From: Desulfovibrio aminophilus DSM 12254
GTDB lineage: Bacteria; Desulfobacterota; Desulfovibrionia; Desulfovibrionales; Desulfovibrionaceae
Assembly (NCBI RefSeq): GCF_000422565.1
Contig: NZ_AUMA01000010.1
Span: forward strand, 124,001 to 188,000
Length of the DNA: 64,000 nucleotides
Direction: 5' to 3'
Shown: piece after piece, positions 1 to 64,000 of the stretch
Position numbering within the stretch: the first letter of the stretch is position 1
Layout of the letters: every line of letters starts with the position of its first letter
The notes under the pieces: model-generated
What the model was told of the DNA's origin: nothing
What the model saw: only the letters and a program-made list of their open reading frames with translations
Databases searched by the model: none
Made by a program: the position numbers and the translations under genes

Positions 1-158
1 AGGGTCCGACGGCCGTCCAGGGCGATCAGCTGCTTGGGGAAAAGACTGCGGGACAGGGGCCAGAGCCGGGAACCCGAGCCTCCCGCCAGGATCACGGCAT
101 GGCTTTCGGCGAACGCGGCGGCGGGATCGATCCGCGAGGACGCTCCTGGCTCGGTCAT
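1..158 (-). CDS. Mannose-1-phosphate guanylyltransferase, N-terminal fragment cut by window edge
   Basis: Only the first 52 codons are present; the gene runs off the left edge. They begin with a short leader and then give a beta strand plus [17 protein letters not shown] and FPKQL, the nucleotide-binding signature of GDP-mannose pyrophosphorylases. The enzyme would make GDP-mannose from mannose-1-phosphate and GTP in the cytoplasm for surface polysaccharide. Whether a C-terminal mannose-6-phosphate isomerase domain follows cannot be seen. The ATG lies 3 nt after the rfbC stop, so the two genes are probably one sugar-nucleotide operon. Confidence 0.85.
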
Positions 159-161
159 CCC

Positions 162-722
162 TCACTCCTGCCCAAAAACGAAGGGCGTCTCGAAATCACG
201 CAGCAATCCGTGCTGCCGATCCTTCTCGGAGAGCACGGGTTCGGCCACGGGCCAACGGCAGTCCAGGTCCGGGTCGTCCCAGCGGATGCCCTCCTCCAGC
301 TCCGGGGCATAGGGCGCGTCCACCTTGTAACAGAAGTCGGTGTCCGGCTCGAGTGTCAGATAGGCGTGGGCGAATCCCCGGGGCAGAAACAGGCGCAGCT
401 GGTTCTGCGCGTTGAGCTCCTGGCGGAAAACTTGGCCATAGGTGGGCGAACCGCGCCGCAGATCCAGGGCCAAATCGAGGACCGCGCCGCGCGGAACCCA
501 GACGAGCTTGGCCTGGGCCATGGGCGGCCTCTGGAGATGAAATCCTCGCAACACTCCGGAGGTTCGGGAATGGCCGTGGTTATCCTGAACGAAATCCACG
601 TCCAGACCGGCGCCGCGGAACGCCTCGCGGCTCCAGGTTTCGAGAAAGAATCCCCGGTCGTCGCGAAAGACGCGGGGCTCGACGACCAATAGCCCGGGAA
701 ACTCGGTGGGAACGACCCGCAC
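162..722 (-). CDS. rfbC: dTDP-4-dehydrorhamnose 3,5-epimerase
   Basis: A protein of 186 aa, the usual length for RmlC. It epimerises C3 and C5 of dTDP-4-keto-6-deoxyglucose on the way to dTDP-rhamnose. Visible family signatures are the N-terminal EPRVFRDDRGFFLE segment, QDNHGHS near residues 46-52, LRGFHLQ with the catalytic His62, RGFAHAY with His119, and CYKVDAPYAP with Tyr132 as the likely acid. The start ATG follows a GGAGGAGAG-type ribosome site. It is transcribed with the mannose-1-phosphate guanylyltransferase downstream, which suggests O-antigen or exopolysaccharide sugar supply. The gene continues to be intact to a TGA stop. Confidence 0.93.
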   Translation of the reverse strand: MRVVPTEFPGLLVVEPRVFRDDRGFFLETWSREAFRGAGLDVDFVQDNHGHSRTSGVLRGFHLQRPPMAQAKLVWVPRGAVLDLALDLRRGSPTYGQVFRQELNAQNQLRLFLPRGFAHAYLTLEPDTDFCYKVDAPYAPELEEGIRWDDPDLDCRWPVAEPVLSEKDRQHGLLRDFETPFVFGQE

Positions 723-901
723 TCTCTCCTCCTTGGGGAACGCGCCGGAAGGCGCTCCGGTTCAGATAGCCGAGAACACCGCTGGAGACAACCCCGAACG
801 CCCCTCCCGCGCCTTCTTTTCGGCGCGTTCCAGCACTCTTCCCTTTTCCGGCCCCCTCTGGTAGTCGATTGGCGGGCCGAAACCCCGGCCAAGGAACAGC
901 C

Positions 902-1477
902 ATGAACTTTCTGGACGTGACCATCGTCGCCATCCTGATCCTGGCGGTCATCCGAGGACTGGCCAAGGGCTTCGTGCGCGAGGCCGTGTCCCTGGGCTCC
1001 CTGGGGATCGCCACGCTCACGGCGTCCCGCTATCACGGCGTCCTGGCCCCGCATCTGGCCGTGTACATGAAAAACGGGGCCACCATCGCGGCCACCAGCT
1101 ATCTCCTGACCTTCCTGGCCACGCTCGTGGGCTGCTGGCTGGCCGCCCTGTTCCTCCGCAACCTGCTCAAGGTCACCCTGCTCGGATGGCTGGATCATAC
1201 CGCCGGCGCGGTCCTGGGATTCGCCGAGGGCTGCCTCGTCAGCCTGGTGATGCTCCTGCTGCTGAACACGTTCCTGCCCGGCATGGAGACCGTGCGGCAT
1301 TCCCTGCTGGCCCCGCGCGCCGACCCGGCGTTGCGCGCGCTGGCGGACATGGCTCCAAGCAACTGGCGCAAGACGCTGGAGGAACGCGGCATCACCCTCC
1401 CCAAGCAACCGCCGTCCCTGCGGGAAATTCTGGAAAAGAACGGCATGCCCGTGCAAGGCGCGGACACCGCCCCCTGA
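902..1477 (+). CDS. cvpA: CvpA family inner-membrane protein
   Basis: A protein of 191 aa from the ATG at 902, chosen over an in-frame upstream ATG at 869 because AAGGAAC precedes it at good distance and the family starts exactly with MNFLD. The N-terminus (DVTIVAILILAVIRGLAKGFVREA) is the CvpA hallmark. Four hydrophobic segments lie near residues 5-22, 28-48, 65-90 and 100-122, and the C-terminal tail is soluble. E. coli CvpA is linked to colicin V production and envelope stress; the biochemical role is not known. It sits 35 bp upstream of mazG and is probably cotranscribed with it. Confidence 0.85.
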   Translation: MNFLDVTIVAILILAVIRGLAKGFVREAVSLGSLGIATLTASRYHGVLAPHLAVYMKNGATIAATSYLLTFLATLVGCWLAALFLRNLLKVTLLGWLDHTAGAVLGFAEGCLVSLVMLLLLNTFLPGMETVRHSLLAPRADPALRALADMAPSNWRKTLEERGITLPKQPPSLREILEKNGMPVQGADTAP

Positions 1478-1512
1478 TCCCGTTTTCGCCACACCTCATC
1501 AAGGAGAGATTC

Positions 1513-2331
1513 GTGAGCGCGGAACAGTCCCTGGCTCGCCTGCTGGGCGTCATCGATCGACTTCTCGGGCCCGACGGCTGCCCCTGGGACCGGGAACAAA
1601 CCCCGGAAAGCCTGTGCGACTATGTGGTCGAGGAGTCCTACGAACTGATCGAGGCCATCCGGTCCGGACAACCTGACGAAGCGCGCGAGGAACTGGGCGA
1701 CGTGCTCTTCCTCCTGGCCTTCATCGCCGTGCTCTTTGAACGGCGCGGAGCCTTCGATCTGTCGGAAGCCATCGAGAACAACACGGCCAAAATGGTCCGC
1801 CGCCATCCCCACGTGTTCGGCGACGCCTCGTTCGAGAACCAGAAGGAACTGCTCAAGAACTGGGAGCGCATCAAGCGCGAGGAGAAGAACGGCGACGGCC
1901 ACGGAGGCGGCCCGGCGCGAATATTCGCTTCCCTGCCCAAGGGCCTGCCGCCGCTTCTGCGCGCCTATCGCATCCAGGCCAAGGCCGCCCGGCTCGGTTT
2001 CACCTGGGAGACAGATGCGCGGATGGAAGAGCAGTTGCGTTCGGAATGGAAGGAATTGCAGGAAGCCCTGGACCGGGGGGACAAGGCGGGGATGGAAGAG
2101 GAGTTCGGCGACTATCTCTTCGCCCTGGTGGAATACGGTCGGCGCAAGGGCATCAAGGCCAACGCGGCTTTGGACGCCGCCAACCGCAAATTCCTGGCCC
2201 GCTTCGAACGCATGGAGGACTTGGCCGCCGGCTCGGACCGGGAACTGCCCGCTCTGGACCTCGCGGCCATGAATGAACTCTGGGCGCGGGCCAAAGCCGG
2301 AGACGAGCCCTCAGGAGACGCCTCTTCCTGA
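1513..2331 (+). CDS. mazG: Nucleoside triphosphate pyrophosphohydrolase MazG
   Basis: A protein of 272 aa starting at GTG 1513 behind AAGGAGAG; the open frame extends further upstream but has no ribosome site there. It carries two MazG repeats. The first, near residues 15-110, has CPWDREQT, EESYELIEAI and EELGDVLF, the EExxE/ExxD magnesium-binding pattern. The second, near 155-240, has EWKELQEAL and EEFGDYLFALVE. MazG hydrolyses (d)NTPs to NMP and pyrophosphate and cleans aberrant nucleotides. It follows cvpA closely and ends 18 bp before a sigma-28-like promoter for an unrelated small ORF. Confidence 0.93.
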   Translation: MSAEQSLARLLGVIDRLLGPDGCPWDREQTPESLCDYVVEESYELIEAIRSGQPDEAREELGDVLFLLAFIAVLFERRGAFDLSEAIENNTAKMVRRHPHVFGDASFENQKELLKNWERIKREEKNGDGHGGGPARIFASLPKGLPPLLRAYRIQAKAARLGFTWETDARMEEQLRSEWKELQEALDRGDKAGMEEEFGDYLFALVEYGRRKGIKANAALDAANRKFLARFERMEDLAAGSDRELPALDLAAMNELWARAKAGDEPSGDASS

Positions 2332-2348
2332 AAAAAATTCCGCCGACC

Positions 2349-2376
2349 TAAAGCTCCGGCCTGAAAACGCCGATAA
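2349..2376 (+). promoter_or_regulatory. Sigma-28 (FliA)-type flagellar promoter
   Basis: TAAAGCTC at 2349-2356, 12 nt, then GCCGATAA at 2369-2376. The -10 octamer matches the FliA consensus GCCGATAA exactly and the -35 matches TAAAGTTT at 6 of 8 positions. The spacer is 12 instead of the E. coli 11; the flgM-side promoter at 37809 has the same 12-nt spacer. It points at the 68-codon ORF starting at 2417. Confidence 0.7.
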
Positions 2377-2416
2377 GACGTTTACGGGGTATTTGAACAA
2401 CCCCATCGGAGTCTTT

Positions 2417-2623
2417 ATGGACAATACGGCGTCTCTTGTTTTCCAGCCCGTTCCCCTGACGCCTGCCGCGCCCTCGGCGGTGGAGCGCCCTGACACCCGG
2501 CCCGTGGAGGCCATGTCCCACCCCGGGGCACAACCGTCGAAACGGGACTCCTCCCCCGACGAGGGCACCACACCCCGCAACCAGGCGGAAGGCAAGGGAC
2601 TCCGTCTGGACGTTCAAATCTGA
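2417..2623 (+). CDS. Small protein of unknown function in a predicted FliA regulon
   Basis: A 68-aa ORF starting at ATG 2417 with GGAG 6 nt upstream, about 40 bp downstream of a near-consensus sigma-28 promoter. The product is Pro/Ala/Ser rich and polar (for example SLVFQPVPLTPAAP and a KRDSSPDEGTTPRNQAEG stretch), has no Cys or Trp, no membrane segment and looks disordered apart from a short C-terminal GLRLDVQI strand. I do not recognise a family. The promoter implies late-flagellar expression. No flagellar gene is adjacent, so it would be an outlying member of that regulon. Coding status rests on the promoter and ribosome site. Confidence 0.55.
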   Translation: MDNTASLVFQPVPLTPAAPSAVERPDTRPVEAMSHPGAQPSKRDSSPDEGTTPRNQAEGKGLRLDVQI

Positions 2624-2677
2624 GGCTCCCGCGCCGCCGCCCAGGCGGCAGCCCGAGCGACGGCGCGGAGGCCGGAT

Positions 2678-3172
2678 TCAGTTCACCGAACGGAAGGCCT
2701 TGGCCGCGGCCCCGCAGATCGGACACTTGGCCGGCGCCTCATTCTCCGCGATGTAGCCGCAGACGGTACAGATCAGATAGCTCATCTCTTCCTTGGCTTC
2801 CAGGTTCTTCAACGCCTTGGCGTACAGTTCGGCATGCACCTGTTCCGCGTCCAGGGCATAGCGGAAGCTCCGTTCTGCGGCCTTGTTGCCTTCTGCGACG
2901 GCGGCCTCGATCATGGGCGGATACATGGTTTCGAACTCGTAGGTTTCACCGCCCACGGCCTCCTTCAGGTTATCCACCGTGCTTCCGACGGCCCCCAGGG
3001 CGCGAAGATGGGAATGGGCATGCACGGTCTCGGCCTCGGCTGCGGCCCGAAAAAGCTTAGCGACCTGGGAGTACCCTTCCTTGTCAGCCTGTTGCGCGAA
3101 GGCGAGGTATTTGCGGTTGGCCTGGGATTCGCCGGCGAAAGCCTGCTTCAGGTTGGAATCGGTTTTCGACAT
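2678..3172 (-). CDS. Rubrerythrin
   Basis: A protein of 164 aa. Residues 1-125 form the ferritin-like diiron four-helix domain, with FAGESQANRKY (Glu14-type ligand), AAEAETVHAH and DAEQVHAELY carrying the ExxH iron ligands. Residues 130-164 form a C-terminal rubredoxin-like Fe(Cys)4 domain with CTVCG and CPICG. Rubrerythrin reduces hydrogen peroxide in the cytoplasm of anaerobes with electrons from rubredoxin or NADH. An AAGGAGGATCTC ribosome site precedes the ATG and a 19-bp palindrome lies 22 bp upstream. The rubredoxin gene is immediately upstream in the same direction. Confidence 0.95.
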   Translation of the reverse strand: MSKTDSNLKQAFAGESQANRKYLAFAQQADKEGYSQVAKLFRAAAEAETVHAHSHLRALGAVGSTVDNLKEAVGGETYEFETMYPPMIEAAVAEGNKAAERSFRYALDAEQVHAELYAKALKNLEAKEEMSYLICTVCGYIAENEAPAKCPICGAAAKAFRSVN

Positions 3173-3193
3173 GAGATCCTCCTTGATTTTATT

Positions 3194-3212
3194 AGTAATG
3201 AATCCTATTACT
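3194..3212. promoter_or_regulatory. Palindrome upstream of rubrerythrin, possible PerR/Fur-type operator
   Basis: A perfect inverted repeat AGTAAT-N7-ATTACT in the only AT-rich stretch between rubrerythrin and the rubredoxin gene. Size, AT content and position just upstream of a peroxide-defence gene fit a Fur-superfamily operator such as a PerR box. The assignment is inference; the window does contain a Fur-family gene at 17011. Confidence 0.5.
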
Positions 3213-3294
3213 ATTCTAAGCTTTCGTCAAGAAAAAAGTCCGACCGCGCGAGACGACCGGACCAAACCAAGAACTCACTGAAGAGACAGGAAGC

Positions 3295-3465
3295 TCAATC
3301 ATCCTCTTCCTTGCGGGCGAAGTTGCGCTCAGGCGCACCGCAGCGAGGACATCTCCAGTCCACTCCGGCCTGTGAAAAATCGGTTCCAGGCGCAAGCCCC
3401 CCCGCCAGATCGCCTTTCTTCGGATCGTAGATGAAGCCACACATGAGGCAAACATATCGGTCCAT
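3295..3465 (-). CDS. Rubredoxin-type small electron-transfer protein
   Basis: A protein of 56 aa from the ATG at 3465, behind AGGAGG. It has CLMCG at residues 6-10 and CPRCG at 39-43, the two Cys pairs that hold a single iron, with the rubredoxin YDPKKGD and GTDF segments between them. The tail RNFARKEEDD is unusually charged and slightly longer than in typical 52-54 aa rubredoxins. It probably passes electrons to rubrerythrin next door. Longer in-frame extension upstream lacks a ribosome site and was not used. Confidence 0.9.
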   Translation of the reverse strand: MDRYVCLMCGFIYDPKKGDLAGGLAPGTDFSQAGVDWRCPRCGAPERNFARKEEDD

Positions 3466-3568
3466 GGCCCACTCAACCTCCTGTGGACGACTCTTCGCGG
3501 AAAACGCGTCTCCCGCAAAGAATATCCTAGCTCCGCCAGGCAGGGAGCGCAACGTGGCGGCCGGCGCT

Positions 3569-3766
3569 TCAGCGCGCGGGAGCATCGGTGGGCAGCATGT
3601 CCGCGGGAGGCATCTCTCCCCGTTCGAGCCGATACGTCCTGCACATGCACGATTCCCGCAACTCGCCCAGGCAATACAGATCCAGAATCTTTCGCCGTAC
3701 CGTCGGGGGATCATAGCGATGCGTCCGGAAAAAGGGACAGGTTTCAGCGAATTCGCACGGTTCCAT
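3569..3766 (-). CDS. Cysteine-rich small protein of unknown function
   Basis: A 65-aa protein from ATG 3766, preceded by AGGGGAA. It begins MEPCEFAETCPFF and has a later YCLGELRESCMC segment, giving five cysteines in two clusters (C4, C10 and three between residues 36 and 46). That spacing would allow a metal or Fe-S site, but I do not recognise a named family. It lies upstream of rubredoxin in the same direction, so it may be cotranscribed with the oxidative-stress pair. A longer in-frame start at 3847 lacks a ribosome site and its extension has low-complexity coding. Confidence 0.6.
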   Translation of the reverse strand: MEPCEFAETCPFFRTHRYDPPTVRRKILDLYCLGELRESCMCRTYRLERGEMPPADMLPTDAPAR

Positions 3767-3850
3767 CAGTTCCCCTGGGACCGGCGAAGATGGGTGCGAC
3801 CGGTTCCATGAGCGGAGTCTAGCACCGCCCCGCAGGGGAGACAGCAAGAA

Positions 3851-3870
3851 CCGTTTTTTTATAAAAACGG
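3851..3870. repeat. AT-rich inverted repeat between two leftward genes
   Basis: Arms CCGTTTTT (3851-3858) and AAAAACGG (3863-3870) around a TTAT loop, in a short intergenic gap. It could be a weak terminator for the secreted protein gene to its right or an operator for the Cys-rich gene to its left. It lacks a clear U-run after the stem on either strand. Confidence 0.3.
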
Positions 3871-3916
3871 GGACAACGGGGAACGCGACCGCGTGGGCGA
3901 CCGGAAAGCGGCCGAC

Positions 3917-4357
3917 CTATTTTCTGTCCTTCCAGTATGCCCAGCTCTTCTTCGGATCCTTGGTCATGTCCCGACAGAAGGCCTCATATTCGCCCACCAG
4001 GAGGGACACGTCGGCGCAGGAACTCATTTTCACCGTCATCTCTGACTTGTGGTCGTTCAGCTTCAGCGCGGCCAAGCGCACATCGGAAAAGAAACTCGCC
4101 AGGGCGAGGTTGTAGTCCGCGGACGACCGATACAGCTCCTTGACCCTCGCATCCGCTCCGAGCGACGCGCGCTTGTCGCCTATGCACTCCAGCACGATAT
4201 ACTGATAGGCCGCACACATGGCGTGCTCGTCGGCCAACTTGGCGCGGACGGCCTCATCGTCGAAGGCTCGCGCCGCTTCCGCATTCAGGATCAGCACTGC
4301 GGCCAGGGCGAGGCCCAACATCAGGCGCGGACGCCGCCGCAAAAGAACGCGTTTCAT
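3917..4357 (-). CDS. Secreted protein of unknown function
   Basis: A 146-aa protein. An N-terminal KRVLLRRR stretch is followed by a hydrophobic core (LMLGLALAAVLILNAEA) and an Ala-x-Ala type cleavage site near residue 31, so it is probably exported by Sec. The mature part is mostly helical and has cysteines at CAAYQYIVLEC, SSCADVS and AFC that could form disulfides in the periplasm. No family is recognised. It lies 82 bp downstream of the RND pump gene in the same direction and might be cotranscribed, but nothing else ties the two functions. Confidence 0.65.
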   Translation of the reverse strand: MKRVLLRRRPRLMLGLALAAVLILNAEAARAFDDEAVRAKLADEHAMCAAYQYIVLECIGDKRASLGADARVKELYRSSADYNLALASFFSDVRLAALKLNDHKSEMTVKMSSCADVSLLVGEYEAFCRDMTKDPKKSWAYWKDRK

Positions 4358-4439
4358 GTCACCTCCGGAGACAGGTCCAGCTCATCCGAGCAACCGGTCC
4401 GCTGGAAAGAACGGGCGACGTCCATGCCGCCCAGCCCAT

Positions 4440-7400
4440 TCAGGCGACCCGATCCTTTCGCAGCTTCGTCTTCATTCGGAACAGGCGGGCGACCGCCACG
4501 AAAAACAACGGAATGAAGACCAGGTCGATGAAGGTGGCGGAGATCATGCCGCCGCACACGGCGGTGCCGATGGCGTTCATGGCGCCCGCGCCGGCGCCGC
4601 TCGCCACGGCCAGCGGCAGCACACCGAAGAAGAAGGCCAGGGAGGTCATCATGACCGGCCGGAACCGGGTCTTCACCGCGCCGAGCGTGGCGTCGATGAG
4701 GCTGTCCCCGTGGGACATGCGCTCCTTGATGAACTGGATGATCAGGATGGCGTTCTTTGTCGAAAGGCCGAGGGTGGTGAGGAAGCCGATCTGGAAATAC
4801 ACGTCGTTGGGCATGCCCCTGAGCGACGTGGCCAGGATGGCGCCGAACACGCCCAGCGGCAGCATGAGCAGGTTCACGAAGGGTATGGTCCAGCTCTCAT
4901 ACAGCGCGGCCACGCAGAGGAAGATCACGAAGATGGAGAAGGCGTAGAGGACCGGGCCCTGGGCCGTGGCCATGCGTTCCTGGTAGGAAAGGCCGTTCCA
5001 GTCGAAGCCGATGCCCTGCGGCAGCTTGGCCGCAAGCTCCTCCATCACGATCATGGCCTCGCCGGTGCTGTGGCCCGGCGAGGGTTCGCCCCAGATGTTG
5101 ATGGACGGGAAGGCGTTGAAGCGCTCCAGTTTGGGAGAACCGAGCGACCAGCGGCTTGAGGCGAAGGAGGAAAACGGCGCCATCTTGCCGGAAGTATTGC
5201 GCACGTAAAGGCGTTCCAGATCCTCCGGCAGCATGCGGAACGGCGCGTCGGCCTGGACGTAGACCTGCTTCACCCGGCCGCCCTGGACGAAGTTGTTCAC
5301 GTAATACCCGCCGAAGGCCGCGGACAGGGTCTCGTGGATGGAGGCCACGGGCAGCCCCATGGCCCCGGCGCGGTCCCAGTCCACGTCGATGTAATACTGG
5401 GGCACGTCGTCCACGCCGTTGGGCCGCACCCGCGTCAGGCGCGGATCCTTCATGGCCATGCCGAGAAGCTGGTTGCGCGCCGCCATAAGCTTCTCGTGCC
5501 CGAGGCCGCCCACGTCCTGCAACTGGAAGTCGAAGCCCGAGGCCATGCCGAGTTCGATCACCGGCGGCGGCGGAAAGGCGAAGACCATGCCGTCCTTGAT
5601 CTGCGAAAAGGCCCGCATGGCCCGTCCCGCGATAGCCTTGACCTTCTGGTCGTCCCGGCCGCGCAGGTGCCAGTCCTTGAGCTTGACGAAGGCCAGGGCC
5701 ATGTTCTGACCCTGCCCGCCGAAGCTCGTGCCGACGACGCTCAGGAAGCTCGCCACGGTCGACTTCTCGTTTTCCATGAAATGCGTCTGCACCCTGTCCA
5801 TGACCGCCTGGGACTGCTCCAGGGTGGAGCCCGCGGGCAGCATTGCCTGGACCATGAGAATCCCCTGGTCCTCGTCCGGGATGTAGGAGGTGGCCATACG
5901 GCTGAAGGAGAAGGCGACGGCCGCGACGAGCAGGACATAGAGCAGCAGGAAGCGCCTCTTCCTGTCGAGCGAATAGCCGACGAGCCCCACATACATGGAG
6001 CGGACCTTGAAGAACACCTTGTCGAACCAGCGGAAGAAGGGCCGCAGGAAGAAGATCGCGCTGTCCGAGGGCTCGTGCCCCTTGGGCACCGGCTTGAGGA
6101 ACGTGGCGCAGAGGACCGGGGTCAGGATCAGGGCCACGAGCACGGAGAGGAGCATGGAGGCGATGACGGTGATGGAGAACTGACGATAGAGTACGCCGGT
6201 GGAGCCCTCGAAAAAGGCCATGGGCCCGAAGACCGCCGAGAGCACCAGGCCGATGCCGATGAGCGCGCTGGTGATCTCCTCCATGGACTTGGCCGTGGCC
6301 TCCCGGGGCGGGAGCCCCTCCTCGGCCATGATGCGCTCCACGTTCTCCACCACGACGATGGCGTCGTCCACCAGCAGGCCTATGGCGAGCACCATGGCGA
6401 ACATGGTCAGCATGTTGATGGAGAAGCCCGCGGCGTCGAGCACCGCGAAGGTGCCGAGCAGGACCACCGGCACCGCGATCGTCGGGATGATCGTGGCCCG
6501 GATGTTGCCCATGAACAAGTACATGATGAGAAAGACGAGCAGCACCGCCTCGAACAGAGTCTTGACCACCTCCTCGATGGCCACCTTGGTGAACGGCGTG
6601 GTGTCGTAGGGGTAGATGACCTTCATCCCCGGCGGGAAGTAGCGGCGCATCTCCTCCATCTTCTTCTTGACGGCGTTGGCGGTGTCCAAGGCGTTGGCTC
6701 CGGCCGCCTGGCGGATGGCCATCGCGGCCGAGGGCTTGCCGTTGTAGTTGGCCACGACGTCGTAACGCTCGGTGCCCAGCTCCGTGCGGCCGATGTCCCT
6801 GATGCGCACCACCGAGCCGTCGGCATTGGAGCGGATGGGGATGTTGGCGAACTCCTCCGGCGTCTGCAGCAGGTGCTGGACGATGATGGAGGCGTTCAGC
6901 CGCTGGCCGGGCAGGGCGGGCGCGCCGCCCAGCTGTCCGGCGGAGACCTCGACGTTGTAGGCCCGCAGGGCGAGGACCACGTCCTCCATGGTCAGGTTGA
7001 AGTTGGTCAGCTGGTTCGGATTCACCCAGACGCGCATGGCGTACTGACTGCCGAAGTTCTCCACCTCGCCCACGCCGGGTACGCGCGACAGCACCTTCTC
7101 CAGCTTGGACTGCGCGTAATCGCGCAGGTCGTCGCCGTTCATGCTGCCGTCCTCGGAAATCAGGCCGACGACGATCAGATAGTTCCGCGTGGACTTGCTG
7201 ACCTTGACGCCGGACCGCTGCACCGAATCCGGCAGGCTGGCCATGGCGAGTTGGAGCTTGTTCTGCACCTTGGACCAGGCCACGTCCGGGTCGGTGCCCG
7301 CCGCGAAGGTCATCTCGATGCGCGCCGCGCCGGACGAGGAACTCGTGCCGCTCAGGTAGAGCAGGCCGTCCAGCCCCGTCATCTTCTGCTCGATGATCTG

Positions 7401-7589
7401 GGTCACGGTGTTCTCCACCGTCTCGGCGGAAGCGCCCGCGTAGTAGGCGTCGATGGCGATGGAGGGCGGCGCGATGGGCGGATACTGGGCGATGGGCATC
7501 TTGTACAGAGACAAGAGGCCCAGCGTCATGAGGATGATGGCGATCACCCAGGCGAAAACGGGTCTGTTCAGGAAGAATTTGGAGAGCAT
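4440..7589 (-). CDS. RND efflux pump inner-membrane subunit, AcrB/MexB (HAE1) family
   Basis: A protein of 1049 aa, the length of AcrB (1049). It starts MLSKFFLNRPVFAWVIAIIL as HAE1 pumps do, has YPPIAPPSI near residue 36, and carries the proton-relay aspartates in LLVDDAIVVVENVER (Asp408, Asp409). Twelve membrane segments and two large periplasmic loops are in the expected places. In the family it assembles as a trimer with a periplasmic adaptor and TolC-type channel and exports drugs or solvents by proton exchange. Neither adaptor nor outer-membrane gene is next to it; upstream is a 275-bp gap and then the integrative element, downstream an unrelated secreted protein. Substrate cannot be inferred. 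Confidence 0.93.
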   Translation of the reverse strand: MLSKFFLNRPVFAWVIAIILMTLGLLSLYKMPIAQYPPIAPPSIAIDAYYAGASAETVENTVTQIIEQKMTGLDGLLYLSGTSSSSGAARIEMTFAAGTDPDVAWSKVQNKLQLAMASLPDSVQRSGVKVSKSTRNYLIVVGLISEDGSMNGDDLRDYAQSKLEKVLSRVPGVGEVENFGSQYAMRVWVNPNQLTNFNLTMEDVVLALRAYNVEVSAGQLGGAPALPGQRLNASIIVQHLLQTPEEFANIPIRSNADGSVVRIRDIGRTELGTERYDVVANYNGKPSAAMAIRQAAGANALDTANAVKKKMEEMRRYFPPGMKVIYPYDTTPFTKVAIEEVVKTLFEAVLLVFLIMYLFMGNIRATIIPTIAVPVVLLGTFAVLDAAGFSINMLTMFAMVLAIGLLVDDAIVVVENVERIMAEEGLPPREATAKSMEEITSALIGIGLVLSAVFGPMAFFEGSTGVLYRQFSITVIASMLLSVLVALILTPVLCATFLKPVPKGHEPSDSAIFFLRPFFRWFDKVFFKVRSMYVGLVGYSLDRKRRFLLLYVLLVAAVAFSFSRMATSYIPDEDQGILMVQAMLPAGSTLEQSQAVMDRVQTHFMENEKSTVASFLSVVGTSFGGQGQNMALAFVKLKDWHLRGRDDQKVKAIAGRAMRAFSQIKDGMVFAFPPPPVIELGMASGFDFQLQDVGGLGHEKLMAARNQLLGMAMKDPRLTRVRPNGVDDVPQYYIDVDWDRAGAMGLPVASIHETLSAAFGGYYVNNFVQGGRVKQVYVQADAPFRMLPEDLERLYVRNTSGKMAPFSSFASSRWSLGSPKLERFNAFPSINIWGEPSPGHSTGEAMIVMEELAAKLPQGIGFDWNGLSYQERMATAQGPVLYAFSIFVIFLCVAALYESWTIPFVNLLMLPLGVFGAILATSLRGMPNDVYFQIGFLTTLGLSTKNAILIIQFIKERMSHGDSLIDATLGAVKTRFRPVMMTSLAFFFGVLPLAVASGAGAGAMNAIGTAVCGGMISATFIDLVFIPLFFVAVARLFRMKTKLRKDRVA

Positions 7590-7864
7590 GCGCTGCGTCC
7601 CTCACTACAGATATGAGGCCGGCCGTCATGTTGGCCTCGGAACTCGTCAGGGCGCACGGAGCAATCGCTCTCGGCTCTTCGACGCGCAGACCACACAGAT
7701 CGCCTTGCCACCGCGTACACCGGTACATTCCCGGCGTTCGGCCGTCAAGACGGCTCAGCCGCCCGCCCGGGCGCACATGCTGGCCCCACCCCGCCTTGAA
7801 CAAGGGCTGCGGAGACAAAAGGCAGGAATGGAGGAGAGAATCCAGCGGACGCTTGATGTAAAAC
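7590..7864. other. Intergenic stretch upstream of the RND pump, no gene seen
   Basis: Between the pump start and the left end of the integrative element. Before insertion this stretch would have joined the tRNA-Ser 3' end directly. I looked for the C-terminus of an adaptor (AcrA-type) gene in all frames and saw none, and no clear promoter. Confidence 0.5.
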
Positions 7865-7878
7865 TGGCGGAGGGGGAG
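7865..7878. repeat. Distal attachment-site repeat
   Basis: TGGCGGAGGGGGAG, identical to the 14 terminal bases of tRNA-Ser at 16805-16818. Flanking bases differ on both sides (AAAC before, TCAACC after), so the core is exactly 14 bp. It marks the integrase-distal junction of the element. Confidence 0.85.
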
Positions 7879-7941
7879 TCAACCGAAAGTCTCAAATAAC
7901 CATTTGAAATAAAATAACTACTGCGATTCAGCTTTTCGCCT

Positions 7942-7961
7942 ATGCCCCCATACATGCCCCC
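7942..7961. repeat. Left-end ATGCCCCC arm-type repeats
   Basis: Two direct copies of ATGCCCCC (7942-7949 and 7954-7961), 12 bp apart, enclosed by a CCTATGCC/GGCATAGG inverted repeat (7939-7946 and 7963-7970). The same octamer recurs at the right end at 16641-16700. Position inside both attachment sites suggests integrase or AlpA arm-binding sites. Confidence 0.6.
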
Positions 7962-7970
7962 AGGCATAGG

Positions 7971-8459
7971 ATGCTGCCCCAGGTCCACGGGAGAGTGGGA
8001 AGCGGCTCTCCCGCACAGGCACCAAATAAAAAGCCGGGGTTGGGCGCGCACTTCCGGGCACCAATTGCCTGGGGCGAACATACGCCCAATCCCGGTTGCC
8101 AAGGAGGAGCGTTCCGCAGTGTCCTACGGAGGTGTCTCCCAGGAGGTCATCCGGGCAATCTCCGCCCTTGGCGAAGCAAGTGTAAGCGATTCCACGGGCG
8201 CAGGGCAAGGCCCATGAAACCGGCGTTGTTCCATCAGACCCCCCGCTACCAGTAGCGGCCCCATTGCAACCCCGTTAATCCATATCCTGTGCAGCGATCT
8301 CCCGCTGTTTTAAGACTAGCTGCACCGGCTGCGCGCCCGCCGCGCTAAAATCTTGTTCTTGGACACAGGGGGCTCGTTCCGGCCTGGGCGGCCGGAGCGC
8401 CCTCGGCTCCGCCGCCGTTATTAACGGAGGAACCGGTAAAGGGGGACCGCCCCGAAAGG
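7971..8459. other. Non-coding left end of the integrative element
   Basis: No convincing ORF on either strand: open frames here have no ribosome site and unlikely composition. Short palindromes are present, for example CCGTTA-T-TAACGG near 8416-8428. The stretch could hold a packaging or transfer site or a small RNA, as the equivalent part of other satellites does, but nothing in it proves that. Confidence 0.4.
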
Positions 8460-8480
8460 GGAGGAAGGTCCTCCTTTCTT
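8460..8480 (+). terminator. Hairpin with T-rich tail beside the iteron cluster
   Basis: GGAGGA (8460-8465), loop AGG, TCCTCC (8469-8474), then TTTCTT. On the + strand this has the form of a short intrinsic terminator. No + strand gene precedes it, so it may terminate an unseen small RNA or be an element of the origin region. Confidence 0.35.
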
Positions 8481-8483
8481 ATT

Positions 8484-8663
8484 GCCGGTATGGACGGTAT
8501 GCGACGTTCAACTATTTCAATATGTTGCATACCGTCCAAAACGGTTGGACGGTATGCCTGTTGGGCGGTATGCAACATGCAGTAATTACTGCATTTGTAC
8601 TCTGGACGGTATGCCCTGGACGGTATGGCCGGTATGGGCCTGGACGGTATTCTGGACGGTATG
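8484..8663. repeat. Iteron cluster, candidate replication origin of the element
   Basis: The 11-mer TGGACGGTATG occurs exactly at 8491, 8546, 8603, 8617 and 8653, and inverted at 8528-8538. One-mismatch copies lie at 8562, 8626 and 8641, and a partial copy just before 8491. The inverted copy and the 8546 copy form a perfect 11-bp arm hairpin with a 7-nt spacer. ATGTTGCATACCG (8522-8534) pairs with CGGTATGCAACAT (8566-8578). A perfect 18-bp AT-centred palindrome ATGCAGTAA/TTACTGCAT lies at 8577-8594. Clustered iterons, nested palindromes and an AT-rich centre next to a primase/helicase gene are the design of a plasmid- or P4-type origin. Confidence 0.75.
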
Positions 8664-8733
8664 GACGGGATAACGGGGCCCCAAAAGCAGAGGCCGGGTT
8701 GCCCCGGCCCCATCGATCTAATCCACTAGACGC

Positions 8734-10779
8734 CTACGCCAGGAGCCGACGCATTTCCTCGTCAACGTCCGCGCCCCACCAGGCCATGACGTAGCGTGTG
8801 GACTTGCCCCGGCTGTTCTCGCGTTCCTCTTCCACCAGGCGGCCAAGCTCCAGGCCCTGGGCGATGAGCTTCTTTACCGTGGCCTTGCTCATGCCCAGGG
8901 CCACGGGCAACACGTCCAGGGCGGACCTGGCGGTCAGCGGCGTTTCACTCTCGGCGATGGCCTGCTCAACACGGTTCAGGTCGTCCATCATGAAGTCCCC
9001 CTTGTAGGGCACGAGCAACCCGCCGTCACCGCGGCGGAAGTAGTTCATGCCCGTGGTCTTCGAGTAGTTGCTTTTGGCGACACGCCAGCCCTGGAGCAGG
9101 GTGTCGCTCGCAGCGCCCAGCGTGGCCGCCAGGGTGGGCGGGACCGAGACTGTGGTCAGAAGCCAGCGGTGCGCGTTGACCAGGGCTGTGGCCCCGCGCA
9201 CCGCGCCCGGCGCGAGGGCCGTTTCCAGTTTCTTCGTTGAGTCCAAATCCTTTCCACTGGCCTTGTTCACGTGCGCGATGGAGAACATGACTTCGGCCCC
9301 GGACTCGGCCAGAAGGACGCGGAGATGGGCCGCCAGGATTTCCATCTCATTGTTATCCAGCTCCGAGGCCGCGCCCATGAACTGGGCCACCGGGTCCAGC
9401 ACGAGAACCCGGGGCCGGATGCGCCGGGCCAGGGCCAGGGCCTCGCGGTAGCGGGCGCTGGGCTGGAGGTTTCCACAGCGGTCCCGCTCCATGAAGCGGT
9501 AGTCCCCGGCCCCGCGCACCACGTAGAGCCGGGACAGATTCACCTCGCCTTCGACCATGCGCCGCAGGTGGTAGGCGCGCTCGTCCAGGTCTTCCGTCTC
9601 GTCCTCGGCGGTCAGGAACAGCGCCGGACCCGTGGTGTGGAACTTGAACACCCCGCCGGTGAAGTCCCTGCCCGAGGCCACGGAAGCGGCTATCTGCAAA
9701 GCCAGGGTGGACTTGCCGCTGCCCCCGTGCCCGGCGATGAGCGCGATTTTCCCTTTGGGCAGGCCGCCGTCGTTCACCCCGCCCATGAACCAACGGGCGG
9801 GCTTGGGCGGCGTCCGGCCCAGGCGCTCAAAGGACAGGTCTTCGATGTTCGCCACCGCGAAGGGATTGCGCACCACCACGGCGGGGGCCGCGGCAGGCGC
9901 GGCCTGGATCGGGTTGAACACGTCGCCTGGATCGGCCGGGCCATAGACCTCCCGGCAACCGGCAATGGCGCGCTCGATGGTGCGCGCCCGGTAGTCCTCC
10001 CGGCCCTGCCACTTCTCACGCTGGCCCAGGGCGCTCTCGCTGAACAGGCGTTCCATCTGCTCGGCGTCCCGGCGGCACCAGAAGGCCAGCATCGAGAGCA
10101 GCGCCAGATCGGCGGCCGATTGGTCGTCCTTGTAGGCGGACAGGTCGCCCGCGTCGAACAGCGCGGAGAACTTGCCTCCGTTACTCGCTGCGTGGGCCTT
10201 CTCCAGGACCTCCTCGTCCGTGAGGATCGAGGTGCCGACCTCCAGCGTGACCGCGGCCACAGGCTCCGGGTCGGCCAGGTGCTCGGCGTGAAAGGCCTCC
10301 AGCTCGGCCTGGCGCTCCGGCACGTCCCTCCGGTCGCCCAGGGCCCGGCCCGTGACCGTGAAGTAGCGCCCCGTGGCGTAGGCCTCGACCCGGCCTTTGC
10401 GGCACCGGCCGGGAGGCAGCTCGCCGCGCACAAGCACGTGGAGCCCGGTGCCGCTGGGCGAGACTTCGGCGTAGCCGTTCAGGATGCGTACGATCTCCGC
10501 AGCCCAGGGTTCGATCTCGCCCTGGGGGTCACGGCACTTGTCGAGGTCCACGCCCACGATGCCGTCCCCATTGAACACGAAGCCCAGGCCGTCGAAGCCG
10601 CCGCGCTGGTAGGCGGCCAGGGCCTGGGCATAGGGCGCCCAGGTGGCGGGCTGGTTCACCGCTGCGGGATAGCCGGTCTTGGGGTCCGCGGGCTGTTTGG
10701 CGCGATGGCAGACCCAGCGGTCCAGGGCCTTCAGCTCTTCGGGGATATGGTCGGGGGTCAAGGCCGAGGCGCTATTCAT
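8734..10779 (-). CDS. Primase-polymerase fused to RepA-like helicase (element replication protein)
   Basis: A protein of 681 aa. The ATG at 10779 was chosen because GGGGAGG precedes it by 6 nt and it overlaps the stop of the upstream gene; an ATG 7 codons earlier lacks a site. Residues 10-150 look like a bifunctional primase/polymerase (PrimPol) domain, with GVDLDKC (Asp78, Asp80) and SPSGTGLHVLVRG. Residues 200-280 resemble the helical primase C-terminal domain. A RecA/RepA-type hexameric helicase follows, with Walker A GHGGSGKST at 350-358 and Walker B VLVLDP at 458-463. A winged-helix-like end with LGMSKATVKKLIAQG closes it. It should prime and unwind at the iteron cluster that follows its 3' end, as P4 alpha protein does at its origin. 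Confidence 0.85.
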   Translation of the reverse strand: MNSASALTPDHIPEELKALDRWVCHRAKQPADPKTGYPAAVNQPATWAPYAQALAAYQRGGFDGLGFVFNGDGIVGVDLDKCRDPQGEIEPWAAEIVRILNGYAEVSPSGTGLHVLVRGELPPGRCRKGRVEAYATGRYFTVTGRALGDRRDVPERQAELEAFHAEHLADPEPVAAVTLEVGTSILTDEEVLEKAHAASNGGKFSALFDAGDLSAYKDDQSAADLALLSMLAFWCRRDAEQMERLFSESALGQREKWQGREDYRARTIERAIAGCREVYGPADPGDVFNPIQAAPAAAPAVVVRNPFAVANIEDLSFERLGRTPPKPARWFMGGVNDGGLPKGKIALIAGHGGSGKSTLALQIAASVASGRDFTGGVFKFHTTGPALFLTAEDETEDLDERAYHLRRMVEGEVNLSRLYVVRGAGDYRFMERDRCGNLQPSARYREALALARRIRPRVLVLDPVAQFMGAASELDNNEMEILAAHLRVLLAESGAEVMFSIAHVNKASGKDLDSTKKLETALAPGAVRGATALVNAHRWLLTTVSVPPTLAATLGAASDTLLQGWRVAKSNYSKTTGMNYFRRGDGGLLVPYKGDFMMDDLNRVEQAIAESETPLTARSALDVLPVALGMSKATVKKLIAQGLELGRLVEEERENSRGKSTRYVMAWWGADVDEEMRRLLA

Positions 10780-11242
10780 GCGCGGCCTCCCCGGCGACAA
10801 GCGCCGCCTCTTCGGGATTGAAGAAACGCATCACGTAGGGCGCGTCAGGCGTTGGCAGGATTTTGCCGTCAGCAGACTTCTCCAACTCGTCATACTCACG
10901 CAGGAAGAGATGGCCCGCGAACCGGCTGCAACGTCCCGTGGCGGGCGTGACAGGAAGGCCCCGGCCCGGTTCCGGCGGGTTGCAGGCGCAGAATCCGCGG
11001 TCCTCTGCCCAGCCCAGGACCCGCGTGAAGTGGAGGCAATTCCCGCAGCGCGATTTCCACTGGTTGTGGTTCAAGTCCGTGATAAGCGGACCGTCGAGGT
11101 CGCGGCCTTCGCCGCACCAAGCGCCAATTGAGACTTTCGGCCAACCGTTGGGCCCCGGTTCGCGCCGGCGGCATTCACCGAGTTGACCTTTTTCAGCAGC
11201 ACGACTATAGAAGATGCAATCTTCACAAGTAGCAGTAAGCAT
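10772..11242 (-). CDS. Cysteine-rich, probably zinc-binding protein of the element
   Basis: A protein of 156 aa from the ATG at 11242, preceded by GGAGGAAAAT. It starts MLTATCEDCIFYS and has later GECRR, WKSRCGNCLHFTR, FCACNPP and GRCSRF segments. Ten or so cysteines sit mostly in CxxC-like pairs, which suggests two treble-clef or zinc-ribbon type knuckles. I do not recognise a named family. Its end overlaps the start of the primase/helicase (ATGAATAG), so the two are translationally coupled and it may take part in replication or its control. Confidence 0.65.
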   Translation of the reverse strand: MLTATCEDCIFYSRAAEKGQLGECRRREPGPNGWPKVSIGAWCGEGRDLDGPLITDLNHNQWKSRCGNCLHFTRVLGWAEDRGFCACNPPEPGRGLPVTPATGRCSRFAGHLFLREYDELEKSADGKILPTPDAPYVMRFFNPEEAALVAGEAAHE

Positions 11243-11390
11243 ATTTTCCTCCGTTGGCCGGGGCGTGTCCGCGCCCCGGCCTTCATTTTTTTCAGGACAT
11301 CGTTTAGGCTTCCTGTGTCGAGGGTGGAGATTGCCCGGACTATGCCAGCCGCTTCCGGGCTGGCCTCCGTGGAACGCTCCGCTCTCGACC

Positions 11391-13076
11391 CTAGTGCCCC
11401 TGGTAGCGGAACAGCTTGTTCCCGACGCGCCAACCCACAGCATCGCTGTCCCAGACCGCTTCCGCGGGCATCCCGTTCGGCCGGGTCGGCTCCTCCAGCA
11501 CGGTGCCGGGCCGCTGCTCGAACTGGTAGGCCGTGTCCTGAAACCAGTCGTTCCAGCCGGTGCCCTTGACCTTGCCTTTCAGGATCAGCCGGTCCATAAG
11601 CTGGTCCTTGATCACGGGGTCGATGGCCTTGCCGCCGTTGGCCCGGATCGCCTTGCTGACCTCTTCGGCGTAGCGCCGGTTCAGGCGGGCGACGAGCTGG
11701 CCCTGTGCGCTGTCGGGCTCGACCTTGTGAAGATCGGCCACGCGCATCCCCAGAACCGAAGCCGCAGCCTCCTTGATCCGGTCCGCGTCACTCCGCACCT
11801 CATCCCACACAACCTTCCCGTCCGCCTTGCCGATCCCCAGATAAATACCGTCGAACTTGTGGCGATCCTCGGGCGATAAGTCGGTCAGATGATCGATGGA
11901 CTTCCATTCGGCTTTAAACTTTTCCGGGTCCGTGGCTGCCAGATTGGTGAAATACCAGTCCACCGCCGGATCACTGACAACACCCGCGCCCTTGCTCATC
12001 GTCGTGACATAGGCCTGGGCCTCTCGCTGCATCCCTCTCGGGGCTTCAGCCACGTATTTATTGACCAGGCTCGTATCGCCCGCCTTCAAGGCTTTGGTTA
12101 GACCGTCTTCCCACTGCTGAGCCTGGACCCGCTCGGCCTCATTCCGGCGGACCTGGGCGAAGCTGTAATCAGACTTCGCCATGTCCTTGGCCCGCTCTTT
12201 CGCCAAAGGGTTCAATCCGCTCTTTTCAATGGCCGCAAGCTGGGCATCGATCCCCAGGGCCCGGGTTTTCTCGACGACGCTTTGAGCCTGGGCCAGTTCG
12301 GTCAGGGGCTTGAGTTTGCTTTCCAGCTTCATGGCATCCTCGCCCAGCAGGCGGGCGTCCTTGCCCAGTCCCTGGGCGAACCCGAGGGCCCCGGCATCCG
12401 CGCCGCGCTCGGCCGCCTGGAGGATGATCTTGCTTTGGTACTCAGCCACCATGCGGTCCGTGGCTTCCGGAGACAGGCCCTTCAGCTTGGCCGCGCCGCG
12501 GACCGCCTCCGCGCCCCGGGCCATGCCCGCCTCGAACAGGCTGGAACTGGTGTAGTTGGTCACGGCGTAACTGCCTTCACTCTCAGCCAGGGCGAGTTGC
12601 GTTCCGGCCTGCCACTCCTTGCGCTGTTGCGCTTCATGGCGGGCGACACTCGTTTCGCTCTCTACCCGGAACGCTTGCGCCTTTTTCAAAAACGCGGTGC
12701 GCTGGTTGTCGTTGTCCAGCGATCCCGCGATTTCATCCTGGACCTTCTGGAAGGCCTCCTGGGTCCGCTTGACGGCACCCAGGGCGTTTTCGCCGCTCTG
12801 GCTGTAAACCCCGCCTTCTCCGTTCAGGAACGGATTCATCGCGTCATGGAGCTGGATGTACGCGCCGTAGGCCTTGTTCTCGTCTTCCTCCACGCGCATC
12901 CGGTAGGCCACCGCGCCCAGAGCAGTGCCCATGTTCGTCAGGCCCTGGCCACCGCTCTGGAGTTCCTTACCGTCCGAGCCAAAAGCGGCAAGCGGGGTAT
13001 TGAGCGCCTGTTTCGTGGCGTTCAGGTCCACCGACTGACGGTCGAATTGCTGCTGGTACTGCGGGATGACGGGCAT
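11391..13076 (-). CDS. Phage internal-virion/DNA-ejection-like protein
   Basis: A protein of 561 aa from ATG 13076, which has GGAGGG 8 nt upstream. After a short MPVIPQYQQQFD leader the chain is almost all polar helix rich in Ala, Gln, Glu and Lys, including a Gly-Gly turn with GGVYSQSGENALGAV near residue 90 and long coiled-coil-like stretches. This is the pattern of internal virion or ejection proteins encoded in phage tail/ejection modules, recalled from family features and not from a search. No lytic transglycosylase domain is seen. It is the only virion-type gene in the element. Its start overlaps the alpA stop (TGATG), so it is made from the alpA message. Function in the element is unknown. 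Confidence 0.6.
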   Translation of the reverse strand: MPVIPQYQQQFDRQSVDLNATKQALNTPLAAFGSDGKELQSGGQGLTNMGTALGAVAYRMRVEEDENKAYGAYIQLHDAMNPFLNGEGGVYSQSGENALGAVKRTQEAFQKVQDEIAGSLDNDNQRTAFLKKAQAFRVESETSVARHEAQQRKEWQAGTQLALAESEGSYAVTNYTSSSLFEAGMARGAEAVRGAAKLKGLSPEATDRMVAEYQSKIILQAAERGADAGALGFAQGLGKDARLLGEDAMKLESKLKPLTELAQAQSVVEKTRALGIDAQLAAIEKSGLNPLAKERAKDMAKSDYSFAQVRRNEAERVQAQQWEDGLTKALKAGDTSLVNKYVAEAPRGMQREAQAYVTTMSKGAGVVSDPAVDWYFTNLAATDPEKFKAEWKSIDHLTDLSPEDRHKFDGIYLGIGKADGKVVWDEVRSDADRIKEAAASVLGMRVADLHKVEPDSAQGQLVARLNRRYAEEVSKAIRANGGKAIDPVIKDQLMDRLILKGKVKGTGWNDWFQDTAYQFEQRPGTVLEEPTRPNGMPAEAVWDSDAVGWRVGNKLFRYQGH

Positions 13077-13291
13077 CAGTAGGGCCCTCCTTCCGAACCG
13101 GCGCGTTCGATGAGGGTGTGAATGTCCGAGACGCGCCACGCCGTGGTTCGCGGCCCGAGCTTCACAGGGCGAGGGAAACGGCCGGTCTTGCAGCCCTGCC
13201 ACCAGGCAGATTTGCTCACCGGAATAATTTTGAGGATTTGAGGGAGCCGGAGAAATCCAGACGAGGGGATTGAGACGAGTTGCGTATCCAC
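13076..13291 (-). CDS. AlpA-family DNA-binding regulator
   Basis: A 71-aa protein starting at GTG 13291 behind AGGAGG. The core GFLRLPQILKIIPVSKSAWWQGCKTGRFPRPVKLGPRTTAWRVSDI (in segments RLPQILKIIPVSKSAW and FPRPVKLGPRTTAW) is the AlpA/phage excisionase helix-turn-helix and wing. AlpA proteins activate integrase/excision genes of P4-like satellites. It is followed with a 1-nt overlap by the virion-like gene. A tandem 21-bp repeat lies 55-96 bp upstream. Confidence 0.85.
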   Translation of the reverse strand: MDTQLVSIPSSGFLRLPQILKIIPVSKSAWWQGCKTGRFPRPVKLGPRTTAWRVSDIHTLIERAGSEGGPY

Positions 13292-13345
13292 AATAAACCT
13301 CCTAGGTTCATCGTGGATTAAATCCGGCTACCCCCCGTGGCGCTA

Positions 13346-13387
13346 GGGTAGGCGCTTTAGGCAAAAGGGTAGGCGCTTTAGGCAAAA
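13346..13387. repeat. Perfect tandem repeat, two 21-bp units, upstream of alpA
   Basis: Two identical units, 13346-13366 and 13367-13387, each beginning GGGTAGGCGC and ending TTAGGCAAAA, head to tail with no spacer. They lie between the alpA promoter region and the 3' end of the next gene. Two adjacent copies two helical turns long suggest a cooperative binding site for an element regulator. Confidence 0.8.
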
Positions 13388-13393
13388 CGCGAG

Positions 13394-13957
13394 TTACTTT
13401 TTCTTCCCTCTTGCTCGCAGGCCCCGACTTCTATGCGCGTGTGCGCGATCCTTGTTCCATGGCTCGTTCGCCAGCGCAGCACCCAAAACGCGGTGGCCTA
13501 CTTGCTGGAATTGCTGATCCACCCGCGTAGCCAATTGACTATTTTCAGTAATACCTTCGCTTCTCAATTGATTAACAAAACGAGTCAACTCCGCCAATGA
13601 CGGCTTGCATGTCATGCGCGGCTCGGCCTCCTGCGGCGTTCCATCACCATCGACTGTGGGCGGCCCCGCCGTAGTGCTGTTCTCGGCCTCCTGAAGCAGC
13701 GCCGTTGCACGGGCCTCCAGCTCTTCCGCTTCCCTTTTCCGGAATTCCGCCAAAGAGTTCACCGCCGACAAGGAAAACATGAGGTCTTGCCAGGAATATC
13801 CACCGGGAAGAGTCGGCAGTGCCCAGTAGGCGCGAAGGTCGCCACCTGGAAAGTGGAGCGGCGTCAAGTACCCGCCGGTGCAAAGCTCGTACAGCCCCTG
13901 CTTATCGACGCCAAGAATCCGCATCGCGTGTTGCGCTGTGATCGCGTCCTGGCTCAC
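13394..13957 (-). CDS. Element protein with possible N-terminal helix-turn-helix, function unknown
   Basis: A protein of 187 aa if it starts at GTG 13957, which has GGGGGG 6 nt upstream; an ATG at 13984 gives 196 aa but has no ribosome site. The first 40 residues (AITAQHAMRILGVDKQGLYELC, then GGYLTPLHFPGG) resemble a MerR-type HTH with wing. A middle region of charged helix and a basic tail ending RSRGLRARGKKK follow. No named family recognised. It sits in the leftward regulatory block of the element. Confidence 0.6.
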   Translation of the reverse strand: MSQDAITAQHAMRILGVDKQGLYELCTGGYLTPLHFPGGDLRAYWALPTLPGGYSWQDLMFSLSAVNSLAEFRKREAEELEARATALLQEAENSTTAGPPTVDGDGTPQEAEPRMTCKPSLAELTRFVNQLRSEGITENSQLATRVDQQFQQVGHRVLGAALANEPWNKDRAHAHRSRGLRARGKKK

Positions 13958-14064
13958 GGCAAGCCCCCCTATACTCGCCCCCATGAAGAGTCAGGGCCAG
14001 GCCGCCAGGGGAGCAGCTTTTCGACGCCGGGGATCAGCCGGAGCCTAGGCCCTGGGAATGCGCC

Positions 14065-14313
14065 CTATGCCTGCGGCTCTGCCGCCAAGGCGTTGTCGAT
14101 ATCCCGGATCAAGCACTCATGCGCGTCTTTAACAAGGACGTTCAAAAGGTCCGCCACGCAGGTGCCTCCGCTGAGGTCCGCCACATGGGGGCATTCGATC
14201 AAAATTTCTGCCAAGGAAGACAAGCCGGCAAGGCACCGGACCGCAATGTCTTCCGCGCCCAGTAATCGCTCTTGCCCGTTCCTTCCGAAGTCGGATACTA
14301 TCTCTTCAGCCAT
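14065..14313 (-). CDS. Small element protein of unknown function
   Basis: An 82-aa ORF starting at ATG 14313 with GGGAGG 5 nt upstream. The protein is helical and acidic, with four cysteines (VRCLAG, IECPHVA, GGTCVA, HECLI). Nothing in it matches a family I know. It is in the same direction as its neighbours and the ribosome site supports it as a real gene. Confidence 0.55.
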   Translation of the reverse strand: MAEEIVSDFGRNGQERLLGAEDIAVRCLAGLSSLAEILIECPHVADLSGGTCVADLLNVLVKDAHECLIRDIDNALAAEPQA

Positions 14314-14379
14314 GACGACCTCCCTACAGGTTGTCGGGTTAGGCTCCGGCGGGGTATGCGACACCCCGCCGGAGCCGAT

Positions 14380-14643
14380 TTATTTACGAGCCCACAGCGG
14401 GCCGGTGCGGTCCCCTGTGCTGCTGTACGGAGAAGGCAAGCCTTTGAGCCGGAAGACCTGTTCGGTGAGGCGGCGTTCTTCGGCGTCCGGGGACGTGAGT
14501 TCGTCCAGGCTCGCCTCCTCGACCCGCCAGTGGCCGGACGGGAGCTGACGGCCCCGGAGCCGGCCGTCGCGCAGGTAGCGGCGGATGGTGCCCACGCTCA
14601 CGTCCAGGCGCTGGGCGGCCTTGGGTAGTCTCAAGTAGCGCAT
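14380..14643 (-). CDS. Excisionase-type wHTH DNA-binding protein
   Basis: An 87-aa protein beginning MRYLRLPKAAQRLDVSVGTI, followed by RRYLRDGRL and GHWRVEEASLDEL. This is the HTH_17/MerR-like fold used by excisionases and small phage regulators: recognition helix SVGTIRRYL, then a wing. The ATG at 14643 follows AAAGGGG. The 35-residue tail is polar and unassigned. It stands between hicB and the hypothetical genes and is a candidate for controlling integration or the alpA message. Confidence 0.75.
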   Translation of the reverse strand: MRYLRLPKAAQRLDVSVGTIRRYLRDGRLRGRQLPSGHWRVEEASLDELTSPDAEERRLTEQVFRLKGLPSPYSSTGDRTGPLWARK

Positions 14644-14704
14644 GGCGTCACCCCTTTCGATCAGCGCATCGCACAGCGGGCGACGGCTTCGGCACCTTGC
14701 TGTC

Positions 14705-15187
14705 TCACGGCCTGGCCTCCCCCCGGTTGCCGCAGGCCACGCGGGATGACGCCGGGGGGACAGGCTCCACCGTGACCCTGGCCCGGTAGCCCAGGGCCGC
14801 CAGGCCCATTTCCAGGTGATCCCAGCGCGAGACGTGGAAGAGGTCCAGCAGGCGGCGTACCGACTTCGGGTCGGTTTCCAGGAGCCGCGCAAGCCGGACT
14901 TGGCTCACACCCTGGCGGCGCATGGCCTGGTAGATCGTGAGCTTGACCTCGGCCATGGCCGGAATGTCCACGAAGCCGCCCGGCTTGGTCTTTTTCGGCG
15001 TGGGAGCAAGGGGGATGTCCTCCCCGTCGTCCATCATGGCGGACAGCATGGTCAGGGCCACGTCCAGGGCCATGTCCCGCGCCTCGGACTCGCTCCGGCA
15101 GGCGGTGAAGGCCCCGGGGATGCCCTCGACAACCACGAGAAAGGTGCCGTTCTCCTCGGGGGTGATGGTGTAGGGATAGCGCAGCAT
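14705..15187 (-). CDS. hicB: HicB-family antitoxin
   Basis: A protein of 160 aa. Residues 1-60 are the partial RNase H-like HicB fold, with YPYTITPEENGTFLVVVEGIPGA (in part) and TACRSESEARDMALD. Residues 78-140 look like an Xre-type HTH (MAEVKLTIYQAMRRQGVS, QVRLARLLETD). HicB binds HicA and represses the pair. Its ATG directly abuts the hicA stop, the usual hicA-hicB order. It probably stabilises the integrated element. Confidence 0.88.
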   Translation of the reverse strand: MLRYPYTITPEENGTFLVVVEGIPGAFTACRSESEARDMALDVALTMLSAMMDDGEDIPLAPTPKKTKPGGFVDIPAMAEVKLTIYQAMRRQGVSQVRLARLLETDPKSVRRLLDLFHVSRWDHLEMGLAALGYRARVTVEPVPPASSRVACGNRGEARP

Positions 15188-15385
15188 CTAAAGCTCCTTC
15201 GGGTCGATCCCGAGCTGCTTGCACAGCATCTTGATGTACTCCGGGCCTAGATCGACGTTGCCGTGGGTCGAAACCGGGGCCTTGCGGCCCTGGTAGCGGA
15301 CCAACTGGTGCCCGCCTTTCCCCCGGGCCTTCTCGATCTCCGCGCCCAGGGCGGCCAGCCGCCGCAACAGTTCCTTGCCCTTCAT
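15188..15385 (-). CDS. hicA: HicA-family mRNA interferase toxin
   Basis: A protein of 65 aa from ATG 15385, behind AAGGAAGG. It has the double-stranded RNA-binding-like HicA fold: MKGKELLRRLAALG, GKGGHQLVRY with the likely catalytic His, and APVSTHGNVDLGPEYIKMLCKQLGI. HicA cleaves mRNA when not bound by HicB. A 20-bp palindrome lies between its ribosome site and the integrase stop and is probably where HicB represses the pair. Confidence 0.88.
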   Translation of the reverse strand: MKGKELLRRLAALGAEIEKARGKGGHQLVRYQGRKAPVSTHGNVDLGPEYIKMLCKQLGIDPKEL

Positions 15386-15397
15386 GCTTCCTTCCTT

Positions 15398-15417
15398 ATA
15401 GGGCACTTCTGCCCTAT
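15398..15417. promoter_or_regulatory. Perfect palindrome upstream of hicAB, likely HicB operator
   Basis: ATAGGGCA (15398-15405), CTTC, TGCCCTAT (15410-15417): an 8+8 bp perfect inverted repeat, 12 bp upstream of the hicA start and immediately after the integrase stop codon. Toxin-antitoxin pairs are typically autorepressed at such sites. Binding by HicB is inference. Confidence 0.6.
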
Positions 15418-15418
15418 G

Positions 15419-16642
15419 TCAAGATGCGTCCTGGTGGCGAAGGGGGATGACCTTCCCGCCTTGGCGGAGCCCGTCCAGGAAGTCCGCCCAGGCCTGCATC
15501 ATCTTGCGGCGTTCGGGCAGAAACTCGGCGTAGTTGTAAGCCGCCCGCACCTTGTTCCGCTCGGCGTGGGCGAGCTGGCGCTCGATGGCGTCCCGGTTCC
15601 AGCCCTGCTCGTGCAGGAGCGTGGAAGCCATGCTCCGGAAGCCGTGGCCGGTCATTTCATCCTTGCTGTAGCCCAGGCGGCGCAGGGCCGCGTTGACCGT
15701 GTTCTCGCTCATGGGGCGGGACCGGCTGCGTTCCGAGGGGAAGACATAAAGGCCCGCGCCTGTCAGGGGATGGAGTTCCCGCAGGATTGTTACGGCCTGC
15801 CGGGACAGCGGCACGATGTGCTGCTCCTTCATCTTCATCTTGGCCGCCGGGATGCGCCATTCCCCGGCCGCCAGATCGATTTCGGACCACTCGGCCCGTC
15901 GCAATTCGCCGGGACGCACGAAAACCAGCGGGGCCAGCTTGAGGGCACACTGGGTCACGAGGGTCCCCTGGTAGCCTTCCACAGCCCGCAAGAGCGCGGC
16001 CACAGCCTGGGGATCGGTGACGCTGGCGTGGTGCTTCTGAACGGTCGGGGGCAGTGCGCCGCGGAGGTCCAGGGAAGGGTCGCGCTCGGCCCGGCCCGTG
16101 GCGACGGCGTAGCGGAAGACCTGGCCGCACTTCTGCAACTGGCGGCGGGCCGTCTCCAGGACTCCCCGCGACTCCATGCGTCGGATCACGGCCAGCAGCT
16201 CGGGAGGGGTGATCTCGCGGATAGGACGCTCTCTGAGAAACGGAAGCACGTTCTTTTCGAGGCGCTGCCAGATGTCCTCGGCTCCATCCGGGGTCCAGGT
16301 GTGCTTGAACTTGTCGAACCACTCCCGGGCGATGTCTCCGAAGGTTTCTTCCTGGGCCCGGGCTTCGGCCTGCTCCGCCTTGCGGGCCGCGGCCGGGTCC
16401 ACACCCTGGGCCAGGACCTTGCGGGCTTCGTCGCGTCGTTCGCGGGCCGCGGCCAGAGACACGGCGGGGTATGCCCCCAGGGCGAGACGCTTTTCCTTGC
16501 CCCCAAAGCGGTACTTGAGCCGCCAGAGCTTGGCCCCGGCCGGGGAAACCTCCAGGTAAAGCCCCCCGCCGTCGAAGAGACGCTTCGGCTTGGGGCCGGG
16601 CTTGGCGTTGCGGATAGCGGTGTCGGTCAGCTTTCCGATCAT
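15419..16642 (-). CDS. int: Tyrosine recombinase/integrase, P4 family
   Basis: A protein of 407 aa. Residues 1-90 are the P4-type N-terminal arm domain (LTDTAIRNAKPGPKPKRLFDG, GLYLEVSPAG, RLALGAYPAVSL). Residues 100-190 are the core-binding SAM-like domain. Residues 205-380 are the catalytic domain, with Arg243 in RPGELR, HGFRS (His333, Arg336), His359 in QLAHAE and the nucleophile Tyr369 or Tyr371 in AAYNYAEF. It would integrate the element at the tRNA-Ser 3' end, which lies 163 bp from its start. The start codon overlaps an inverted ATGCCCCCAT motif, so it may shut off its own synthesis. Confidence 0.95.
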   Translation of the reverse strand: MIGKLTDTAIRNAKPGPKPKRLFDGGGLYLEVSPAGAKLWRLKYRFGGKEKRLALGAYPAVSLAAARERRDEARKVLAQGVDPAAARKAEQAEARAQEETFGDIAREWFDKFKHTWTPDGAEDIWQRLEKNVLPFLRERPIREITPPELLAVIRRMESRGVLETARRQLQKCGQVFRYAVATGRAERDPSLDLRGALPPTVQKHHASVTDPQAVAALLRAVEGYQGTLVTQCALKLAPLVFVRPGELRRAEWSEIDLAAGEWRIPAAKMKMKEQHIVPLSRQAVTILRELHPLTGAGLYVFPSERSRSRPMSENTVNAALRRLGYSKDEMTGHGFRSMASTLLHEQGWNRDAIERQLAHAERNKVRAAYNYAEFLPERRKMMQAWADFLDGLRQGGKVIPLRHQDAS

Positions 16643-16700
16643 GGGGGCATCCTCCTCTTGATCGCGGCTCGTGCCCCCAGAAATGCCCCCAAATGCCCCC
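16641..16700. repeat. Right-end TGCCCCC arm-type repeats
   Basis: Three direct copies: TGCCCCC at 16672-16678, ATGCCCCC at 16683-16690 and 16693-16700; the last two are 10 bp apart, one helical turn. An inverted copy, ATGGGGGCAT, lies at 16641-16650 across the integrase start codon. The same octamer is at the other end of the element (7942-7961). This fits integrase arm sites or an excisionase/AlpA site. Confidence 0.6.
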
Positions 16701-16804
16701 GGATGTCAATGGACGTGAATAGACCCACCCGGACTATCTTTCCGGCATTTTACTTTGAATTTATTGGATTTTTAATCTTACTTGGACTGTGGCGGATTGT
16801 CTTT

Positions 16805-16818
16805 TGGCGGAGGGGGAG
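16805..16818. repeat. Proximal attachment site inside tRNA-Ser 3' end
   Basis: TGGCGGAGGGGGAG on the + strand, the complement of the last 14 bases of the tRNA. Identical to 7865-7878. Integration therefore regenerated an intact tRNA. Confidence 0.85.
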
Positions 16819-16894
16819 GGATTCGAACCCCCGGACAGGTCGCCCCGCCAGTGGTTTTCAAGACCACCGCCTTCAACCGCTCGGCCACCCCTCC
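16805..16894 (-). tRNA. tRNA-Ser(UGA)
   Basis: A 90-nt class II tRNA: acceptor GGAGGGG paired with CCCCTCC, D-loop GCCGAGCGGTTGAAGGC, anticodon loop CTTGAAA with anticodon TGA, a long variable arm, T-loop GTTCGAATC and encoded CCA. The last 14 bases are the integration target of the element on its left. It lacks any disruption. Confidence 0.97.
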
Positions 16895-17010
16895 GCTTCG
16901 GGTGTCCTGACTTTGCCCAGAACACGCGTCCTGTCAAGCTGCGGCACGACCCGACGCTTTTTTCCGACGTCTTGCCATCACCCGTGGATTCCGTTAGGGA
17001 AAAAAGGAAC

Positions 17011-17442
17011 ATGAAGTCGGCGGAAGAAGCCTTCACCCGCTATCTGGCCGAAAACGGCCTGAAGATGACCCCGCAGCGGCGGACCATCCTCGACGCGTTC
17101 CTGAACGCCCCCGGCCACATCTCCTCTGAAGAACTCTACGCCTCGGTCAAACGCTCGGACGAGAGCATCGGCCAGGCCACGGTCTACCGCACCCTCAAGC
17201 TGTTGGCCGATTCCGGGCTGGCCCGGGCCCATGACTTCGGGGACGGGGTAACCCGCTACGAGCCCCTCTGGGGCCAGGAACACCACGACCACCTCATCTG
17301 TGAGTCCTGCCGCAAGACCATCGAGATCATGGACCCGACCATTGAGCGCCGACAGGAAGAACTCGCCAAGCGCTACGGATTCACCCTCTCCCACCACAAG
17401 ATGACCCTCTACGGGCTCTGCCCGGACTGTCGCAAGAAATAA
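17011..17442 (+). CDS. Fur-family metal-dependent transcriptional regulator
   Basis: A protein of 143 aa from ATG 17011 behind AAAAGGAAC. Residues 1-80 form the winged-helix DNA-binding domain (LKMTPQRRTILDAFLNAPGHISSEEL in parts, QATVYRTLKLL). Residues 85-143 form the dimer/metal domain with HHDHLICESC and LCPDC, giving the structural Zn Cys4 site and a His/Asp regulatory site. The family includes Fur, PerR and Zur, and the sequence alone does not settle which. It is separated from the ars operon by 73 bp and could control the palindrome upstream of rubrerythrin. Confidence 0.9.
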   Translation: MKSAEEAFTRYLAENGLKMTPQRRTILDAFLNAPGHISSEELYASVKRSDESIGQATVYRTLKLLADSGLARAHDFGDGVTRYEPLWGQEHHDHLICESCRKTIEIMDPTIERRQEELAKRYGFTLSHHKMTLYGLCPDCRKK

Positions 17443-17463
17443 ACGGGATGCTCCGAAGCTCCC

Positions 17464-17493
17464 TTGACGAGCTGGCCCCGGGCATAATATAGC
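17464..17493 (+). promoter_or_regulatory. Possible promoter/operator of the ars operon
   Basis: TTGACG at 17464-17469 and TATAGC at 17488-17493 with an 18-nt spacer, followed by an AT-rich, imperfectly symmetric stretch ATAGCAATATGCAAATAT that ends 12 bp before the arsR start. ArsR proteins usually bind such a dyad over their own promoter. The elements are degenerate and the call is tentative. Confidence 0.4.
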
Positions 17494-17515
17494 AATATGC
17501 AAATATGAGGATTTC

Positions 17516-17884
17516 ATGCGGACCTTTCTGAAGATCATGAAGGCGTTGTCGGACCCTGGACGGGTCAAGGCCCTCAAGATGCTGGAAGGCGGCGAACTGT
17601 GCGTCTGCCGCATCCAGGAGGCACTCGGTCTGGCCCAACCCACGGTGTCCCGGCACCTGCGCCGCCTGACGGAGGCCGGGTTGGCCCAAAGTCGCAAGAA
17701 GGGCCCTTGGGTCTACTACCGTCTGGCGGACGAACCGCGCCCGGCCATGGTCGGAAACGTCCTGGCCCAATTACGGCAGTGGCTCAACGAGGACGCCGAT
17801 GTGCTCCACGCCTTGGAGCTGCTGGCGCGGACCTACGAAACACATCCCGAGGGCGGCTCCTGCCCCCGGCCGGAGGAGGATTGA
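17516..17884 (+). CDS. arsR: ArsR-family arsenic-responsive repressor
   Basis: A protein of 122 aa. A winged-helix core has LSDPGRVKALKML, GLAQPTVSRHLRRL as the recognition helix, and WVYYRL as the wing. The ELCVCRI motif near residue 28 provides the CxC arsenite site seen in ArsR. It would release the operon when As(III) or Sb(III) binds. First gene of arsR-arsM-acr3-arsC. Confidence 0.93.
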   Translation: MRTFLKIMKALSDPGRVKALKMLEGGELCVCRIQEALGLAQPTVSRHLRRLTEAGLAQSRKKGPWVYYRLADEPRPAMVGNVLAQLRQWLNEDADVLHALELLARTYETHPEGGSCPRPEED

Positions 17885-17888
17885 GGCC

Positions 17889-18650
17889 ATGAAGGATCTC
17901 AAGGACATTGTCCGGGAGAACTACGCCCACATCGCCCGCGAGGGAGGATCGTGCTGTTCTCCCGGTTCCCTGCAACAGGCCGCGGCCAGCCGCCGAGCCG
18001 GGTATGACGACGAGAGCCAGCTCGTCGTTCCGGCCCACGCGGACCTCGGCCTGGGTTGCGGCTTCCCGCTGGACCGCGCCGGGCTCCGCCCGGGCGAGAC
18101 GGTGCTGGACCTCGGGTCCGGGCCGGGCATGGACGCCCTGCTGGCCGCCCGCGAGGTGGGCCCCGACGGCCAGGTCGTCGGCGTGGACATGACTCCGGAG
18201 ATGATCATACGCGCCCGGGCCAACGCGACCGAGGCCAAGGCGGCCAACGTCCGCTTCCTGCTGGGGGAACTCGAACGCCTGCCGCTCCCGGACGCCTGGG
18301 CCGACGCGGTCATCTCCAACTGCGTGGTGAACCTCTGCCCGGACAAACGCGCGGTCTATGCCGAAATCTTCCGTGTGCTCAAACCCGGGGGCCGGGTCTG
18401 CATCGCGGACGTGCTCCAGGAACGCCCTCTGCCGGAGGAAATGGCCCGGGACTCGCGGGCTTGGTGCGCCTGAGTGTCCGGCGCGGCCACCCCGGGCGGG
18501 GTGGAGGATATTCTCAACGAGCTGGGATTCGTAAACATCTACATCGAGCGCAAGGCGAGAAGCCGGGAAATCATCGCGGGATTCGGCGTCCCCGGGGCCG
18601 AGGACTACGTGGCCTCGGCCTATGTGCTGGCCCGCAAACCGACGAGTTGA
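17889..18650 (+). CDS. arsM: Arsenite S-adenosylmethyltransferase, selenocysteine-containing
   Basis: Read through the in-frame TGA at 18471-18473 the gene encodes 253 aa ending at TGA 18648. The N-terminal part has [24 protein letters not shown] (Cys57), the SAM motif [14 protein letters not shown] and [11 protein letters not shown] (Cys145). After the TGA the same frame continues [19 protein letters not shown] (in parts), which is the normal ArsM C-terminal domain. ArsM needs three conserved cysteines; the third sits in a C(V/I)xGA motif, and here the TGA falls exactly there (WCA-U-VSGA, residue 195). A strong hairpin with a G-starting loop begins 13 nt after the TGA. So UGA is read as selenocysteine, with Sec replacing a catalytic Cys. 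A stop-truncated 194-aa product would be dead. RBS GGAGGAGG. Confidence 0.82.
18487..18504 (+). promoter_or_regulatory. Bacterial SECIS-type hairpin in arsM
   Basis: CCACCCC (18487-18493), loop GGGC, GGGGTGG (18498-18504): a perfect 7-bp stem. The apical loop starts 20 nt after the UGA, inside the 16-37 nt range of bacterial SECIS elements, and has G as first loop base, the feature SelB requires. It lies wholly within coding sequence, as bacterial SECIS do. Confidence 0.72.
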
Positions 18651-18657
18651 GGCACGC

Positions 18658-19752
18658 ATGAACGGATCCGTGACCAAACGCCTGTCGTTCCTGGACCGCT
18701 GGCTGACGCTCTGGATCTTTCTGGCCATGTTCGCGGGGGTGGGAGCCGGTTCTCTCTTCCCGGGAGTGAAGGGCGCGATCGGCGCCTTTCAGGTCGGAAC
18801 CACGAACATCCCCATCGCCGTCGGCCTCATCCTGATGATGTACCCGCCCCTGGCCAAGGTGCGCTACGAGGAACTGGGCCGCGTCTTCAGAAACGGCCGG
18901 GTTCTGGCGCTGTCTCTGGTCCAGAACTGGCTCATCGGCCCCGCGCTCATGTTTCTCCTGGCCGCGGCCTTCCTCTCCGGAAGACACGACTACATGGTCG
19001 GGCTCATCGTCATCGGTCTGGCCCGCTGCATCGCCATGGTCATCGTCTGGAACGACCTCGCCGGAGCCGACCGGGAATACTGTGCCGGGCTGGTGGCCTT
19101 CAACTCCATCTTCCAGGTGCTGTTCTTCCCACTCTACGCCTGGATCTTCGTCACCGTGCTGCCGGGCTGGTTCGGCCTCTCCGGGGCCGTGGTGGACGTC
19201 TCCATGCGGCAGATCGCCGAGAGCGTCTTCATCTATCTGGGCATCCCCTTCCTGGCGGGAATGCTCTCGCGCTTCCTGGGGCTGCGGATCAAGGGACGGG
19301 AGTGGTACGAACAGGTCTTCACCCCGCGCATCGGGCCCGTGACCCTGTTCTCCCTGCTCTTCACCATCCTGGTCATGTTCTCGCTCAAGGGCGAATACAT
19401 CGTGGCCCTCCCCCTGGACGTGCTGCGCGTGGCCCTGCCCCTGTGCATCTACTTCCTGGTCATGTTCCTGGCCTCCTTCTGGCTCTCGCTCAAGGCCAAG
19501 GCCACCTATGAGCAGGCGGCCACGCTGAGCTTCACCGCCGCCTCCAACAACTTCGAGTTGGCCATCGCGGTCTGCATCGCGGTTTTCGGGCTGGATTCGG
19601 GGCAGGCCTTCGCGGCGGTCATCGGGCCGCTGGTGGAGGTGCCCGTACTCATCGGCCTGGTCAACGTGGCCCTGTGGATCAAGCGCAGATACTTCCCCCA
19701 TGCTGTCGCCACGCCCGCCGGAGTGTGTCATGTCGCCTGTCTGCCGAAGTGA
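18658..19752 (+). CDS. acr3: ACR3-family arsenite efflux transporter
   Basis: A protein of 364 aa with about ten membrane segments. MSFLDRW-like start ([19 protein letters not shown]), [37 protein letters not shown] with the conserved Cys of the transport path, and [19 protein letters not shown] are ACR3 hallmarks. It exports arsenite by proton exchange. ATG 18658 is 7 bp after the arsM stop. The last 23 codons overlap the start of the arsC gene. Confidence 0.95.
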
Positions 19753-20194
19753 AGACCGCGCGGACAAGACGCGCATCCTCTTTCTCTGCACGGGCAACTC
19801 CTGCCGCAGCCAGATGGCCGAGGGTTTCGCCCGGGCGCTCAAGTCCGCCGAGGTCGAGGCCTGGTCCGCCGGGGTGGAGCGCCACGGCCTCAACCCCCTG
19901 GCCGTGCGGGTCATGGCCGAAGCCGGGGTGGACATTTCCGGCCAGTCCTCCAAGCTCGTGGAGGAACTGCCGACGCTGGAATTCGACTGGGTGGTGACGC
20001 TCTGCGGGCACGCGAACGAGAACTGCCCGTTCTTCCCGGGCCCGGTTCGACGCCTGCACAAGGGCTTCGACGATCCTCCGACCCTGGCGGCCGGGACGGC
20101 CACCCAGGAGGAGGCCCTGGCGCCCTACCGCCGCGTGCGGGATGAAATCCGGGCCTTTGTGGAGGGCCTGCCCGGGAGCCTCACGACGGGCTGA
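19730..20194 (+). CDS. arsC: Arsenate reductase, low-molecular-weight phosphatase (thioredoxin-coupled) type
   Basis: A protein of 154 aa from ATG 19730, preceded by GGAG; it overlaps acr3 by 23 nt. The P-loop [17 protein letters not shown] has the nucleophile Cys. A second pair lies in [12 protein letters not shown] and the general acid in the DDPP segment, so the catalytic triad of S. aureus-type ArsC is present. It reduces arsenate to arsenite for ACR3 and ArsM. Last gene of the operon. Confidence 0.92.
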
Positions 20195-20204
20195 ATGGCC
20201 GAAT

Positions 20205-20726
20205 CTATTCGATCTCGAACGCCTTGAATATCTTGCCCTTGTTCGTCTTGATCAGGGCCAGCTCGCCGGGGGCCAGCTTGGAGGCGTCGCCCATGGCCTT
20301 GGTCTGGGCCATGCTCTGCTCCATCTGGGCCAGGAACTGCTTCTTTTGCTCGGGCGTGAGGTCCGGGCTCTTCATGATCTCGGCCTTGGTCTGCTCGAAC
20401 TCGCTCTGGATCCTCGGGCCCTGGTCGGCCATCTGCAAGGCCACGATGCCCGAGGCCAACTGCCGGGTCACATACAAAAAGCGCTGGGTGTTCCAGCCCT
20501 TGGAGCCCAAGAACCCCTCGAATTCCTTGGTCATGCGGATGTCGGCCAGCATGTCGTGCTGCTGCGCCTCCATGCCCCCGCCCTGCTCGTCCAGAAACTT
20601 GACCACGGCCGGGTAGTCGATCAGGTACTTGTCCAGTTCGGACTGGCTGAAAGGCGTCAGAGTCTGGGCCAGGGCCGGGACGCAGAAGAGCAGCAGGACC
20701 AAAACCGGCAAGACGAGGCGTTTCAT
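20205..20726 (-). CDS. Secreted helical protein of unknown function
   Basis: A protein of 173 aa from ATG 20726, behind AAGGAGAAT; an upstream in-frame ATG at 20780 has no ribosome site and would spoil the signal peptide. MKRLVLPVLVLLLFCVPALAQ is a clear Sec signal. The mature part is charged helix with no Cys (for example SQSELDKYLIDYPAVVKFL, PEQKKQFLAQMEQSMAQ). It is converged on by arsC. No family recognised. Confidence 0.7.
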   Translation of the reverse strand: MKRLVLPVLVLLLFCVPALAQTLTPFSQSELDKYLIDYPAVVKFLDEQGGGMEAQQHDMLADIRMTKEFEGFLGSKGWNTQRFLYVTRQLASGIVALQMADQGPRIQSEFEQTKAEIMKSPDLTPEQKKQFLAQMEQSMAQTKAMGDASKLAPGELALIKTNKGKIFKAFEIE

Positions 20727-20802
20727 GTGCGATTCTCCTTCCCGAGAGTCGGCGTGGATGGTTTCCGTGGTCGGGCACACTAGCCCAGGAAGACCGCGCT
20801 GG

Positions 20803-22518
20803 TCAAAGGGGAAGGCCGTCCGGATTCAACGGCAGGATCATCTCCACCCGGGCTCCGTGCCCCGGCATACTGCTCAGGGCAAGCGTCCCGCCGTGTTCCT
20901 GGACGATCCGGGCGGCCCGGGTCAGCCCCATGCCGATGCCCACCGGCTTGGTCGTGTAGAACGGGTCCAGGACGTAGGCCTGTTCGCTCTCGGGGATGCC
21001 CCGGCCGTCGTCGCTCACCTCGATCCGCAGGAATCCCTCGCTCTCCCAGGCCCGGAGGCCGACCCGCCCGCCCGCGTCGGGCAGGGCCTCCACGGCGTTG
21101 ACCAGCAGTTCGGCCACGGCCTGAGCCAGGAGATCGGAGTCCAGGACGGCCCGCAAGGACTCCCCGGCCGAGACCTCCCAGGTCACGGGTCGGACGAGTC
21201 CGGCCACGGCCTGTTCGGCGCGGGCCCGGGCCTCGGCCAGGACGCCGGAGACCTCCGTCGTCCGCCGCTCTCCCAAATGGATGGCGTTGTACTCCTGCAC
21301 GGCCGTGGCGATCTTCTCGATGCGTCCGGCGGCGGCCACGATGCCGTCCAGATACTCGCCGCATTGCGGACCAAGCTCCGGTTTGCCGCGCAGGATGTTG
21401 GCGAATCCGGCGATGACGGTCATGGGATTGCGCAACTGATGGGCCACGGCCCGGGAAATCTTCTGCAGACTCTCGGCCCGACGGGCCATCTGCACGACCG
21501 CCTCGCGGTTGGCCTTTTCGGCTTGCAGCAGGGCCTCCTCCGCGATGCGGGCCTTTTCCTCGGCGGCCTGGTTCAGGGCGATGTTGTCGAAGCCGATGGA
21601 GACGTTGGCGAAGAATATCTCCACCAGCTTGCGGTCCAGTTCGGTCAGTTCCCGGCACTCCTCGAAGTAGATGACGCTCCGGCTGCCGGTCTTGCTCTCG
21701 AAATACTCCACATGCCCGCCGTCCCGGCAGGAGCCGTCGCGATGGGCCAGGGCCTCCTCCACGGAGCGGCGGATGTCCTCCTCGGGGAGGTCGCGGACGT
21801 GTCGGCGCACGTACCGCTCGAACTTCCCGCTGGCGGCCCGGATGAGCAGCCCGCTGTCGTCGGTGGTGGCCGCGAAGAACGGCAACTGGCCGTAGAAGGC
21901 GTCGCCCTCAATGTTCAGAAGCGAGGTGAGCTGGGTCAGGACGCCACCCACGAACGTCTCCAGGGAGCCGAGGCGGAAGATGTCCGAGGCGGCCGCGAGA
22001 ATCCGCTCCAGACCCCGGCGGCTGGCCTCGATGGTCAGCATGTCGCGGTAGGTCCGCAGAGCCGCGACCATGGTGGTGACCAGCTTCTGGGCCGTGATCT
22101 CGGTCTTCTCCTTGTAGTCGTTGATGTCGTACTCGACGATCACCCGGCTCTCGGGCGCGTGCCCGGGCTGGCCGGTGCGCAGGATGATGCGCACGAACTT
22201 GTTCTTCAACTCCTCGCGGATGTGGCGCACCAGCTTGAGCCCGCTGTCGTAATCCTCCATGACCACATCCAGGAGGATCACGGCCGTGTCCGGGTGCTCC
22301 GCGATCATCCGGCGGGCCTCTTCCCCGGAATAGGCGTGCAGGAACTCCAGGCTCCGGTCGTCGTAGGAAAAACCGGTGAGCACGAGGCGGGTGACCTTGT
22401 GGACCTCCTCCTCGTCGTCCACCACGAGAAGCTTCCAGGGCTCCTTGCGCTGAAGATGCGGCGCTTCGGACGCGGCTCGGCCCTCGCCCTTGAAGAGGAA
22501 TTCGTCCGCGCGGCTCAT
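20803..22518 (-). CDS. Response regulator-histidine kinase hybrid with DUF3369-like sensor region
   Basis: A protein of 571 aa. A receiver domain occupies residues 28-145 (LLVVDDEEEVHKV, phospho-acceptor Asp in VILLDVVMED, ILRTGQPG). A DUF3369-like region follows to about 330 (RRGLERILAAASDIFRL, SLLNIEGDAFYGQL). The kinase has a coiled coil, then the H box ISRAVAHQLRNPM, and an ATPase with LLVNAVEALPDAG, DDGRGIP and GIGMGL. It would receive phosphate from or modulate the membrane kinase encoded 1 nt upstream. Output target unknown; no DNA-binding domain. Confidence 0.85.
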   Translation of the reverse strand: MSRADEFLFKGEGRAASEAPHLQRKEPWKLLVVDDEEEVHKVTRLVLTGFSYDDRSLEFLHAYSGEEARRMIAEHPDTAVILLDVVMEDYDSGLKLVRHIREELKNKFVRIILRTGQPGHAPESRVIVEYDINDYKEKTEITAQKLVTTMVAALRTYRDMLTIEASRRGLERILAAASDIFRLGSLETFVGGVLTQLTSLLNIEGDAFYGQLPFFAATTDDSGLLIRAASGKFERYVRRHVRDLPEEDIRRSVEEALAHRDGSCRDGGHVEYFESKTGSRSVIYFEECRELTELDRKLVEIFFANVSIGFDNIALNQAAEEKARIAEEALLQAEKANREAVVQMARRAESLQKISRAVAHQLRNPMTVIAGFANILRGKPELGPQCGEYLDGIVAAAGRIEKIATAVQEYNAIHLGERRTTEVSGVLAEARARAEQAVAGLVRPVTWEVSAGESLRAVLDSDLLAQAVAELLVNAVEALPDAGGRVGLRAWESEGFLRIEVSDDGRGIPESEQAYVLDPFYTTKPVGIGMGLTRAARIVQEHGGTLALSSMPGHGARVEMILPLNPDGLPL

Positions 22519-22519
22519 C

Positions 22520-24487
22520 TCAGGCCTCCCGGCCCAAGGGCACGGTCACGGTGAAGGTGGCGCCCCGGCCGGGGGCGCTCTCGCAGGAAATGACCCCGCC
22601 CAGGGTCTGGGTCACCAGGTTGTAGACGATGGACAGCCCCAGGCCCGAGCCGCCCTTGCTTCTGGCCGTGGTGAAGAAGGGCTCGAAGACCCGCCGGAGC
22701 ACCTCCGGCTCCATGCCCCTGCCGTCGTCGGAATACGTCAGGGTCAGCAGGCCGTCGGACACCGCGGCCTCGACGACCATGTGTCCCTCCTGGCCCTCGT
22801 CGAAGGCGTGGGTCAGGGAGTTGAGCACGAAATTGGAGAGGATCTGAGAGAAGGCACCGGGATAGCTCTCCACCATGAGGTCCGGATCACAACGCACTTC
22901 CACGCGATGCCGGGTCTTCTTCAGCCGGGGCCGCAGGCTCAGGAGAATCGCGTCAATGTACTCCCGGACCTTGAACGGCCTGCGCTCCTCCGTGGTCTGG
23001 TCCACGGCGACCTTCTTGAAGCTGCGGATGAGTTCCGAGGCGCGCTCCAGGTTGCCCAGAGTCATGTCCGCCGTCTCCTGAGCCACGGCCAGATAGTCCT
23101 CCAGATCGGAGCGGCGCACCTCGTCCTTGTCATAGAGCGCCCGGATCTCCCGGGTCTTCTGCCCGAGATGGGACACGGCCGTCACGCCGATGCCCACGGG
23201 GGTGTTGATCTCATGCGCCACCCCGGCAACCAGCCCGCCCAGGGCGGCCATCTTCTCGGACTGCACCAGCTGGTTCTGGGTCCGGCGCAGGCCGTCCATG
23301 GCCTCCCGCAGATCCAGGTTGGCCTCGGCCAGCTCCCGGGTACGCTGCTCCACCCGCTCCTCCAGGTCGCGGTTCAGCCGCAGAACCTCCTCCTCGGCCG
23401 TGCGGCGCTGCTCCTCGCGTTGCTCCAGCCCCTCGGCCATCTGGTCGAAGGCCTTGGCCAAAAGGCCCAATTCGGCCTCGTCGTGGGACAGGCCGCTGCG
23501 GGTCTTCAGGTCGCCTCCGCCCAGCCGGTCGGCGGCGGCCACCAGGCGGCGCAGGCTGCGCATGATGGTCCACTCGCTCAGAAGCCAGGCCAGGAACATG
23601 GCCAGGACCGCCGTGAGGACCAGCAGGCCCAGGTTGCGGGCCATGACGAAACGCGCCCCGGCCAGGGCCTCCTCCACGGGAATGCCGAGCCGGATCATCA
23701 GATGCGGGAAGGGCGCTCCCTGGAAATGCAGGCGCTTGAAGGCATACAGACGACTGACTCCATCAACGCCGGTCTCCAGGAAGGTGCCTTCCTGCCGGGG
23801 ACCGCTCATGCGCTCGACCATCCGCTTCAGGTCCGGCACCCAGGTGTATTTCTCGGTTTCGGGAAAGCGGGTCAGACGTACTCCGTCGGCGCTGGTAAGA
23901 GTGAAGATGCAGCCGTCGGGCAGATGCAGGTCGCGGAAGAGCCGCCCGAAGACGTTCAGGTCGAAGGAGGCCGTGAGCACGGCCACGGATCTGCCGAGGG
24001 TGTCGGCCACGGGCTGAGCGAAGCGGATGACCACGTGCCGCGTACCCGGATCGAGAGTGTACTTGCCTGTGGCGAACGCTCCGCTGCGCAGGGCGTCCTG
24101 GAAGGAAAGCTGGTCGGTCTCCGCCGGGCCGGACAGGGGGGCTGCGGCCACGACCCTTCCGTCGGCGGCGGCCAGTTGCAGGGACTGGTAGGTGGGGTTG
24201 CGCTTGAGCACGTCGGCCAGCAGAACCTGGCAGGCCGCGCCGTCCATGCTCCGAATTTCCGAGGCCCGGGCCAGGGTCAGCAGAAGCAGCCGGGCGTTGT
24301 CCACCACACGCTCATGGTGCGCGGCCATGGCCTGGACCTGACGCAGGGCGTACTGCTCGGCTTCGCGGACCACGTTGTCGCGCAGTTCGAAGCCGGAATA
24401 CGAGACGATGGCCATGGCGGGCAGGATCGCCGCCAGAACCAGGAACAGCAGCCGGGTGCGAATGGACCGTGCGCGCAGGGGTTTCAT
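22520..24487 (-). CDS. Membrane sensor histidine kinase with periplasmic double-Cache domain
   Basis: A protein of 655 aa from ATG 24487, which follows GGAGGAG; an ATG 11 codons earlier was not used. Membrane segment near residues 10-30, a periplasmic dCache-like sensor to about 280 (FQDALRSGAFATGKY, RVIRFAQPVADT-like), a second membrane segment, HAMP (LRRLVAAADRLGGGDLKTR), a coiled coil, then the H box GVAHEINTPVG and ATPase boxes NFVLNSLTHAF, DDGRGM and GGSGLGLS. Its stop and the next ATG are separated by one base, so it forms a two-gene unit with the receiver-kinase hybrid. Confidence 0.87.
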   Translation of the reverse strand: MKPLRARSIRTRLLFLVLAAILPAMAIVSYSGFELRDNVVREAEQYALRQVQAMAAHHERVVDNARLLLLTLARASEIRSMDGAACQVLLADVLKRNPTYQSLQLAAADGRVVAAAPLSGPAETDQLSFQDALRSGAFATGKYTLDPGTRHVVIRFAQPVADTLGRSVAVLTASFDLNVFGRLFRDLHLPDGCIFTLTSADGVRLTRFPETEKYTWVPDLKRMVERMSGPRQEGTFLETGVDGVSRLYAFKRLHFQGAPFPHLMIRLGIPVEEALAGARFVMARNLGLLVLTAVLAMFLAWLLSEWTIMRSLRRLVAAADRLGGGDLKTRSGLSHDEAELGLLAKAFDQMAEGLEQREEQRRTAEEEVLRLNRDLEERVEQRTRELAEANLDLREAMDGLRRTQNQLVQSEKMAALGGLVAGVAHEINTPVGIGVTAVSHLGQKTREIRALYDKDEVRRSDLEDYLAVAQETADMTLGNLERASELIRSFKKVAVDQTTEERRPFKVREYIDAILLSLRPRLKKTRHRVEVRCDPDLMVESYPGAFSQILSNFVLNSLTHAFDEGQEGHMVVEAAVSDGLLTLTYSDDGRGMEPEVLRRVFEPFFTTARSKGGSGLGLSIVYNLVTQTLGGVISCESAPGRGATFTVTVPLGREA

Positions 24488-24665
24488 CCCGCTCCTCCGG
24501 CCGCCCGGGCGGCCGCCCATGCTCCAAGGGTCCGATCTTTTACGACCCTACCGACGGGCTCACGGCCTGTCAACGAATCAGGCGGGACGCCCCTTCACTT
24601 CCCCGCTGGAACGGGTATCATGGCGGAACCGGAACCTTCCGTCACCGACAACAGGGAGGATGCCA

Positions 24666-25043
24666 ATGTCGCGAATGCTGTCCTACACCAAGATCGAAAA
24701 CAGGCTGGCCCAGGACTACCGGCAGCGGGTGAACACGGCCGAGTCGACGGAGGACGTGCGCAAGGCCTTCGCCTGGCTGCTGCGCGATCTTCTGGGAGGA
24801 ATCCTCGAAACGGAGGTTGGGCTGGAGGAGGGCGACGTGCGTCTCGCGCCCGAAACGCCCGACGGTTTCGAACTCGGCCCGGGGATCATGGAAAATCCGG
24901 ATTTCTCGTGGCTCTGGGAGGGCTCGGACCTGGGGGCCATCCTGCGGCGTCAGGCCGCCTTGGCCGTGAATCGCCTCAAGCACCTCTCCAAGCACCCGGA
25001 GCGCACCGAAGCCAAACTCTATCCCCGCCCGGACCGGCGCTAG
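24666..25043 (+). CDS. Conserved-looking small soluble protein of unknown function
   Basis: A protein of 125 aa from ATG 24666, chosen because GGGAGG lies 6 nt upstream; ATG 24660 is the alternative. It has DVRKAFAWLLRDLLGGIL, an acidic loop GLEEGDVRLAPETPDG and a basic C-terminus (NRLKHLSKHPERTEAKLY), with no Cys or membrane segment. I recognise no family. It converges on the MFS gene with overlapping stops. Confidence 0.65.
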   Translation: MSRMLSYTKIENRLAQDYRQRVNTAESTEDVRKAFAWLLRDLLGGILETEVGLEEGDVRLAPETPDGFELGPGIMENPDFSWLWEGSDLGAILRRQAALAVNRLKHLSKHPERTEAKLYPRPDRR

Positions 25044-26239
25044 GACCGGCGAGCGGCCAGGGTCTCGCGGCGCAGCAGCGCCGGGAACAGGCGCATCCAA
25101 AGGACCACCACCAGCAGCGTACCGACCCCGCCGAGCACCACGGCCGGGACCACGCCGAACCAGGCCGCCGTGAGCCCGGACTCGAATTCGCCCAACTGGT
25201 TGGAGGTGCCGATGAACACGGCGTTCACCGCGCTCACCCGGCCCCGCTTGTCGTTCGGGGTCTCCAACTGGATCAGCGAGGAACGGACCACCACGCTGAC
25301 CATGTCGGCCATGCCGAGCGCGATCAGGGCGGCCAGGGACAGGGCGAAGGAACGCGAAAGGCCGAAGACGACGGTGGCCAGACCGAAAGTGGCCACGGCC
25401 AGAAACATGGTCCGCCCCACTCGCCGCTTGAGCGGATGGCGGGCCAGAAAGATCGACATGGCCACCGCGCCCGCCGCAGGGGCCGAGCGCAGCAGGCCGA
25501 GTCCCCAGGGGCCGATGGCCAGTATGTCCCGGGCGAAGACCGGCAGCAGGGCCGTGGCCCCGCCAAGGAGTACGGAGAAGAGGTCCAGGGAGATGGCCCC
25601 GAGGATCTCCGGCCTGCTCCGGATGTACGTGAGGCCCTCGAGGACCGAACGCCAGGAGACCGGCTCCCGACGAGGAGCGGCGGGCTTGGAACGAATGGAG
25701 AGCATGGCCGTCGCGGCCAGCAGACTGAAGCAGGCGCAGACCGCATAGGCGGCTCCCGGCCCGGCGATGTACAGGACGCCGCCCAGGGCCGGGCCCAGGA
25801 TGACGCCGAGTTGGCGCATCCCGGCGCTCACGGCCAGACACTTGGGCAGTTCTCCGGCCTCCACCAGGGTCGGCAGCAGGGCCTGCATGGTCGGATACTC
25901 GAAGGCCCGGGCCGCGCCCACCAGGCAGGCCGCAGCCAGAATGACGTGCTCGTTCATGATCCCGGCGAGGCTGCCCAGGCTCAGCAAGGCGGAAAGCAGC
26001 GCCCCGATGATCTGGCAGGAGGCGGTGATCCGCCGCCGGTCATGGCTGTCGGCCACGTGTCCGGCCGCCAGGGTCAGGAGAAACTGGGGCAGGAACTGCA
26101 TGAGACCCACCAAACCGAGAACCAGCGGGCTCCCGGTCAGGTCGTAGGCCTGCCAGCCGATGACCACGCTCAACATATGGTAGGAAAGATACGTCGCGGT
26201 CTGACCGGACACGAAGCGCTGAAAGGTGGAGAGCGTCAC
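25040..26239 (-). CDS. MFS transporter, EntS-like exporter
   Basis: A protein of 399 aa with twelve hydrophobic helices. The start (FQRFVSGQTATYLSYHMLSVVIGWQ in parts), AGHVADSHDRRRI as the loop 2-3 MFS motif, and ALGMADMVSVVVRSSLIQLETPNDKRGRVSAV are typical of the major facilitator branch that includes the enterobactin exporter EntS and macrolide exporters. Substrate cannot be read from sequence. A perfect hairpin sits just upstream of its start. Confidence 0.85.
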   Translation of the reverse strand: MTLSTFQRFVSGQTATYLSYHMLSVVIGWQAYDLTGSPLVLGLVGLMQFLPQFLLTLAAGHVADSHDRRRITASCQIIGALLSALLSLGSLAGIMNEHVILAAACLVGAARAFEYPTMQALLPTLVEAGELPKCLAVSAGMRQLGVILGPALGGVLYIAGPGAAYAVCACFSLLAATAMLSIRSKPAAPRREPVSWRSVLEGLTYIRSRPEILGAISLDLFSVLLGGATALLPVFARDILAIGPWGLGLLRSAPAAGAVAMSIFLARHPLKRRVGRTMFLAVATFGLATVVFGLSRSFALSLAALIALGMADMVSVVVRSSLIQLETPNDKRGRVSAVNAVFIGTSNQLGEFESGLTAAWFGVVPAVVLGGVGTLLVVVLWMRLFPALLRRETLAARRS

Positions 26240-26253
26240 GATGCGTCCTCGGT

Positions 26254-26272
26254 CCGCCGCGAATCGCGGCGG
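26254..26272. repeat. Inverted repeat just upstream of the MFS gene
   Basis: CCGCCGCG (26254-26261), AAT, CGCGGCGG (26265-26272), 15 bp before the MFS start. In this place it may be an operator or a leader hairpin; no regulator gene is next door to say which. Confidence 0.35.
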
Positions 26273-26376
26273 AAGGACGTCTTACGCCCGGTCTCCCGGG
26301 TCTGGCAAGGGCGGAAACCGTTGCGGGGCGCCGCGCGGTAAAGATTCCGGCGGCGCCCGCCGACAGTCCCGGGCCG

Positions 26377-27042
26377 CTACTCGCCCGGGGCCTTCAAGGG
26401 AAACGGATCGGGATAAATGAAGTTCACGAATCCGAGCGCCGCCAGGACCATGCCGTAGTTCTTTTCAATGGTCAGGGAGACGACCTCGAAGGTCAGCTCG
26501 CCCTTCCGCTTCAGTCCCCGGATGTCCAACTCGTGCTGGAGCGAGGCCGTGAGCTGTTTCTTGGCGTCCGCGAGGGCCTGTTCCTTGGAGACCTTCCGGC
26601 CCGCGTAGACCCGCTCGTATTCCGCCGCGAAGCCGCCGATGGACTTGCCCGCGCCGTCCAGGGCCCAGACCCGGCCGACTCCGGCGGCCACGGTGTCGCC
26701 CTTCTCGCCCCCGGCCTTGGCCATGATCGACTCCAGCACCGAGCCGTGGCGAAAATACTTCCGCGCCTCGGCCAGGGGCACCTCATAGGACTCCGGCGGC
26801 AGCACCGAGGTGTAGTAGACCACGTTGAAGTTCTCAATGCCCGCCTCGCGCAGGGCCAGATCGTAGGAGAAGGTCTCGTAGGGGTCCGGCGGGATGCCCT
26901 GGTCGGATTGCCCCGCCCCGCTGGTCACGAAGTAGGCCGTGGGAATCCTGGGGCCGAAACGGGCCTCGGCCCGGGCGGAAAACACCGGCGAAAGCAGCAT
27001 CCAGGCCAGCACGAAGCAAAGGACTTTCACGCTGTTCTTCAT
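26377..27042 (-). CDS. Pyruvoyl-dependent arginine decarboxylase homologue with a signal peptide
   Basis: A protein of 221 aa. Residues 1-26 form a Sec-type signal (VLCFVLAWMLLSPVFSARAE). From residue 33 it follows the PvlArgDC fold: YFVTSGAGQSDQG, the helix YDLALREAGIENFN, and VVYYTSVLPPE, the place where the family self-cleaves before Ser to make the pyruvoyl group (Thr78-Ser79 here). GGFAAEYERVY and a C-terminal FEVVSLTIEKNYGMVLAALGFV complete it. Known homologues are cytoplasmic and about 160-195 aa, so the signal peptide is odd. It could be a periplasmic decarboxylase or a catalytically changed relative. Confidence 0.7.
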   Translation of the reverse strand: MKNSVKVLCFVLAWMLLSPVFSARAEARFGPRIPTAYFVTSGAGQSDQGIPPDPYETFSYDLALREAGIENFNVVYYTSVLPPESYEVPLAEARKYFRHGSVLESIMAKAGGEKGDTVAAGVGRVWALDGAGKSIGGFAAEYERVYAGRKVSKEQALADAKKQLTASLQHELDIRGLKRKGELTFEVVSLTIEKNYGMVLAALGFVNFIYPDPFPLKAPGE

Positions 27043-27208
27043 CTTCCCCTCCTATGTGACGGTTGATGGGGCGGCGGAGGCCTTTTCCCCATTCCATCAT
27101 TGTCCGCAACAGGTGAACGTGTAAAGCTCCGCGCCCCCGGGGAATGCACCCCGGCAGAGCGGAGCTCTCCGCCTTGCGCGGCGTCGGATGTTCGGCTAGT
27201 TTTTTCTC

Positions 27209-27724
27209 GTGAATGCCCGTCCCCCCGCCCTTCCACGCCTGCGCGCCCGCGCCCGGGCCTTTCTGTTCCACTTCTTCCGCGTGGCGCCCCTGCCCTACGC
27301 CACGGGATCGCTTTCGACCCTGGTGGGCGCGGGCATCGGCGGCCTGAGCCTGGAATTCCTGGCCGAGGGCGCGGTCATCGCCGGGGCCTGCCTGGCGCTT
27401 CCGGCCACGGGCTGGCTCGGTCTGGCCCTGCTCTGCTTGGCCGACGCCTGCTGCCGCCACCGGGAATACCGGCGCATCAAACGGATGCTCGATCGCTGGG
27501 GCTTCCATCCTCGGATGCTGGCCCCGGTGTCGGCCTCCCGTTGCCAACGCGACGCGGCCCTGGCAGCGGCCCGCGAAACCGGCCATCACTCCAGGGCGCG
27601 CACCCTCTTCCGCGACCTCGGCTACCGCTGGTACCACCTCCTGCCGGACCGCTGCGTGGACAATCCCCTGCGCTTCTTCGATCCGGCCTTCCTCCGGGCC
27701 ACCTTCCTGCCGGGGAAGGGGTAG
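27209..27724 (+). CDS. Putative membrane-associated protein of unknown function
   Basis: A 171-aa ORF from GTG 27209. Hydrophobic stretches near residues 30-50 and 52-78 suggest one or two membrane helices, followed by a basic soluble half with ARETGHHSRARTLFRDLGYRWYHL (in part) and PDRCVDNPLRFFDP. No strong ribosome site precedes the GTG, so the start is uncertain. I recognise no family. It is divergent from the decarboxylase homologue. Confidence 0.5.
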   Translation: MNARPPALPRLRARARAFLFHFFRVAPLPYATGSLSTLVGAGIGGLSLEFLAEGAVIAGACLALPATGWLGLALLCLADACCRHREYRRIKRMLDRWGFHPRMLAPVSASRCQRDAALAAARETGHHSRARTLFRDLGYRWYHLLPDRCVDNPLRFFDPAFLRATFLPGKG

Positions 27725-27831
27725 ACGCCAAACCATGCTCCGGAGCCGGATGTTTCGGCGGCTCCATCCCCTTGCCCATCTCTGCGGAATGCCATACCAA
27801 GTGTGGAATCGGTTCCATGAAGGATGACGTC

Positions 27832-29652
27832 ATGACCGTCCGTGCCGTGACCCAAAAGACAGGGCCGTTCCCTCCTCGCCGCCTCCCGCCTTTTCTGGTC
27901 GCTCTTCTGGCGGCGCTTCTTCTGGCGCCTTTTCCGGCCAGGGCCCTGGACTGGCGCACTCTGGACCAGCCCGTGGGCGCCTTCGTGGGCAACGCCGCGA
28001 ATCCGGATGGGGTCTATGCTCCGGCAACCATCAACACCATCCTGGGCGGCATACCGCCCTTCGACCCCGGCACTGACGTGACGCTCATCCGTCTCACCCG
28101 GACGCAGCAGTACGTTCGTTTCTACAATCCCACGGACCCCGTGAACCCTTCCGGGGCGGTGGGGTCGTGGATGATGCGCGCCGGCGAAGTGCGTGGGCTC
28201 ACTTCCGCGCAGATCCGCGACAAGTTCGCCCTGCCCGCCATGCCCACCAACATCGTCCAGGTCATCGTGCCCGCGAACTACGCCTTGTACACGGGTATAG
28301 CCGCCCCCATCGCTGGATGGGGCGACGGCGGCGGCCTGCAGAACCGGGCCATGGCCAACAGGCCGCCCGCCGGCATCGCCAACGATCCTTGGCTCCCGGC
28401 GTCGAGCTACGTCAATGCCCAACCTTTGGCCGCCACACCGGTGCTCTCCTATGGCTTCGCCGCCTCCGGGGAGCGCGGGGCGGGCATGGGCGCGTACATG
28501 GACTCCCTGGCCCCCCGCGTGGGGAGCGATCTCGAGGGGATCTACGACAGCCTGGACACCATGCTGTTCACCGGAGGACAGGCAGACGTGGCGCAGGCCA
28601 TGGACCAGTTTTCACCTGCCCGCTTCGACGCCCTGAACAGGATCTTCCAGCGGGCCATCTCCCTGCAGCAGGCCGCCATTGACGTGCGCGCCGACGAACT
28701 GGACCAGGGGCTCGCGGACGGCGACGCGGGCGCCCCCGTCCTGCTGGCGGCGGCGGGCGGCCTGGAACAACTGGCGGGCGTACTGCCGAGGCTGGGTCGC
28801 CGTCGCGCCGACGCGGGCGATTGGGGACTCTGGCTGCGGGGCACGGGAGAATACATGCGCGACGATGCCCGGAAGGCCACGCCCTACTCGGCGGTCACGG
28901 CGGCGCTGCACGCCGGAGCCGACCGCCGCCTGGGACGGGAATTCGTGCTGGGATTCGGCGTGGGCTATGCACGCACGCGGCTGGATTGGGACCAGGACGG
29001 CGGCGACTGCGACACCGACACCGTGAGCCTCACGCTCTATGGCCTTTGGCGGCGGGCCCAGTGGTTCGTCAACGCCGACCTCGGCCTGAACGCGGCCTTC
29101 ACTTCCGCCAGACGCCATATCCGGTCTGCGGTGGCGGATCGGACGGCCCGCTCGGACCAGACTGGAGGAGGGGCCGGAGTCCGCATTCGCGCGGGCAAAC
29201 GCGTACCTGTAGGGGAGGACGGCTGGACCCTTACCCCGTCGGTGGAACTGGGGTACGGCCTGCACCGGCAGAACTCCTTCACGGAGAACGGAGCCGGGGA
29301 TCTGGATCTCCACGTGCGGACAGCCACGTCCCAGACCGTGCGCACGGGGGCGGATTTGGCGCTGGCCAACCACCTGGACCTGGGAAACGGGGCCGCGCTT
29401 GTGCCCGAGGCCGCCCTGGGCTGGCGGCGCGACACACCGCTGGACGACCGGGGCATCCAAGCCTCGTTCAGCGGCTACAGCCAGGGATTCACGTCCTACG
29501 GCGACGACTCGCCCGCCGACGAACTGCTCCTACGCGCCGGAGTCATCCACCGCGACGCCGCCGGGCTGACGCGCTTCCTCCGGTACTCGGGAACCCTCTC
29601 CGACCATTTCCAGGCCCACGGTCTGGAGGCGGGCTGCCGCTGGGAATTCTGA
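27832..29652 (+). CDS. Autotransporter beta-domain protein
   Basis: A protein of 606 aa from ATG 27832, with AAGGATG upstream; ATG 27817 is the alternative. An N-terminal KTGPFPPRRLPPFLVALLAALLLAP segment ending ARA is a signal peptide. Residues 30-290 are a passenger of unclear class. From about residue 330 (DWGLWLRGTGEYMRDD) to the end there are alternating strands ending CRWEF, with a terminal aromatic, the pattern of the 12-strand autotransporter barrel. It would insert in the outer membrane and expose or release the passenger. The linker carries PVLSYGFAASGERGAGMG. No protease triad was identified. Confidence 0.78.
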   Translation: MTVRAVTQKTGPFPPRRLPPFLVALLAALLLAPFPARALDWRTLDQPVGAFVGNAANPDGVYAPATINTILGGIPPFDPGTDVTLIRLTRTQQYVRFYNPTDPVNPSGAVGSWMMRAGEVRGLTSAQIRDKFALPAMPTNIVQVIVPANYALYTGIAAPIAGWGDGGGLQNRAMANRPPAGIANDPWLPASSYVNAQPLAATPVLSYGFAASGERGAGMGAYMDSLAPRVGSDLEGIYDSLDTMLFTGGQADVAQAMDQFSPARFDALNRIFQRAISLQQAAIDVRADELDQGLADGDAGAPVLLAAAGGLEQLAGVLPRLGRRRADAGDWGLWLRGTGEYMRDDARKATPYSAVTAALHAGADRRLGREFVLGFGVGYARTRLDWDQDGGDCDTDTVSLTLYGLWRRAQWFVNADLGLNAAFTSARRHIRSAVADRTARSDQTGGGAGVRIRAGKRVPVGEDGWTLTPSVELGYGLHRQNSFTENGAGDLDLHVRTATSQTVRTGADLALANHLDLGNGAALVPEAALGWRRDTPLDDRGIQASFSGYSQGFTSYGDDSPADELLLRAGVIHRDAAGLTRFLRYSGTLSDHFQAHGLEAGCRWEF

Positions 29653-29700
29653 GGGGCGCGGCAACGCCAAATCGACGCTGACGCCCGCCTCCGGGGCTGG

Positions 29701-29737
29701 AAAAACAAAATTCCCGGCCGTCGAAACAGCCGGGAAT
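29701..29737 (-). terminator. Intrinsic terminator of tRNA-Ser(GCU)
   Basis: On the minus strand ATTCCCGGC, a 10-nt loop, GCCGGGAAT, then TTTTGTTTTT. It begins 7 bp after the tRNA 3' end. The stem (29710-29737) has no T-run on the + strand, so it mainly serves leftward transcription. Confidence 0.8.
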
Positions 29738-29742
29738 CGTTG

Positions 29743-29839
<97 letters not shown>

Positions 29840-29896
29840 GGGTCGTCCGCCCGTGCGGGCGGAGTCGAAATCCGTACACTCTCCCAACCCGGGATG

Positions 29897-31249
29897 TCAA
29901 CCTTTCCGGTCCTCGTCCTTCTTCTCGTGGCTCGCGCGGTAAACCACTTCCAGCGGGGCCATGCGGATGCCGAAGGTCTTGCGCAGCGAGTTCTCCAGGT
30001 AGCGCGTGTAGGCGGGCTTGATGAGATCCGCATTGTTGACGAAGAAGACGAAAGTGGGCACCGGCTCGTCAGCCTGGGTCAGGTAATAGAACTTGGCCCG
30101 GCGGCGATGGACCATGGGCGGCTGGTGCCGGTCGATGGCCTCGCGAACGGCCCGGTTGAGCTGGCCCGTGCCCACGCGCAGGGCGCACTCCTTCTTGATC
30201 CGCTCCACCAGGGGCAGCAGACCGCCCAGGCCCGCCCTGGTCACGGTGGAGACGTAGAGCACGGGCACATGCGGGGCCTGGCGCAGGGCATCCTCGAAAT
30301 GCTTGCGCAGCGCGGGCATGTTCTCCCGGCCGATGAGGTCGATCTTGTTCACCACCACGCAGAAGGGCGTCTTCTCGGCGTCCAGGAAGGCGATGAGCCG
30401 CTTGTCCTGGCGCGAGAGCGGCTCGGCCCCGTCCAGAACCAGGATGGTCACGTCGGCGCGCTTGCTCGTCTTGAGCGAACGCATGACCGTGAACCGCTCC
30501 AGGCTGTCCTCGATGTTGGCCTTGCGACGAACGCCAGCCGTGTCCACGAAGGTATAAAGCCTGCCCCCGGCCTCGAAGGAGACGTCCACCGCGTCCCGGG
30601 TGGTGCCCGGGACGTCGCTGACGATGAGCCGGTTCTGGCGGATCACGGCGTTGATGAGCGAGGATTTCCCGGCGTTGGGGCGACCCAGCAAAGCCAGGCG
30701 CAGGCCCCGATCCGCATCGTCCTCTCCCGGCTCCTCCGGTTCCAGTTCACGGGCCATCTCGGCCACGCGGCGGCGCAGGGAGTCCAGGCCGAAGCCGTGG
30801 GCCCCGGACACGGGCATGATCTCGAAGCCCAGGGCGTGGAACTCGGCCGTGAGCAGGCCTTCCTGCTCCGCACCGTCGATCTTGTTCACCACCAGCAGGG
30901 CGGGCTTGTTGCTCTGTCGCACGAAGGTCGCCGCGTCCCGGTCCAAGGGGCTCAGGCCCTCGCGGCCGTCCACCACGAGAAGAATGGCCTGGGCCTCGGT
31001 CACGGCCTCGCGGGCCTGCTCGAAGATGGGCTGCTCGAACCCCTCGCCGCCCGGTTCGGCTTCCAGGACCATGCCGCCGGTATCGATGAGGGCGTAACGC
31101 ACGTCCTCCTCGCGGACCTCGCCGTAGACCCGATCGCGGGTCACGCCCGGGCGGTCATGCACGATGGACCGGTTGCTGCGCAGCAGCCGGTTGAAGAGCG
31201 TGGACTTGCCGACGTTGGGCCGGCCGATGAGTGCGATGGTCGCAGGCAT
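29897..31249 (-). CDS. der: Ribosome assembly GTPase Der (EngA)
   Basis: A protein of 450 aa with two tandem GTPase domains: GRPNVGKST (residues 9-17), RPGVTRD, DTGG, NKID; then GRPNAGKSS, VPGTTRDAV, DTAG and NKID. A C-terminal KH-like domain ends with YRASHEKKDEDRKG. The double G-domain is unique to Der, which acts in 50S subunit maturation. Leftward, 18 bp from the mtnA start region. Nothing unusual. Confidence 0.97.
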   Translation of the reverse strand: MPATIALIGRPNVGKSTLFNRLLRSNRSIVHDRPGVTRDRVYGEVREEDVRYALIDTGGMVLEAEPGGEGFEQPIFEQAREAVTEAQAILLVVDGREGLSPLDRDAATFVRQSNKPALLVVNKIDGAEQEGLLTAEFHALGFEIMPVSGAHGFGLDSLRRRVAEMARELEPEEPGEDDADRGLRLALLGRPNAGKSSLINAVIRQNRLIVSDVPGTTRDAVDVSFEAGGRLYTFVDTAGVRRKANIEDSLERFTVMRSLKTSKRADVTILVLDGAEPLSRQDKRLIAFLDAEKTPFCVVVNKIDLIGRENMPALRKHFEDALRQAPHVPVLYVSTVTRAGLGGLLPLVERIKKECALRVGTGQLNRAVREAIDRHQPPMVHRRRAKFYYLTQADEPVPTFVFFVNNADLIKPAYTRYLENSLRKTFGIRMAPLEVVYRASHEKKDEDRKG

Positions 31250-31266
31250 GGTTTCCGTTTTCGCGC

Positions 31267-32307
31267 TCAGGCGAAGAGTTTGCGGATGGCCTCGCCGTAG
31301 GGCGGGCGCAGCACACCCCGCTCCGTGACGATGCCCGCGATGAGCGCCGCCGGAGTGGGGTCGAAGGCGAGATTATACACGGAAACCCCGTCCGGCACCA
31401 CCTGGGTCTGGCCCACGTGGGTCACCTCGCGGGGGTCGCGGTCCTCGATGGGCACGTCGTCGCCCGTGGCCGTGGCCGGGTCGATGGTATAGACTGGCGC
31501 GGCCACGTAGAACGGGATGCCGAAGTTCCTGGCCAGCAGGGCCACGCCGAAGGTGCCGATCTTGTTCACCGCGTCGCCGTTGGCCGCGATGCGGTCCGCG
31601 CCGACCACGACCTTCTGCACCAGCCCGCGCTTCATGAGCAAGGCGCAGGCGTTGTCGCAGGCCACGCGCACCGGGATGCCGTCGCGGTGCAGCTCCCAGG
31701 CCGTGAGTCGCGCGCCCTGGAGGAACGGCCGGGTTTCGTTGGCGATGACCTGGATCTTCTTGCCCGCGTCCACCGCGCCCCGGATCACGCCTAGGGCCGT
31801 GCCGTAGCCCGCCGTGGCCAGGGCTCCGGCATTGCAGTGGGTCATGACCGTGTCGCCCTCGTCGATGAGATCCGCGCCGAAGCGGCCCATGGCCTTGCAC
31901 ATCTCGATGTCGGCTAGGTGAATTTCCTTGGCCCGGGCCAGCCACACGGCGGCCAGCTCGTCCAGGGAGGACGTCTTGCGCTCGGCCCAGACACGGCGCA
32001 TCTCGCGCACGGCCCAGGCCAGGTTCACGGCCGTGGGCCGGGCGTTCTCGATCCGGTCCAGGCGCGCGGTCAGGGCCTTGGCCCAGTCGGCCGCGCCCTC
32101 GCGGGCGGTCTCGCGGGCGGCCAGATAGCAGCCGTAAGCCGCCGTCACGCCGATGGCCGGGGCCCCGCGCACGACCATGACCTTAAGCGCGAAGCAGACG
32201 TCTTCCGTGCCCGTGCAGTCGAACCACTCCACCCGGGTGGGCAGCAGGCGCTGGTCCAGCAGGACCAGGGCGTCCTTTTCCGGAGAAAACTGAATGTGAT
32301 CGGTCAT
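31267..32307 (-). CDS. mtnA: S-methyl-5-thioribose-1-phosphate isomerase
   Basis: A protein of 346 aa with the eIF2B-like isomerase fold: [37 protein letters not shown] with the catalytic Cys, and [19 protein letters not shown] with the catalytic Asp. It converts methylthioribose-1-phosphate to methylthioribulose-1-phosphate in methionine salvage. Other mtn genes are not in the window. It is followed leftward by der and preceded by gatB; the gaps are 9 and 17 bp, so the genes may be one transcript. Confidence 0.95.
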
Positions 32308-32316
32308 CGCCGCTCC

Positions 32317-33750
32317 TCAGGACGAGAGTTTCTTGGCCAGCAGCTCGTTGACCACGGCCGGGTTGGCCTGGCCCTTGGTCCGGCGCATGACCTGGCCCAC
32401 GAAGAAGGCCACGAGCTTGGTCTTTCCGCCCCGGTAGGCCTCGGCCTCCTTGGGGTTGGCCGCGATCACCCCGTCCACCACGGTCTCCAGGGCCGTGGTG
32501 TCGGAAATCTGGGTCAGGCCCTTGGCCTTGACCAGTTCCTCCGGATCGCCGCCGTTCAGGAACATCTCCTGGAAGAGATCCTTGCCGTTCTTGGCGCTGA
32601 TGGTCCCCTCCTCGACCAGGCGCACGAGCCGGGCGAAGGATTCGGGAGCCATGCGGCAGTCGGTCGCGCCCTTGCCGGACTGGTTCATCTCGCGCAGGAA
32701 CTCGCCCATCATCCAGTTGGAGAGCTTCTTGGGCTCGTTCCAGGCCGCCACGGCGGCCTCGAAGTAGTCGGCGACGGGCCGCTCGGCCGTGAGCCGGGCC
32801 GCGTCGGCCTCGCCCAGGCCGTAGCCCTCCATGAAGCGGGCCATCTTGGCCTTGGGCAGCTCGGGCAGTTCGGAGCGCCACTGCTCCAGCCGATCCGCCG
32901 CGATGACCACGGGCACCAAGTCCGGGTCCGGAAAATAGCGGTAGTCGTGGGCCTCCTCCTTGCCGCGCATGGAGTGGGTCGTGCCCTTGGAGGCATCGTA
33001 GAGCCGGGTCTCCTGGATCACCGACTCGCCATCCTCCAGCAAGGCCGTCTGGCGGGCCACCTCGTACTCGATGGCCTTCTGCACGTGGCGGAAGGAGTTC
33101 ATGTTCTTCAACTCCGCCCGGATGCCATACTCCTCCTGGCCGAAGGGCCGCAGCGAGACGTTGGCGTCGCAGCGGAAGGAACCCTCCTCCATGTTCCCGT
33201 CGCAGATGCCCAGGTAGACCAGGATGTTGCGCAGGGACTTGAGGTAGGCCACGGCCTCCTCGGGGCCGCGCATGTCCGGCTCGCTGACGATCTCGATGAG
33301 CGGCACGCCGGTGCGGTTCAGGTCCACGAAGCTGGCGTTCTCGGCCGAGGAGTGGATGCTCTTGCCCGCGTCCTCCTCCATATGGATGCGCGTGATGCCC
33401 ACGCGCTTCACCCGGCCGTCCACCTCGATGTCCACGTGGCCGTGTTCGCACAGGGGCTGTTCGAACTGCGAAATCTGGTAGCCCTTGGGCAGGTCGGGAT
33501 AGAAATAGTTCTTGCGCGCGAACACCGAGGTCAGGTTCACGCGGCAATCCACGGCCAACCCCATCTTGGCCGCGTACTCCACCACCCTGGCGTTGAGCAC
33601 GGGCAGCACGCCGGGCATGCCGGAGCAGACCTCGCAGACGTTGGCGTTGGGCTCATCGCCGAAGGCCGTGGAACAGGAGCAGAATATCTTGGAGGCCGTG
33701 CGCAGTTGCGCGTGGACCTCCAGGCCGATGACCGTCTCGTACCGGGCCAT
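32317..33750 (-). CDS. gatB: Aspartyl/glutamyl-tRNA amidotransferase subunit B
   Basis: A protein of 477 aa. It has the GatB core ([21 protein letters not shown] in part, [47 protein letters not shown] in part) with the Cys pair of the zinc site, and the C-terminal YqeY-like helical tail ([23 protein letters not shown] in part). With GatA and GatC it amidates Glu-tRNA(Gln) and Asp-tRNA(Asn). gatA and gatC are not nearby, which is common in this lineage. Confidence 0.97.
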
Positions 33751-33849
33751 GTGGTCCTCCTTAAGGCCGACCGACGACTGGAAGGGTTCCGCGCCGCGCG
33801 GCGTCGACTGGTGATAGCGCCCGGGAGGCGTTCCGCCAAGGGGGCCGTC

Positions 33850-35115
33850 TCATCGGCTTCCCCGCACCAGGGCGCTCTTGCTCAGGAGCATGTAGGCCGT
33901 GACCCGGTTCTTGACCCGGTCGGCGGCCTCCTCCACCGCGCCGCCCTCGCCCATGTAGAAGTCCAGGCGGGCTCCCTTGATGGCCGACCCCACGTCCTGG
34001 GGCAGGACCGGTCCCCGGATGCGGCGGGTTCCACGCCCCGAGGGATCAGGCGCCTCGGCCTCCAGAATGAGCACCGAGCCGAGCGGCAGGAGATTCGGGT
34101 CTGTAGCCACACTGACGAACGGCGTCAATGGTTTTCCCAGCGCGCCCACGGGCGGCCCGTCGTCCAGGCGGAAGAAGACGAAGCGCCGGTTCTCGGCCAT
34201 GAGTTCGCGGGCCATGTGCGGATTGTCGCGGAAGAAACGGCGCACCGCCTTGCGGCTTCGCTGTTCCGGGGCCAGCAGGCCGCGCTCGGCCAGGATGTCA
34301 CCCAGGGATCTGAAGCGCCTGCCGTTGCTGGCCGCGTATTGGGCGGTCTTGTGCCGTCCGTCGGGCAGACGCAGAATGCCCGAGCCCTCCACCTGCATGA
34401 AGAACACGTCCAGGGGGTCGCGAGCCCAGGCGATCTCCAGCCCTCGCCCCGCCAGCGTTCCGGTGGCGGAATCCGAGGCGCCGCGCGCCGGGCCTTCGGG
34501 AGCCGCGCCGGGCCAGGCGGGCAGCATCCCGAGCTCATCGGCCTGGGCCAGCTCCGGGGGCGGGCCGTAGAGCGGATACTCGTAGCCTTTGCGCCGGGTC
34601 AGGCTGGCCGGAATTTCCGGGGTGTAATAGGCGGTCATCACGGGCCCGGGCTGCACGGCCAGCCAGAGGAAACGCTCGGCCAGCAACTGGGGTTCGGCGT
34701 CCAGCCGCGGCAGCAGTTCCAGCAGTTCCCGGGCGCTCTCGGCCAGTTGTCCCCAGGTGGGGCGGAAGCAGCCCCGGCGCACGGCCTCGGTTCCGGCCGG
34801 GCGGGATTCCAGGAAGGCCAAGCTGCGCTGCAAGGGCGTCCGCAGATCGTTCCAGGAGGACAGGCCCTGGGCGCGCAGGTCGAACCAGGAGCCGGACACG
34901 GAAGCGGCCCGCGAGGCGCTGAGGGCGGACTCCCGGGCCTCGCGCGAGGCCGGGGCCGGAGCAGGACAGACCGGAGGCGCGGGAGGCGGCGTGGTCCGGA
35001 TCGCGACTTGTGGCGCCGGGGCCGGAGGATCGGGCTCCAGTTGGAGTTCGGCGCAGGCGGCCAGGGTCACGCAGGCCAGCCCCGCCAGCAGAAGACGGAT
35101 CAGCCGCGCGCGCAT
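33850..35115 (-). CDS. mltA: Membrane-bound lytic murein transglycosylase A, lipoprotein
   Basis: A protein of 421 aa from ATG 35115. The signal ends in the lipobox LAAC (Cys21), so it is lipidated. The MltA domain is visible from GCFRPTWGQL through TAYYTPEIPASL, VFFMQVEGSGILRLPDGR, and ends in the 3D domain with VLPQDVGSAIKGARLDFYMG, holding the catalytic Asp. It cleaves peptidoglycan glycan strands. A Pro-rich linker (residues 28-55) precedes the domain. The start overlaps the end of the DUF89-like gene by 16 nt. Confidence 0.92.
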   Translation of the reverse strand: MRARLIRLLLAGLACVTLAACAELQLEPDPPAPAPQVAIRTTPPPAPPVCPAPAPASREARESALSASRAASVSGSWFDLRAQGLSSWNDLRTPLQRSLAFLESRPAGTEAVRRGCFRPTWGQLAESARELLELLPRLDAEPQLLAERFLWLAVQPGPVMTAYYTPEIPASLTRRKGYEYPLYGPPPELAQADELGMLPAWPGAAPEGPARGASDSATGTLAGRGLEIAWARDPLDVFFMQVEGSGILRLPDGRHKTAQYAASNGRRFRSLGDILAERGLLAPEQRSRKAVRRFFRDNPHMARELMAENRRFVFFRLDDGPPVGALGKPLTPFVSVATDPNLLPLGSVLILEAEAPDPSGRGTRRIRGPVLPQDVGSAIKGARLDFYMGEGGAVEEAADRVKNRVTAYMLLSKSALVRGSR

Positions 35116-36860
35116 TCGTCGATGGCCACGTCGCAGAATTTGCCCACCCCGTATTCCCGGCGGCGGAAGAACTTCTCGGGGTCCGGGCCGATGATCTGAA
35201 GTTCCGGGTGTTGGCGCTGCACGTCCAGGGCGATGTGCATCTCCTTGGTGCAGCCGGTGGAATAGGTGGCGTCCTTCCCGGCCCAGACCGGAGGCACCTT
35301 CAGGCCCATGAGTTCGAAGCTCTTCTCGATGTCGTGGGTGGACTGGAAGCGCCAGACGGTCAGGAGCCCGCTGCGCTGCACCTTCTCCCACATGAACATG
35401 AGGTCGTCGGCGTCCATGCCCTCTTCGAAATGTTCCCCGGGGTTGATGATGTGCACCCCCTCTAGGCGGTCGCGCAGATAGCGCACGAAGGTGGTCATCA
35501 CCTGGATGGCCGTCTTGGTCTGTCCGGGGATGCTGCCCACGATGCCGGAGTAGAACATGATCGCGTTGCCTTCGGCTTTGGCGTTGCGCATGCGCGAGAT
35601 GATCGTCTCGGCCTTGGCCGTGATGTAGTCCTCGCCGAACTTGGAAACCCAGGAGGGCCGGGTCTTGTGGTGCAGATGGAAATGCCCCTGCTCGTCGCGG
35701 AAGAAGCTCAGGATGTCGCGGGTGAACTCGTGGCTCGTCAGCACGAGGCGGCGGTAGTGCCGCTCGCCCTTGGCCAGAACGAGGTCCACCTCCTTCCAGG
35801 CCCGGGCGAAGGTCACGCTCAGGCGATAGGGGTTGAACCTCTCGCGGGAGCCGTCGGAGATGACCACGAACTGGTTCTCGCGCATGACGCGCAGCAGTTC
35901 GTTCTTGGTCATGCGGTCCTCGAAGACGAAGTGCGCGCCGTTGAACAGGTGGGCCAGGACCGGATCGGACTCCACGTCCCAGAAGGTCGGGGTGTCGAAG
36001 TAGAAGCCTTCCTTGAGCGCCAGGATGACCCGATGTCCGTGACGGATGAGGGCCTTGATCACCAGGAGGTCGAAGACCAGGCCGCCGCTGCGGTCCGGCA
36101 GATAGAGGATCCTGAGCTTGTGCTCTGGATCCTCGCCCAGCATCCGGCGCAAGGGTTCGAACTCCGCCTGGGAGGCGGCGATCTCGGCGTCCATGCGGCC
36201 CTCGAGATCCGCCACCGGCCCCGGTTCGAACGGCCGGCGCAATGTGGCGAAGACGAGCAGCCGCTGCAACTCCAGGAAGTCCAGCTCGCGGCGCAGGTCG
36301 GAAATGCGGCGGCACTCCAGGGCCCGCTCCGGGCAAAGATTCAAAAGGCGGTCGAAGATCGGACTCTCGGCCACCTCGGCGGCCTTGGCGTTGAGCGCCT
36401 TGCGACGGTCGCGGTAAGGATCGTCCAGGCCGCTCTGGCTCATGAAGATGGTCACCATCCGCTTGTTCAGCCGCGAGGGGATGATGATCGGCGAGGTGAG
36501 CACCATGCGGAACTTGTGCTTGCAAAGGGTCAGGATGCGGCGGCGGAGATAAGGGTCGGGGCAGAACTCGTTCAGCAGGCCGATGAGCATCCGCCAGCGC
36601 AGGAGATACTCGTCGCGGAGCTGCGGCGAGAGTTCCGCGCGCAGGAGCTTGCGGAACATCCAATCCGAGCAGGGGGCGTAGAAGGTGCCCTCGCGCAGGG
36701 CGACCATGAACTGGATCTGTTCCGGCGAGGCGTTCTTCAGGGGATCAATGGTGTATTCGAGGTTGTTCTCGGTCATGAAGTGCAGAAGCAGCGCGTCCAG
36801 GGCCGCGTCCTGCCCGTACTTGATGTCCAGGACCGAGCCGCTGTCGGAGAGCTTGTTCAC
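35100..36860 (-). CDS. DUF89/ARMT1-like protein of unknown substrate
   Basis: A protein of 586 aa. The middle and C-terminal parts carry signatures of the DUF89 damage-control phosphatase fold: LYLPDRSGGLVFDLLVIKAL, TPTFWDVESDPV, VISDGSRE and VDLVLAKGERHYRRL. In that family a DN/Asp cluster binds the metal; here it is partly changed (DRSGG instead of DNxGE). A long helical N-terminal half (residues 1-235) is unassigned. After the core comes a further region with GSIPGQTKTAIQVMTTF. The family hydrolyses phosphometabolites, but this member may differ. It overlaps nadK by 4 nt and mltA by 16 nt, so it is in a tight operon. Confidence 0.6.
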   Translation of the reverse strand: MNKLSDSGSVLDIKYGQDAALDALLLHFMTENNLEYTIDPLKNASPEQIQFMVALREGTFYAPCSDWMFRKLLRAELSPQLRDEYLLRWRMLIGLLNEFCPDPYLRRRILTLCKHKFRMVLTSPIIIPSRLNKRMVTIFMSQSGLDDPYRDRRKALNAKAAEVAESPIFDRLLNLCPERALECRRISDLRRELDFLELQRLLVFATLRRPFEPGPVADLEGRMDAEIAASQAEFEPLRRMLGEDPEHKLRILYLPDRSGGLVFDLLVIKALIRHGHRVILALKEGFYFDTPTFWDVESDPVLAHLFNGAHFVFEDRMTKNELLRVMRENQFVVISDGSRERFNPYRLSVTFARAWKEVDLVLAKGERHYRRLVLTSHEFTRDILSFFRDEQGHFHLHHKTRPSWVSKFGEDYITAKAETIISRMRNAKAEGNAIMFYSGIVGSIPGQTKTAIQVMTTFVRYLRDRLEGVHIINPGEHFEEGMDADDLMFMWEKVQRSGLLTVWRFQSTHDIEKSFELMGLKVPPVWAGKDATYSTGCTKEMHIALDVQRQHPELQIIGPDPEKFFRRREYGVGKFCDVAIDECARG

Positions 36861-37717
36861 GCGCCACCTCCGGCGAGAAACCCTTTTTTGCGCAAGCGCA
36901 GGAAATAACTGCTCCGGCCCAGATCCGCGAGGATCAGGTCGTGGGGCGAACGCCGCACCACCACTCTGTCACCGGCGGCCAGGGGGACGGCCTTCTGGCC
37001 GTCCTCGCTCAGATTCACGTCGCCTCCGGCGTCCTCCACGAGAATCGTCAGTTCGCCGTCGGCGGGCAGGATCAAGGGCTTGATGCTGTTCAGGAAAGGG
37101 CATACCGGGGTCACGGCCAGGACGTCCAGGTCCGGGTGAACCAACGGCCCGCCCGCAGAAAGCCCGTAGGCCGTGGAGCCGGTAGGAGTGGAAACCACCA
37201 ACCCGTCGGCGCGCAGGGAGGCCACATGCTCGCCGTCGTGGGCCAGTCCCAGGCGGATGAGCCGGGCCAGCACACCGCGGCTGACCACGATGTCATTCAC
37301 GGCCAGACCCCGCTCCACCCCCTCTCCGCCGCGCAGCACGGCGTACTCCAGGCAGAGCCGACGGCGCACGAGGAAATCCCCGGTCAGGAGCCGCCCGAGC
37401 ACTTCCGGCCAGCGCTCCCGCGAGGTCTCGGCCAGGAAGCCCACGCGGCCGAGGTTGAGGGCCAGCAAGGGCGCCGGATGGCCGTGCATGCGCCGGGCGA
37501 CGCTGATGAGTGTGCCGTCGCCGCCCAGGACGAGCACCAGGCCGTAGTCCCCGAATTCGGCCAAGCCGGAGCGCACCGGGGCGTCCGGGCTGTGTTCGCT
37601 GACGCCCACGCGCGCGTTCCGCTCCCGGAGGGAGACGGCGATCTCCAGCCCGAGTTCCCGCGCGGCCGCGTCCCCGGCCTTGGTCACGATGAGAAAAGAG
37701 TCCACGGGTTCCGACAT
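36857..37717 (-). CDS. nadK: NAD kinase
   Basis: A protein of 286 aa with the family's GGDGTLIS motif near residue 65, LNLGRVGFLAE, and DGLVVSTPTGSTAYGLSAGG, which make the active site. It phosphorylates NAD to NADP. It overlaps the next gene by ATGA-type coupling. Ends with a Gly-rich tail LAGGGA. Confidence 0.95.
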   Translation of the reverse strand: MSEPVDSFLIVTKAGDAAARELGLEIAVSLRERNARVGVSEHSPDAPVRSGLAEFGDYGLVLVLGGDGTLISVARRMHGHPAPLLALNLGRVGFLAETSRERWPEVLGRLLTGDFLVRRRLCLEYAVLRGGEGVERGLAVNDIVVSRGVLARLIRLGLAHDGEHVASLRADGLVVSTPTGSTAYGLSAGGPLVHPDLDVLAVTPVCPFLNSIKPLILPADGELTILVEDAGGDVNLSEDGQKAVPLAAGDRVVVRRSPHDLILADLGRSSYFLRLRKKGFLAGGGA

Positions 37718-37808
37718 GGGCGCAGACTAGACAAAAGACGCCGAACATTCAACCGATTGAGCCGGAGCCGTCCGGCGGTATTATTTTGTCTTTTTCCGGC
37801 GGCGGCCC

Positions 37809-37836
37809 TAAAGTTTTTCGGGGCTCAAGCCGAAAT
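37809..37836 (+). promoter_or_regulatory. Sigma-28 (FliA)-type promoter of the flgM unit
   Basis: TAAAGTTT (37809-37816), exactly the FliA -35 consensus, 12 nt, then GCCGAAAT (37829-37836), 6 of 8 matches to GCCGATAA. The first gene starts 26 bp downstream. Same 12-nt spacer as at 2349. Confidence 0.75.
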
Positions 37837-37861
37837 ATATATTTGAGGAGGTCCATGCCCG

Positions 37862-38278
37862 GTGCTCGCCAACACAGCAGATGTTCGAATTATGCTGCGG
37901 ACTTACGGCAAGCAGCTATCGAACGCCAAACGTCTGGCGCGGTTCCGGCGCGCCCTGCGCCTGTCCGAGGCCCAGGACGTGGTGGACATCTCCCGGCAGG
38001 CCAGACGGCGGGAGCTGGTGGAACGCATCGCCAGGGAGATCATGGAGAATCTCATCGTGAACGGCGCGGAGAATCCGGTGGTGGAAGACATCCTGGACCG
38101 GCTGGAGGCCGAGACGGGCTGGCCCGTGCTTCTGGAATATCCGTTGGACGGCGGCGACCTGCGCATTCTGCGCCGGTCGGAGGACGCGCCCGAGTCTCTC
38201 GGCCCGGAAGAGGCCGCCCAGCTCATGCGGCGACTGTGGGAAATCACCCTGGCGAAGGTGGACGAAACCATGTTATGA
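37862..38278 (+). CDS. Flagellar-cluster protein of unknown function upstream of flgM
   Basis: A protein of 138 aa from GTG 37862, with AGGAGG 10 nt upstream; ATG 37892 (MLRTYGKQLSNAKRL) is an alternative. It is a highly charged helical protein with QDVVDISRQARRRELVERI, NPVVEDILDRLEAETGWP and PEEAAQLMRRLWEITLAKVDE. I recall a similar hypothetical beside flgM in Desulfovibrio but know no function. It shares the sigma-28 promoter and lies 25 bp before flgM, so it is probably a late flagellar gene. The out-of-frame ATG 37855 closer to the ribosome site is not used, since the frame is poor. Confidence 0.7.
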   Translation: MLANTADVRIMLRTYGKQLSNAKRLARFRRALRLSEAQDVVDISRQARRRELVERIAREIMENLIVNGAENPVVEDILDRLEAETGWPVLLEYPLDGGDLRILRRSEDAPESLGPEEAAQLMRRLWEITLAKVDETML

Positions 38279-38303
38279 GCCTGGAGGCGCCCAGGAGGTT
38301 CAT

Positions 38304-38606
38304 ATGGAAATCAACAAGCTCATCGGTGAACTGAACCCGTACGGCAAGCAGAAGGTGCAGGAGACGGCCAAGAGCGATGCCGCCCAGCGCTCCTCGTCCG
38401 GCGAATCCAAGAGCGGCGACGTGGTCAACCTTTCCGGCGACGCGAAGGTTCTCTCCGCGGCGATGTCCGCCGCCCGGGAAGCCCCGGACGTGCGCACGGA
38501 GAAGGTCCGCGCACTCAAGGAGCAGGTCCGGAACGGCACCTACAAGCCGGATATTCAGAAGGCCGCTCGGAATCTCGTCCGCGACGACCTGAGCCGGATT
38601 CTCTAG
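38304..38606 (+). CDS. flgM: Anti-sigma-28 factor FlgM
   Basis: A protein of 100 aa. The N-terminus [18 protein letters not shown] is followed by a Ser/Lys-rich disordered stretch and the C-terminal sigma-binding helices ([25 protein letters not shown] in part), the FlgM signature. It holds FliA until the hook is complete, then leaves by the flagellar export apparatus. It ends with a 4-nt overlap of the convergent fliW stop. RBS CCAGGAGG. Confidence 0.93.
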
Positions 38607-39079
38607 CCGCCTTCGGGGGTATTGTTCCGGTCGCCGGGACCATTCACCGGCTTGAAGTGCGTGGGATATTTGGAATCGACCTGCGGAACCTGCAACCCGA
38701 GCCGGGCCTCGGTGTTGATGATGATGGGCCCGGACAGGTTGAGCGTCGTCTCGGCGGGCCTTCCCTGCGGGATGGTCACGGTCACGATCACCGCGATCTG
38801 ACGGATGTTCTCGATCCGCAGCAACCTCTTCTCCGCGTTGTCCAGCTTCACCTTGTAGTCGCTGAGGAACGGATAGGGATCGGCCACAAGCAGCCCCAAT
38901 TCCGGGTCGCTCAGGCATTGCAGCAGGAGAAACGGGGACTTCTCGCCCACCTGGAGCAGGACGAACTCCCGCTTGTCCTCAATGCCGATGAGGCCGCGAG
39001 GGAAGTACAGGATGCTGTCCTCGGCGATGTCGCGTGGGCCGAGGCGCGTCTTGATGGTTCGCGTCATTTTTTTTGCCAT
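38603..39079 (-). CDS. fliW: Flagellar assembly factor FliW
   Basis: A protein of 158 aa with the FliW barrel: [22 protein letters not shown] (in part), [27 protein letters not shown] (in part), VIVTVTIP and [18 protein letters not shown]. FliW binds flagellin and antagonises CsrA, its partner here. ATG 39079 overlaps the end of csrA; ATG 39067, sharing bases with the csrA stop (ATGA), is equally possible. Its gene is last in the leftward flagellar operon and convergent with flgM. Confidence 0.93.
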
Positions 39080-39294
39080 AAGCTCGCCGCCGCCAGCAGA
39101 TCCTGCTCGCTCGTTTCCAAGGCCAGCCGGTTCTGCTCCTTGATCTTCAGATAGACCTCTTCACGGTACACGGGCATGTCCTCGGGCACATCCAGCCCGA
39201 GCTTGATCTGCTTGCCCTGGACCGACAACACCTTGAGCTTGATGTTGTCGCCCAGATAGAGACTTTCGCCCGGTCGCCGGGTCAGGATGAGCAT
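39064..39294 (-). CDS. csrA: Carbon storage regulator CsrA
   Basis: A protein of 76 aa from ATG 39294, preceded by GAGGAAC; an ATG 16 codons earlier is discarded because the family starts [11 protein letters not shown]. It has [31 protein letters not shown] (in part), the RNA-binding beta-sheet of CsrA. CsrA represses translation of flagellin mRNA when FliW is occupied. The csrA-fliW pair sits at the end of the hook-junction operon. Confidence 0.95.
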
Positions 39295-39379
39295 AGTTCC
39301 TCGATCTGCCGCCGTTTCATCGCGCGGCCGTTCGGCCGCCATCCCGGGCTTACCCCAGCCCAGCCGGGAAGTCCACTGT

Positions 39380-41074
39380 CTACAAGTACTTCAGGAGATT
39401 GTTCTGCATGATCATGCTCGAGGACCGGAGCACGGCCTGGTAGATGATCTCCTGCTGGGACAGCTGGGTGAGCAGTTCGCTCACGTCCGCGTCCTCGATG
39501 CTCGAGATGCGCTGGTTCTCGTTGAATTCCAGCCCATCCAGAATGGTCGAGGCCACGGTCAGCCGGTTTTCACGGCCGCCGACGCTGGCAGCCGCGTTGA
39601 GGATGTGCTTCTGGGACTCCGTGAGGCTGGCCAACGCCTGCTGCACGCCCTGCTGGTTGTTGGTCTCAAGGAAGGCGATCAGGTTGCCCATGGCCTCGAA
39701 CATGTTCTTGGTGGCCGAGGCGTTGCTGTCCATGACCGCGAAGGAGCCGGCCCCCGCCAGGGAGAAGGCCGCCGAGGCGTTGCTGCTGCTCAGGTGGATG
39801 CGGTTGCCGTTGGAGTCGGCCGTCTGGTCCGGGTTCTGGTAGATGCCGCCGAATATCTCCATGCCCACTTCGTTGACGCGCACCCTCTCGGTGCTGGAGA
39901 TGTCGATCTCGATGGCCGAGGAACGGGCATGCACGAAGAACTGCGCACCGGGCTGAAGCACGTTGCCGCCATTGGAGGCGATGGTCAGCAGGCCCCCGGC
40001 GATGGACAGGCTCACGTTGGAGGCCACGCCGTTGGGCGGCTGGACGTTGCCCGTGACCCAGTTCACCCCGCCGTCGGTGCTGTAGGAGTAAACCACGGTC
40101 TGGCTGCCCATGGCGGCCGGGGAACGCACCAGGCTGCCGTTCGAGAGGTAGCCGTCCACCCGCACCGCCACGTTGGGGCCGAAGGCTCCCGCCGCCCAGG
40201 CGATGAGGTCCTCCGTTCCCGCGCCCATGGCCTTCACGTCCACGTGCCCGGTGTCCTGCGAGTCGTCGCCCATATACTGGGCCGTGGGACGCAGCCAGAG
40301 CCACGTGCCCTCGGAGTTGCCCTCCTGCCCCTGAGGGGTGACCTTCACCCGGGCCGCGGGGTTGGTCAACGTCAGCCGCGCGCCGCTCCGCGGCAACTGG
40401 ACCGTGGCCTCGCCGCCGGCGATGGTCACCGAGCCGTCGGTGAGGAAGGTCCGACCGCCGTCGATGCTGTAACGCACTCCCAGGTTGGCGTCGGAAAGAG
40501 CCATGCCCTCTCCCGCGCCCTGGGCGCCGGTCTTGTCATAGAACTGCACGAGGATCGTGCGGTCGGAGTCTCCGTCAATGGAAAAACCGCACTCCTGCGA
40601 GAACTGCCGGTCGTTGGTCGTCAGCCAGAGAACTTCCCGGAACGCGGGGGCGTCGGTCTTCTGGCCGGCGTACACGGACTTGCCGTCATACTGCAGGTTG
40701 GCCAAGCCGACGAGCTGTTCGAAGAGGCTGCGCACCTGGTAGCTGATCTGTTCCCGGTTGTCCTGGGTGATGGTGCCCGTGGCGGCCTGTTCGGCCAGGG
40801 CCTTGGCCTGGGACAGGATGTTCGAAACCTGGATGAGATTTTCGTCCGAGGCGTTCAGCCAGCCCTTGGCCGTGTCGATGTTGGATTGGTACTGCTTGAC
40901 CGAGGCCAGGGTGGTTCGGTGGTCGAGGATGCGCACCATGCCCGAGGGATCGTCCGAGGGCTTGTTGACTCGCTTCATGCTGCTGGACTGGATGTTCAGC
41001 TCCATGAGCTTCGTCAAGGACGAGTTCATGTTGTAGACGTAGTTGCTGAAAAGCATGTTCTGGGTGACGCGCAT
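39380..41074 (-). CDS. flgL: Flagellar hook-filament junction protein FlgL
   Basis: A protein of 564 aa, much longer than E. coli FlgL (317). The conserved ends are clear: [20 protein letters not shown] and a D0 helix at the N-terminus; [20 protein letters not shown] and [12 protein letters not shown] at the C-terminus. Between residues 150 and 430 is a large variable domain with [17 protein letters not shown] and [14 protein letters not shown] segments that look like beta repeats. Such enlarged surface-exposed middles are common in this lineage. It follows flgK by 13 bp. Confidence 0.92.
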
Positions 41075-41087
41075 GTCATCCCTCCCG

Positions 41088-43235
41088 TCAGGACTTGAGA
41101 GAAAGCAGGGTCTGCATCATCTCGTCCGCCGTGGTCACGAGCTTGGCCGCCGCCGTGTAGGCGTGCTGGAACTTGATGAGGTTGGTCATCTCCTCGTCGA
41201 TGTTCACGCCCATGGCCTGCTGCTGCCTCTGGTCCAGGTCCGTGGCCAGGGCGTTGTTGAAATCATAGTTGTACTTGGCGGCGGCCGTGTCGGCGCCCAC
41301 CTCGCCCACCAGGCTGTTGTAGTACTCGGAAAAGGTCTGCGAGGTGCTGCCGTTGCGCAAGGTCGAGAAGCTCACGTCCTGTTCCGCCAGCTTGCCGAGG
41401 GCCAAGGCGATGGTGTTGTCGCCCTCGTTGGCCTCGCCCGCGCCGTTGACCCGGCCGGCGCACATGTAGTTCAGGTTCGAGCCCACCTTGTCCGAGACGG
41501 CGATATCCTGGGCCGTGGAGCCCTGGAAATAGACGTTCAGGCCAAGGGCCGCCGTCAGCCCAGAGGAGTCCGTGCCGAAGGCGAATTGGTAGCCGTCCTT
41601 GGCCACGATGCGCAGCTGGTGGTTCACGATGTTGGCCGTCACGTAGCCGCCGAAGGACCGGTTCACGGCCGCGGCCGCATCCTCCAGGGTGTGCGTGCTG
41701 GGATCGAAATTCTGAATCCCGGGCGCGTCGCTCCAGTCCAGGGCCGCGCCGGAGACCAGAAGTCCGGTGTCGGCGTTGTAGACGTAGAACATGGAACTGC
41801 CGGACTGAAGCTTGTCGCCGAAGACCAGCCCGGTGGAGTCCTCGCCCAAGGGCCGGTCGTCGTGGGCCACGGAATAGGAGCCCTCGAGGTTGCCGAACTT
41901 CTCCAGACCACAGCCCTGGCTGTGCAGTCGATTCACTTCCCAGACCAGAGACTTGGACAAGGCGTCCAGCTTGTCCTGATAGCCACCCACGTAGTCGTCG
42001 CGGAAGTTGAACAGACCGGCCAGCGTGCCGCTGTTCAGGCGGCTGTTGTCCTCAGCGCCGTTGCCGTATTGCAACGGGGTGATGTTCTCCTTGGTGGAGG
42101 TGTTCTTCACCCAGTAGACGTTCTTCTTGGGGATGATGGTGAAGCGGTCGCCCTCGGCCATGGCCTGGGTCGGCGGGGTCAGGGGATCGCTCTCGTTGGC
42201 CGCGGTGTTGGGGTTGTCGGCGGTGCCGAACCACACCGTCAGACCGCCGATCTCGATCTTCCCGTCCTGGGGCCGGGCCGCGAAATGCTTCTCCTGTCCG
42301 TTCTCGTCCTCGAGCCAGGTCCGCCCCCCGTCCAGCGAGACCCGGAAGGTGGCGGCTCCGGCGCCGTTGCTCACCATGCCGCCGTCCACGCATTCCAGGG
42401 TGTACTCGTAGCTGTCGTTGCCCTCAAAGCAGACCTCGCCGTCGAAGTTGGACGTCGGGGTCAGGGAACGGCCGGTCTTGGGTGCGGAGAACTCCAGGGA
42501 ATAGTGCTCCACCCCGTCCACCAGAGGCTGGCCGCCCTTGGTGGTCACGGTGAGATTGCCCTTGCCGTTGTCGATGACGTTGATGCCCATGATCTGGTCC
42601 AGGGCCCGCAGCTTCTGCGTCCGCTGGTCATAGAGGCTGTTGGCGTTGTTGGACCCGGGCTGATCGTAGAGATTGAGCTGGCGGTTGATCTCCGCGATGT
42701 CCTTGATGAGCTGGTTGGCCGAGTCCACATCCTGGGCTATCATCCGGTCGGCCTGCTGCTGCAGCTTGGACAGATCGGAATCCGTCTGATGCAGGAGCGA
42801 GGAGAAGGTCGTGGTGGCGTTCAACAAATCCTGGCGCGTGCCGAAATCCTTGGGATTCTGACTCACCTTGGTCCAGGCGTTGAAGAACGCGGACATGGCG
42901 TTGCTGATGCCGTAGCCGTCGGACTCGTTGAACATCGTCTCCACGCTCTGCAGCGAGGCGTAAGTCGTATCCCAACGCGCGGTCAGGGCTGCCTGATCGT
43001 AATACAGACGCTCGACCATCTCGTCGAAATAGCGGACGACCTCCGTGGCCCTGACGCCGAGCCCCACCTGCCCGGGGGTGTAGTTGATGGCTCCGGCCTC
43101 GGTCAGGGTCACGGCCCGGCGGGCGTAGCCGGGAGTATCGACGTTGGCGAGGTTCTCGCCGGTGACCTGGATGCAGGCCTGATGCGCCTGAAGGGCGCTC
43201 CGGGCCATGTCGAGGATGGAGTTGGGGCCGAACAT
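41088..43235 (-). CDS. flgK: Flagellar hook-associated protein 1 FlgK
   Basis: A protein of 715 aa, longer than E. coli FlgK (547). N-terminus MFGPNSILDMARSALQAHQ, LANVDTPGYARRAVTLTEA and GVRATEVVRYFDEMVERLYYDQ (in part) and C-terminus GVNIDEEMTNLIKFQHAYTAA with LVTTADEMMQTLLSL are family signatures. The middle has DGGRTWLEDENG, matching the style of the FlgL insert. It caps the hook and joins the filament with FlgL. Directly follows the flgN-like gene. Confidence 0.94.
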   Translation of the reverse strand: MFGPNSILDMARSALQAHQACIQVTGENLANVDTPGYARRAVTLTEAGAINYTPGQVGLGVRATEVVRYFDEMVERLYYDQAALTARWDTTYASLQSVETMFNESDGYGISNAMSAFFNAWTKVSQNPKDFGTRQDLLNATTTFSSLLHQTDSDLSKLQQQADRMIAQDVDSANQLIKDIAEINRQLNLYDQPGSNNANSLYDQRTQKLRALDQIMGINVIDNGKGNLTVTTKGGQPLVDGVEHYSLEFSAPKTGRSLTPTSNFDGEVCFEGNDSYEYTLECVDGGMVSNGAGAATFRVSLDGGRTWLEDENGQEKHFAARPQDGKIEIGGLTVWFGTADNPNTAANESDPLTPPTQAMAEGDRFTIIPKKNVYWVKNTSTKENITPLQYGNGAEDNSRLNSGTLAGLFNFRDDYVGGYQDKLDALSKSLVWEVNRLHSQGCGLEKFGNLEGSYSVAHDDRPLGEDSTGLVFGDKLQSGSSMFYVYNADTGLLVSGAALDWSDAPGIQNFDPSTHTLEDAAAAVNRSFGGYVTANIVNHQLRIVAKDGYQFAFGTDSSGLTAALGLNVYFQGSTAQDIAVSDKVGSNLNYMCAGRVNGAGEANEGDNTIALALGKLAEQDVSFSTLRNGSTSQTFSEYYNSLVGEVGADTAAAKYNYDFNNALATDLDQRQQQAMGVNIDEEMTNLIKFQHAYTAAAKLVTTADEMMQTLLSLKS

Positions 43236-43751
43236 CTAGAGCCTCCCTGAAACCAGCGAGGGGGCGTTGGAGGCCCGGGCCATGCGGCCCTTGGCCGAAT
43301 AGGCCGTGCCCTTGGGCTGGATCTTCTCCTGCAGGAAGTTCAGAAGCTTGCGGCTTTGGTCGAAGAGCGCCAGAACCAGGTTCTGGTTCTTGGCCGCCTG
43401 CCGGGCGCAGAGCTGCTCCAGCCCGTCAAGCTTGAGGAGCAGGTCACGCAACGCGTCGCCCTCCTCCACCGGAACGGAGTCCAGAATCTCGCGCACACGC
43501 TTGGCCCCCGGGACGATCGACTGGACCTGGGAGCGCAGGCTCACCCGTTCCATGGCCAGCTGGCGCAACAACTCCTGGATGGATATCTCGATGCGGGAAA
43601 CGTCCTGGGGCTTGCCGCTCTTGAGGTAGGAAAATTCTTCATCCAGAAGTTCGGCCAGCAGGACGAGAGCCCGCTGCTGCCTGGACAAATTTTCCTGGAT
43701 TCTGCTCTCCATCCGCCCCTCCATCTGACAAACAAGCTGTCGGTTTTTCAT
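43236..43751 (-). CDS. flgN: FlgN-type flagellar export chaperone
   Basis: A protein of 171 aa if it starts at ATG 43751; ATG 43712 (MESRIQENLSRQQRAL) has a stronger ribosome site and may be the true start. It is a helical bundle with LAELLDEEFSYLKSGK and a C-terminal QNLVLALFDQSRKLLNFLQE, the FlgN pattern. The ending KGTAYSAKGRMARA is typical. FlgN keeps FlgK and FlgL unfolded for export; they follow directly. A sigma-54-like promoter lies about 60 bp upstream, inside the end of flgJ. Confidence 0.8.
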   Translation of the reverse strand: MKNRQLVCQMEGRMESRIQENLSRQQRALVLLAELLDEEFSYLKSGKPQDVSRIEISIQELLRQLAMERVSLRSQVQSIVPGAKRVREILDSVPVEEGDALRDLLLKLDGLEQLCARQAAKNQNLVLALFDQSRKLLNFLQEKIQPKGTAYSAKGRMARASNAPSLVSGRL

Positions 43752-43801
43752 GATGTTTCATCATCTTCCCGACAGTCTCGGATGGAAGCCGGCCGCCGGG
43801 G

Positions 43802-44803
43802 TCAACCGATCTTTGCAAGTTTGCGGCCAGGGCGTTGCGCTTCGGATTGCCGTCCCTGGTAAACGCGCACCCCGCCGGGCTGGGGAACGGAAACGGACGG
43901 CGCCGGGGAGGTGGCGGAAGATTCCGTTGGCGTCGCGGAGGGCGTGCCGCCGGATTCGATGTGCCGGATCAGGGCCTCCAGTTGCGAGGCCACCTGCGCG
44001 GGAGTCTCGGCCACCTGCGGCGTCCGCTGCGGAGGGGTTCCCGAAATCGAAGCGGCCGGGGTCGAAGCCTCCTGGGCGACCCGCTCCGGGGCCTGCATCC
44101 AGGTCTGCCCGCCGCGGCGGCTGGAACGGCCCAGGGCCATGGGTTCACCGGGACGGTGCAGAGGCTTCAGCTCGGTGTGGCGGCCCAGCGCCGTGGCGGA
44201 CGTCTCCCGGGCCGGACTCCGGCGGGGATCGCGGCCGGATTCGGCCAAGGACTTGACTCCGGCCTGGGCAGGCGCGGCGACTGCCGCGACCGCTTCCGCC
44301 CCGCCAGGCGACGCGGCCAGAGGATTCAACACGGCTGGATCGGCGAGCGGCCCCGCTGAAACGGAATCCGCTGCGGCCTGGTCCGGGACGGCCGCCCCTT
44401 CAGCGGCTTCCGGGGCCCGAGGCGCGGACATGCGTCCGGGCAAGGCCTCGCGCCCCATGTCCGCCAACCGCTGCTTGAGGTTGCCGTAGAGCATGTCGGC
44501 CAGGCCGATGCCGCCGGAGTCAGCCATCTTCTCGGAAAACGCCTGATCGAACATGGACAGGTAGGCGTCCTCCTGGGGACTGTGCAGATAGCCTTCCTTG
44601 GGCACGGTGGCGCGCATCTGCTCCCAGAGCTTGCCGAGGAACACGGCCTCGAAATTCCGGCAAGCCTTGCGCAGTTGCTTTTCCTTGGCCTCCGGGTCGG
44701 ACAGGCGCTTCTTCAGCGCGTCCATGGAAAGCTTGAACTGGACCAGATCCTGGTCCTTGAGCTTCTGCCCGGCCAGGGACGCGTCGGCTGCCGGCGTGGT
44801 CAT
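43802..44803 (-). CDS. flgJ: FlgJ-type rod-binding protein without a muramidase domain
   Basis: A protein of 333 aa. Residues 42-115 form the rod-binding domain: LRKACRNFEAVFLGKLWEQMR, DAYLSMFDQAFSEKMADSGGIGLADMLY in parts. The rest is low-complexity Ala/Pro/Ser/Gly linker with no peptidase M23 or muramidase domain, so it lacks the wall-cutting part of enterobacterial FlgJ. The C-terminal coding carries a sigma-54 promoter at 43814-43829. It would seed the rod in the periplasm. Confidence 0.85.
   Translation of the reverse strand: MTTPAADASLAGQKLKDQDLVQFKLSMDALKKRLSDPEAKEKQLRKACRNFEAVFLGKLWEQMRATVPKEGYLHSPQEDAYLSMFDQAFSEKMADSGGIGLADMLYGNLKQRLADMGREALPGRMSAPRAPEAAEGAAVPDQAAADSVSAGPLADPAVLNPLAASPGGAEAVAAVAAPAQAGVKSLAESGRDPRRSPARETSATALGRHTELKPLHRPGEPMALGRSSRRGGQTWMQAPERVAQEASTPAASISGTPPQRTPQVAETPAQVASQLEALIRHIESGGTPSATPTESSATSPAPSVSVPQPGGVRVYQGRQSEAQRPGRKLAKIG
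43814..43829 (-). promoter_or_regulatory. Sigma-54-type promoter inside flgJ, ahead of flgN-flgK-flgL
   Basis: Minus strand TGGCCGCAAACTTGCA: GG-N10-GC spacing, TTGCA as -12. It is inside the last codons of flgJ and about 60 bp upstream of the flgN start. It would give the hook-junction genes their own sigma-54 start. The -24 half (TGGCCGC) is a weaker match than the one at flgF. Confidence 0.6.
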
Positions 44804-44804
44804 G

Positions 44805-45941
44805 CTAGATCACCTCCAGGTCGGCATGCAGGGCGCCGGCCGACTTGAGCGTGCGGATGATGGAAATGAGGTCGCGCGGAGTGGCGCCGATGGAGTTCAG
44901 CCCATCCACCAATTCCTGAAGCGTGGCTCCCTCCACCAGCATCAAACGGTTGTTCTGCTCGTTCACGGAAACGTTCGTCTGCGGCGTGGTCACGGTCCGG
45001 CCCTGGGAGAACGGCCCGGGCTGGCTGACCTGCTGGCTCTCGCTGATGACGATCTGGAGGTTGCCGTGGGCCACGGCCACGCGCGACAGACGCACGTCGT
45101 TGCCGACCACCACGGTGCCGGTCTTCTCGTCCACCACGACCTTGGCCCGGGCGTCCGGGCTCACGTCCAGGTTCTCCAGGGAAGCCATGAGCGGGACCAT
45201 GTTGCCCCGGAAACGATCGGGCACGGACAGCTCGATGGTCGAGGCGTCCTGAGCCCTGGCGTAGCCGCCGCCCAGGCTGGAGTTGATGCGGTTGACCACC
45301 TGCATGACGGTGCTGAAGTCGCCGTTGTTCAGGCTGAGCGTCATGCTCTCCTGGCTGTTGAACTTGAAGGGCACGCCCCGCTCAACCACCGCCCCGTTGG
45401 GAATGCGGCCCACGGTGGCGATGTTCTTCTGGGCCGTAGCCGCCTCGCCGGAGGCCGAAAAGCCGCCGATGGTCAGCGGCCCCTGGGCCAGGGCGTATAT
45501 CTGTCCATCCACGCCCTTGAGCGGGGTAAGCAGGAGCACTCCGCCCAGAAGACTCTTGGCGTCTCCCAGGGAGGATACGGCCACGTCCAGGTTGGAGCCC
45601 GGCTTGGCCGCCGCGGACATCTTGGACGTGACCATGACCGCGGCCACGTTCTTGGGCTTGATCTTGGTGGGGTCCACCTGCACGCCCATCTTGTCCAGCA
45701 TGTTGACCATGGAACGGACGGTGAAGGCGGAACTCGTGCCGTCGCCGGTGCCGGAAAGGCCGACCACCAGGCCGTAGCCCACCAGCTCGTTGGTGCGCAC
45801 ACCGCTGAAGGTGGCGATGTCCTTGAGCCGCACGGCCAGGGCGGGAGCCACCAGGGCCGCGCACAGCAAGGCGGCCAGGACCAGCACCGCGGCCTGCCGG
45901 CCGGGACGGAAAAAACTCATGCGTTCATGCGAGGCGTTCAT
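44805..45941 (-). CDS. flgI: Flagellar P-ring protein FlgI
   Basis: A protein of 378 aa with a signal peptide ([18 protein letters not shown]) and the FlgI core [33 protein letters not shown] (in part), [21 protein letters not shown], and [30 protein letters not shown] (in part). It forms the periplasmic ring round the rod. Start ATG 45941 has GGAGAAGG upstream. Confidence 0.96.
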
Positions 45942-45964
45942 GTCTGCCCTTCTCCACCTTCGGT

Positions 45965-46654
45965 TCAGTAAGGCCAGAGGTTGTCCAGGATGCGCGCGAG
46001 CCAGCCGGGCTTCTGCTTGTCAGCCACGATGCCCTCGCCGTAGACCTCGATCTGGGCCTGGGCCAGGTTGCTGGACGGCACGGTGTTGTCGGACGAGATG
46101 TCACGCTGGCGCACGAGTCCCCGCACCACCAGTATCTGGTTCTCGTCGTTGACCCGGATCTGGCGCGCGCCCTCCACCTGCATCACCCGGCCCGGCAGCA
46201 TGCGCACGATGCGCGTGGCCACGGTGGTGGTGAAGTAGGAGTCGCGCTTGGTCTCGCCCGAACCGGTGAAGTCGTTCTTGTTCGTGGTGTTGAACTGCGC
46301 GCCCGCGGTCAGGCCCAGCGGCCGCGTGACGATGCCGCCGAGACCGGCGCCCGGCATGGCCGAGGCGCTGATGTCCGTGGTTCCCTCGCGGGTGGCCGTG
46401 GTGGTGGCCTTGTTCTTGGCCGAGGTGGTCTCGGAGACCACGACCATGACGATGTCGCCCACCCGGGTGGCCCGGTTGTCGTCATAGAGGTATTCGGCCC
46501 CGCCCGCGCTGAAGAGCGACCCCGGATTGTCCTGGGGTTCCGGTTCCTCGATCATGGGCTGGGTCAATTCTGGCATGGTCGTGGGATGGCGGCTCGGGGC
46601 GCATCCGGTGGCCAGCAGGGCCAGGGCGGCGAAACACAGGACGGGCTTGTTCAT
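45965..46654 (-). CDS. flgH: Flagellar L-ring protein FlgH
   Basis: A protein of 229 aa. The lipobox LATGC at residues 14-18 makes it an outer-membrane lipoprotein, as FlgH is. [36 protein letters not shown] (in parts), [22 protein letters not shown] (in part) and [19 protein letters not shown] are family blocks. It makes the outer-membrane ring in line with FlgI. Confidence 0.96.
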
Positions 46655-46670
46655 GACGTTCTCCGGTCTC

Positions 46671-47663
46671 CTACCTGACCGCCACGGTATGGGCGTCGAT
46701 GACCGTGGCCAGGATTTCCTTTTTTGTTTGCAAATTGCGCACCGTGACCATCTGGCCGACGTCGGCGTCGCTCAGGGCCTCGGCCTTGACCGCCACCTGA
46801 ATCCGCTCGCCGTGGTACACAAGCATGACCCGCCCCCCCTTGATCACCGCCGGAAGGGGCTCCAGGCTGGACATGGTGATGGGCTGGCCCTGGCCCACCG
46901 GCCTTGCGACGCGCCAGGGACCGCCCCGGCCGTCCCAGACGTCCGGCAGGTAGGCCACGTTCTTGCGCAGGAAGGTCACGTCGGCCGGATCCAGGGGGCG
47001 CATGCGGTTGAGCGGCCTGGACGCGCTCGGCACCGCCTTCCAGAGGTCCAGGAAGACGCTGGCGGCCAGCCGCCTGACGACCTTGCCGTCGGGCGTGACC
47101 ACCTTCAGACGCAGGTTCACCCGTCCGGGCTTCAACGGCCCGGGAAGTTCCATCTCCACATGGTCATATTGATTGTCCAAAAAGACGTTCTCGGGAAGGC
47201 GGAAATCCCTGAACTCGGCCTCGCCGCCGAGCCCGGCCGCCCGAGGAGTCAAAAAGGCGACGGTCTGCCGCTCGATCTCGAAACGATCCACCAGGGCGCC
47301 GCCGTACTGCACCGTCAGCTGACTGGGCAGGGCCCATGTCCTGGTGGCGACCTCGGGCACGTAATGCCGCAGGAGTTGCTCCAACTGGTCCCGGGACACG
47401 CTGGTCTGGCGTCCCGGGCGTTCGGCGTTGCGCCACAGCTCCCGGGTGCTCAGGCGCTCCCAAACTCCCGCGGGGGGGGCGCCGCGCACCTCCGCGATCT
47501 CGGAAAGCAGAAGGCGGGGGCCATAGGTGCAGGCGGCCTCCTTGACCACGATGCGCCAGCCGGACCCTTCCGCGGCGAAGGCCGCGCCGCAGAGCAGCAG
47601 GCTGAACAGCCCCACAGCCAGCGCCCGCCGCGCCGTCCCGATCATGCCGCTTCCGTTCATCAT
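46671..47663 (-). CDS. flgA: P-ring assembly chaperone FlgA
   Basis: A protein of 330 aa, longer than enterobacterial FlgA (about 220) as is usual in deltaproteobacteria. A signal peptide ends AAFAAEGS. The C-terminal SAF domain has RPLNRMRPLDPADVTFLRK, PVGQGQPITMSSLEP and VRNLQTKKEILATVIDAHTV. FlgA helps FlgI fold in the periplasm. It sits between flgG and flgH. Confidence 0.9.
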   Translation of the reverse strand: MMNGSGMIGTARRALAVGLFSLLLCGAAFAAEGSGWRIVVKEAACTYGPRLLLSEIAEVRGAPPAGVWERLSTRELWRNAERPGRQTSVSRDQLEQLLRHYVPEVATRTWALPSQLTVQYGGALVDRFEIERQTVAFLTPRAAGLGGEAEFRDFRLPENVFLDNQYDHVEMELPGPLKPGRVNLRLKVVTPDGKVVRRLAASVFLDLWKAVPSASRPLNRMRPLDPADVTFLRKNVAYLPDVWDGRGGPWRVARPVGQGQPITMSSLEPLPAVIKGGRVMLVYHGERIQVAVKAEALSDADVGQMVTVRNLQTKKEILATVIDAHTVAVR

Positions 47664-47668
47664 TCCTT

Positions 47669-48451
47669 CTAGCGCTTGATGTTGATGGCCGTCTGCAACA
47701 AGGCGTCGGCCGTGGTGATGGCCTTGGAGTTGACCTCGTAGGCCCGCTGCCCCACGATGAGGCCGACCATCTCGTCGACCATCTCCACGTTGGACATCTC
47801 CAGGAAGCCCTGGGCCAAGGTGCCGAAGTTGTCGTCGCCGGGCGTGCCCTGCTGGGCCGGGCCGGAGGCCTCGGTCTCGGTGAACAGGTTTCGGCCCACG
47901 GCGTTCAGGCCTGCCGGGTTGATGAAGGTGTAGACGGGGATGTCCGCTGCGGCCAGTTCCTGGCCGTTGCGGTCCAAGGCCGAGATGTGCCCGCGCTCGG
48001 TGATGACCACGTTCACCGTATCCTGTGGCACGGTGAACTCGGGCTGGAGGGCATAGCCGTTGGCCGTGACCACGCGGCCCTCGTTGTCCAGCTTGAAGGC
48101 CCCGGCGCGGGTGTAGACGTCCTGGCCGTTCTGGTCCAGGAGGAAGAATCCGTCACCCTCGATGGCCATGTCCAGGGGATTGCCGGTATTCTGGAAGTCT
48201 CCCTGGGTGAAGAACTTGTGCACGGTCACCGGCCGCACGCCCATGCCCACCTGGAGGCCTGTCGGGATGCGGTTGCCGCCCTCGTTCACGGACCCCGCGA
48301 TGCGCAGGGTCTGATACATGAGATCCTCGAATTCGGCACGGCTTTTCTTGAAGCCCGTGGTGTTCACGTTGGCCAGGTTGTTGGACATCACGTCGATGTT
48401 GGTCTGCTGGGCGACCATGCCGGTGGCCGCCGTCCACAAGGAACGCATCAT
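47669..48451 (-). CDS. flgG: Distal rod protein FlgG
   Basis: A protein of 260 aa (E. coli 260). MMRSLWTAATGMVAQQTNIDV, NNLANVNTTGFKKSRAEFEDL and the C-terminal GLIVGQRAYEVNSKAITTADALLQTAINIK (in part) are diagnostic. It builds the distal rod. Follows flgF by 24 bp. Confidence 0.97.
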   Translation of the reverse strand: MMRSLWTAATGMVAQQTNIDVMSNNLANVNTTGFKKSRAEFEDLMYQTLRIAGSVNEGGNRIPTGLQVGMGVRPVTVHKFFTQGDFQNTGNPLDMAIEGDGFFLLDQNGQDVYTRAGAFKLDNEGRVVTANGYALQPEFTVPQDTVNVVITERGHISALDRNGQELAAADIPVYTFINPAGLNAVGRNLFTETEASGPAQQGTPGDDNFGTLAQGFLEMSNVEMVDEMVGLIVGQRAYEVNSKAITTADALLQTAINIKR

Positions 48452-48475
48452 GGGAAAGTCCTCCGTTGCTGCATG

Positions 48476-49258
48476 CTAGACGACGCTGCCGACCTTGTCG
48501 GTGACCGTCCTGTCCATCTCGCTGGTGCCGCTGATCATCCGCTGGTACATCTCGAAGGCCCGCTGCACCTCGATCATGGCCACCATCTCGGTGACCACCT
48601 CCACGTTGGCCTTCTCGATGTAGCCCTGCTCCACCCTCGTCTCGGGCGGCACGGGCGTCTCCGTGGCCTTGGCCCCGGGCCGAACGCGGTAGAGATTGTT
48701 GCCGACCTTCTCCAGGGCCGTGGGGTCGTCCACCGTGACCACGTCCAGGATGTTGGTCACCGCCCCGTCCACCGAAACCTGGCCCTGGGAGTCGATGATC
48801 ACGTTGCCGGCCCCGGGCAGGAGCAGCGGCCCGCCCTGGCCCAGAAGTTCGTAGCCCTGTTCGCTGATGATCCCCCCCTCGGCGGTGAGCTGGAAGCTCC
48901 CCGAGCGGGTCAGAAAATCGCCGTCCGGGGTGCGCAGCTTGAAGAAGCCTTCCCCGGAAATGGCCAGGTCCAGAGGATTTCCCGTCATCTGCAGGCTGCC
49001 CTGACTGAAGTCCGTGCGCTGCTCCGAAAGTCGGGGTTTGGCCATGACGTCGGGCTTGGGCCAGAGATTTTTGTCGCGGAGATAAGACCTTGAATCCACC
49101 AGATAATCATGTGCAAAACGTTGGAAGGTGTCGTGGAAGGCCACCTGGTCCTTCTTGTAGCCCGTGGTGTTGGCGTTCGCCAAATTATTGGCGATGAGTC
49201 CGAGCTTGTGCTCATTGGACATGGCGCCGAAAAGCGCGCTGTACGTGCTGTCCCTCAT
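48476..49258 (-). CDS. flgF: Proximal rod protein FlgF
   Basis: A protein of 260 aa starting MRDSTYSALFGAMSNEHKL, with ANNLANANTTGYKKDQVAFHD, LDLAISGEGFFKLRTPDGD and C-terminal VATEMVAMIEVQRAFEMYQRM-like block (VTEMVAMIEVQRAFEMYQ). It forms part of the proximal rod. First gene of the leftward operon; a sigma-54 promoter lies 30 bp upstream and AGGAGGTCGCCC precedes the ATG. Confidence 0.96.
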   Translation of the reverse strand: MRDSTYSALFGAMSNEHKLGLIANNLANANTTGYKKDQVAFHDTFQRFAHDYLVDSRSYLRDKNLWPKPDVMAKPRLSEQRTDFSQGSLQMTGNPLDLAISGEGFFKLRTPDGDFLTRSGSFQLTAEGGIISEQGYELLGQGGPLLLPGAGNVIIDSQGQVSVDGAVTNILDVVTVDDPTALEKVGNNLYRVRPGAKATETPVPPETRVEQGYIEKANVEVVTEMVAMIEVQRAFEMYQRMISGTSEMDRTVTDKVGSVV

Positions 49259-49288
49259 GGGCGACCTCCTTCTGTACGCCGCAGAGAA

Positions 49289-49304
49289 TGCAATATGCGG
49301 GCCA
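49289..49304 (-). promoter_or_regulatory. Sigma-54-type promoter of the flgF operon
   Basis: Minus strand TGGCCCGCATATTGCA: TGGC with GG at -24, TTGCA at -12, exact GG-N10-GC spacing, followed by T. It lies 31 bp upstream of the flgF ATG, leaving a short leader. It agrees with sigma-54 control of class II/III flagellar genes. Confidence 0.8.
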
Positions 49305-49395
49305 GCTTTTTTTCAGTTTGGAACGGTGAAACACGCCGCTCAGAAAAACACTTCTTGACAACACTCCCCCTTCCTCTTAGAAGGTGACGTTTCGA

Positions 49396-49471
49396 GCGGG
49401 TGTAGCTCAGCTGGTAGAGTACAAGCTTCCCAAGCTTGGTGTCGCGGGTTCGATCCCCGTCACCCGCTCCA
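49396..49471 (+). tRNA. tRNA-Gly(CCC)
   Basis: A 76-nt cloverleaf: acceptor GCGGGTG with CACCCGC, D-arm AGCTCAGCTGGTAGAGT, anticodon stem CAAGC/GCTTG with loop TTCCCAA, T-arm GCGGGTTCGATCCCCGT and TCCA end with encoded CCA. A terminator follows at 49522. Confidence 0.97.
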
Positions 49472-49521
49472 AGGCCTCAACTTGAAACACTGCCTGAACC
49501 TCCGGTTCTTCTTTCGCGGGC

Positions 49522-49546
49522 GGGCCTATCGGCCCCCTTTTTTTTT
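49522..49546 (+). terminator. Intrinsic terminator between tRNA-Gly and rimP
   Basis: GGGCC, loop TATC, GGCCC, then CC and nine T residues. The stem is only 5 bp but pure GC with a strong U-run. It would limit readthrough of the tRNA into rimP. Confidence 0.7.
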
Positions 49547-49579
49547 CCGGAGCGGCAGGGCGGAACACACGGCGGAATC

Positions 49580-50041
49580 ATGGCCAGACACGGCCTCGCG
49601 GAACGCATCCTGGACTTGGCTCGGCCCCTGGCCGAGTCCCTCGGCATTTCCGTCTGGGGGCTGGAACTGGCCTCGGCCGGACGGCGAGCCCTGGTGCGCC
49701 TGTTCATCGAGGCCGAGAACGGAGCCAATGTGGACCAGTGCGCCGAGATGAGCCGGGGCCTGGGCGCGGCCCTGGAGGTGGAGGACGTGATGTCCGGGGC
49801 CTACGTCCTGGAGGTCTCCTCCCCAGGCCTGGAACGCCGGTTCTTCGATCCCGGCCAGCTGCCGCCCTACGTGGGTCGCATCCTGGACGTGAGCCTGCTC
49901 GAACCCCTGGACGGACGAAAGAACTTCCGGGGACGGCTGGCCCAGGCCCGTCCGGACGGTCTGGTCCTGGACGTGGACGGAGTCGCCTTCGATTTTTCCT
50001 GGGATCGGGTCAAGAAGGCCCGTCTCGTGCACGAATTCTAG
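49580..50041 (+). CDS. rimP: Ribosome maturation factor RimP
   Basis: A protein of 153 aa from ATG 49580, behind GGCGGAA. It has the RimP fold: VWGLELASAGRRALVRLFIEAENGANVDQCAEMSRGLG in parts, YVLEVSSPGLERRF, and FDFSWDRVKKARLV at the end. It acts in 30S assembly. First gene of the rimP-nusA-ylxR-infB unit. Confidence 0.94.
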   Translation: MARHGLAERILDLARPLAESLGISVWGLELASAGRRALVRLFIEAENGANVDQCAEMSRGLGAALEVEDVMSGAYVLEVSSPGLERRFFDPGQLPPYVGRILDVSLLEPLDGRKNFRGRLAQARPDGLVLDVDGVAFDFSWDRVKKARLVHEF

Positions 50042-50093
50042 ATCCCCAACCGCTCGGGACGAGGGGACCGGGCGGGGGCAGCGGAGGATTCCC

Positions 50094-51404
50094 ATGTCGG
50101 AACTGAAAAAGGCCATCGATCAGATCAGCAAGGACCGCGGCATCGACCGCGACCTGCTCGTGGACACCCTGGAAGAGGCCGTGCGCTCCTCCGTGATCCG
50201 CAAGTACGGCGAATCCATGGACGTGGAGGTGAGCTTCAACGAGGAGCTGGGCGAGATCGAGGTCTACCAGTTCAAGGTCGTGGCCGACAAGGTCACGGAG
50301 CCCCTCAACGAGATCGAACTCAAGGAAGCCCGCAAGCATGACCCGGCCGTCCAGCTGGGCGACGAGATGGGCTTCAAGCTGAACATCGAGGATCTGGGCC
50401 GCATCGCCGCCCAGGCCGCCAAACAGGTCATCATTCAGCGCATGCGCGACGCCGAACAGGAGATCATCTACGAGGAATACAAGGACCGCGTGGGCGAGAT
50501 CACCTCGGGCATCATCCAGCGCCGCGACCGCACCGGCTGGATCATCAACCTGGGCCGCACCGAGGCCCTGCTCCCCAAGGAGGAGCAGATCCCCCGTGAG
50601 CGCTACAAGCGCGGCGACCGCGTCCAGGCCTTCATCATCGACGTGCAGAAGGAGTCCCGCGGCCCCCAGGTGGTGGTTTCCCGCTCCCACCCGGACTACA
50701 TGACCTCCCTCTTCCACCGCGAGGTGCCGGAGGTGGCCGACGGCACGGTCAAGATCATGGGCGTGGCCCGCGACCCGGGCCTGCGCGCCAAGGTGGCCGT
50801 CTACTCCCGTGATCGCGACGTGGACCCGGTGGGCGCCTGCGTGGGCATCCGCGGTTCCCGCATCCAGAACATCGTGCAGGAGCTCAAGGGCGAACGCATC
50901 GACATCGTGGTCTGGAGCCCGGACATCGCCATGTACGCCCAGCACGCCCTGTCCCCGGCCGTGATCTCGCGCATCACCGTGGACGAGGAAGAGCAGATTC
51001 TCGAGGTGGTGGTGCCCGACGACCAGTTGACCCTGGCCATCGGCCGCAAGGGCCAGAACGTCAAGCTGGCCTCCAAACTGTTGGGCTGGAAGATCGACAT
51101 CTTCACCGAAAGCCGCTACGGCGAACTCAACGCCGACCGCAAGGGCCTGGAACAGCTGGCCAGCGTGGCCGAAGTGGGCATCGAGAACTTCCTCGCCGCC
51201 GGCTTCGAGACCGCCGAACTGCTGGCCGCGGCCACGGACGAGCAGATCCTGGCCGTGGACGGCATGACGCCCTCCAAGGTCTCGGACATACGCTTGGCCA
51301 TGAACATGCTCGACATCAAGCCGAAGGAGCCCGAGGCTCCCGAGGCTCAGGAAACCGCTCCGGAGGCCCCCGAGGCCGAAGGCGGCAAGACCGGAGAGGA
51401 ATGA
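50094..51404 (+). CDS. nusA: Transcription termination/antitermination factor NusA
   Basis: A protein of 436 aa. N-terminal domain with KKAIDQISKDRGIDRDLLVDTLEEAV (in parts), S1 domain around residue 135-200, then KH1/KH2 with VGACVGIRGSRIQNIVQEL and LTLAIGRKGQNVKLASKL. A short helical tail follows and an acidic C-terminus. It pauses RNA polymerase and joins antitermination complexes. The stop overlaps the ylxR start. RBS GGAGGATTCCC. Confidence 0.97.
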   Translation: MSELKKAIDQISKDRGIDRDLLVDTLEEAVRSSVIRKYGESMDVEVSFNEELGEIEVYQFKVVADKVTEPLNEIELKEARKHDPAVQLGDEMGFKLNIEDLGRIAAQAAKQVIIQRMRDAEQEIIYEEYKDRVGEITSGIIQRRDRTGWIINLGRTEALLPKEEQIPRERYKRGDRVQAFIIDVQKESRGPQVVVSRSHPDYMTSLFHREVPEVADGTVKIMGVARDPGLRAKVAVYSRDRDVDPVGACVGIRGSRIQNIVQELKGERIDIVVWSPDIAMYAQHALSPAVISRITVDEEEQILEVVVPDDQLTLAIGRKGQNVKLASKLLGWKIDIFTESRYGELNADRKGLEQLASVAEVGIENFLAAGFETAELLAAATDEQILAVDGMTPSKVSDIRLAMNMLDIKPKEPEAPEAQETAPEAPEAEGGKTGEE

Positions 51405-51673
51405 TGACCGGAGAGCGGAACGGCGCCGCGCGGGCGGCGGGCGAATCCCGGCACGTGCCCGTGCGCATGTGCGCCGTATGCCGCGAACGGCTTCCAAAAC
51501 ACGAGCTGCGGCGCTTCGTTGCCCGCAGCCAGAATGGTGACGGAACCGGGCCCCTGCCCGACCCGTCCCAGACCATGCCCGGCCGGGGCGTCTACGTCTG
51601 CTCGAAGGCCGTCTGCATGGAGAAGTTCCGGCGTCGAGACGGCCGGCGGAAGGAGAAGGGGGATCGCGCATGA
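51401..51673 (+). CDS. ylxR: YlxR/DUF448-family RNA-binding protein
   Basis: A protein of 90 aa starting in the nusA stop (ATGATGACC). The core [21 protein letters not shown] and [17 protein letters not shown] is DUF448/YlxR, with three Cys that could bind a metal. Usually between nusA and infB, role not settled. Its tail overlaps infB by 4 nt. Confidence 0.85.
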
Positions 51674-54648
51674 CGGACAAGATGAAGGTCAAGGACCTGG
51701 CCGCGGAGCTGGGACTGAGCAATAAGGATATCCTGCAGCGGGCCCGGGACGCCGGCATCCACGTGCGCAGCTTCATGGGCACGCTGGAACCCGAGGAAGT
51801 GGACCGGCTGCGCGAGGCATCTCCCGCTCAGACCGAGTCTTCGGCCACCGTGGTCCGCGAGGTGCAGCCCGGAGTCATCGTGCGCCGCCGCAAGGCCACG
51901 CCCCCGACGGCCGAGGAAGCCAAGCCGAAAGCCCGGAAAGAGGCGCCGAAGAAGCCGGTGGAGCAGCCCGCCGAGGAGCAGCCCGCCCCGAAGGCCGCCG
52001 AAACCAAGGATGATGCCCCCAAGGCCAAGACGACAGCGAAGGACGTCGCGGAGAAACCCGCGCCCGCCGCGCGCAAGGCCGAGGAACCCAAGGCGCGCAT
52101 CATTTCCGTGCCCAAGGCCCAGGAACCCGAGCCCGCGCCCGAGCCCAAGGCCGAGACGGTGGAAGTCCCCCCCGCCGCTCTCGCAGCCGAGGCTCCGACC
52201 ACCGCGAAGGCCGAGGCCGAAACGTCCGCCGCGCCCGTCGTTCCCACAGTCGAGGAGACAACGCCTAAACCGGCGGTCAAGGTCGAGGCACAGGAAGCCG
52301 CCGCGGCCGAAACTCCGACCGCCGAAGCGCCCGTGCAGGAAGCCGCCGAGGCCACCGAAGGCGAGGAAAAGAAAAAGAAAAAGCCGCGCCGCGAAGTGCA
52401 TATCCCGCAGGTGCGCATCATTTCCCGTCCCGATCCGAACCAGCCGCAGCCCCAGCCCGCGGCCCAGCCCCGCTCCGAGCGGCCCTACGAGCCTCGTCGC
52501 CCCGCCGGCCCTGGCGGCCCCCGCCCCGGCGGCCCCGGAGGCCCGCGTCCCGCCGGTCCCGGAGGCCCCCGTCCTTCCGGCCCCCGCCCCGGCGGCCCCG
52601 GAGGCCCGCGCCCGGGCGGCCCCGACGCCGCCGTTCCACCTCGTTCCGACAAGGATGGCGAGGCCGGCAAGCGCGGCAAACAGCGCAAGAAGGATCGCCG
52701 CGTGGTGGAATTCTCCCACGGCGCTCCCGGGTTCGAGTCCGAGGAGGCCGCTCGTCGCGCCGCCGCGGCTGGAGGACCGGGCAAGCGCAAGCCGATGCCC
52801 GGCGAAGAGGAAGGTTTCCGCCGCCACGGCCGCCGCAAGCGCAAGGCTCCCAAGGAAATGCCGCAGGAGGCCGCCCAGCCGCAGAAGGCCGTGAAGCGCA
52901 AGATCCGCGTGGACGAAACCATCCGGGTTTCCGATCTGGCCAAGCAGATGGCCGTCAAGGCCCCGGCCCTGATCAAGGCTCTCTTCGCCCTGGGCGTGAT
53001 GGCCACCATCAACCAGGCCCTGGATCTGGACACCGCCACCCTGCTGGCCTCCGAGTTCGGCTATGAGGTGGAGAACGTCTCCTTCGACGAACAGGAATTC
53101 CTGGTCGAGGAGACCCCGGACACGGATGAGGATCTCAAACCCCGTCCGCCCGTGGTCACCATCATGGGCCATGTGGACCACGGCAAGACCTCCCTGCTGG
53201 ACGCCATCCGCACCACCAACGTGACCGCGGGTGAGGCCGGCGGCATCACGCAGCACATCGGCGCCTACCATGTGGCCACCGATCGCGGTGAAGTGGTCTT
53301 CCTGGACACCCCGGGCCACGAGGCCTTCACCACCATGCGCGCCCGCGGGGCCCAGGTCACGGACATCGTGGTCCTGGTGGTGGCGGCCGACGACGGCGTC
53401 ATGGACCAGACCCGCGAGGCCATCAACCACGCCCGGGCGGCCAACGTGCCCATCGTGGTCGCCGTGAACAAGATCGACAAGGAAGGGGCCAACCCCGACC
53501 GCGTGCGCCGCGAACTTTCCGAGTTCGGCTTGGTGCCCGAGGACTGGGGCGGCGAGACCATCTATGCTCACGTCTCGGCCAAACAGAAGGTCGGGATCGA
53601 CAGCCTGTTGGAAATGATCCTGCTCCAGGCCGAGGTGCTGGAGCTGAAGGCCAACCCGGACAAGCACGCCCGGGGCCACATCATCGAGGCCAAGCTGGAC
53701 AAGGGGCGCGGCCCGGTGGGCACCCTCCTCATCCGCGAGGGCAGCATCAAGATGGGCGACTCCTTCGTTTGCGGCGTGCAGCACGGCAAGGTGCGCGCGC
53801 TGTTCAACGATCAGGGCAAGAAGATCAAGTCGGCCGGGCCGGCCTGGCCCGTGGAGATCCAGGGCTTCGACGGCGTACCCGAGGCCGGCGACGAATTCGC
53901 CGTGGTGGCCGACGACAAGGTCGCCCGCCGCATCGCCCAGTCCCGCATGATCAAACAGCGCGAGAAGGAACTCGGCGGCAAATCCAAGATCTCCCTGGAG
54001 TCCTTCCTGGCCTCCAAGCCGGATCAGGAGGCCAAGAGCCTGAACCTGCTGGTCAAGGCCGACGTGCAGGGTTCCCTTGAGGCCATCGGCGAAGCCCTGA
54101 ACAAGCTCTCGACCGACGAGGTCAAGGTCCAGGTGGTGCATGGCGGCGCGGGCGCGATCACCGAGTCCGACGTGATGCTGGCCGCCGCCTCTCAGGCCAT
54201 CATCATCGGCTTCAATGTCCGCCCCACGGCCAAGGTCAAGGAAATGGCCGAGCGGGAGAACATCGAGATCCGCTTCTACGACATCATTTACAAGCTGGTG
54301 GGCGAGATCAAGGACGCCATGTCCGGCATGCTCACGCCGGACATCCAGGAGGCCTACCTGGGCCAGGCCGAGGTCCGCAACACCTTCAGCGTGCCCAAGG
54401 TCGGCACCGTGGCCGGCTGCGGCGTAGTGGATGGCAAGCTGACCCGCAACGCCAAGGTACGGCTGCTGCGCGACGGCGTGGTGGTCTACACCGGCCAGTT
54501 GGCCTCGCTCAAACGCTTCAAGGACGACGCCAAGGAAGTGCTCAAGGGCTACGAGTGCGGCGTCGGCCTGGAGAACTTCAACGACGTGAAGATCGGCGAC
54601 GTGATCGAGGCCTTCGAACTGAAGGAAGTCGCCCGCACCTTGGAATAA
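51670..54648 (+). CDS. infB: Translation initiation factor IF-2
   Basis: A protein of 992 aa, alpha-form long. Residues 1-50 are the IF2N helical domain ([19 protein letters not shown]). A long variable region includes Ala/Glu/Pro/Lys repeats and a GGPRPGGPG type collagen-like stretch near residues 277-320. A second IF2N-like domain ([21 protein letters not shown]-like) precedes the GTPase, with [14 protein letters not shown] near residue 500, DTPGHEAF, and NKID near 600, then domains II-IV. It positions fMet-tRNA on the 30S subunit. Intact. Confidence 0.97.
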
Positions 54649-54660
54649 TGCGAACACTTC

Positions 54661-54685
54661 CCGGGGGGCCCCGGCGGCCCCCCGG
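54661..54685. repeat. GC-rich hairpin after infB
   Basis: CCGGGGGGCC (54661-54670), 5-nt loop, GGCCCCCCGG (54676-54685). No T-run follows, so it is more likely an RNA-processing or stability hairpin between infB and the DUF503 gene than a terminator. Confidence 0.5.
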
Positions 54686-54760
54686 ATTCCTGCGGAAGGT
54701 ATCCCGGGGACGCCGCGCCCCTGGCCGGGATTTGTGGACGGAGCCCCCAGGAATCATGAT

Positions 54761-55060
54761 ATGATCATCGGCACGCTCACCCTGGATTTCCGGCTCCACG
54801 GCAACGACTCGCTCAAGGGCAAGCGCAAGGTGGCCCAAAGCCTCAAACAGAAGCTCCGCAACAGCTTCAACTTGGCCGTTTCCGAAGTGGACGCCCTGGA
54901 TTCCCACGAACGCCTCGTGCTGGCGGCGGTCACGGTGGGCAACGAGACGAAAGTCGTGGAGGGTCGCTTGGCCAAGGCCCTGAACCTGGTGGAAGCCGCC
55001 GCCGAGGCCGAGCTGGTCCACTGCGAGACCGAAATTTTTTCCAGCTCTCCGGAGGAATGA
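54761..55060 (+). CDS. DUF503 family protein
   Basis: A protein of 99 aa from ATG 54761. The sequence IIGTLTLDFRLHGNDSLKGKR, KVAQSLKQKLRNSFNLAVSEVD in part and ALNLVEAAAEAELVHCETEIF form the small ferredoxin-like fold of DUF503, often between infB and rbfA in this group. Function is not known. RBS AGGAATC. Confidence 0.85.
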   Translation: MIIGTLTLDFRLHGNDSLKGKRKVAQSLKQKLRNSFNLAVSEVDALDSHERLVLAAVTVGNETKVVEGRLAKALNLVEAAAEAELVHCETEIFSSSPEE

Positions 55061-55061
55061 G

Positions 55062-55421
55062 ATGAAGACCACCGACTCCCGCCGTTCGGTCAGGCTGGGC
55101 GACCAGATATTGCGCGAACTGGCGGGCATGCTTCTGGAGGACATCCAGGACCCCCGGCTGGACATGGTCACCCTATCCGGCGTGCGCATGAACAAGGATC
55201 TGCGCATCGCCGAGGTCTTCTTCACCCTGCCCGTCGGCGAAGATCGTCTCAAGGACGCCGTGACGGCGCTGGAAAAATGCTCCGGCCGATTGCGCGGACT
55301 CCTGGGCAAGCGCCTCAAGCTCCGCTACCTGCCCGAACTGCGTTTCGTGCATGACACCTTTCTCGAGGACATGGTCTATGCCAAGCCCCATCCGGGAAAT
55401 CTCGGAAATACTGAAGAATAA
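55062..55421 (+). CDS. rbfA: Ribosome-binding factor A
   Basis: A protein of 119 aa with the KH-like RbfA fold: RSVRLGDQILRELAGMLLEDIQDPRL (in part), TLSGVRMNKDLRIAEVFFT, ALEKCSGRLRGLLGKRLKLRYLPELRFVHD (in part). It binds the 30S subunit in maturation. Starts 2 nt after the DUF503 stop and overlaps nrnA by 44 nt. Confidence 0.94.
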   Translation: MKTTDSRRSVRLGDQILRELAGMLLEDIQDPRLDMVTLSGVRMNKDLRIAEVFFTLPVGEDRLKDAVTALEKCSGRLRGLLGKRLKLRYLPELRFVHDTFLEDMVYAKPHPGNLGNTEE

Positions 55422-56355
55422 CCGCTCGTTTCTGGTGGCCTCGCACGTCAATCCCGACGGCGACGCCATCGGCGCCACGGCGGCTCTGGGGTTCCTGCTA
55501 CGGGCCCTGGGCAAGAACGTGGTGCTCTACAATCCCTCGGGCCTGCCCGAGCGTTACGCCTGGCTGGCCCTGCCCGAGCCGCTTTCGACGCGTCTGCCCG
55601 AGGTTCTGCCCGACTGGACCGTGACCCTGGATTGCGGCGCGCCGGAACGGCTGGGCTCCGAGCTGTCCGCGCGACTCGATCCCGAACGCACCGTGAACAT
55701 CGACCACCACCTGGGCAATCCCGACTTCGGGGCCGTGAACTGGGTGGATCCGGCCGAGCCGGCGGTGGGAGCCATGGTCGCCAAGCTGGCTCGTGAGCTG
55801 GGCGCGCCCCTGACCGGCGGCTTGGCCGAGGCCGTGTATCTGGCCGTGGTCACGGACACCGGCCACTTCACATACGGCAACACCACTCCCGAAGTCCTTG
55901 AGCTGAGCGCCGAGCTGCTGCGCGGCGGCCTGGATCTGGAGGGCGTCAACGCCCGGATCAGCAACCAGTGGTCGCCCCGGCGGCTGGAGTTGTGGCGGCG
56001 GGTTCTGGGCAGCCTGGTGCTGCGCCACGACGGCCGCATGGCCCTGGCCGTGGTCACCCGAGACGACCTGGACGGAACCGGGACCACGTCCGAAGACTGC
56101 GAGGAGTTCGTCAATTTTCTCCGCCGCCTGCGCGGCGCCCGGGTCTGTGTGCTGGTGCGCCAGGAGGGGCCGGAGCGCTGGAAGCTGAGCCTGCGCTCCC
56201 AAGGCGCGGACGACGTGCGGGCCGTGGCCGCCGGATTCGGCGGCGGCGGGCACAGGAACGCCGCCGGAGCCATGATCGAAGCCCCGCTGGGCACGGTCCT
56301 GACCAACCTGACCGAGGCCGTGGGGCGCATGCCCGGCCTGAAGGATCGCCAGTGA
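55378..56355 (+). CDS. DHH-family oligoribonuclease/pAp phosphatase (NrnA type)
   Basis: A protein of 325 aa from ATG 55378 within the end of rbfA. DHH motifs are visible: ASHVNPDGDAIGAT, TLDCGAPERLG, VNIDHHLGN with the His-His pair, and VVTDTGHFTYGN. DHHA1 domain near the end has FGGGGHRNAAGA. It degrades short RNA oligomers or 3'-phosphoadenosine-5'-phosphate. Very common between rbfA and truB. Confidence 0.92.
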   Translation: MPSPIREISEILKNNRSFLVASHVNPDGDAIGATAALGFLLRALGKNVVLYNPSGLPERYAWLALPEPLSTRLPEVLPDWTVTLDCGAPERLGSELSARLDPERTVNIDHHLGNPDFGAVNWVDPAEPAVGAMVAKLARELGAPLTGGLAEAVYLAVVTDTGHFTYGNTTPEVLELSAELLRGGLDLEGVNARISNQWSPRRLELWRRVLGSLVLRHDGRMALAVVTRDDLDGTGTTSEDCEEFVNFLRRLRGARVCVLVRQEGPERWKLSLRSQGADDVRAVAAGFGGGGHRNAAGAMIEAPLGTVLTNLTEAVGRMPGLKDRQ

Positions 56356-57323
56356 GCCGCCGCAACCGCCACGATCCCCGCCAGCTGGACGGCCTGCTCG
56401 TGCTGAACAAGCCGACCGGCCCCACCTCGGCGGCCTGCCTGAACCGGATCAAGCACGGCCTGGGCCAGTTCAAAATCGGTCACGCCGGCACCCTGGACCC
56501 CCTGGCCCAGGGGGTGTTGCTTGTCCTGCTCGGACAGGGTACAAAGATAGCTTCCTACCTGACGGGGGGGGAGAAGATCTATTCCGGCGAATTCACGCTC
56601 GGGCTCACCAGCGACACCTACGACTCCGAGGGCAAGATCCTCGCGCGCTCGGAGGTGACGGCCTCCCCGGAGGAGGTGGCCCAGGCGGTTGAAGCCTGGA
56701 AGGACTTGACAGAACAGGAAGTACCCGCCTATTCGGCGGCGAAACATAAGGGGAAACCGCTCTACTCGCTGGCACGGGCCGGCGAGGACGTGCCCGTGAA
56801 AAGCAAGGCCGTCACGGTTTTCCATGCCGAACCGTTGGAAATAGCCCTTCCGACGGCGAGATTCCGGGTCAGATGCTCGGCGGGCACCTACGTACGCTCC
56901 CTGGTCCACAGCTTGGGGATGCGACTGGGTTGCGGCGCCATCATGACGCAACTGACCCGCGAGGCGAGCCTGCCCTTCGGACTGGAGCAGGCCCACGATC
57001 TCGAGGCCGTCCTTGGCGAGCCGGAGCGTTTCGCCCAGAGGGTCATCCCCCTGGCCGAGGCGCTCCCCCACTGGTCCCGGCTCCGCTTGAGCGATACGCT
57101 GGCCGCCCAGGTCAAAAACGGAGCCTGGCTGCCGGTGGCCGAGACGGAGGCCGAGGGGCACGCCGCTCCTGGAGACCACGCGGTCTTTCTGGAGCCCGGC
57201 GGCAGCCCTCTGGCGCTGGTGGAAGCTCAGGCCAAGGACGGAAACTTGTGCTGGGTCATCCTGCGGGGACTGTGGAGCGAGGAAGCGCCACGCCGCGACA
57301 AGGGCCCCGGTTCGGCGAGTTGA
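56352..57323 (+). CDS. truB: tRNA pseudouridine-55 synthase TruB
   Basis: A protein of 323 aa starting at GTG 56352, which overlaps the previous stop as GTGA. It carries [17 protein letters not shown], the catalytic [15 protein letters not shown] (Asp49), [19 protein letters not shown] and [15 protein letters not shown]. The C-terminal PUA-like extension is present. It makes pseudouridine in the T-loop of tRNAs. Confidence 0.95.
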
Positions 57324-57346
57324 ACACCAACCTGGAGGATAGCGCT

Positions 57347-57616
57347 GTGGTTTTGGACGCCGAAGGCAAGAACAAGATCATCGAGGAATACAAGCGGCAC
57401 GAAGGGGACACCGGGTCTCCGGAAGTGCAGGTGGCCCTGCTCACCGAGCGGATCACCTACCTGACCGAGCACTTCAAGGTGCATAAGAAGGACTTCCACT
57501 CCCGCACCGGCCTGCTCAAGCTGGTCGGTCAGCGCCGGAAGCTTCTCAACTACCTGAAGAACAAGGATATCCAGCGCTACCGCGACCTGATTCAGCGTCT
57601 CGGTATCCGCAAGTAG
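57347..57616 (+). CDS. rpsO: 30S ribosomal protein S15
   Basis: A protein of 89 aa, exactly the family length, from GTG 57347 with GGAGG upstream. [39 protein letters not shown] and [14 protein letters not shown] are S15 signatures. It binds 16S rRNA. A large hairpin separates it from pnp, as is classic for this pair. Confidence 0.97.
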
Positions 57617-57642
57617 CCGGACGACCGGCACATTCGGTTTCA

Positions 57643-57672
57643 ATCCCCGGGGACGACGGCGTCCCCGGGGAT
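57643..57672 (+). repeat. 12-bp perfect hairpin between rpsO and pnp
   Basis: ATCCCCGGGGAC (57643-57654), loop GACGGC, GTCCCCGGGGAT (57661-57672). No U-run follows. Since pnp is autoregulated through an RNase III site in the rpsO-pnp region of other bacteria, this may be such a processing or termination hairpin. Confidence 0.65.
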
Positions 57673-57864
57673 GTTTCCGCGCCAGGCCCGACCCCGCGCA
57701 AGGAGCGCGAGGCGAAGGCCCCCCCGGGCCGGGATGGTCCCGGCAGCGTGCGTGGTTGGCTGCGGAAAGCGCTTTTGCCGAGGCAAGAGCCCTTTCCCAA
57801 GCCTTCTCACGTTCCGGGGAGAGACGGCGCAATGACCCGCATCCCAAACAGTAGAGGAACGAAC

Positions 57865-60087
57865 ATGTTGGTACCTTTCGAAAAAACGCGCCTGTCCACC
57901 CCCTTGACGGGCGGCATTGAGATCGCCCTGGAAACCGGCAAGATGGCCAACCAGGCCCACGGCTCGGTCTGGATTCAGTGCCGCAACACAGTCGTCCTGG
58001 TCACGGCGGTGTCCGCCCCCCTGCCCGAGGACAAGGGCTTCTTCCCCCTGACCTGCCACTACCAGGAGATGTCCTACGCCGCCGGACGCATCCCCGGCAG
58101 CTACTTCCGCCGCGAGATCGGCCGCCCCTCCGAGCGCGAGACCCTGGTCTCCCGCCTCATCGACCGTCCGATCCGCCCGCTGTTCAAGAAGGGCTTCGCC
58201 GACGAAGTCCAGATCGTCGCCACCGTGCTCTCGGCGGGCCGCAACACGAACCCCGACGTGCTGGCCCTGACCGGCGCCTCGGCCGCCCTGCACCTCTCCC
58301 CCATGCCCTTCCTGGGCCCCATCGCGGGCGCCCGCGTGGGCTACATCGACGGCGAATTCGTGCTCAACCCGACCTACCACCGGGCCCAAGACGAGAGCAG
58401 TCTGAACCTCATCTTCGCGGCCACCCGCGATGCCGTGGTCATGGTCGAGGGCGGTGCGCAGTTCCTGTCCGAGAACCTCATCGCCGACGCCCTGGAATGG
58501 GGCCACAAGCAGATCATCCCCCTGCTCGACCTGCAGGATGAGCTGCGCGCCAAGTGCGGCAAGCCCAAGATCGAAGTCACGGCCCCTGAACCGGCCTCCG
58601 AGTTGGTTTCCTACGTGGCCGAAATCGCCACCGACGAACTCAAGGCCGCCCTGGCCATCCCGGCCAAGACCGCCCGCCGCGTGGCCAAATCCGCAGCCGA
58701 ATCCAAGGCCCTCGAAGCCGTGGCCGAAAAGTTCGCGGCCGAGCCGGAGAAGGCCAAGCTGGCCAAGAACGTGGTCGAGGCCCTGGGCAAGAAGCTCATG
58801 CGCACGCGCATCAAGGAAGAGGGCGTGCGCATCGACGGCCGCGACCTGAAGACCGTGCGCCCCCTGTCCATCGAGGTCGGCGTCCTGCCCATGACCCACG
58901 GCTCCTGCCTCTTCCGGCGCGGCGAGACCACGGCCCTGGTCACCGCCACCCTGGGCAGCAGCCGCGACGAACAGCGCATCGAGACCCTCACCGGCGAGGA
59001 ATCCAAGCGCTTCATGCTGCACTACAACTTCCCGTCCTACTCCGTGGGCGAAGTGCGGCCCATGCGCGGCCCCTCGCGCCGCGACATCGGCCACGGCGCC
59101 CTGGCCGAGCGTTCCATCTCCCAGGTTCTGCCCAGCCCGGACGAGTTCCCCTTCACCCTGCGCGTGGTCTCCGAGGTGCTCGACTCCAACGGCTCCTCCT
59201 CCATGGCCACGGTCTGCGGCGCGACGCTGGCCCTCATGGACGCGGGCGTGCCGATCAAGGAGCCCGTGGCCGGCATCGCCATGGGCCTGACCAAGGAGGG
59301 CGACGACTACCTCGTGCTCACGGACATTCTCGGCGACGAGGACGCCCTGGGCGACATGGACTTCAAGGTGGCGGGCTCCAAGGACGGCATCAGCGGCATC
59401 CAGATGGACGTGAAGCTCTCCACGGGCATCCCGTCCGACGTGCTGCGCCGCGCCCTGGCCCAGGCCCGCGACGCCCGCCTGCACATCCTCGAGCACATGG
59501 GCATGGTCCTGGCCAAGCCGCGGCCGGAACTCTCCGACCTGGCTCCGCAGATGGCCGTGCTGCACATCAATCCCGAGAAAATCCGCAGCGTCATCGGCCC
59601 CGGCGGCAAGAACATCAAGGCCATCACCGCCGAGACCGGCGCGGACATCGACATCGAGGACTCCGGCAAGGTCTCCATCTTCGCCCCGACGCTGGAATCG
59701 CTGGAGAAGACCAAGGAGATGGTCCAGTACTACGACCAGACTCCGGAGCCCGGCAAGAACTACGAGGGCACGGTCAAGAAGCTCCTCGAGGTGGGCGCCC
59801 TGGTGGAGGTTCTGCCCGGCGTGGAGGGCATGCTGCACGTGTCCCAGCTGGACGTGGAGCGCATCGAGAAGGTCACCGACCTCCTCCAGCTCGGCCAGAA
59901 GGTCTGGGTCAAGGTCATCGAACTGGAAGCCGGCGGCCGCATCCGCCTCTCCCGCAAGGCCTGGCTCATGGAGCAGGCCGGCCAGGAGGTCAACCTGGAC
60001 GAGTTCCGCCGTCCCCCGTCTTCCCGCGAAAACGGGGATCGCCGAGGCGGCCGCCGCGACGACCGCCGGGACCGCCCGCGCCGCTAG
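57865..60087 (+). CDS. pnp: Polyribonucleotide nucleotidyltransferase (PNPase)
   Basis: A protein of 740 aa from ATG 57865 behind AGAGGAAC. Two RNase PH domains with helical linker are visible: LIDRPIRPLFKKGF, GRDLKTVRPLSIEVG and HYNFPSYSVGEVRPMRGPSRRDIGHGALAER (in parts). Then KH (IGPGGKNIKAITAETGADIDIED in part) and S1 (YEGTVKKLLEVGALVEVLPGVEGMLHVSQL in part). It degrades RNA phosphorolytically with RNase E-like partners. A basic Arg/Gly-rich tail (GDRRGGRRDDRRDRPRR) ends it. Confidence 0.97.
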   Translation: MLVPFEKTRLSTPLTGGIEIALETGKMANQAHGSVWIQCRNTVVLVTAVSAPLPEDKGFFPLTCHYQEMSYAAGRIPGSYFRREIGRPSERETLVSRLIDRPIRPLFKKGFADEVQIVATVLSAGRNTNPDVLALTGASAALHLSPMPFLGPIAGARVGYIDGEFVLNPTYHRAQDESSLNLIFAATRDAVVMVEGGAQFLSENLIADALEWGHKQIIPLLDLQDELRAKCGKPKIEVTAPEPASELVSYVAEIATDELKAALAIPAKTARRVAKSAAESKALEAVAEKFAAEPEKAKLAKNVVEALGKKLMRTRIKEEGVRIDGRDLKTVRPLSIEVGVLPMTHGSCLFRRGETTALVTATLGSSRDEQRIETLTGEESKRFMLHYNFPSYSVGEVRPMRGPSRRDIGHGALAERSISQVLPSPDEFPFTLRVVSEVLDSNGSSSMATVCGATLALMDAGVPIKEPVAGIAMGLTKEGDDYLVLTDILGDEDALGDMDFKVAGSKDGISGIQMDVKLSTGIPSDVLRRALAQARDARLHILEHMGMVLAKPRPELSDLAPQMAVLHINPEKIRSVIGPGGKNIKAITAETGADIDIEDSGKVSIFAPTLESLEKTKEMVQYYDQTPEPGKNYEGTVKKLLEVGALVEVLPGVEGMLHVSQLDVERIEKVTDLLQLGQKVWVKVIELEAGGRIRLSRKAWLMEQAGQEVNLDEFRRPPSSRENGDRRGGRRDDRRDRPRR

Positions 60088-60112
60088 TTTCGGACCAAAC
60101 GCACGCACCTTG

Positions 60113-60148
60113 GGGGCGGCCGCCGCGCGGCCGCCCCTTTCCTTTCCC
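60113..60148 (+). terminator. Intrinsic terminator of the rimP-pnp operon
   Basis: GGGGCGGCCGC (60113-60123), loop CGC, GCGGCCGCCCC (60127-60137), then TTTCCTTTCCC. An 11-bp GC stem with a pyrimidine tail. Confidence 0.65.
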
Positions 60149-60160
60149 TCCTCTCCGGCC

Positions 60161-60189
60161 TTGCCCGCGATCCCGGCCGAGGCTATGCT
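60161..60189 (+). promoter_or_regulatory. Sigma-70-type promoter of the MptE-like gene
   Basis: TTGCCC (60161-60166), 17 nt, TATGCT (60184-60189), about 38 bp before the start codon. It follows a terminator, so the next unit has its own start. Medium match. Confidence 0.5.
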
Positions 60190-60227
60190 GCCCCCCAGAC
60201 CGCCAACCTGGGAGGCACGCAGCGCGC

Positions 60228-61949
60228 ATGCACATCCAGACCTACATCGACCAGCCGGGGTCGATCCCACCGGAGGCCCTGCTCGTCTGCCTCGGTGCTC
60301 CGGCCGCCAAACCCGCGGGCCGGGTTCTGCTGTTCACGAACCTCGACGAGAAGGATCTGCTCCGGGCCCAAACCGTGCGCCCTGAAGAGCTGAAGGACGG
60401 TCTGCACTTCCTCATCTCCCGGGAAGCCTATCGGGAAAACAAGGTGGTCGCGGATCGCATTCAGCGCCACCTTGCCTGGCTCTTCTGCAAGTTCGTCCAC
60501 TACCCGCGCAACGCCAACATCCCTGACCCCTGCGGCCTCTACGGCCCCAAACCACCGAACATCCTCAACGAAATCAATCGCTGCCGCAACGCTCCTCTGC
60601 TGCTGCGCTCCCCGCTCACGGACGCCCTGGCCCGGGCGCGGATCCGCCACCCCCTGCTCCTGGTCCTGCCCGGGCCTTCACTGCGCGGTCTGGCGCCTCG
60701 GCTCAAGGCGCTCTCCCGCGTCTGTTTGGTTGCCTGCATCGCGCGCACCATGGATTTCTGCTTGGGCAACGGGGTCGAACCGGATTTTTTGGTCCAGCTG
60801 GACACTGGCTGGTGGCAGACTCTCTTCCTGCCGCCGGAGCGCACCCTGCCCGGCTGCACCCTGGTGGCCCTGTCCCTGGCTCCGGTGCATGCCGTGGCCG
60901 AGCGCTTCCGGGGCGTCTTCTTCATGGACAGCTTCGACCGCGAGGTTCTGCCCAACCCTTCGCGTCTCCGGGAATCCTGGCTCAGTTCCCTGCTTCCCTG
61001 CCTGGGTCTGGCCGAGGCCCTGGCCGCGCCTCTCGTGCTGGTGGCCGGAGCCGACTTGTCCTTCGGGCCCAACGGGCAATACCACGGGGACGGCCCGGCC
61101 GCGCCGCTGCCCGCCTACCCGCCGGACAGCCCGATTCTCGTGGGATTGAACGACTTCACCGTGCCGGATGTACACGGCCGCGCCGCCACCACCCGACTGC
61201 CCTACTTCGCATCGGCCCACGAGGCGACCCTCTTCGCTCGGGAGATATCCCGGGGAAACGGCGCACGCTTTTGCAACATCACCGGCGAGGGCATTCTGGA
61301 CCCGACTTTCTTCCCTCTTCCCGAGGAGGATTTCTCGGCAACCCTGCCCGCCGTGGACCGCGCGGCAGTCCTGGCCAAGGTGGACGCGGCCCTGTCCTCC
61401 CCCGAGAGCGTGCAGCTGCTCAAACACAAAATGAAGCTCTTGCGCGACCTGGAAATGGTCCGCGACAACCTGGATTTTCTGAATTTCTGCCGCTGGCGCA
61501 AACAGGACGCCGAGGCCGCCGCCCATCCCATGGTTCGCGCGCTGCACGCCCAGGGCGACTATCTGGCCCAGACCGCTGGCCTCTCCCAGGGGGAACGCCT
61601 GGAACTGGCCGTGGAGCTTCTGGAACAATGGCGTCTGAGCCTGCTCCAGGCCCGCAACGTCTGCCAGTTGGAGCAGGAGCGAGCGCGAGGCGGCCTCGTG
61701 CCGGTGCTCTGCCTTGAAGACGAGAACCCGATAGAAGACTTGGAGCGCCGCCATCCCGGGCTGCGCGCCCGCCCCGTGCGGATCTGGCGCGAAACCGCCC
61801 CGACCCCGGACGCCGACCGGCTGCCCTACCGCCAATTCGCGGCCTGGAGCCGTGAACGCAAGGTTTTCCTGGTCACGCCCAGGGCCGAGCGGCATTTCCA
61901 GATGCTTCTGGACTGCCTGCCGGGAAAAAATTGGCTGGTGCTGCGATGA
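60228..61949 (+). CDS. MptE-like (DUF115) motility-associated protein
   Basis: A protein of 573 aa. The region LLLVLPGPSLRGLAPRLKAL, CLVACIARTMDFCLGNGVEPDFLVQLD (in part) and LVLVAGADLSFGPNGQYHGDG is the DUF115/MptE-like Rossmann-type domain found in Maf flagellin-glycosylation proteins and in pterin kinase-like enzymes. It would act on flagellin or a sugar donor, but no flagellin gene is in the window. The ATG is 12 nt from GGGAGG, a wide spacing. A glutaredoxin-like gene overlaps its end. Confidence 0.78.
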   Translation: MHIQTYIDQPGSIPPEALLVCLGAPAAKPAGRVLLFTNLDEKDLLRAQTVRPEELKDGLHFLISREAYRENKVVADRIQRHLAWLFCKFVHYPRNANIPDPCGLYGPKPPNILNEINRCRNAPLLLRSPLTDALARARIRHPLLLVLPGPSLRGLAPRLKALSRVCLVACIARTMDFCLGNGVEPDFLVQLDTGWWQTLFLPPERTLPGCTLVALSLAPVHAVAERFRGVFFMDSFDREVLPNPSRLRESWLSSLLPCLGLAEALAAPLVLVAGADLSFGPNGQYHGDGPAAPLPAYPPDSPILVGLNDFTVPDVHGRAATTRLPYFASAHEATLFAREISRGNGARFCNITGEGILDPTFFPLPEEDFSATLPAVDRAAVLAKVDAALSSPESVQLLKHKMKLLRDLEMVRDNLDFLNFCRWRKQDAEAAAHPMVRALHAQGDYLAQTAGLSQGERLELAVELLEQWRLSLLQARNVCQLEQERARGGLVPVLCLEDENPIEDLERRHPGLRARPVRIWRETAPTPDADRLPYRQFAAWSRERKVFLVTPRAERHFQMLLDCLPGKNWLVLR

Positions 61950-62167
61950 CGGAGAGAAGACGGCCGAAGGTCGTCATCTACGGCCGGGAGAAATGCCCCT
62001 TCACCCGCCGCGCCCGGGATGCTTACGGCCCGAAGGCGGAATTCCGCGACGTGGAAACCGACCCCGCCAACCTGAAGGAGATGCTCAGCCTGGGACAGGG
62101 GTCGCGCCGCATCCCCCTGATCGTCCGGGACGGCGTGCCGGAGATCGGCTTCGAAGGCCGTTCCTGA
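61946..62167 (+). CDS. Small glutaredoxin-like protein, possible C-terminal selenocysteine
   Basis: A protein of 73 aa from ATG 61946, overlapping the MptE-like stop as ATGA. The thioredoxin fold has VVIYGREKCPFTRRARDAYG with a monothiol CPFT motif (Cys17), DVETDPANLKEML, and RRIPLIVRDGVPEIGF. I recall a glutaredoxin-like family (Uxx-star) with this CP[YF]T and a terminal GFGG[ST]U-x-x motif, where UGA is read as Sec. Here the stop is TGA at 62165 after IGFEGRS, followed in frame by 14 codons to TAG 62210, and a hairpin with G in the loop 21 nt later. So the protein could extend to 62212 as a selenoprotein (88 aa). Confidence 0.72.
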   Translation: MTERRRPKVVIYGREKCPFTRRARDAYGPKAEFRDVETDPANLKEMLSLGQGSRRIPLIVRDGVPEIGFEGRS

Positions 62168-62181
62168 ATCGTGCGTGAGCG

Positions 62182-62200
62182 CTCCGGCCGTGCGCCGGAG
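62182..62200 (+). promoter_or_regulatory. SECIS-like hairpin after the glutaredoxin UGA
   Basis: CTCCGGC (62182-62188), loop CGTGC, GCCGGAG (62194-62200). Loop begins 21 nt after the UGA and has G at its second position. Alternatively it is a simple convergent-gene hairpin; no U-run follows. Confidence 0.45.
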
Positions 62201-62208
62201 ACCCCAGG

Positions 62209-63018
62209 CTAGCTCACCAGAACCCCGGCGTAGCCCACCACCCGGCTCATGTCTCCGTTCACATCGCCGGAAGTGCTGTAGGCCGCCACCTCGACTGCGC
62301 CGGCTCCGAAGGCCTTGGCCGCGCTCAGCCCCAGGACCATGGGCAGCACGCCGCACATGGTGATCCCGTTGGCCCGCACCACCTCGTAAAGCGCCTCCGG
62401 GTCCAGGGCCTTGATCGCCTCCAGGGCCAGGGAATCCCGGGCCTCGGCTTCCTCGCGCGAGACATAGTGGCTCATGTCCGAACTGACCACGAAGGACACG
62501 GGCGTCTTGCGGGCCTTGAGGGTTTCGGCCAGGCGCAGACCCACGTCCATCAGTTCGCGGGCCCCGCCTCCGCCCACGCAGATCGGCACGATGCGCATGT
62601 CCGGATTGATCGACCGCAGGAAGGGCACGAGCACCTCCAGGGAGTGTTCGTTGAGGTGCGCGGTGCGGTCCGGGGTCAGGCGCGGATCGCGGGCGATGAG
62701 GGTTTCAGCCAATTCCTCGTCCACGGCCAATCCTCCGCCGGGAAAAAGCCAGGAGCCCATGTGCCAGACGGCGTAGCGGCTGCCCATGCCGGTGTGGTTG
62801 GGGCCGAGCAGGATCACCGTGTCGGCCAGATCGGCCCGGCCCAGGGTGGCCCCGGCCACGGCTCCTGAAAAGACGTAGCCCGCATGAGGGACCATGGCCA
62901 GAAGGGTTGGTTTGTCGGCACGGCCTTCGGCGACGGACAGAAAGCGGGCTACTTCGGCGGCCAGGGCCTGGGGCTCGGCGGTGTAAAACTGTCCGGCCAC
63001 GATGGGTTTTCTGTCCAT
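62209..63018 (-). CDS. AmmeMemoRadiSam system protein B (Memo family)
   Basis: A protein of 269 aa from ATG 63018 with AGGAGGC upstream. It has Memo marks: MVPHAGYVFSGAVAG, VILLGPNHTGMG, HLNEHSLEVLVPFL, VSSDMSHYVS with the metal-binding His, and NGITMCGVLPMVLGLS. Memo enzymes are metal-dependent dioxygenase-like; in bacteria they go with AMMECR1 and a radical SAM protein, absent from this window. Convergent with the glutaredoxin-like gene. Confidence 0.9.
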   Translation of the reverse strand: MDRKPIVAGQFYTAEPQALAAEVARFLSVAEGRADKPTLLAMVPHAGYVFSGAVAGATLGRADLADTVILLGPNHTGMGSRYAVWHMGSWLFPGGGLAVDEELAETLIARDPRLTPDRTAHLNEHSLEVLVPFLRSINPDMRIVPICVGGGGARELMDVGLRLAETLKARKTPVSFVVSSDMSHYVSREEAEARDSLALEAIKALDPEALYEVVRANGITMCGVLPMVLGLSAAKAFGAGAVEVAAYSTSGDVNGDMSRVVGYAGVLVS

Positions 63019-63035
63019 GAATGCCTCCTGTCGCC

Positions 63036-64000
63036 CTAGTTGGGCACGGGCGCGTATTCCCGCGCCTTCTGCTCCAGGGCCTGCGTTTCGATGGCCGAGG
63101 CGGCCATCCGTCCGTAAAGGCTGTCGGGTTTCTTGGTCTGAATGTCCGTCATGATCCTGCGCCACTCGTCCACGGCCCCGGCCTTGCGGTAGATGTTGGC
63201 CAGCCGGAAGTGCATGGAGGCCCACTCGGGATCGCTCTCGGGAATGTACTTGTCATACTCGGAGGCCCACTTGAGGGCTTCCTCGTAGCGGCCGGAATGC
63301 TCCGTGGCGAACACGGTCATGAGGATGGCGTCCTTGATCTTGTCCTTGTCGCCCTTGGTCTGGAGCAGGAGCGACAGGGCTTCCTGGGAGTAGGCGAAGA
63401 CGCGACGCAGATCCTGCTTCTCCATGCTGGCCTTGGCCAGATAATACATGGCGTTGGCCCGCGCGTTCGCGTCCACGGTGACGTCGGCGGCCAGTTGGGC
63501 CCAGATGGGCAGACTCTTTTTCGGCTCGTTGAGATTCTCCAGGGACATGGCCCGGGCGTAGTCCAACTGCTGCTCCAGGTTCCTGGGAATCTTCCAGTTC
63601 CGGCGGGCCATGGCCGCCAACTCGTCCAGCCGGGTCCAGGCCCCGGTCTCGAGAAAAATGTTGCTGGCCAGATTGAGCGCCATCTCCGAATACTTGGGAA
63701 CCTGATTCTTGGTCAGGTAGCGTCGGATCAGGCCCAGGGCCTTGTCGTGTTCGCCGGTCTTCCAGTAGCAGGTGGCCACGCCCAGGCGGGTGTCGTCGTC
63801 CACCTTGCCCTGGTCCACGAACTTGTACTTCTCCCACCACTGGGCCACGCGCCCGTAGTTCTGATCCGCGATGAGTTGCGGCACGGCCAGGGTGAAGGTC
63901 TTGTCGCCCAGTTCCCGGGCCTTGGGAACCAGTTCGCTCTTGGGGTAACGGTCCAGGAGATCCTGCACCGCGCCCAAGGCGTCGCCGTACTGCTTGTTCC
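63036..64000 (-). CDS. TPR-like repeat protein, C-terminal part, cut by right edge
   Basis: The last 321 codons are in the window and the frame stays open across position 64000. The chain is a series of 34-residue-like helical hairpins (VATCYWKTGEHDKALGLIRRYL, HFRLANIYRKAGAVDEWRRIM), i.e. tetratricopeptide-type. It ends REYAPVPN. The N-terminus, and so any signal or membrane anchor, is outside. It precedes the Memo gene by 17 bp in the same direction. Confidence 0.8.
   Translation of the reverse strand, partial: NKQYGDALGAVQDLLDRYPKSELVPKARELGDKTFTLAVPQLIADQNYGRVAQWWEKYKFVDQGKVDDDTRLGVATCYWKTGEHDKALGLIRRYLTKNQVPKYSEMALNLASNIFLETGAWTRLDELAAMARRNWKIPRNLEQQLDYARAMSLENLNEPKKSLPIWAQLAADVTVDANARANAMYYLAKASMEKQDLRRVFAYSQEALSLLLQTKGDKDKIKDAILMTVFATEHSGRYEEALKWASEYDKYIPESDPEWASMHFRLANIYRKAGAVDEWRRIMTDIQTKKPDSLYGRMAASAIETQALEQKAREYAPVPN

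Follow-up and report, generated by a model that had tools for sequence, protein, structure and literature searches.

The arsM gene and its in-frame TGA

The locus studied here raises the question of how a TGA codon inside the reading frame of an arsenite methyltransferase gene is decoded. The gene lies in a 64,000-nucleotide stretch of the Desulfovibrio aminophilus DSM 12254 genome, referred to here as the window, and its features are collected in Table 1. The arsM frame starts with ATG at 17889 and ends with TGA at 18648-18650, and translation with TGA read as selenocysteine (Sec, U) gives 58 residues after codon 195. Other than TGA195, the frame contains no further stop or frameshift. Direct reading and translation thus confirmed the proposal of an earlier note on this DNA that codon 195 is an in-frame TGA followed by continued ArsM coding. 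The same note expected annotation to end the gene at residue 194, and the mechanical list of open reading frames does end arsM at 18473.

The read-through protein, with C in place of U, scored 290.9 bits against NF008823, passing the cut-off of 263. The protein ended at TGA195 scored 256.3 bits, under the cut-off. Only one match to the ArsM protein at E <= 1e-30 occurs in the genome.

Table 1. Features of the arsM locus (positions in the window)
Feature	Position	Strand	Basis or remark
Fur-family regulator, upstream of ars genes	17011..17442	+	PF01475; conserved neighbour in the nearest species (G065)
arsR/smtB-family repressor	17516..17884	+	NF033788, 92.7 bits (cut-off 55); PF01022
arsM, arsenite methyltransferase selenoprotein, 253 residues with predicted Sec195	17889..18650	+	NF008823 and PDB ArsM matches
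Predicted Sec codon 195, in-frame TGA, at CmArsM Cys224 position	18471..18473	+	Sequence, translation, alignments
Candidate bacterial SECIS, hairpin of 7 bp with a GGGC loop	18487..18504	+	Folding, comparison with relatives
acr3 arsenite efflux transporter	18658..19752	+	TIGR00832, 443.9 bits (cut-off 282.8)
arsC-like arsenate reductase, thioredoxin/LMW-phosphatase type	19730..20194	+	TIGR02691, 150.1 bits, under cut-off 174.3; PF01451

Selenocysteine decoding machinery

We searched the genome (3.42 Mb, 99.98% complete) for sel genes, whose absence the earlier note had named as grounds for abandoning a Sec reading. All were found: a single selA (603.3 bits), selB over its cut-off, selD (317.2 bits, with one TGA in frame in its own N-terminal stretch), and a tRNA-Sec with anticodon TCA (79.5 bits). 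Decoding of UGA as Sec is therefore available in the cell, and the search did not overturn the note's reading. Two formate-dehydrogenase-like frames elsewhere in the same genome each carry an in-frame TGA (L136, G000:C10:13610-14359; L137, C4:74900-75655). They are perhaps further selenoproteins; no match in that search passed a family cut-off.

Conservation of the TGA codon

A search across the order found ArsM matches in 89 of 348 genomes. We read 50 of these matches (L021-L070), namely all those flagged as having a TGA within the frame, those with the best scores, and four more. TGA stood at the aligned column in 20 (one residue beside it in L061), and the other 30 had TGC or TGT. Among the TGA loci are five close orthologues; the remaining 15 form a group that is more distant. 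All five close orthologues (L021-L025, from genomes G000, G065, G066, G029, and G031) have TGA at the same column. Four of them come from other species of the order, so TGA195 is not a lone sequencing error. A further contig scan, which may omit entries from this genome or from one very close to it, returned six loci; the near full-length relatives among them (L071-L073) were all Cys-type, and the partial methyltransferase matches (L074-L076) were excluded.

In a first tree of 53 rows, for which the program warned of long branches, all 33 Cys-form rows have TGC or TGT at the Sec column. The five close orthologues group together among Cys forms with 100/99 support, and the 15 others stand apart. 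At the level of the phylum, 132 of 395 genomes had matches. The loci read were 29 newly returned ones and 20 more (ten flagged for TGA, ten hand-picked Cys forms); because they were partly hand-picked, counts among them are not prevalences. The resulting hand-picked tree of 101 rows was of a quick kind without bootstraps, with short or duplicate rows dropped. It holds 39 rows with Sec at the third arsenic site, of which 18 keep the middle Cys and are termed canonical here. Seventeen of these 18 form one all-Sec clade (SH-aLRT 97), and L107 falls in an unresolved fork. Sec-ArsM may have had one origin or several: the 53-row tree gives 2 Sec/Cys changes and the 101-row tree 3, of which well-supported branches force only 1.

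The sequence beyond the TGA is under constraint. On either side of the codon, dN was lower than dS in all six orthologue pairs. For L021-L022, dN was 0.074 against a dS of 0.32 after TGA, and 0.085 against 0.33 before it. After the codon, the L024-L025 pair gave 0.233 against 2.28, and constraint was weakest in L021-L023 (0.268 against 0.43). Such values would not be expected of a dead tail.

A candidate SECIS hairpin

The candidate SECIS hairpin has its 5' arm at 18487-18493, its loop at 18494-18497, and its 3' arm at 18498-18504. The earlier note had described a 7-bp GGGC hairpin starting 20 nt after the TGA. Its account of stem and loop holds; the 20 nt distance is that to the start of the loop, and the stem starts 13 nt after the codon. 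The hairpin agrees with the bacterial SECIS model (7 bp, GGGC, 20 nt, -13.4 kcal/mol), and chance often does as well in this GC-rich sequence. Against dinucleotide shuffles its z score was -1.12, with 26 of 200 folding as well, and 273 of 5,000 synonymous recodings reached its energy. We therefore rejected the folding energy of the window hairpin as proof of a SECIS. Its significance comes instead from comparison with relatives.

For that comparison we scanned 60 nt from the Sec or Cys codon for an uninterrupted stem fitting the bSECIS model published in PMC13188914. At E <= -5, a fitting hairpin followed the codon in 17/18 canonical Sec genes, 20/21 other Sec genes, and 8/63 Cys genes; at E <= -7.5, the counts were 12/18, 17/21, and 3/63. 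The SECIS named in the earlier note is thus upheld by the enrichment of such hairpins after TGA in relatives, and the window hairpin taken by itself says little.

The stems differ in sequence while pairing is kept. When 17 canonical rows were fitted individually (L107 left out, loop lengths chosen for pairing), 118 of 119 cells paired, with G-U counted. The sole unpaired cell is a C-C mismatch in the stem of L023, which belongs to the same genus as the window; the perfect-stem scan gave this locus only a 4-bp hairpin of -3.3 kcal/mol. Covariation was counted over 12 rows of one geometry, with the window's row excluded. All 84 cells paired, 6 showed changes in both partners, and none of 500 shuffles reached the covariation score. 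Two of the five measures in this 12-row count were no better than shuffles, namely both-side pair changes (158/500) and further pair types (479/500).

Stop codon, ordinary amino acid, or selenocysteine

If TGA195 were a real stop, arsM would encode a truncated enzyme or be a decaying pseudogene. The codon does formally close the frame, and residues 1-194 retain the SAM-binding part, with a score of 256.3 bits to NF008823. However, the same TGA occurs in five species of the order and throughout the 17-row clade, the tail is constrained in every pair compared, no other stop or frameshift mars the frame, and the neighbouring ars genes are intact. We consider a real stop very improbable. Read-through with insertion of Trp, Cys, or some other standard amino acid gains some room from the fact that Sec is predicted here from sequence, not chemistry. 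Against it stand the tRNA-Sec and SelA, SelB, and SelD of this genome, the SECIS-like hairpin, which follows TGA far more often than it follows the Cys codon in homologues, and the presence of Cys, the usual partner of Sec, at this column in the non-TGA homologues read. An ordinary amino acid at position 195 is accordingly hardly to be expected, and selenocysteine, almost certainly inserted here, is by far the best reading of TGA195, its incorporation being predicted from these comparisons.

The ars cluster and its surroundings

The cluster runs arsR-arsM-acr3-arsC on one strand, with a Fur-family gene upstream, and arsM is flanked by intact ars genes. The start codon of the arsC-like gene is uncertain, as an ATG at 19700 is likewise in frame. 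Control by ArsR and cotranscription of the cluster would fit this arrangement.

We read the surroundings of eight hand-chosen loci (L126-L133) among the 17 other canonical Sec-arsM rows, using tblastn with the window genes. At least one of arsR, acr3, and arsC lies near Sec-arsM in seven of the eight. The nearest species (G065) has the full order fur-arsR-arsM-acr3-arsC, G066 has arsM-acr3-arsC on a contig that ends just beyond arsM, and the arrangement in G685 is acr3-arsM. The acr3 matches found in G475 and G549 reach only 29-32% identity. The G031 orthologue had no match to the window fur, arsR, acr3, or arsC within the 12 kb read.

Downstream of acr3, the nearest species has two arsC-like stretches (L126:6567-6965 and L126:7038-7454). 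The window arsC is 91% identical to the second and 45% to the first. Upstream of the fur and ars genes, the minus strand of the window carries an Rfam int-alpA RNA (13978-14055, 39.9 bits, gathering 35.8), an integrase-like ORF identified by eye (15419-16642), and a tRNA-Ser (16805-16894). Together these are perhaps an integrated element ending at the tRNA, just upstream of fur and the ars genes.

Arsenic site, fold, and proposed mechanism

In a phmmer alignment to CmArsM (4fr0), with numbers counted along the alignment, C57, C145, and U195 of the window protein align with C72, C174, and C224. All three arsenic-site positions are thus kept, with Sec in place of the third Cys, and CmArsM residues 72, 174, and 224 are described as integral to arsenite binding (PMC5552862). 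The claim in the earlier note that Sec replaces the third ArsM Cys is supported by the C224 alignment, the sel genes, and the Cys homologues with TGC or TGT.

An AlphaFold2 model built on a four-row alignment had a pLDDT of 81.3 and a pTM of 0.82, with residues 18-28 below 50. The ten best PDB rows in Foldseek all belong to ArsM (TMq 0.61-0.71, rmsd 4.3-7.2). Similar TM-scores were reached by other methyltransferases, so the model indicates a fold class and not a substrate. The window ArsM is predicted by this model to have a SAM-dependent methyltransferase fold like that of solved ArsM.

We propose that the SelA/SelB/SelC/SelD system decodes UGA195 as Sec, directed by the downstream hairpin. 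Cys57, Cys145, and Sec195 would most likely hold As(III), with SAM donating the methyl groups. At neutral pH a selenol loses its proton more easily than a thiol does, and its selenolate should bind As(III) well. The Sec195 selenolate would thus most likely ligate trivalent arsenic during methyl transfer, and it may also speed reduction of the pentavalent methylated intermediate. Ligation of arsenic by selenium and any effect on rate are inferences, and the selenol could alter As(III) binding or methylation, as the earlier note had suggested. Taken as a whole, an ArsM whose UGA195 is decoded as Sec by SelA, SelB, SelC, and SelD with this hairpin, and whose selenolate most likely ligates As(III), is the reading we favor, at a probability of roughly 95%.

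Two other accounts accept the protein and differ on what it does. Sec195 could be real and act mainly in a redox or resolving role, perhaps with Cys193 as a CxU pair, without directly ligating arsenic. Cys193 stands two residues before Sec in all five near orthologues (WCAU or WCGU), and the title of Fomenko 2007, the paper cited for the Sec-ArsM family, concerns redox-active cysteines. However, the remaining 12 rows of the Sec clade of 17 lack Cys193, CxC also occurs in some Cys forms (L078-L080, L087, and L125) and so is not tied to Sec, and residue 195 corresponds to CmArsM C224, reported as integral to arsenite binding (PMC5552862). The first two of these points also led us to reject CxU (Cys193-Sec195) as a Sec-specific motif. 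We judge a mainly redox role unlikely, while giving it some weight. The enzyme might instead methylate a substrate other than arsenite, such as selenium, antimony, or organoarsenic species; its family assignment is based on sequence, and other methyltransferases match the model fold about equally by TM-score. The protein nevertheless passes the NF008823 cut-off, keeps the three arsenic-site positions, and is encoded between arsR and acr3, which makes another substrate improbable. Arsenite remains the substrate that we assign to the predicted Sec enzyme.

Other predicted Sec groups among ArsM-like genes

A separate group of 21 ArsM-like genes (L052-L066, L108-L110, and L113-L115) has Sec at the third site. 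In place of the middle arsenic-site Cys (SNC), 19 of them have Gly and 1 has Ala, with L114 outside this count. Four members were scored, and their nearest models were NF041537, NF047649, and NF041536, all under cut-offs.

Among 29 genomes of one class, four genomes of one family (G634, G734, G726, and G653) have TGA at the second residue of an N-terminal Cys-Cys pair (C-TGA-PS). In these loci (L142, the same gene as L111; L143; L144; and L145, the same gene as L112), 250-252 residues are open after the TGA and the third-site Cys is kept. The L143-L145 proteins are 69-72% identical to that of L142 over the whole length. In minimum free energy folds, three of these loci show a hairpin 13-16 nt downstream of the TGA, two of the three being identical in this stretch; the fold of L142 picks another pairing. 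Two of the genes were scored against NF008823 and gave 237.1 and 234.3 bits, under the cut-off. This TGA seems to mark a second Sec position in the ArsM family. Sec at two arsenic-site positions might mean that As-Se ligation, and not generic redox protection, was selected, giving a kinetically distinct anaerobic class of Sec-ArsM; we offer this as a tentative idea that is somewhat more doubtful than not.

Implications

In flooded soils, arsenic methylation has been attributed in part to sulfate reducers (PMC6776024). If the ArsM of some anaerobes depends on selenium, selenium supply could control the formation of methylated arsenic. In that case, surveys that end genes at TGA would miss or shorten these ones. 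The family also provides naturally occurring Sec and Cys counterparts with which to ask what selenium contributes at a metalloid-binding site.

Comparison with known systems

Sec-containing ArsM has been recorded several times. A 2026 review (PMC13188914) lists arsenite methyltransferase NF008823 with the motif UxxG and the example WP_011987699.1, and places Sec-ArsM just above its part 'predicted with high confidence', citing Fomenko et al. 2007. Sec-ArsM is also in the list of PMC9312934, and PMC5029168 gives 41 Sec-ArsM in 39 organisms. A table row in PMC2398784, as we understand it, gives 8 Sec-ArsM sequences from ocean data, and the same paper counts arsM as one of the selenoprotein families that eukaryotes share. 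PMC8938466 treats selenium and arsenic in hadal sediments, and the portion of its text consulted does not mention Sec-ArsM. The literature that we found on Sec function in ArsM consists of catalogues and surveys, with no enzyme assay among them; Fomenko 2007 may hold such a test.

The fused double selenoproteins NF041537, NF041536, and NF047649 have a related methyltransferase domain, theirs with Sec listed as UxxG. The window protein scored 169.4, 140.5, and 157 bits against these models, below their respective cut-offs of 510, 575, and 460. Since it is far under the cut-offs and matches only the first 211-227 positions of the models, the fused second domain is absent. The Cys-type enzymes CmArsM (4fr0), CrArsM (5evj), and human AS3MT (8xt7) share the same kind of fold, whereas their third site is Cys and that of the window protein is predicted to be Sec. 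The window ArsM is also shorter, with 253 residues compared to chains of 377-387 for CmArsM and CrArsM. Its closest counterpart is the Sec form of NF008823: the window protein passes the model, and its motif, U-VSG, is the UxxG listed in PMC13188914. No defined difference from that form was found in a comparison that covered the model and the motif. Sec-ArsM is thus already catalogued, and the window gene is a well-supported addition to this known class.
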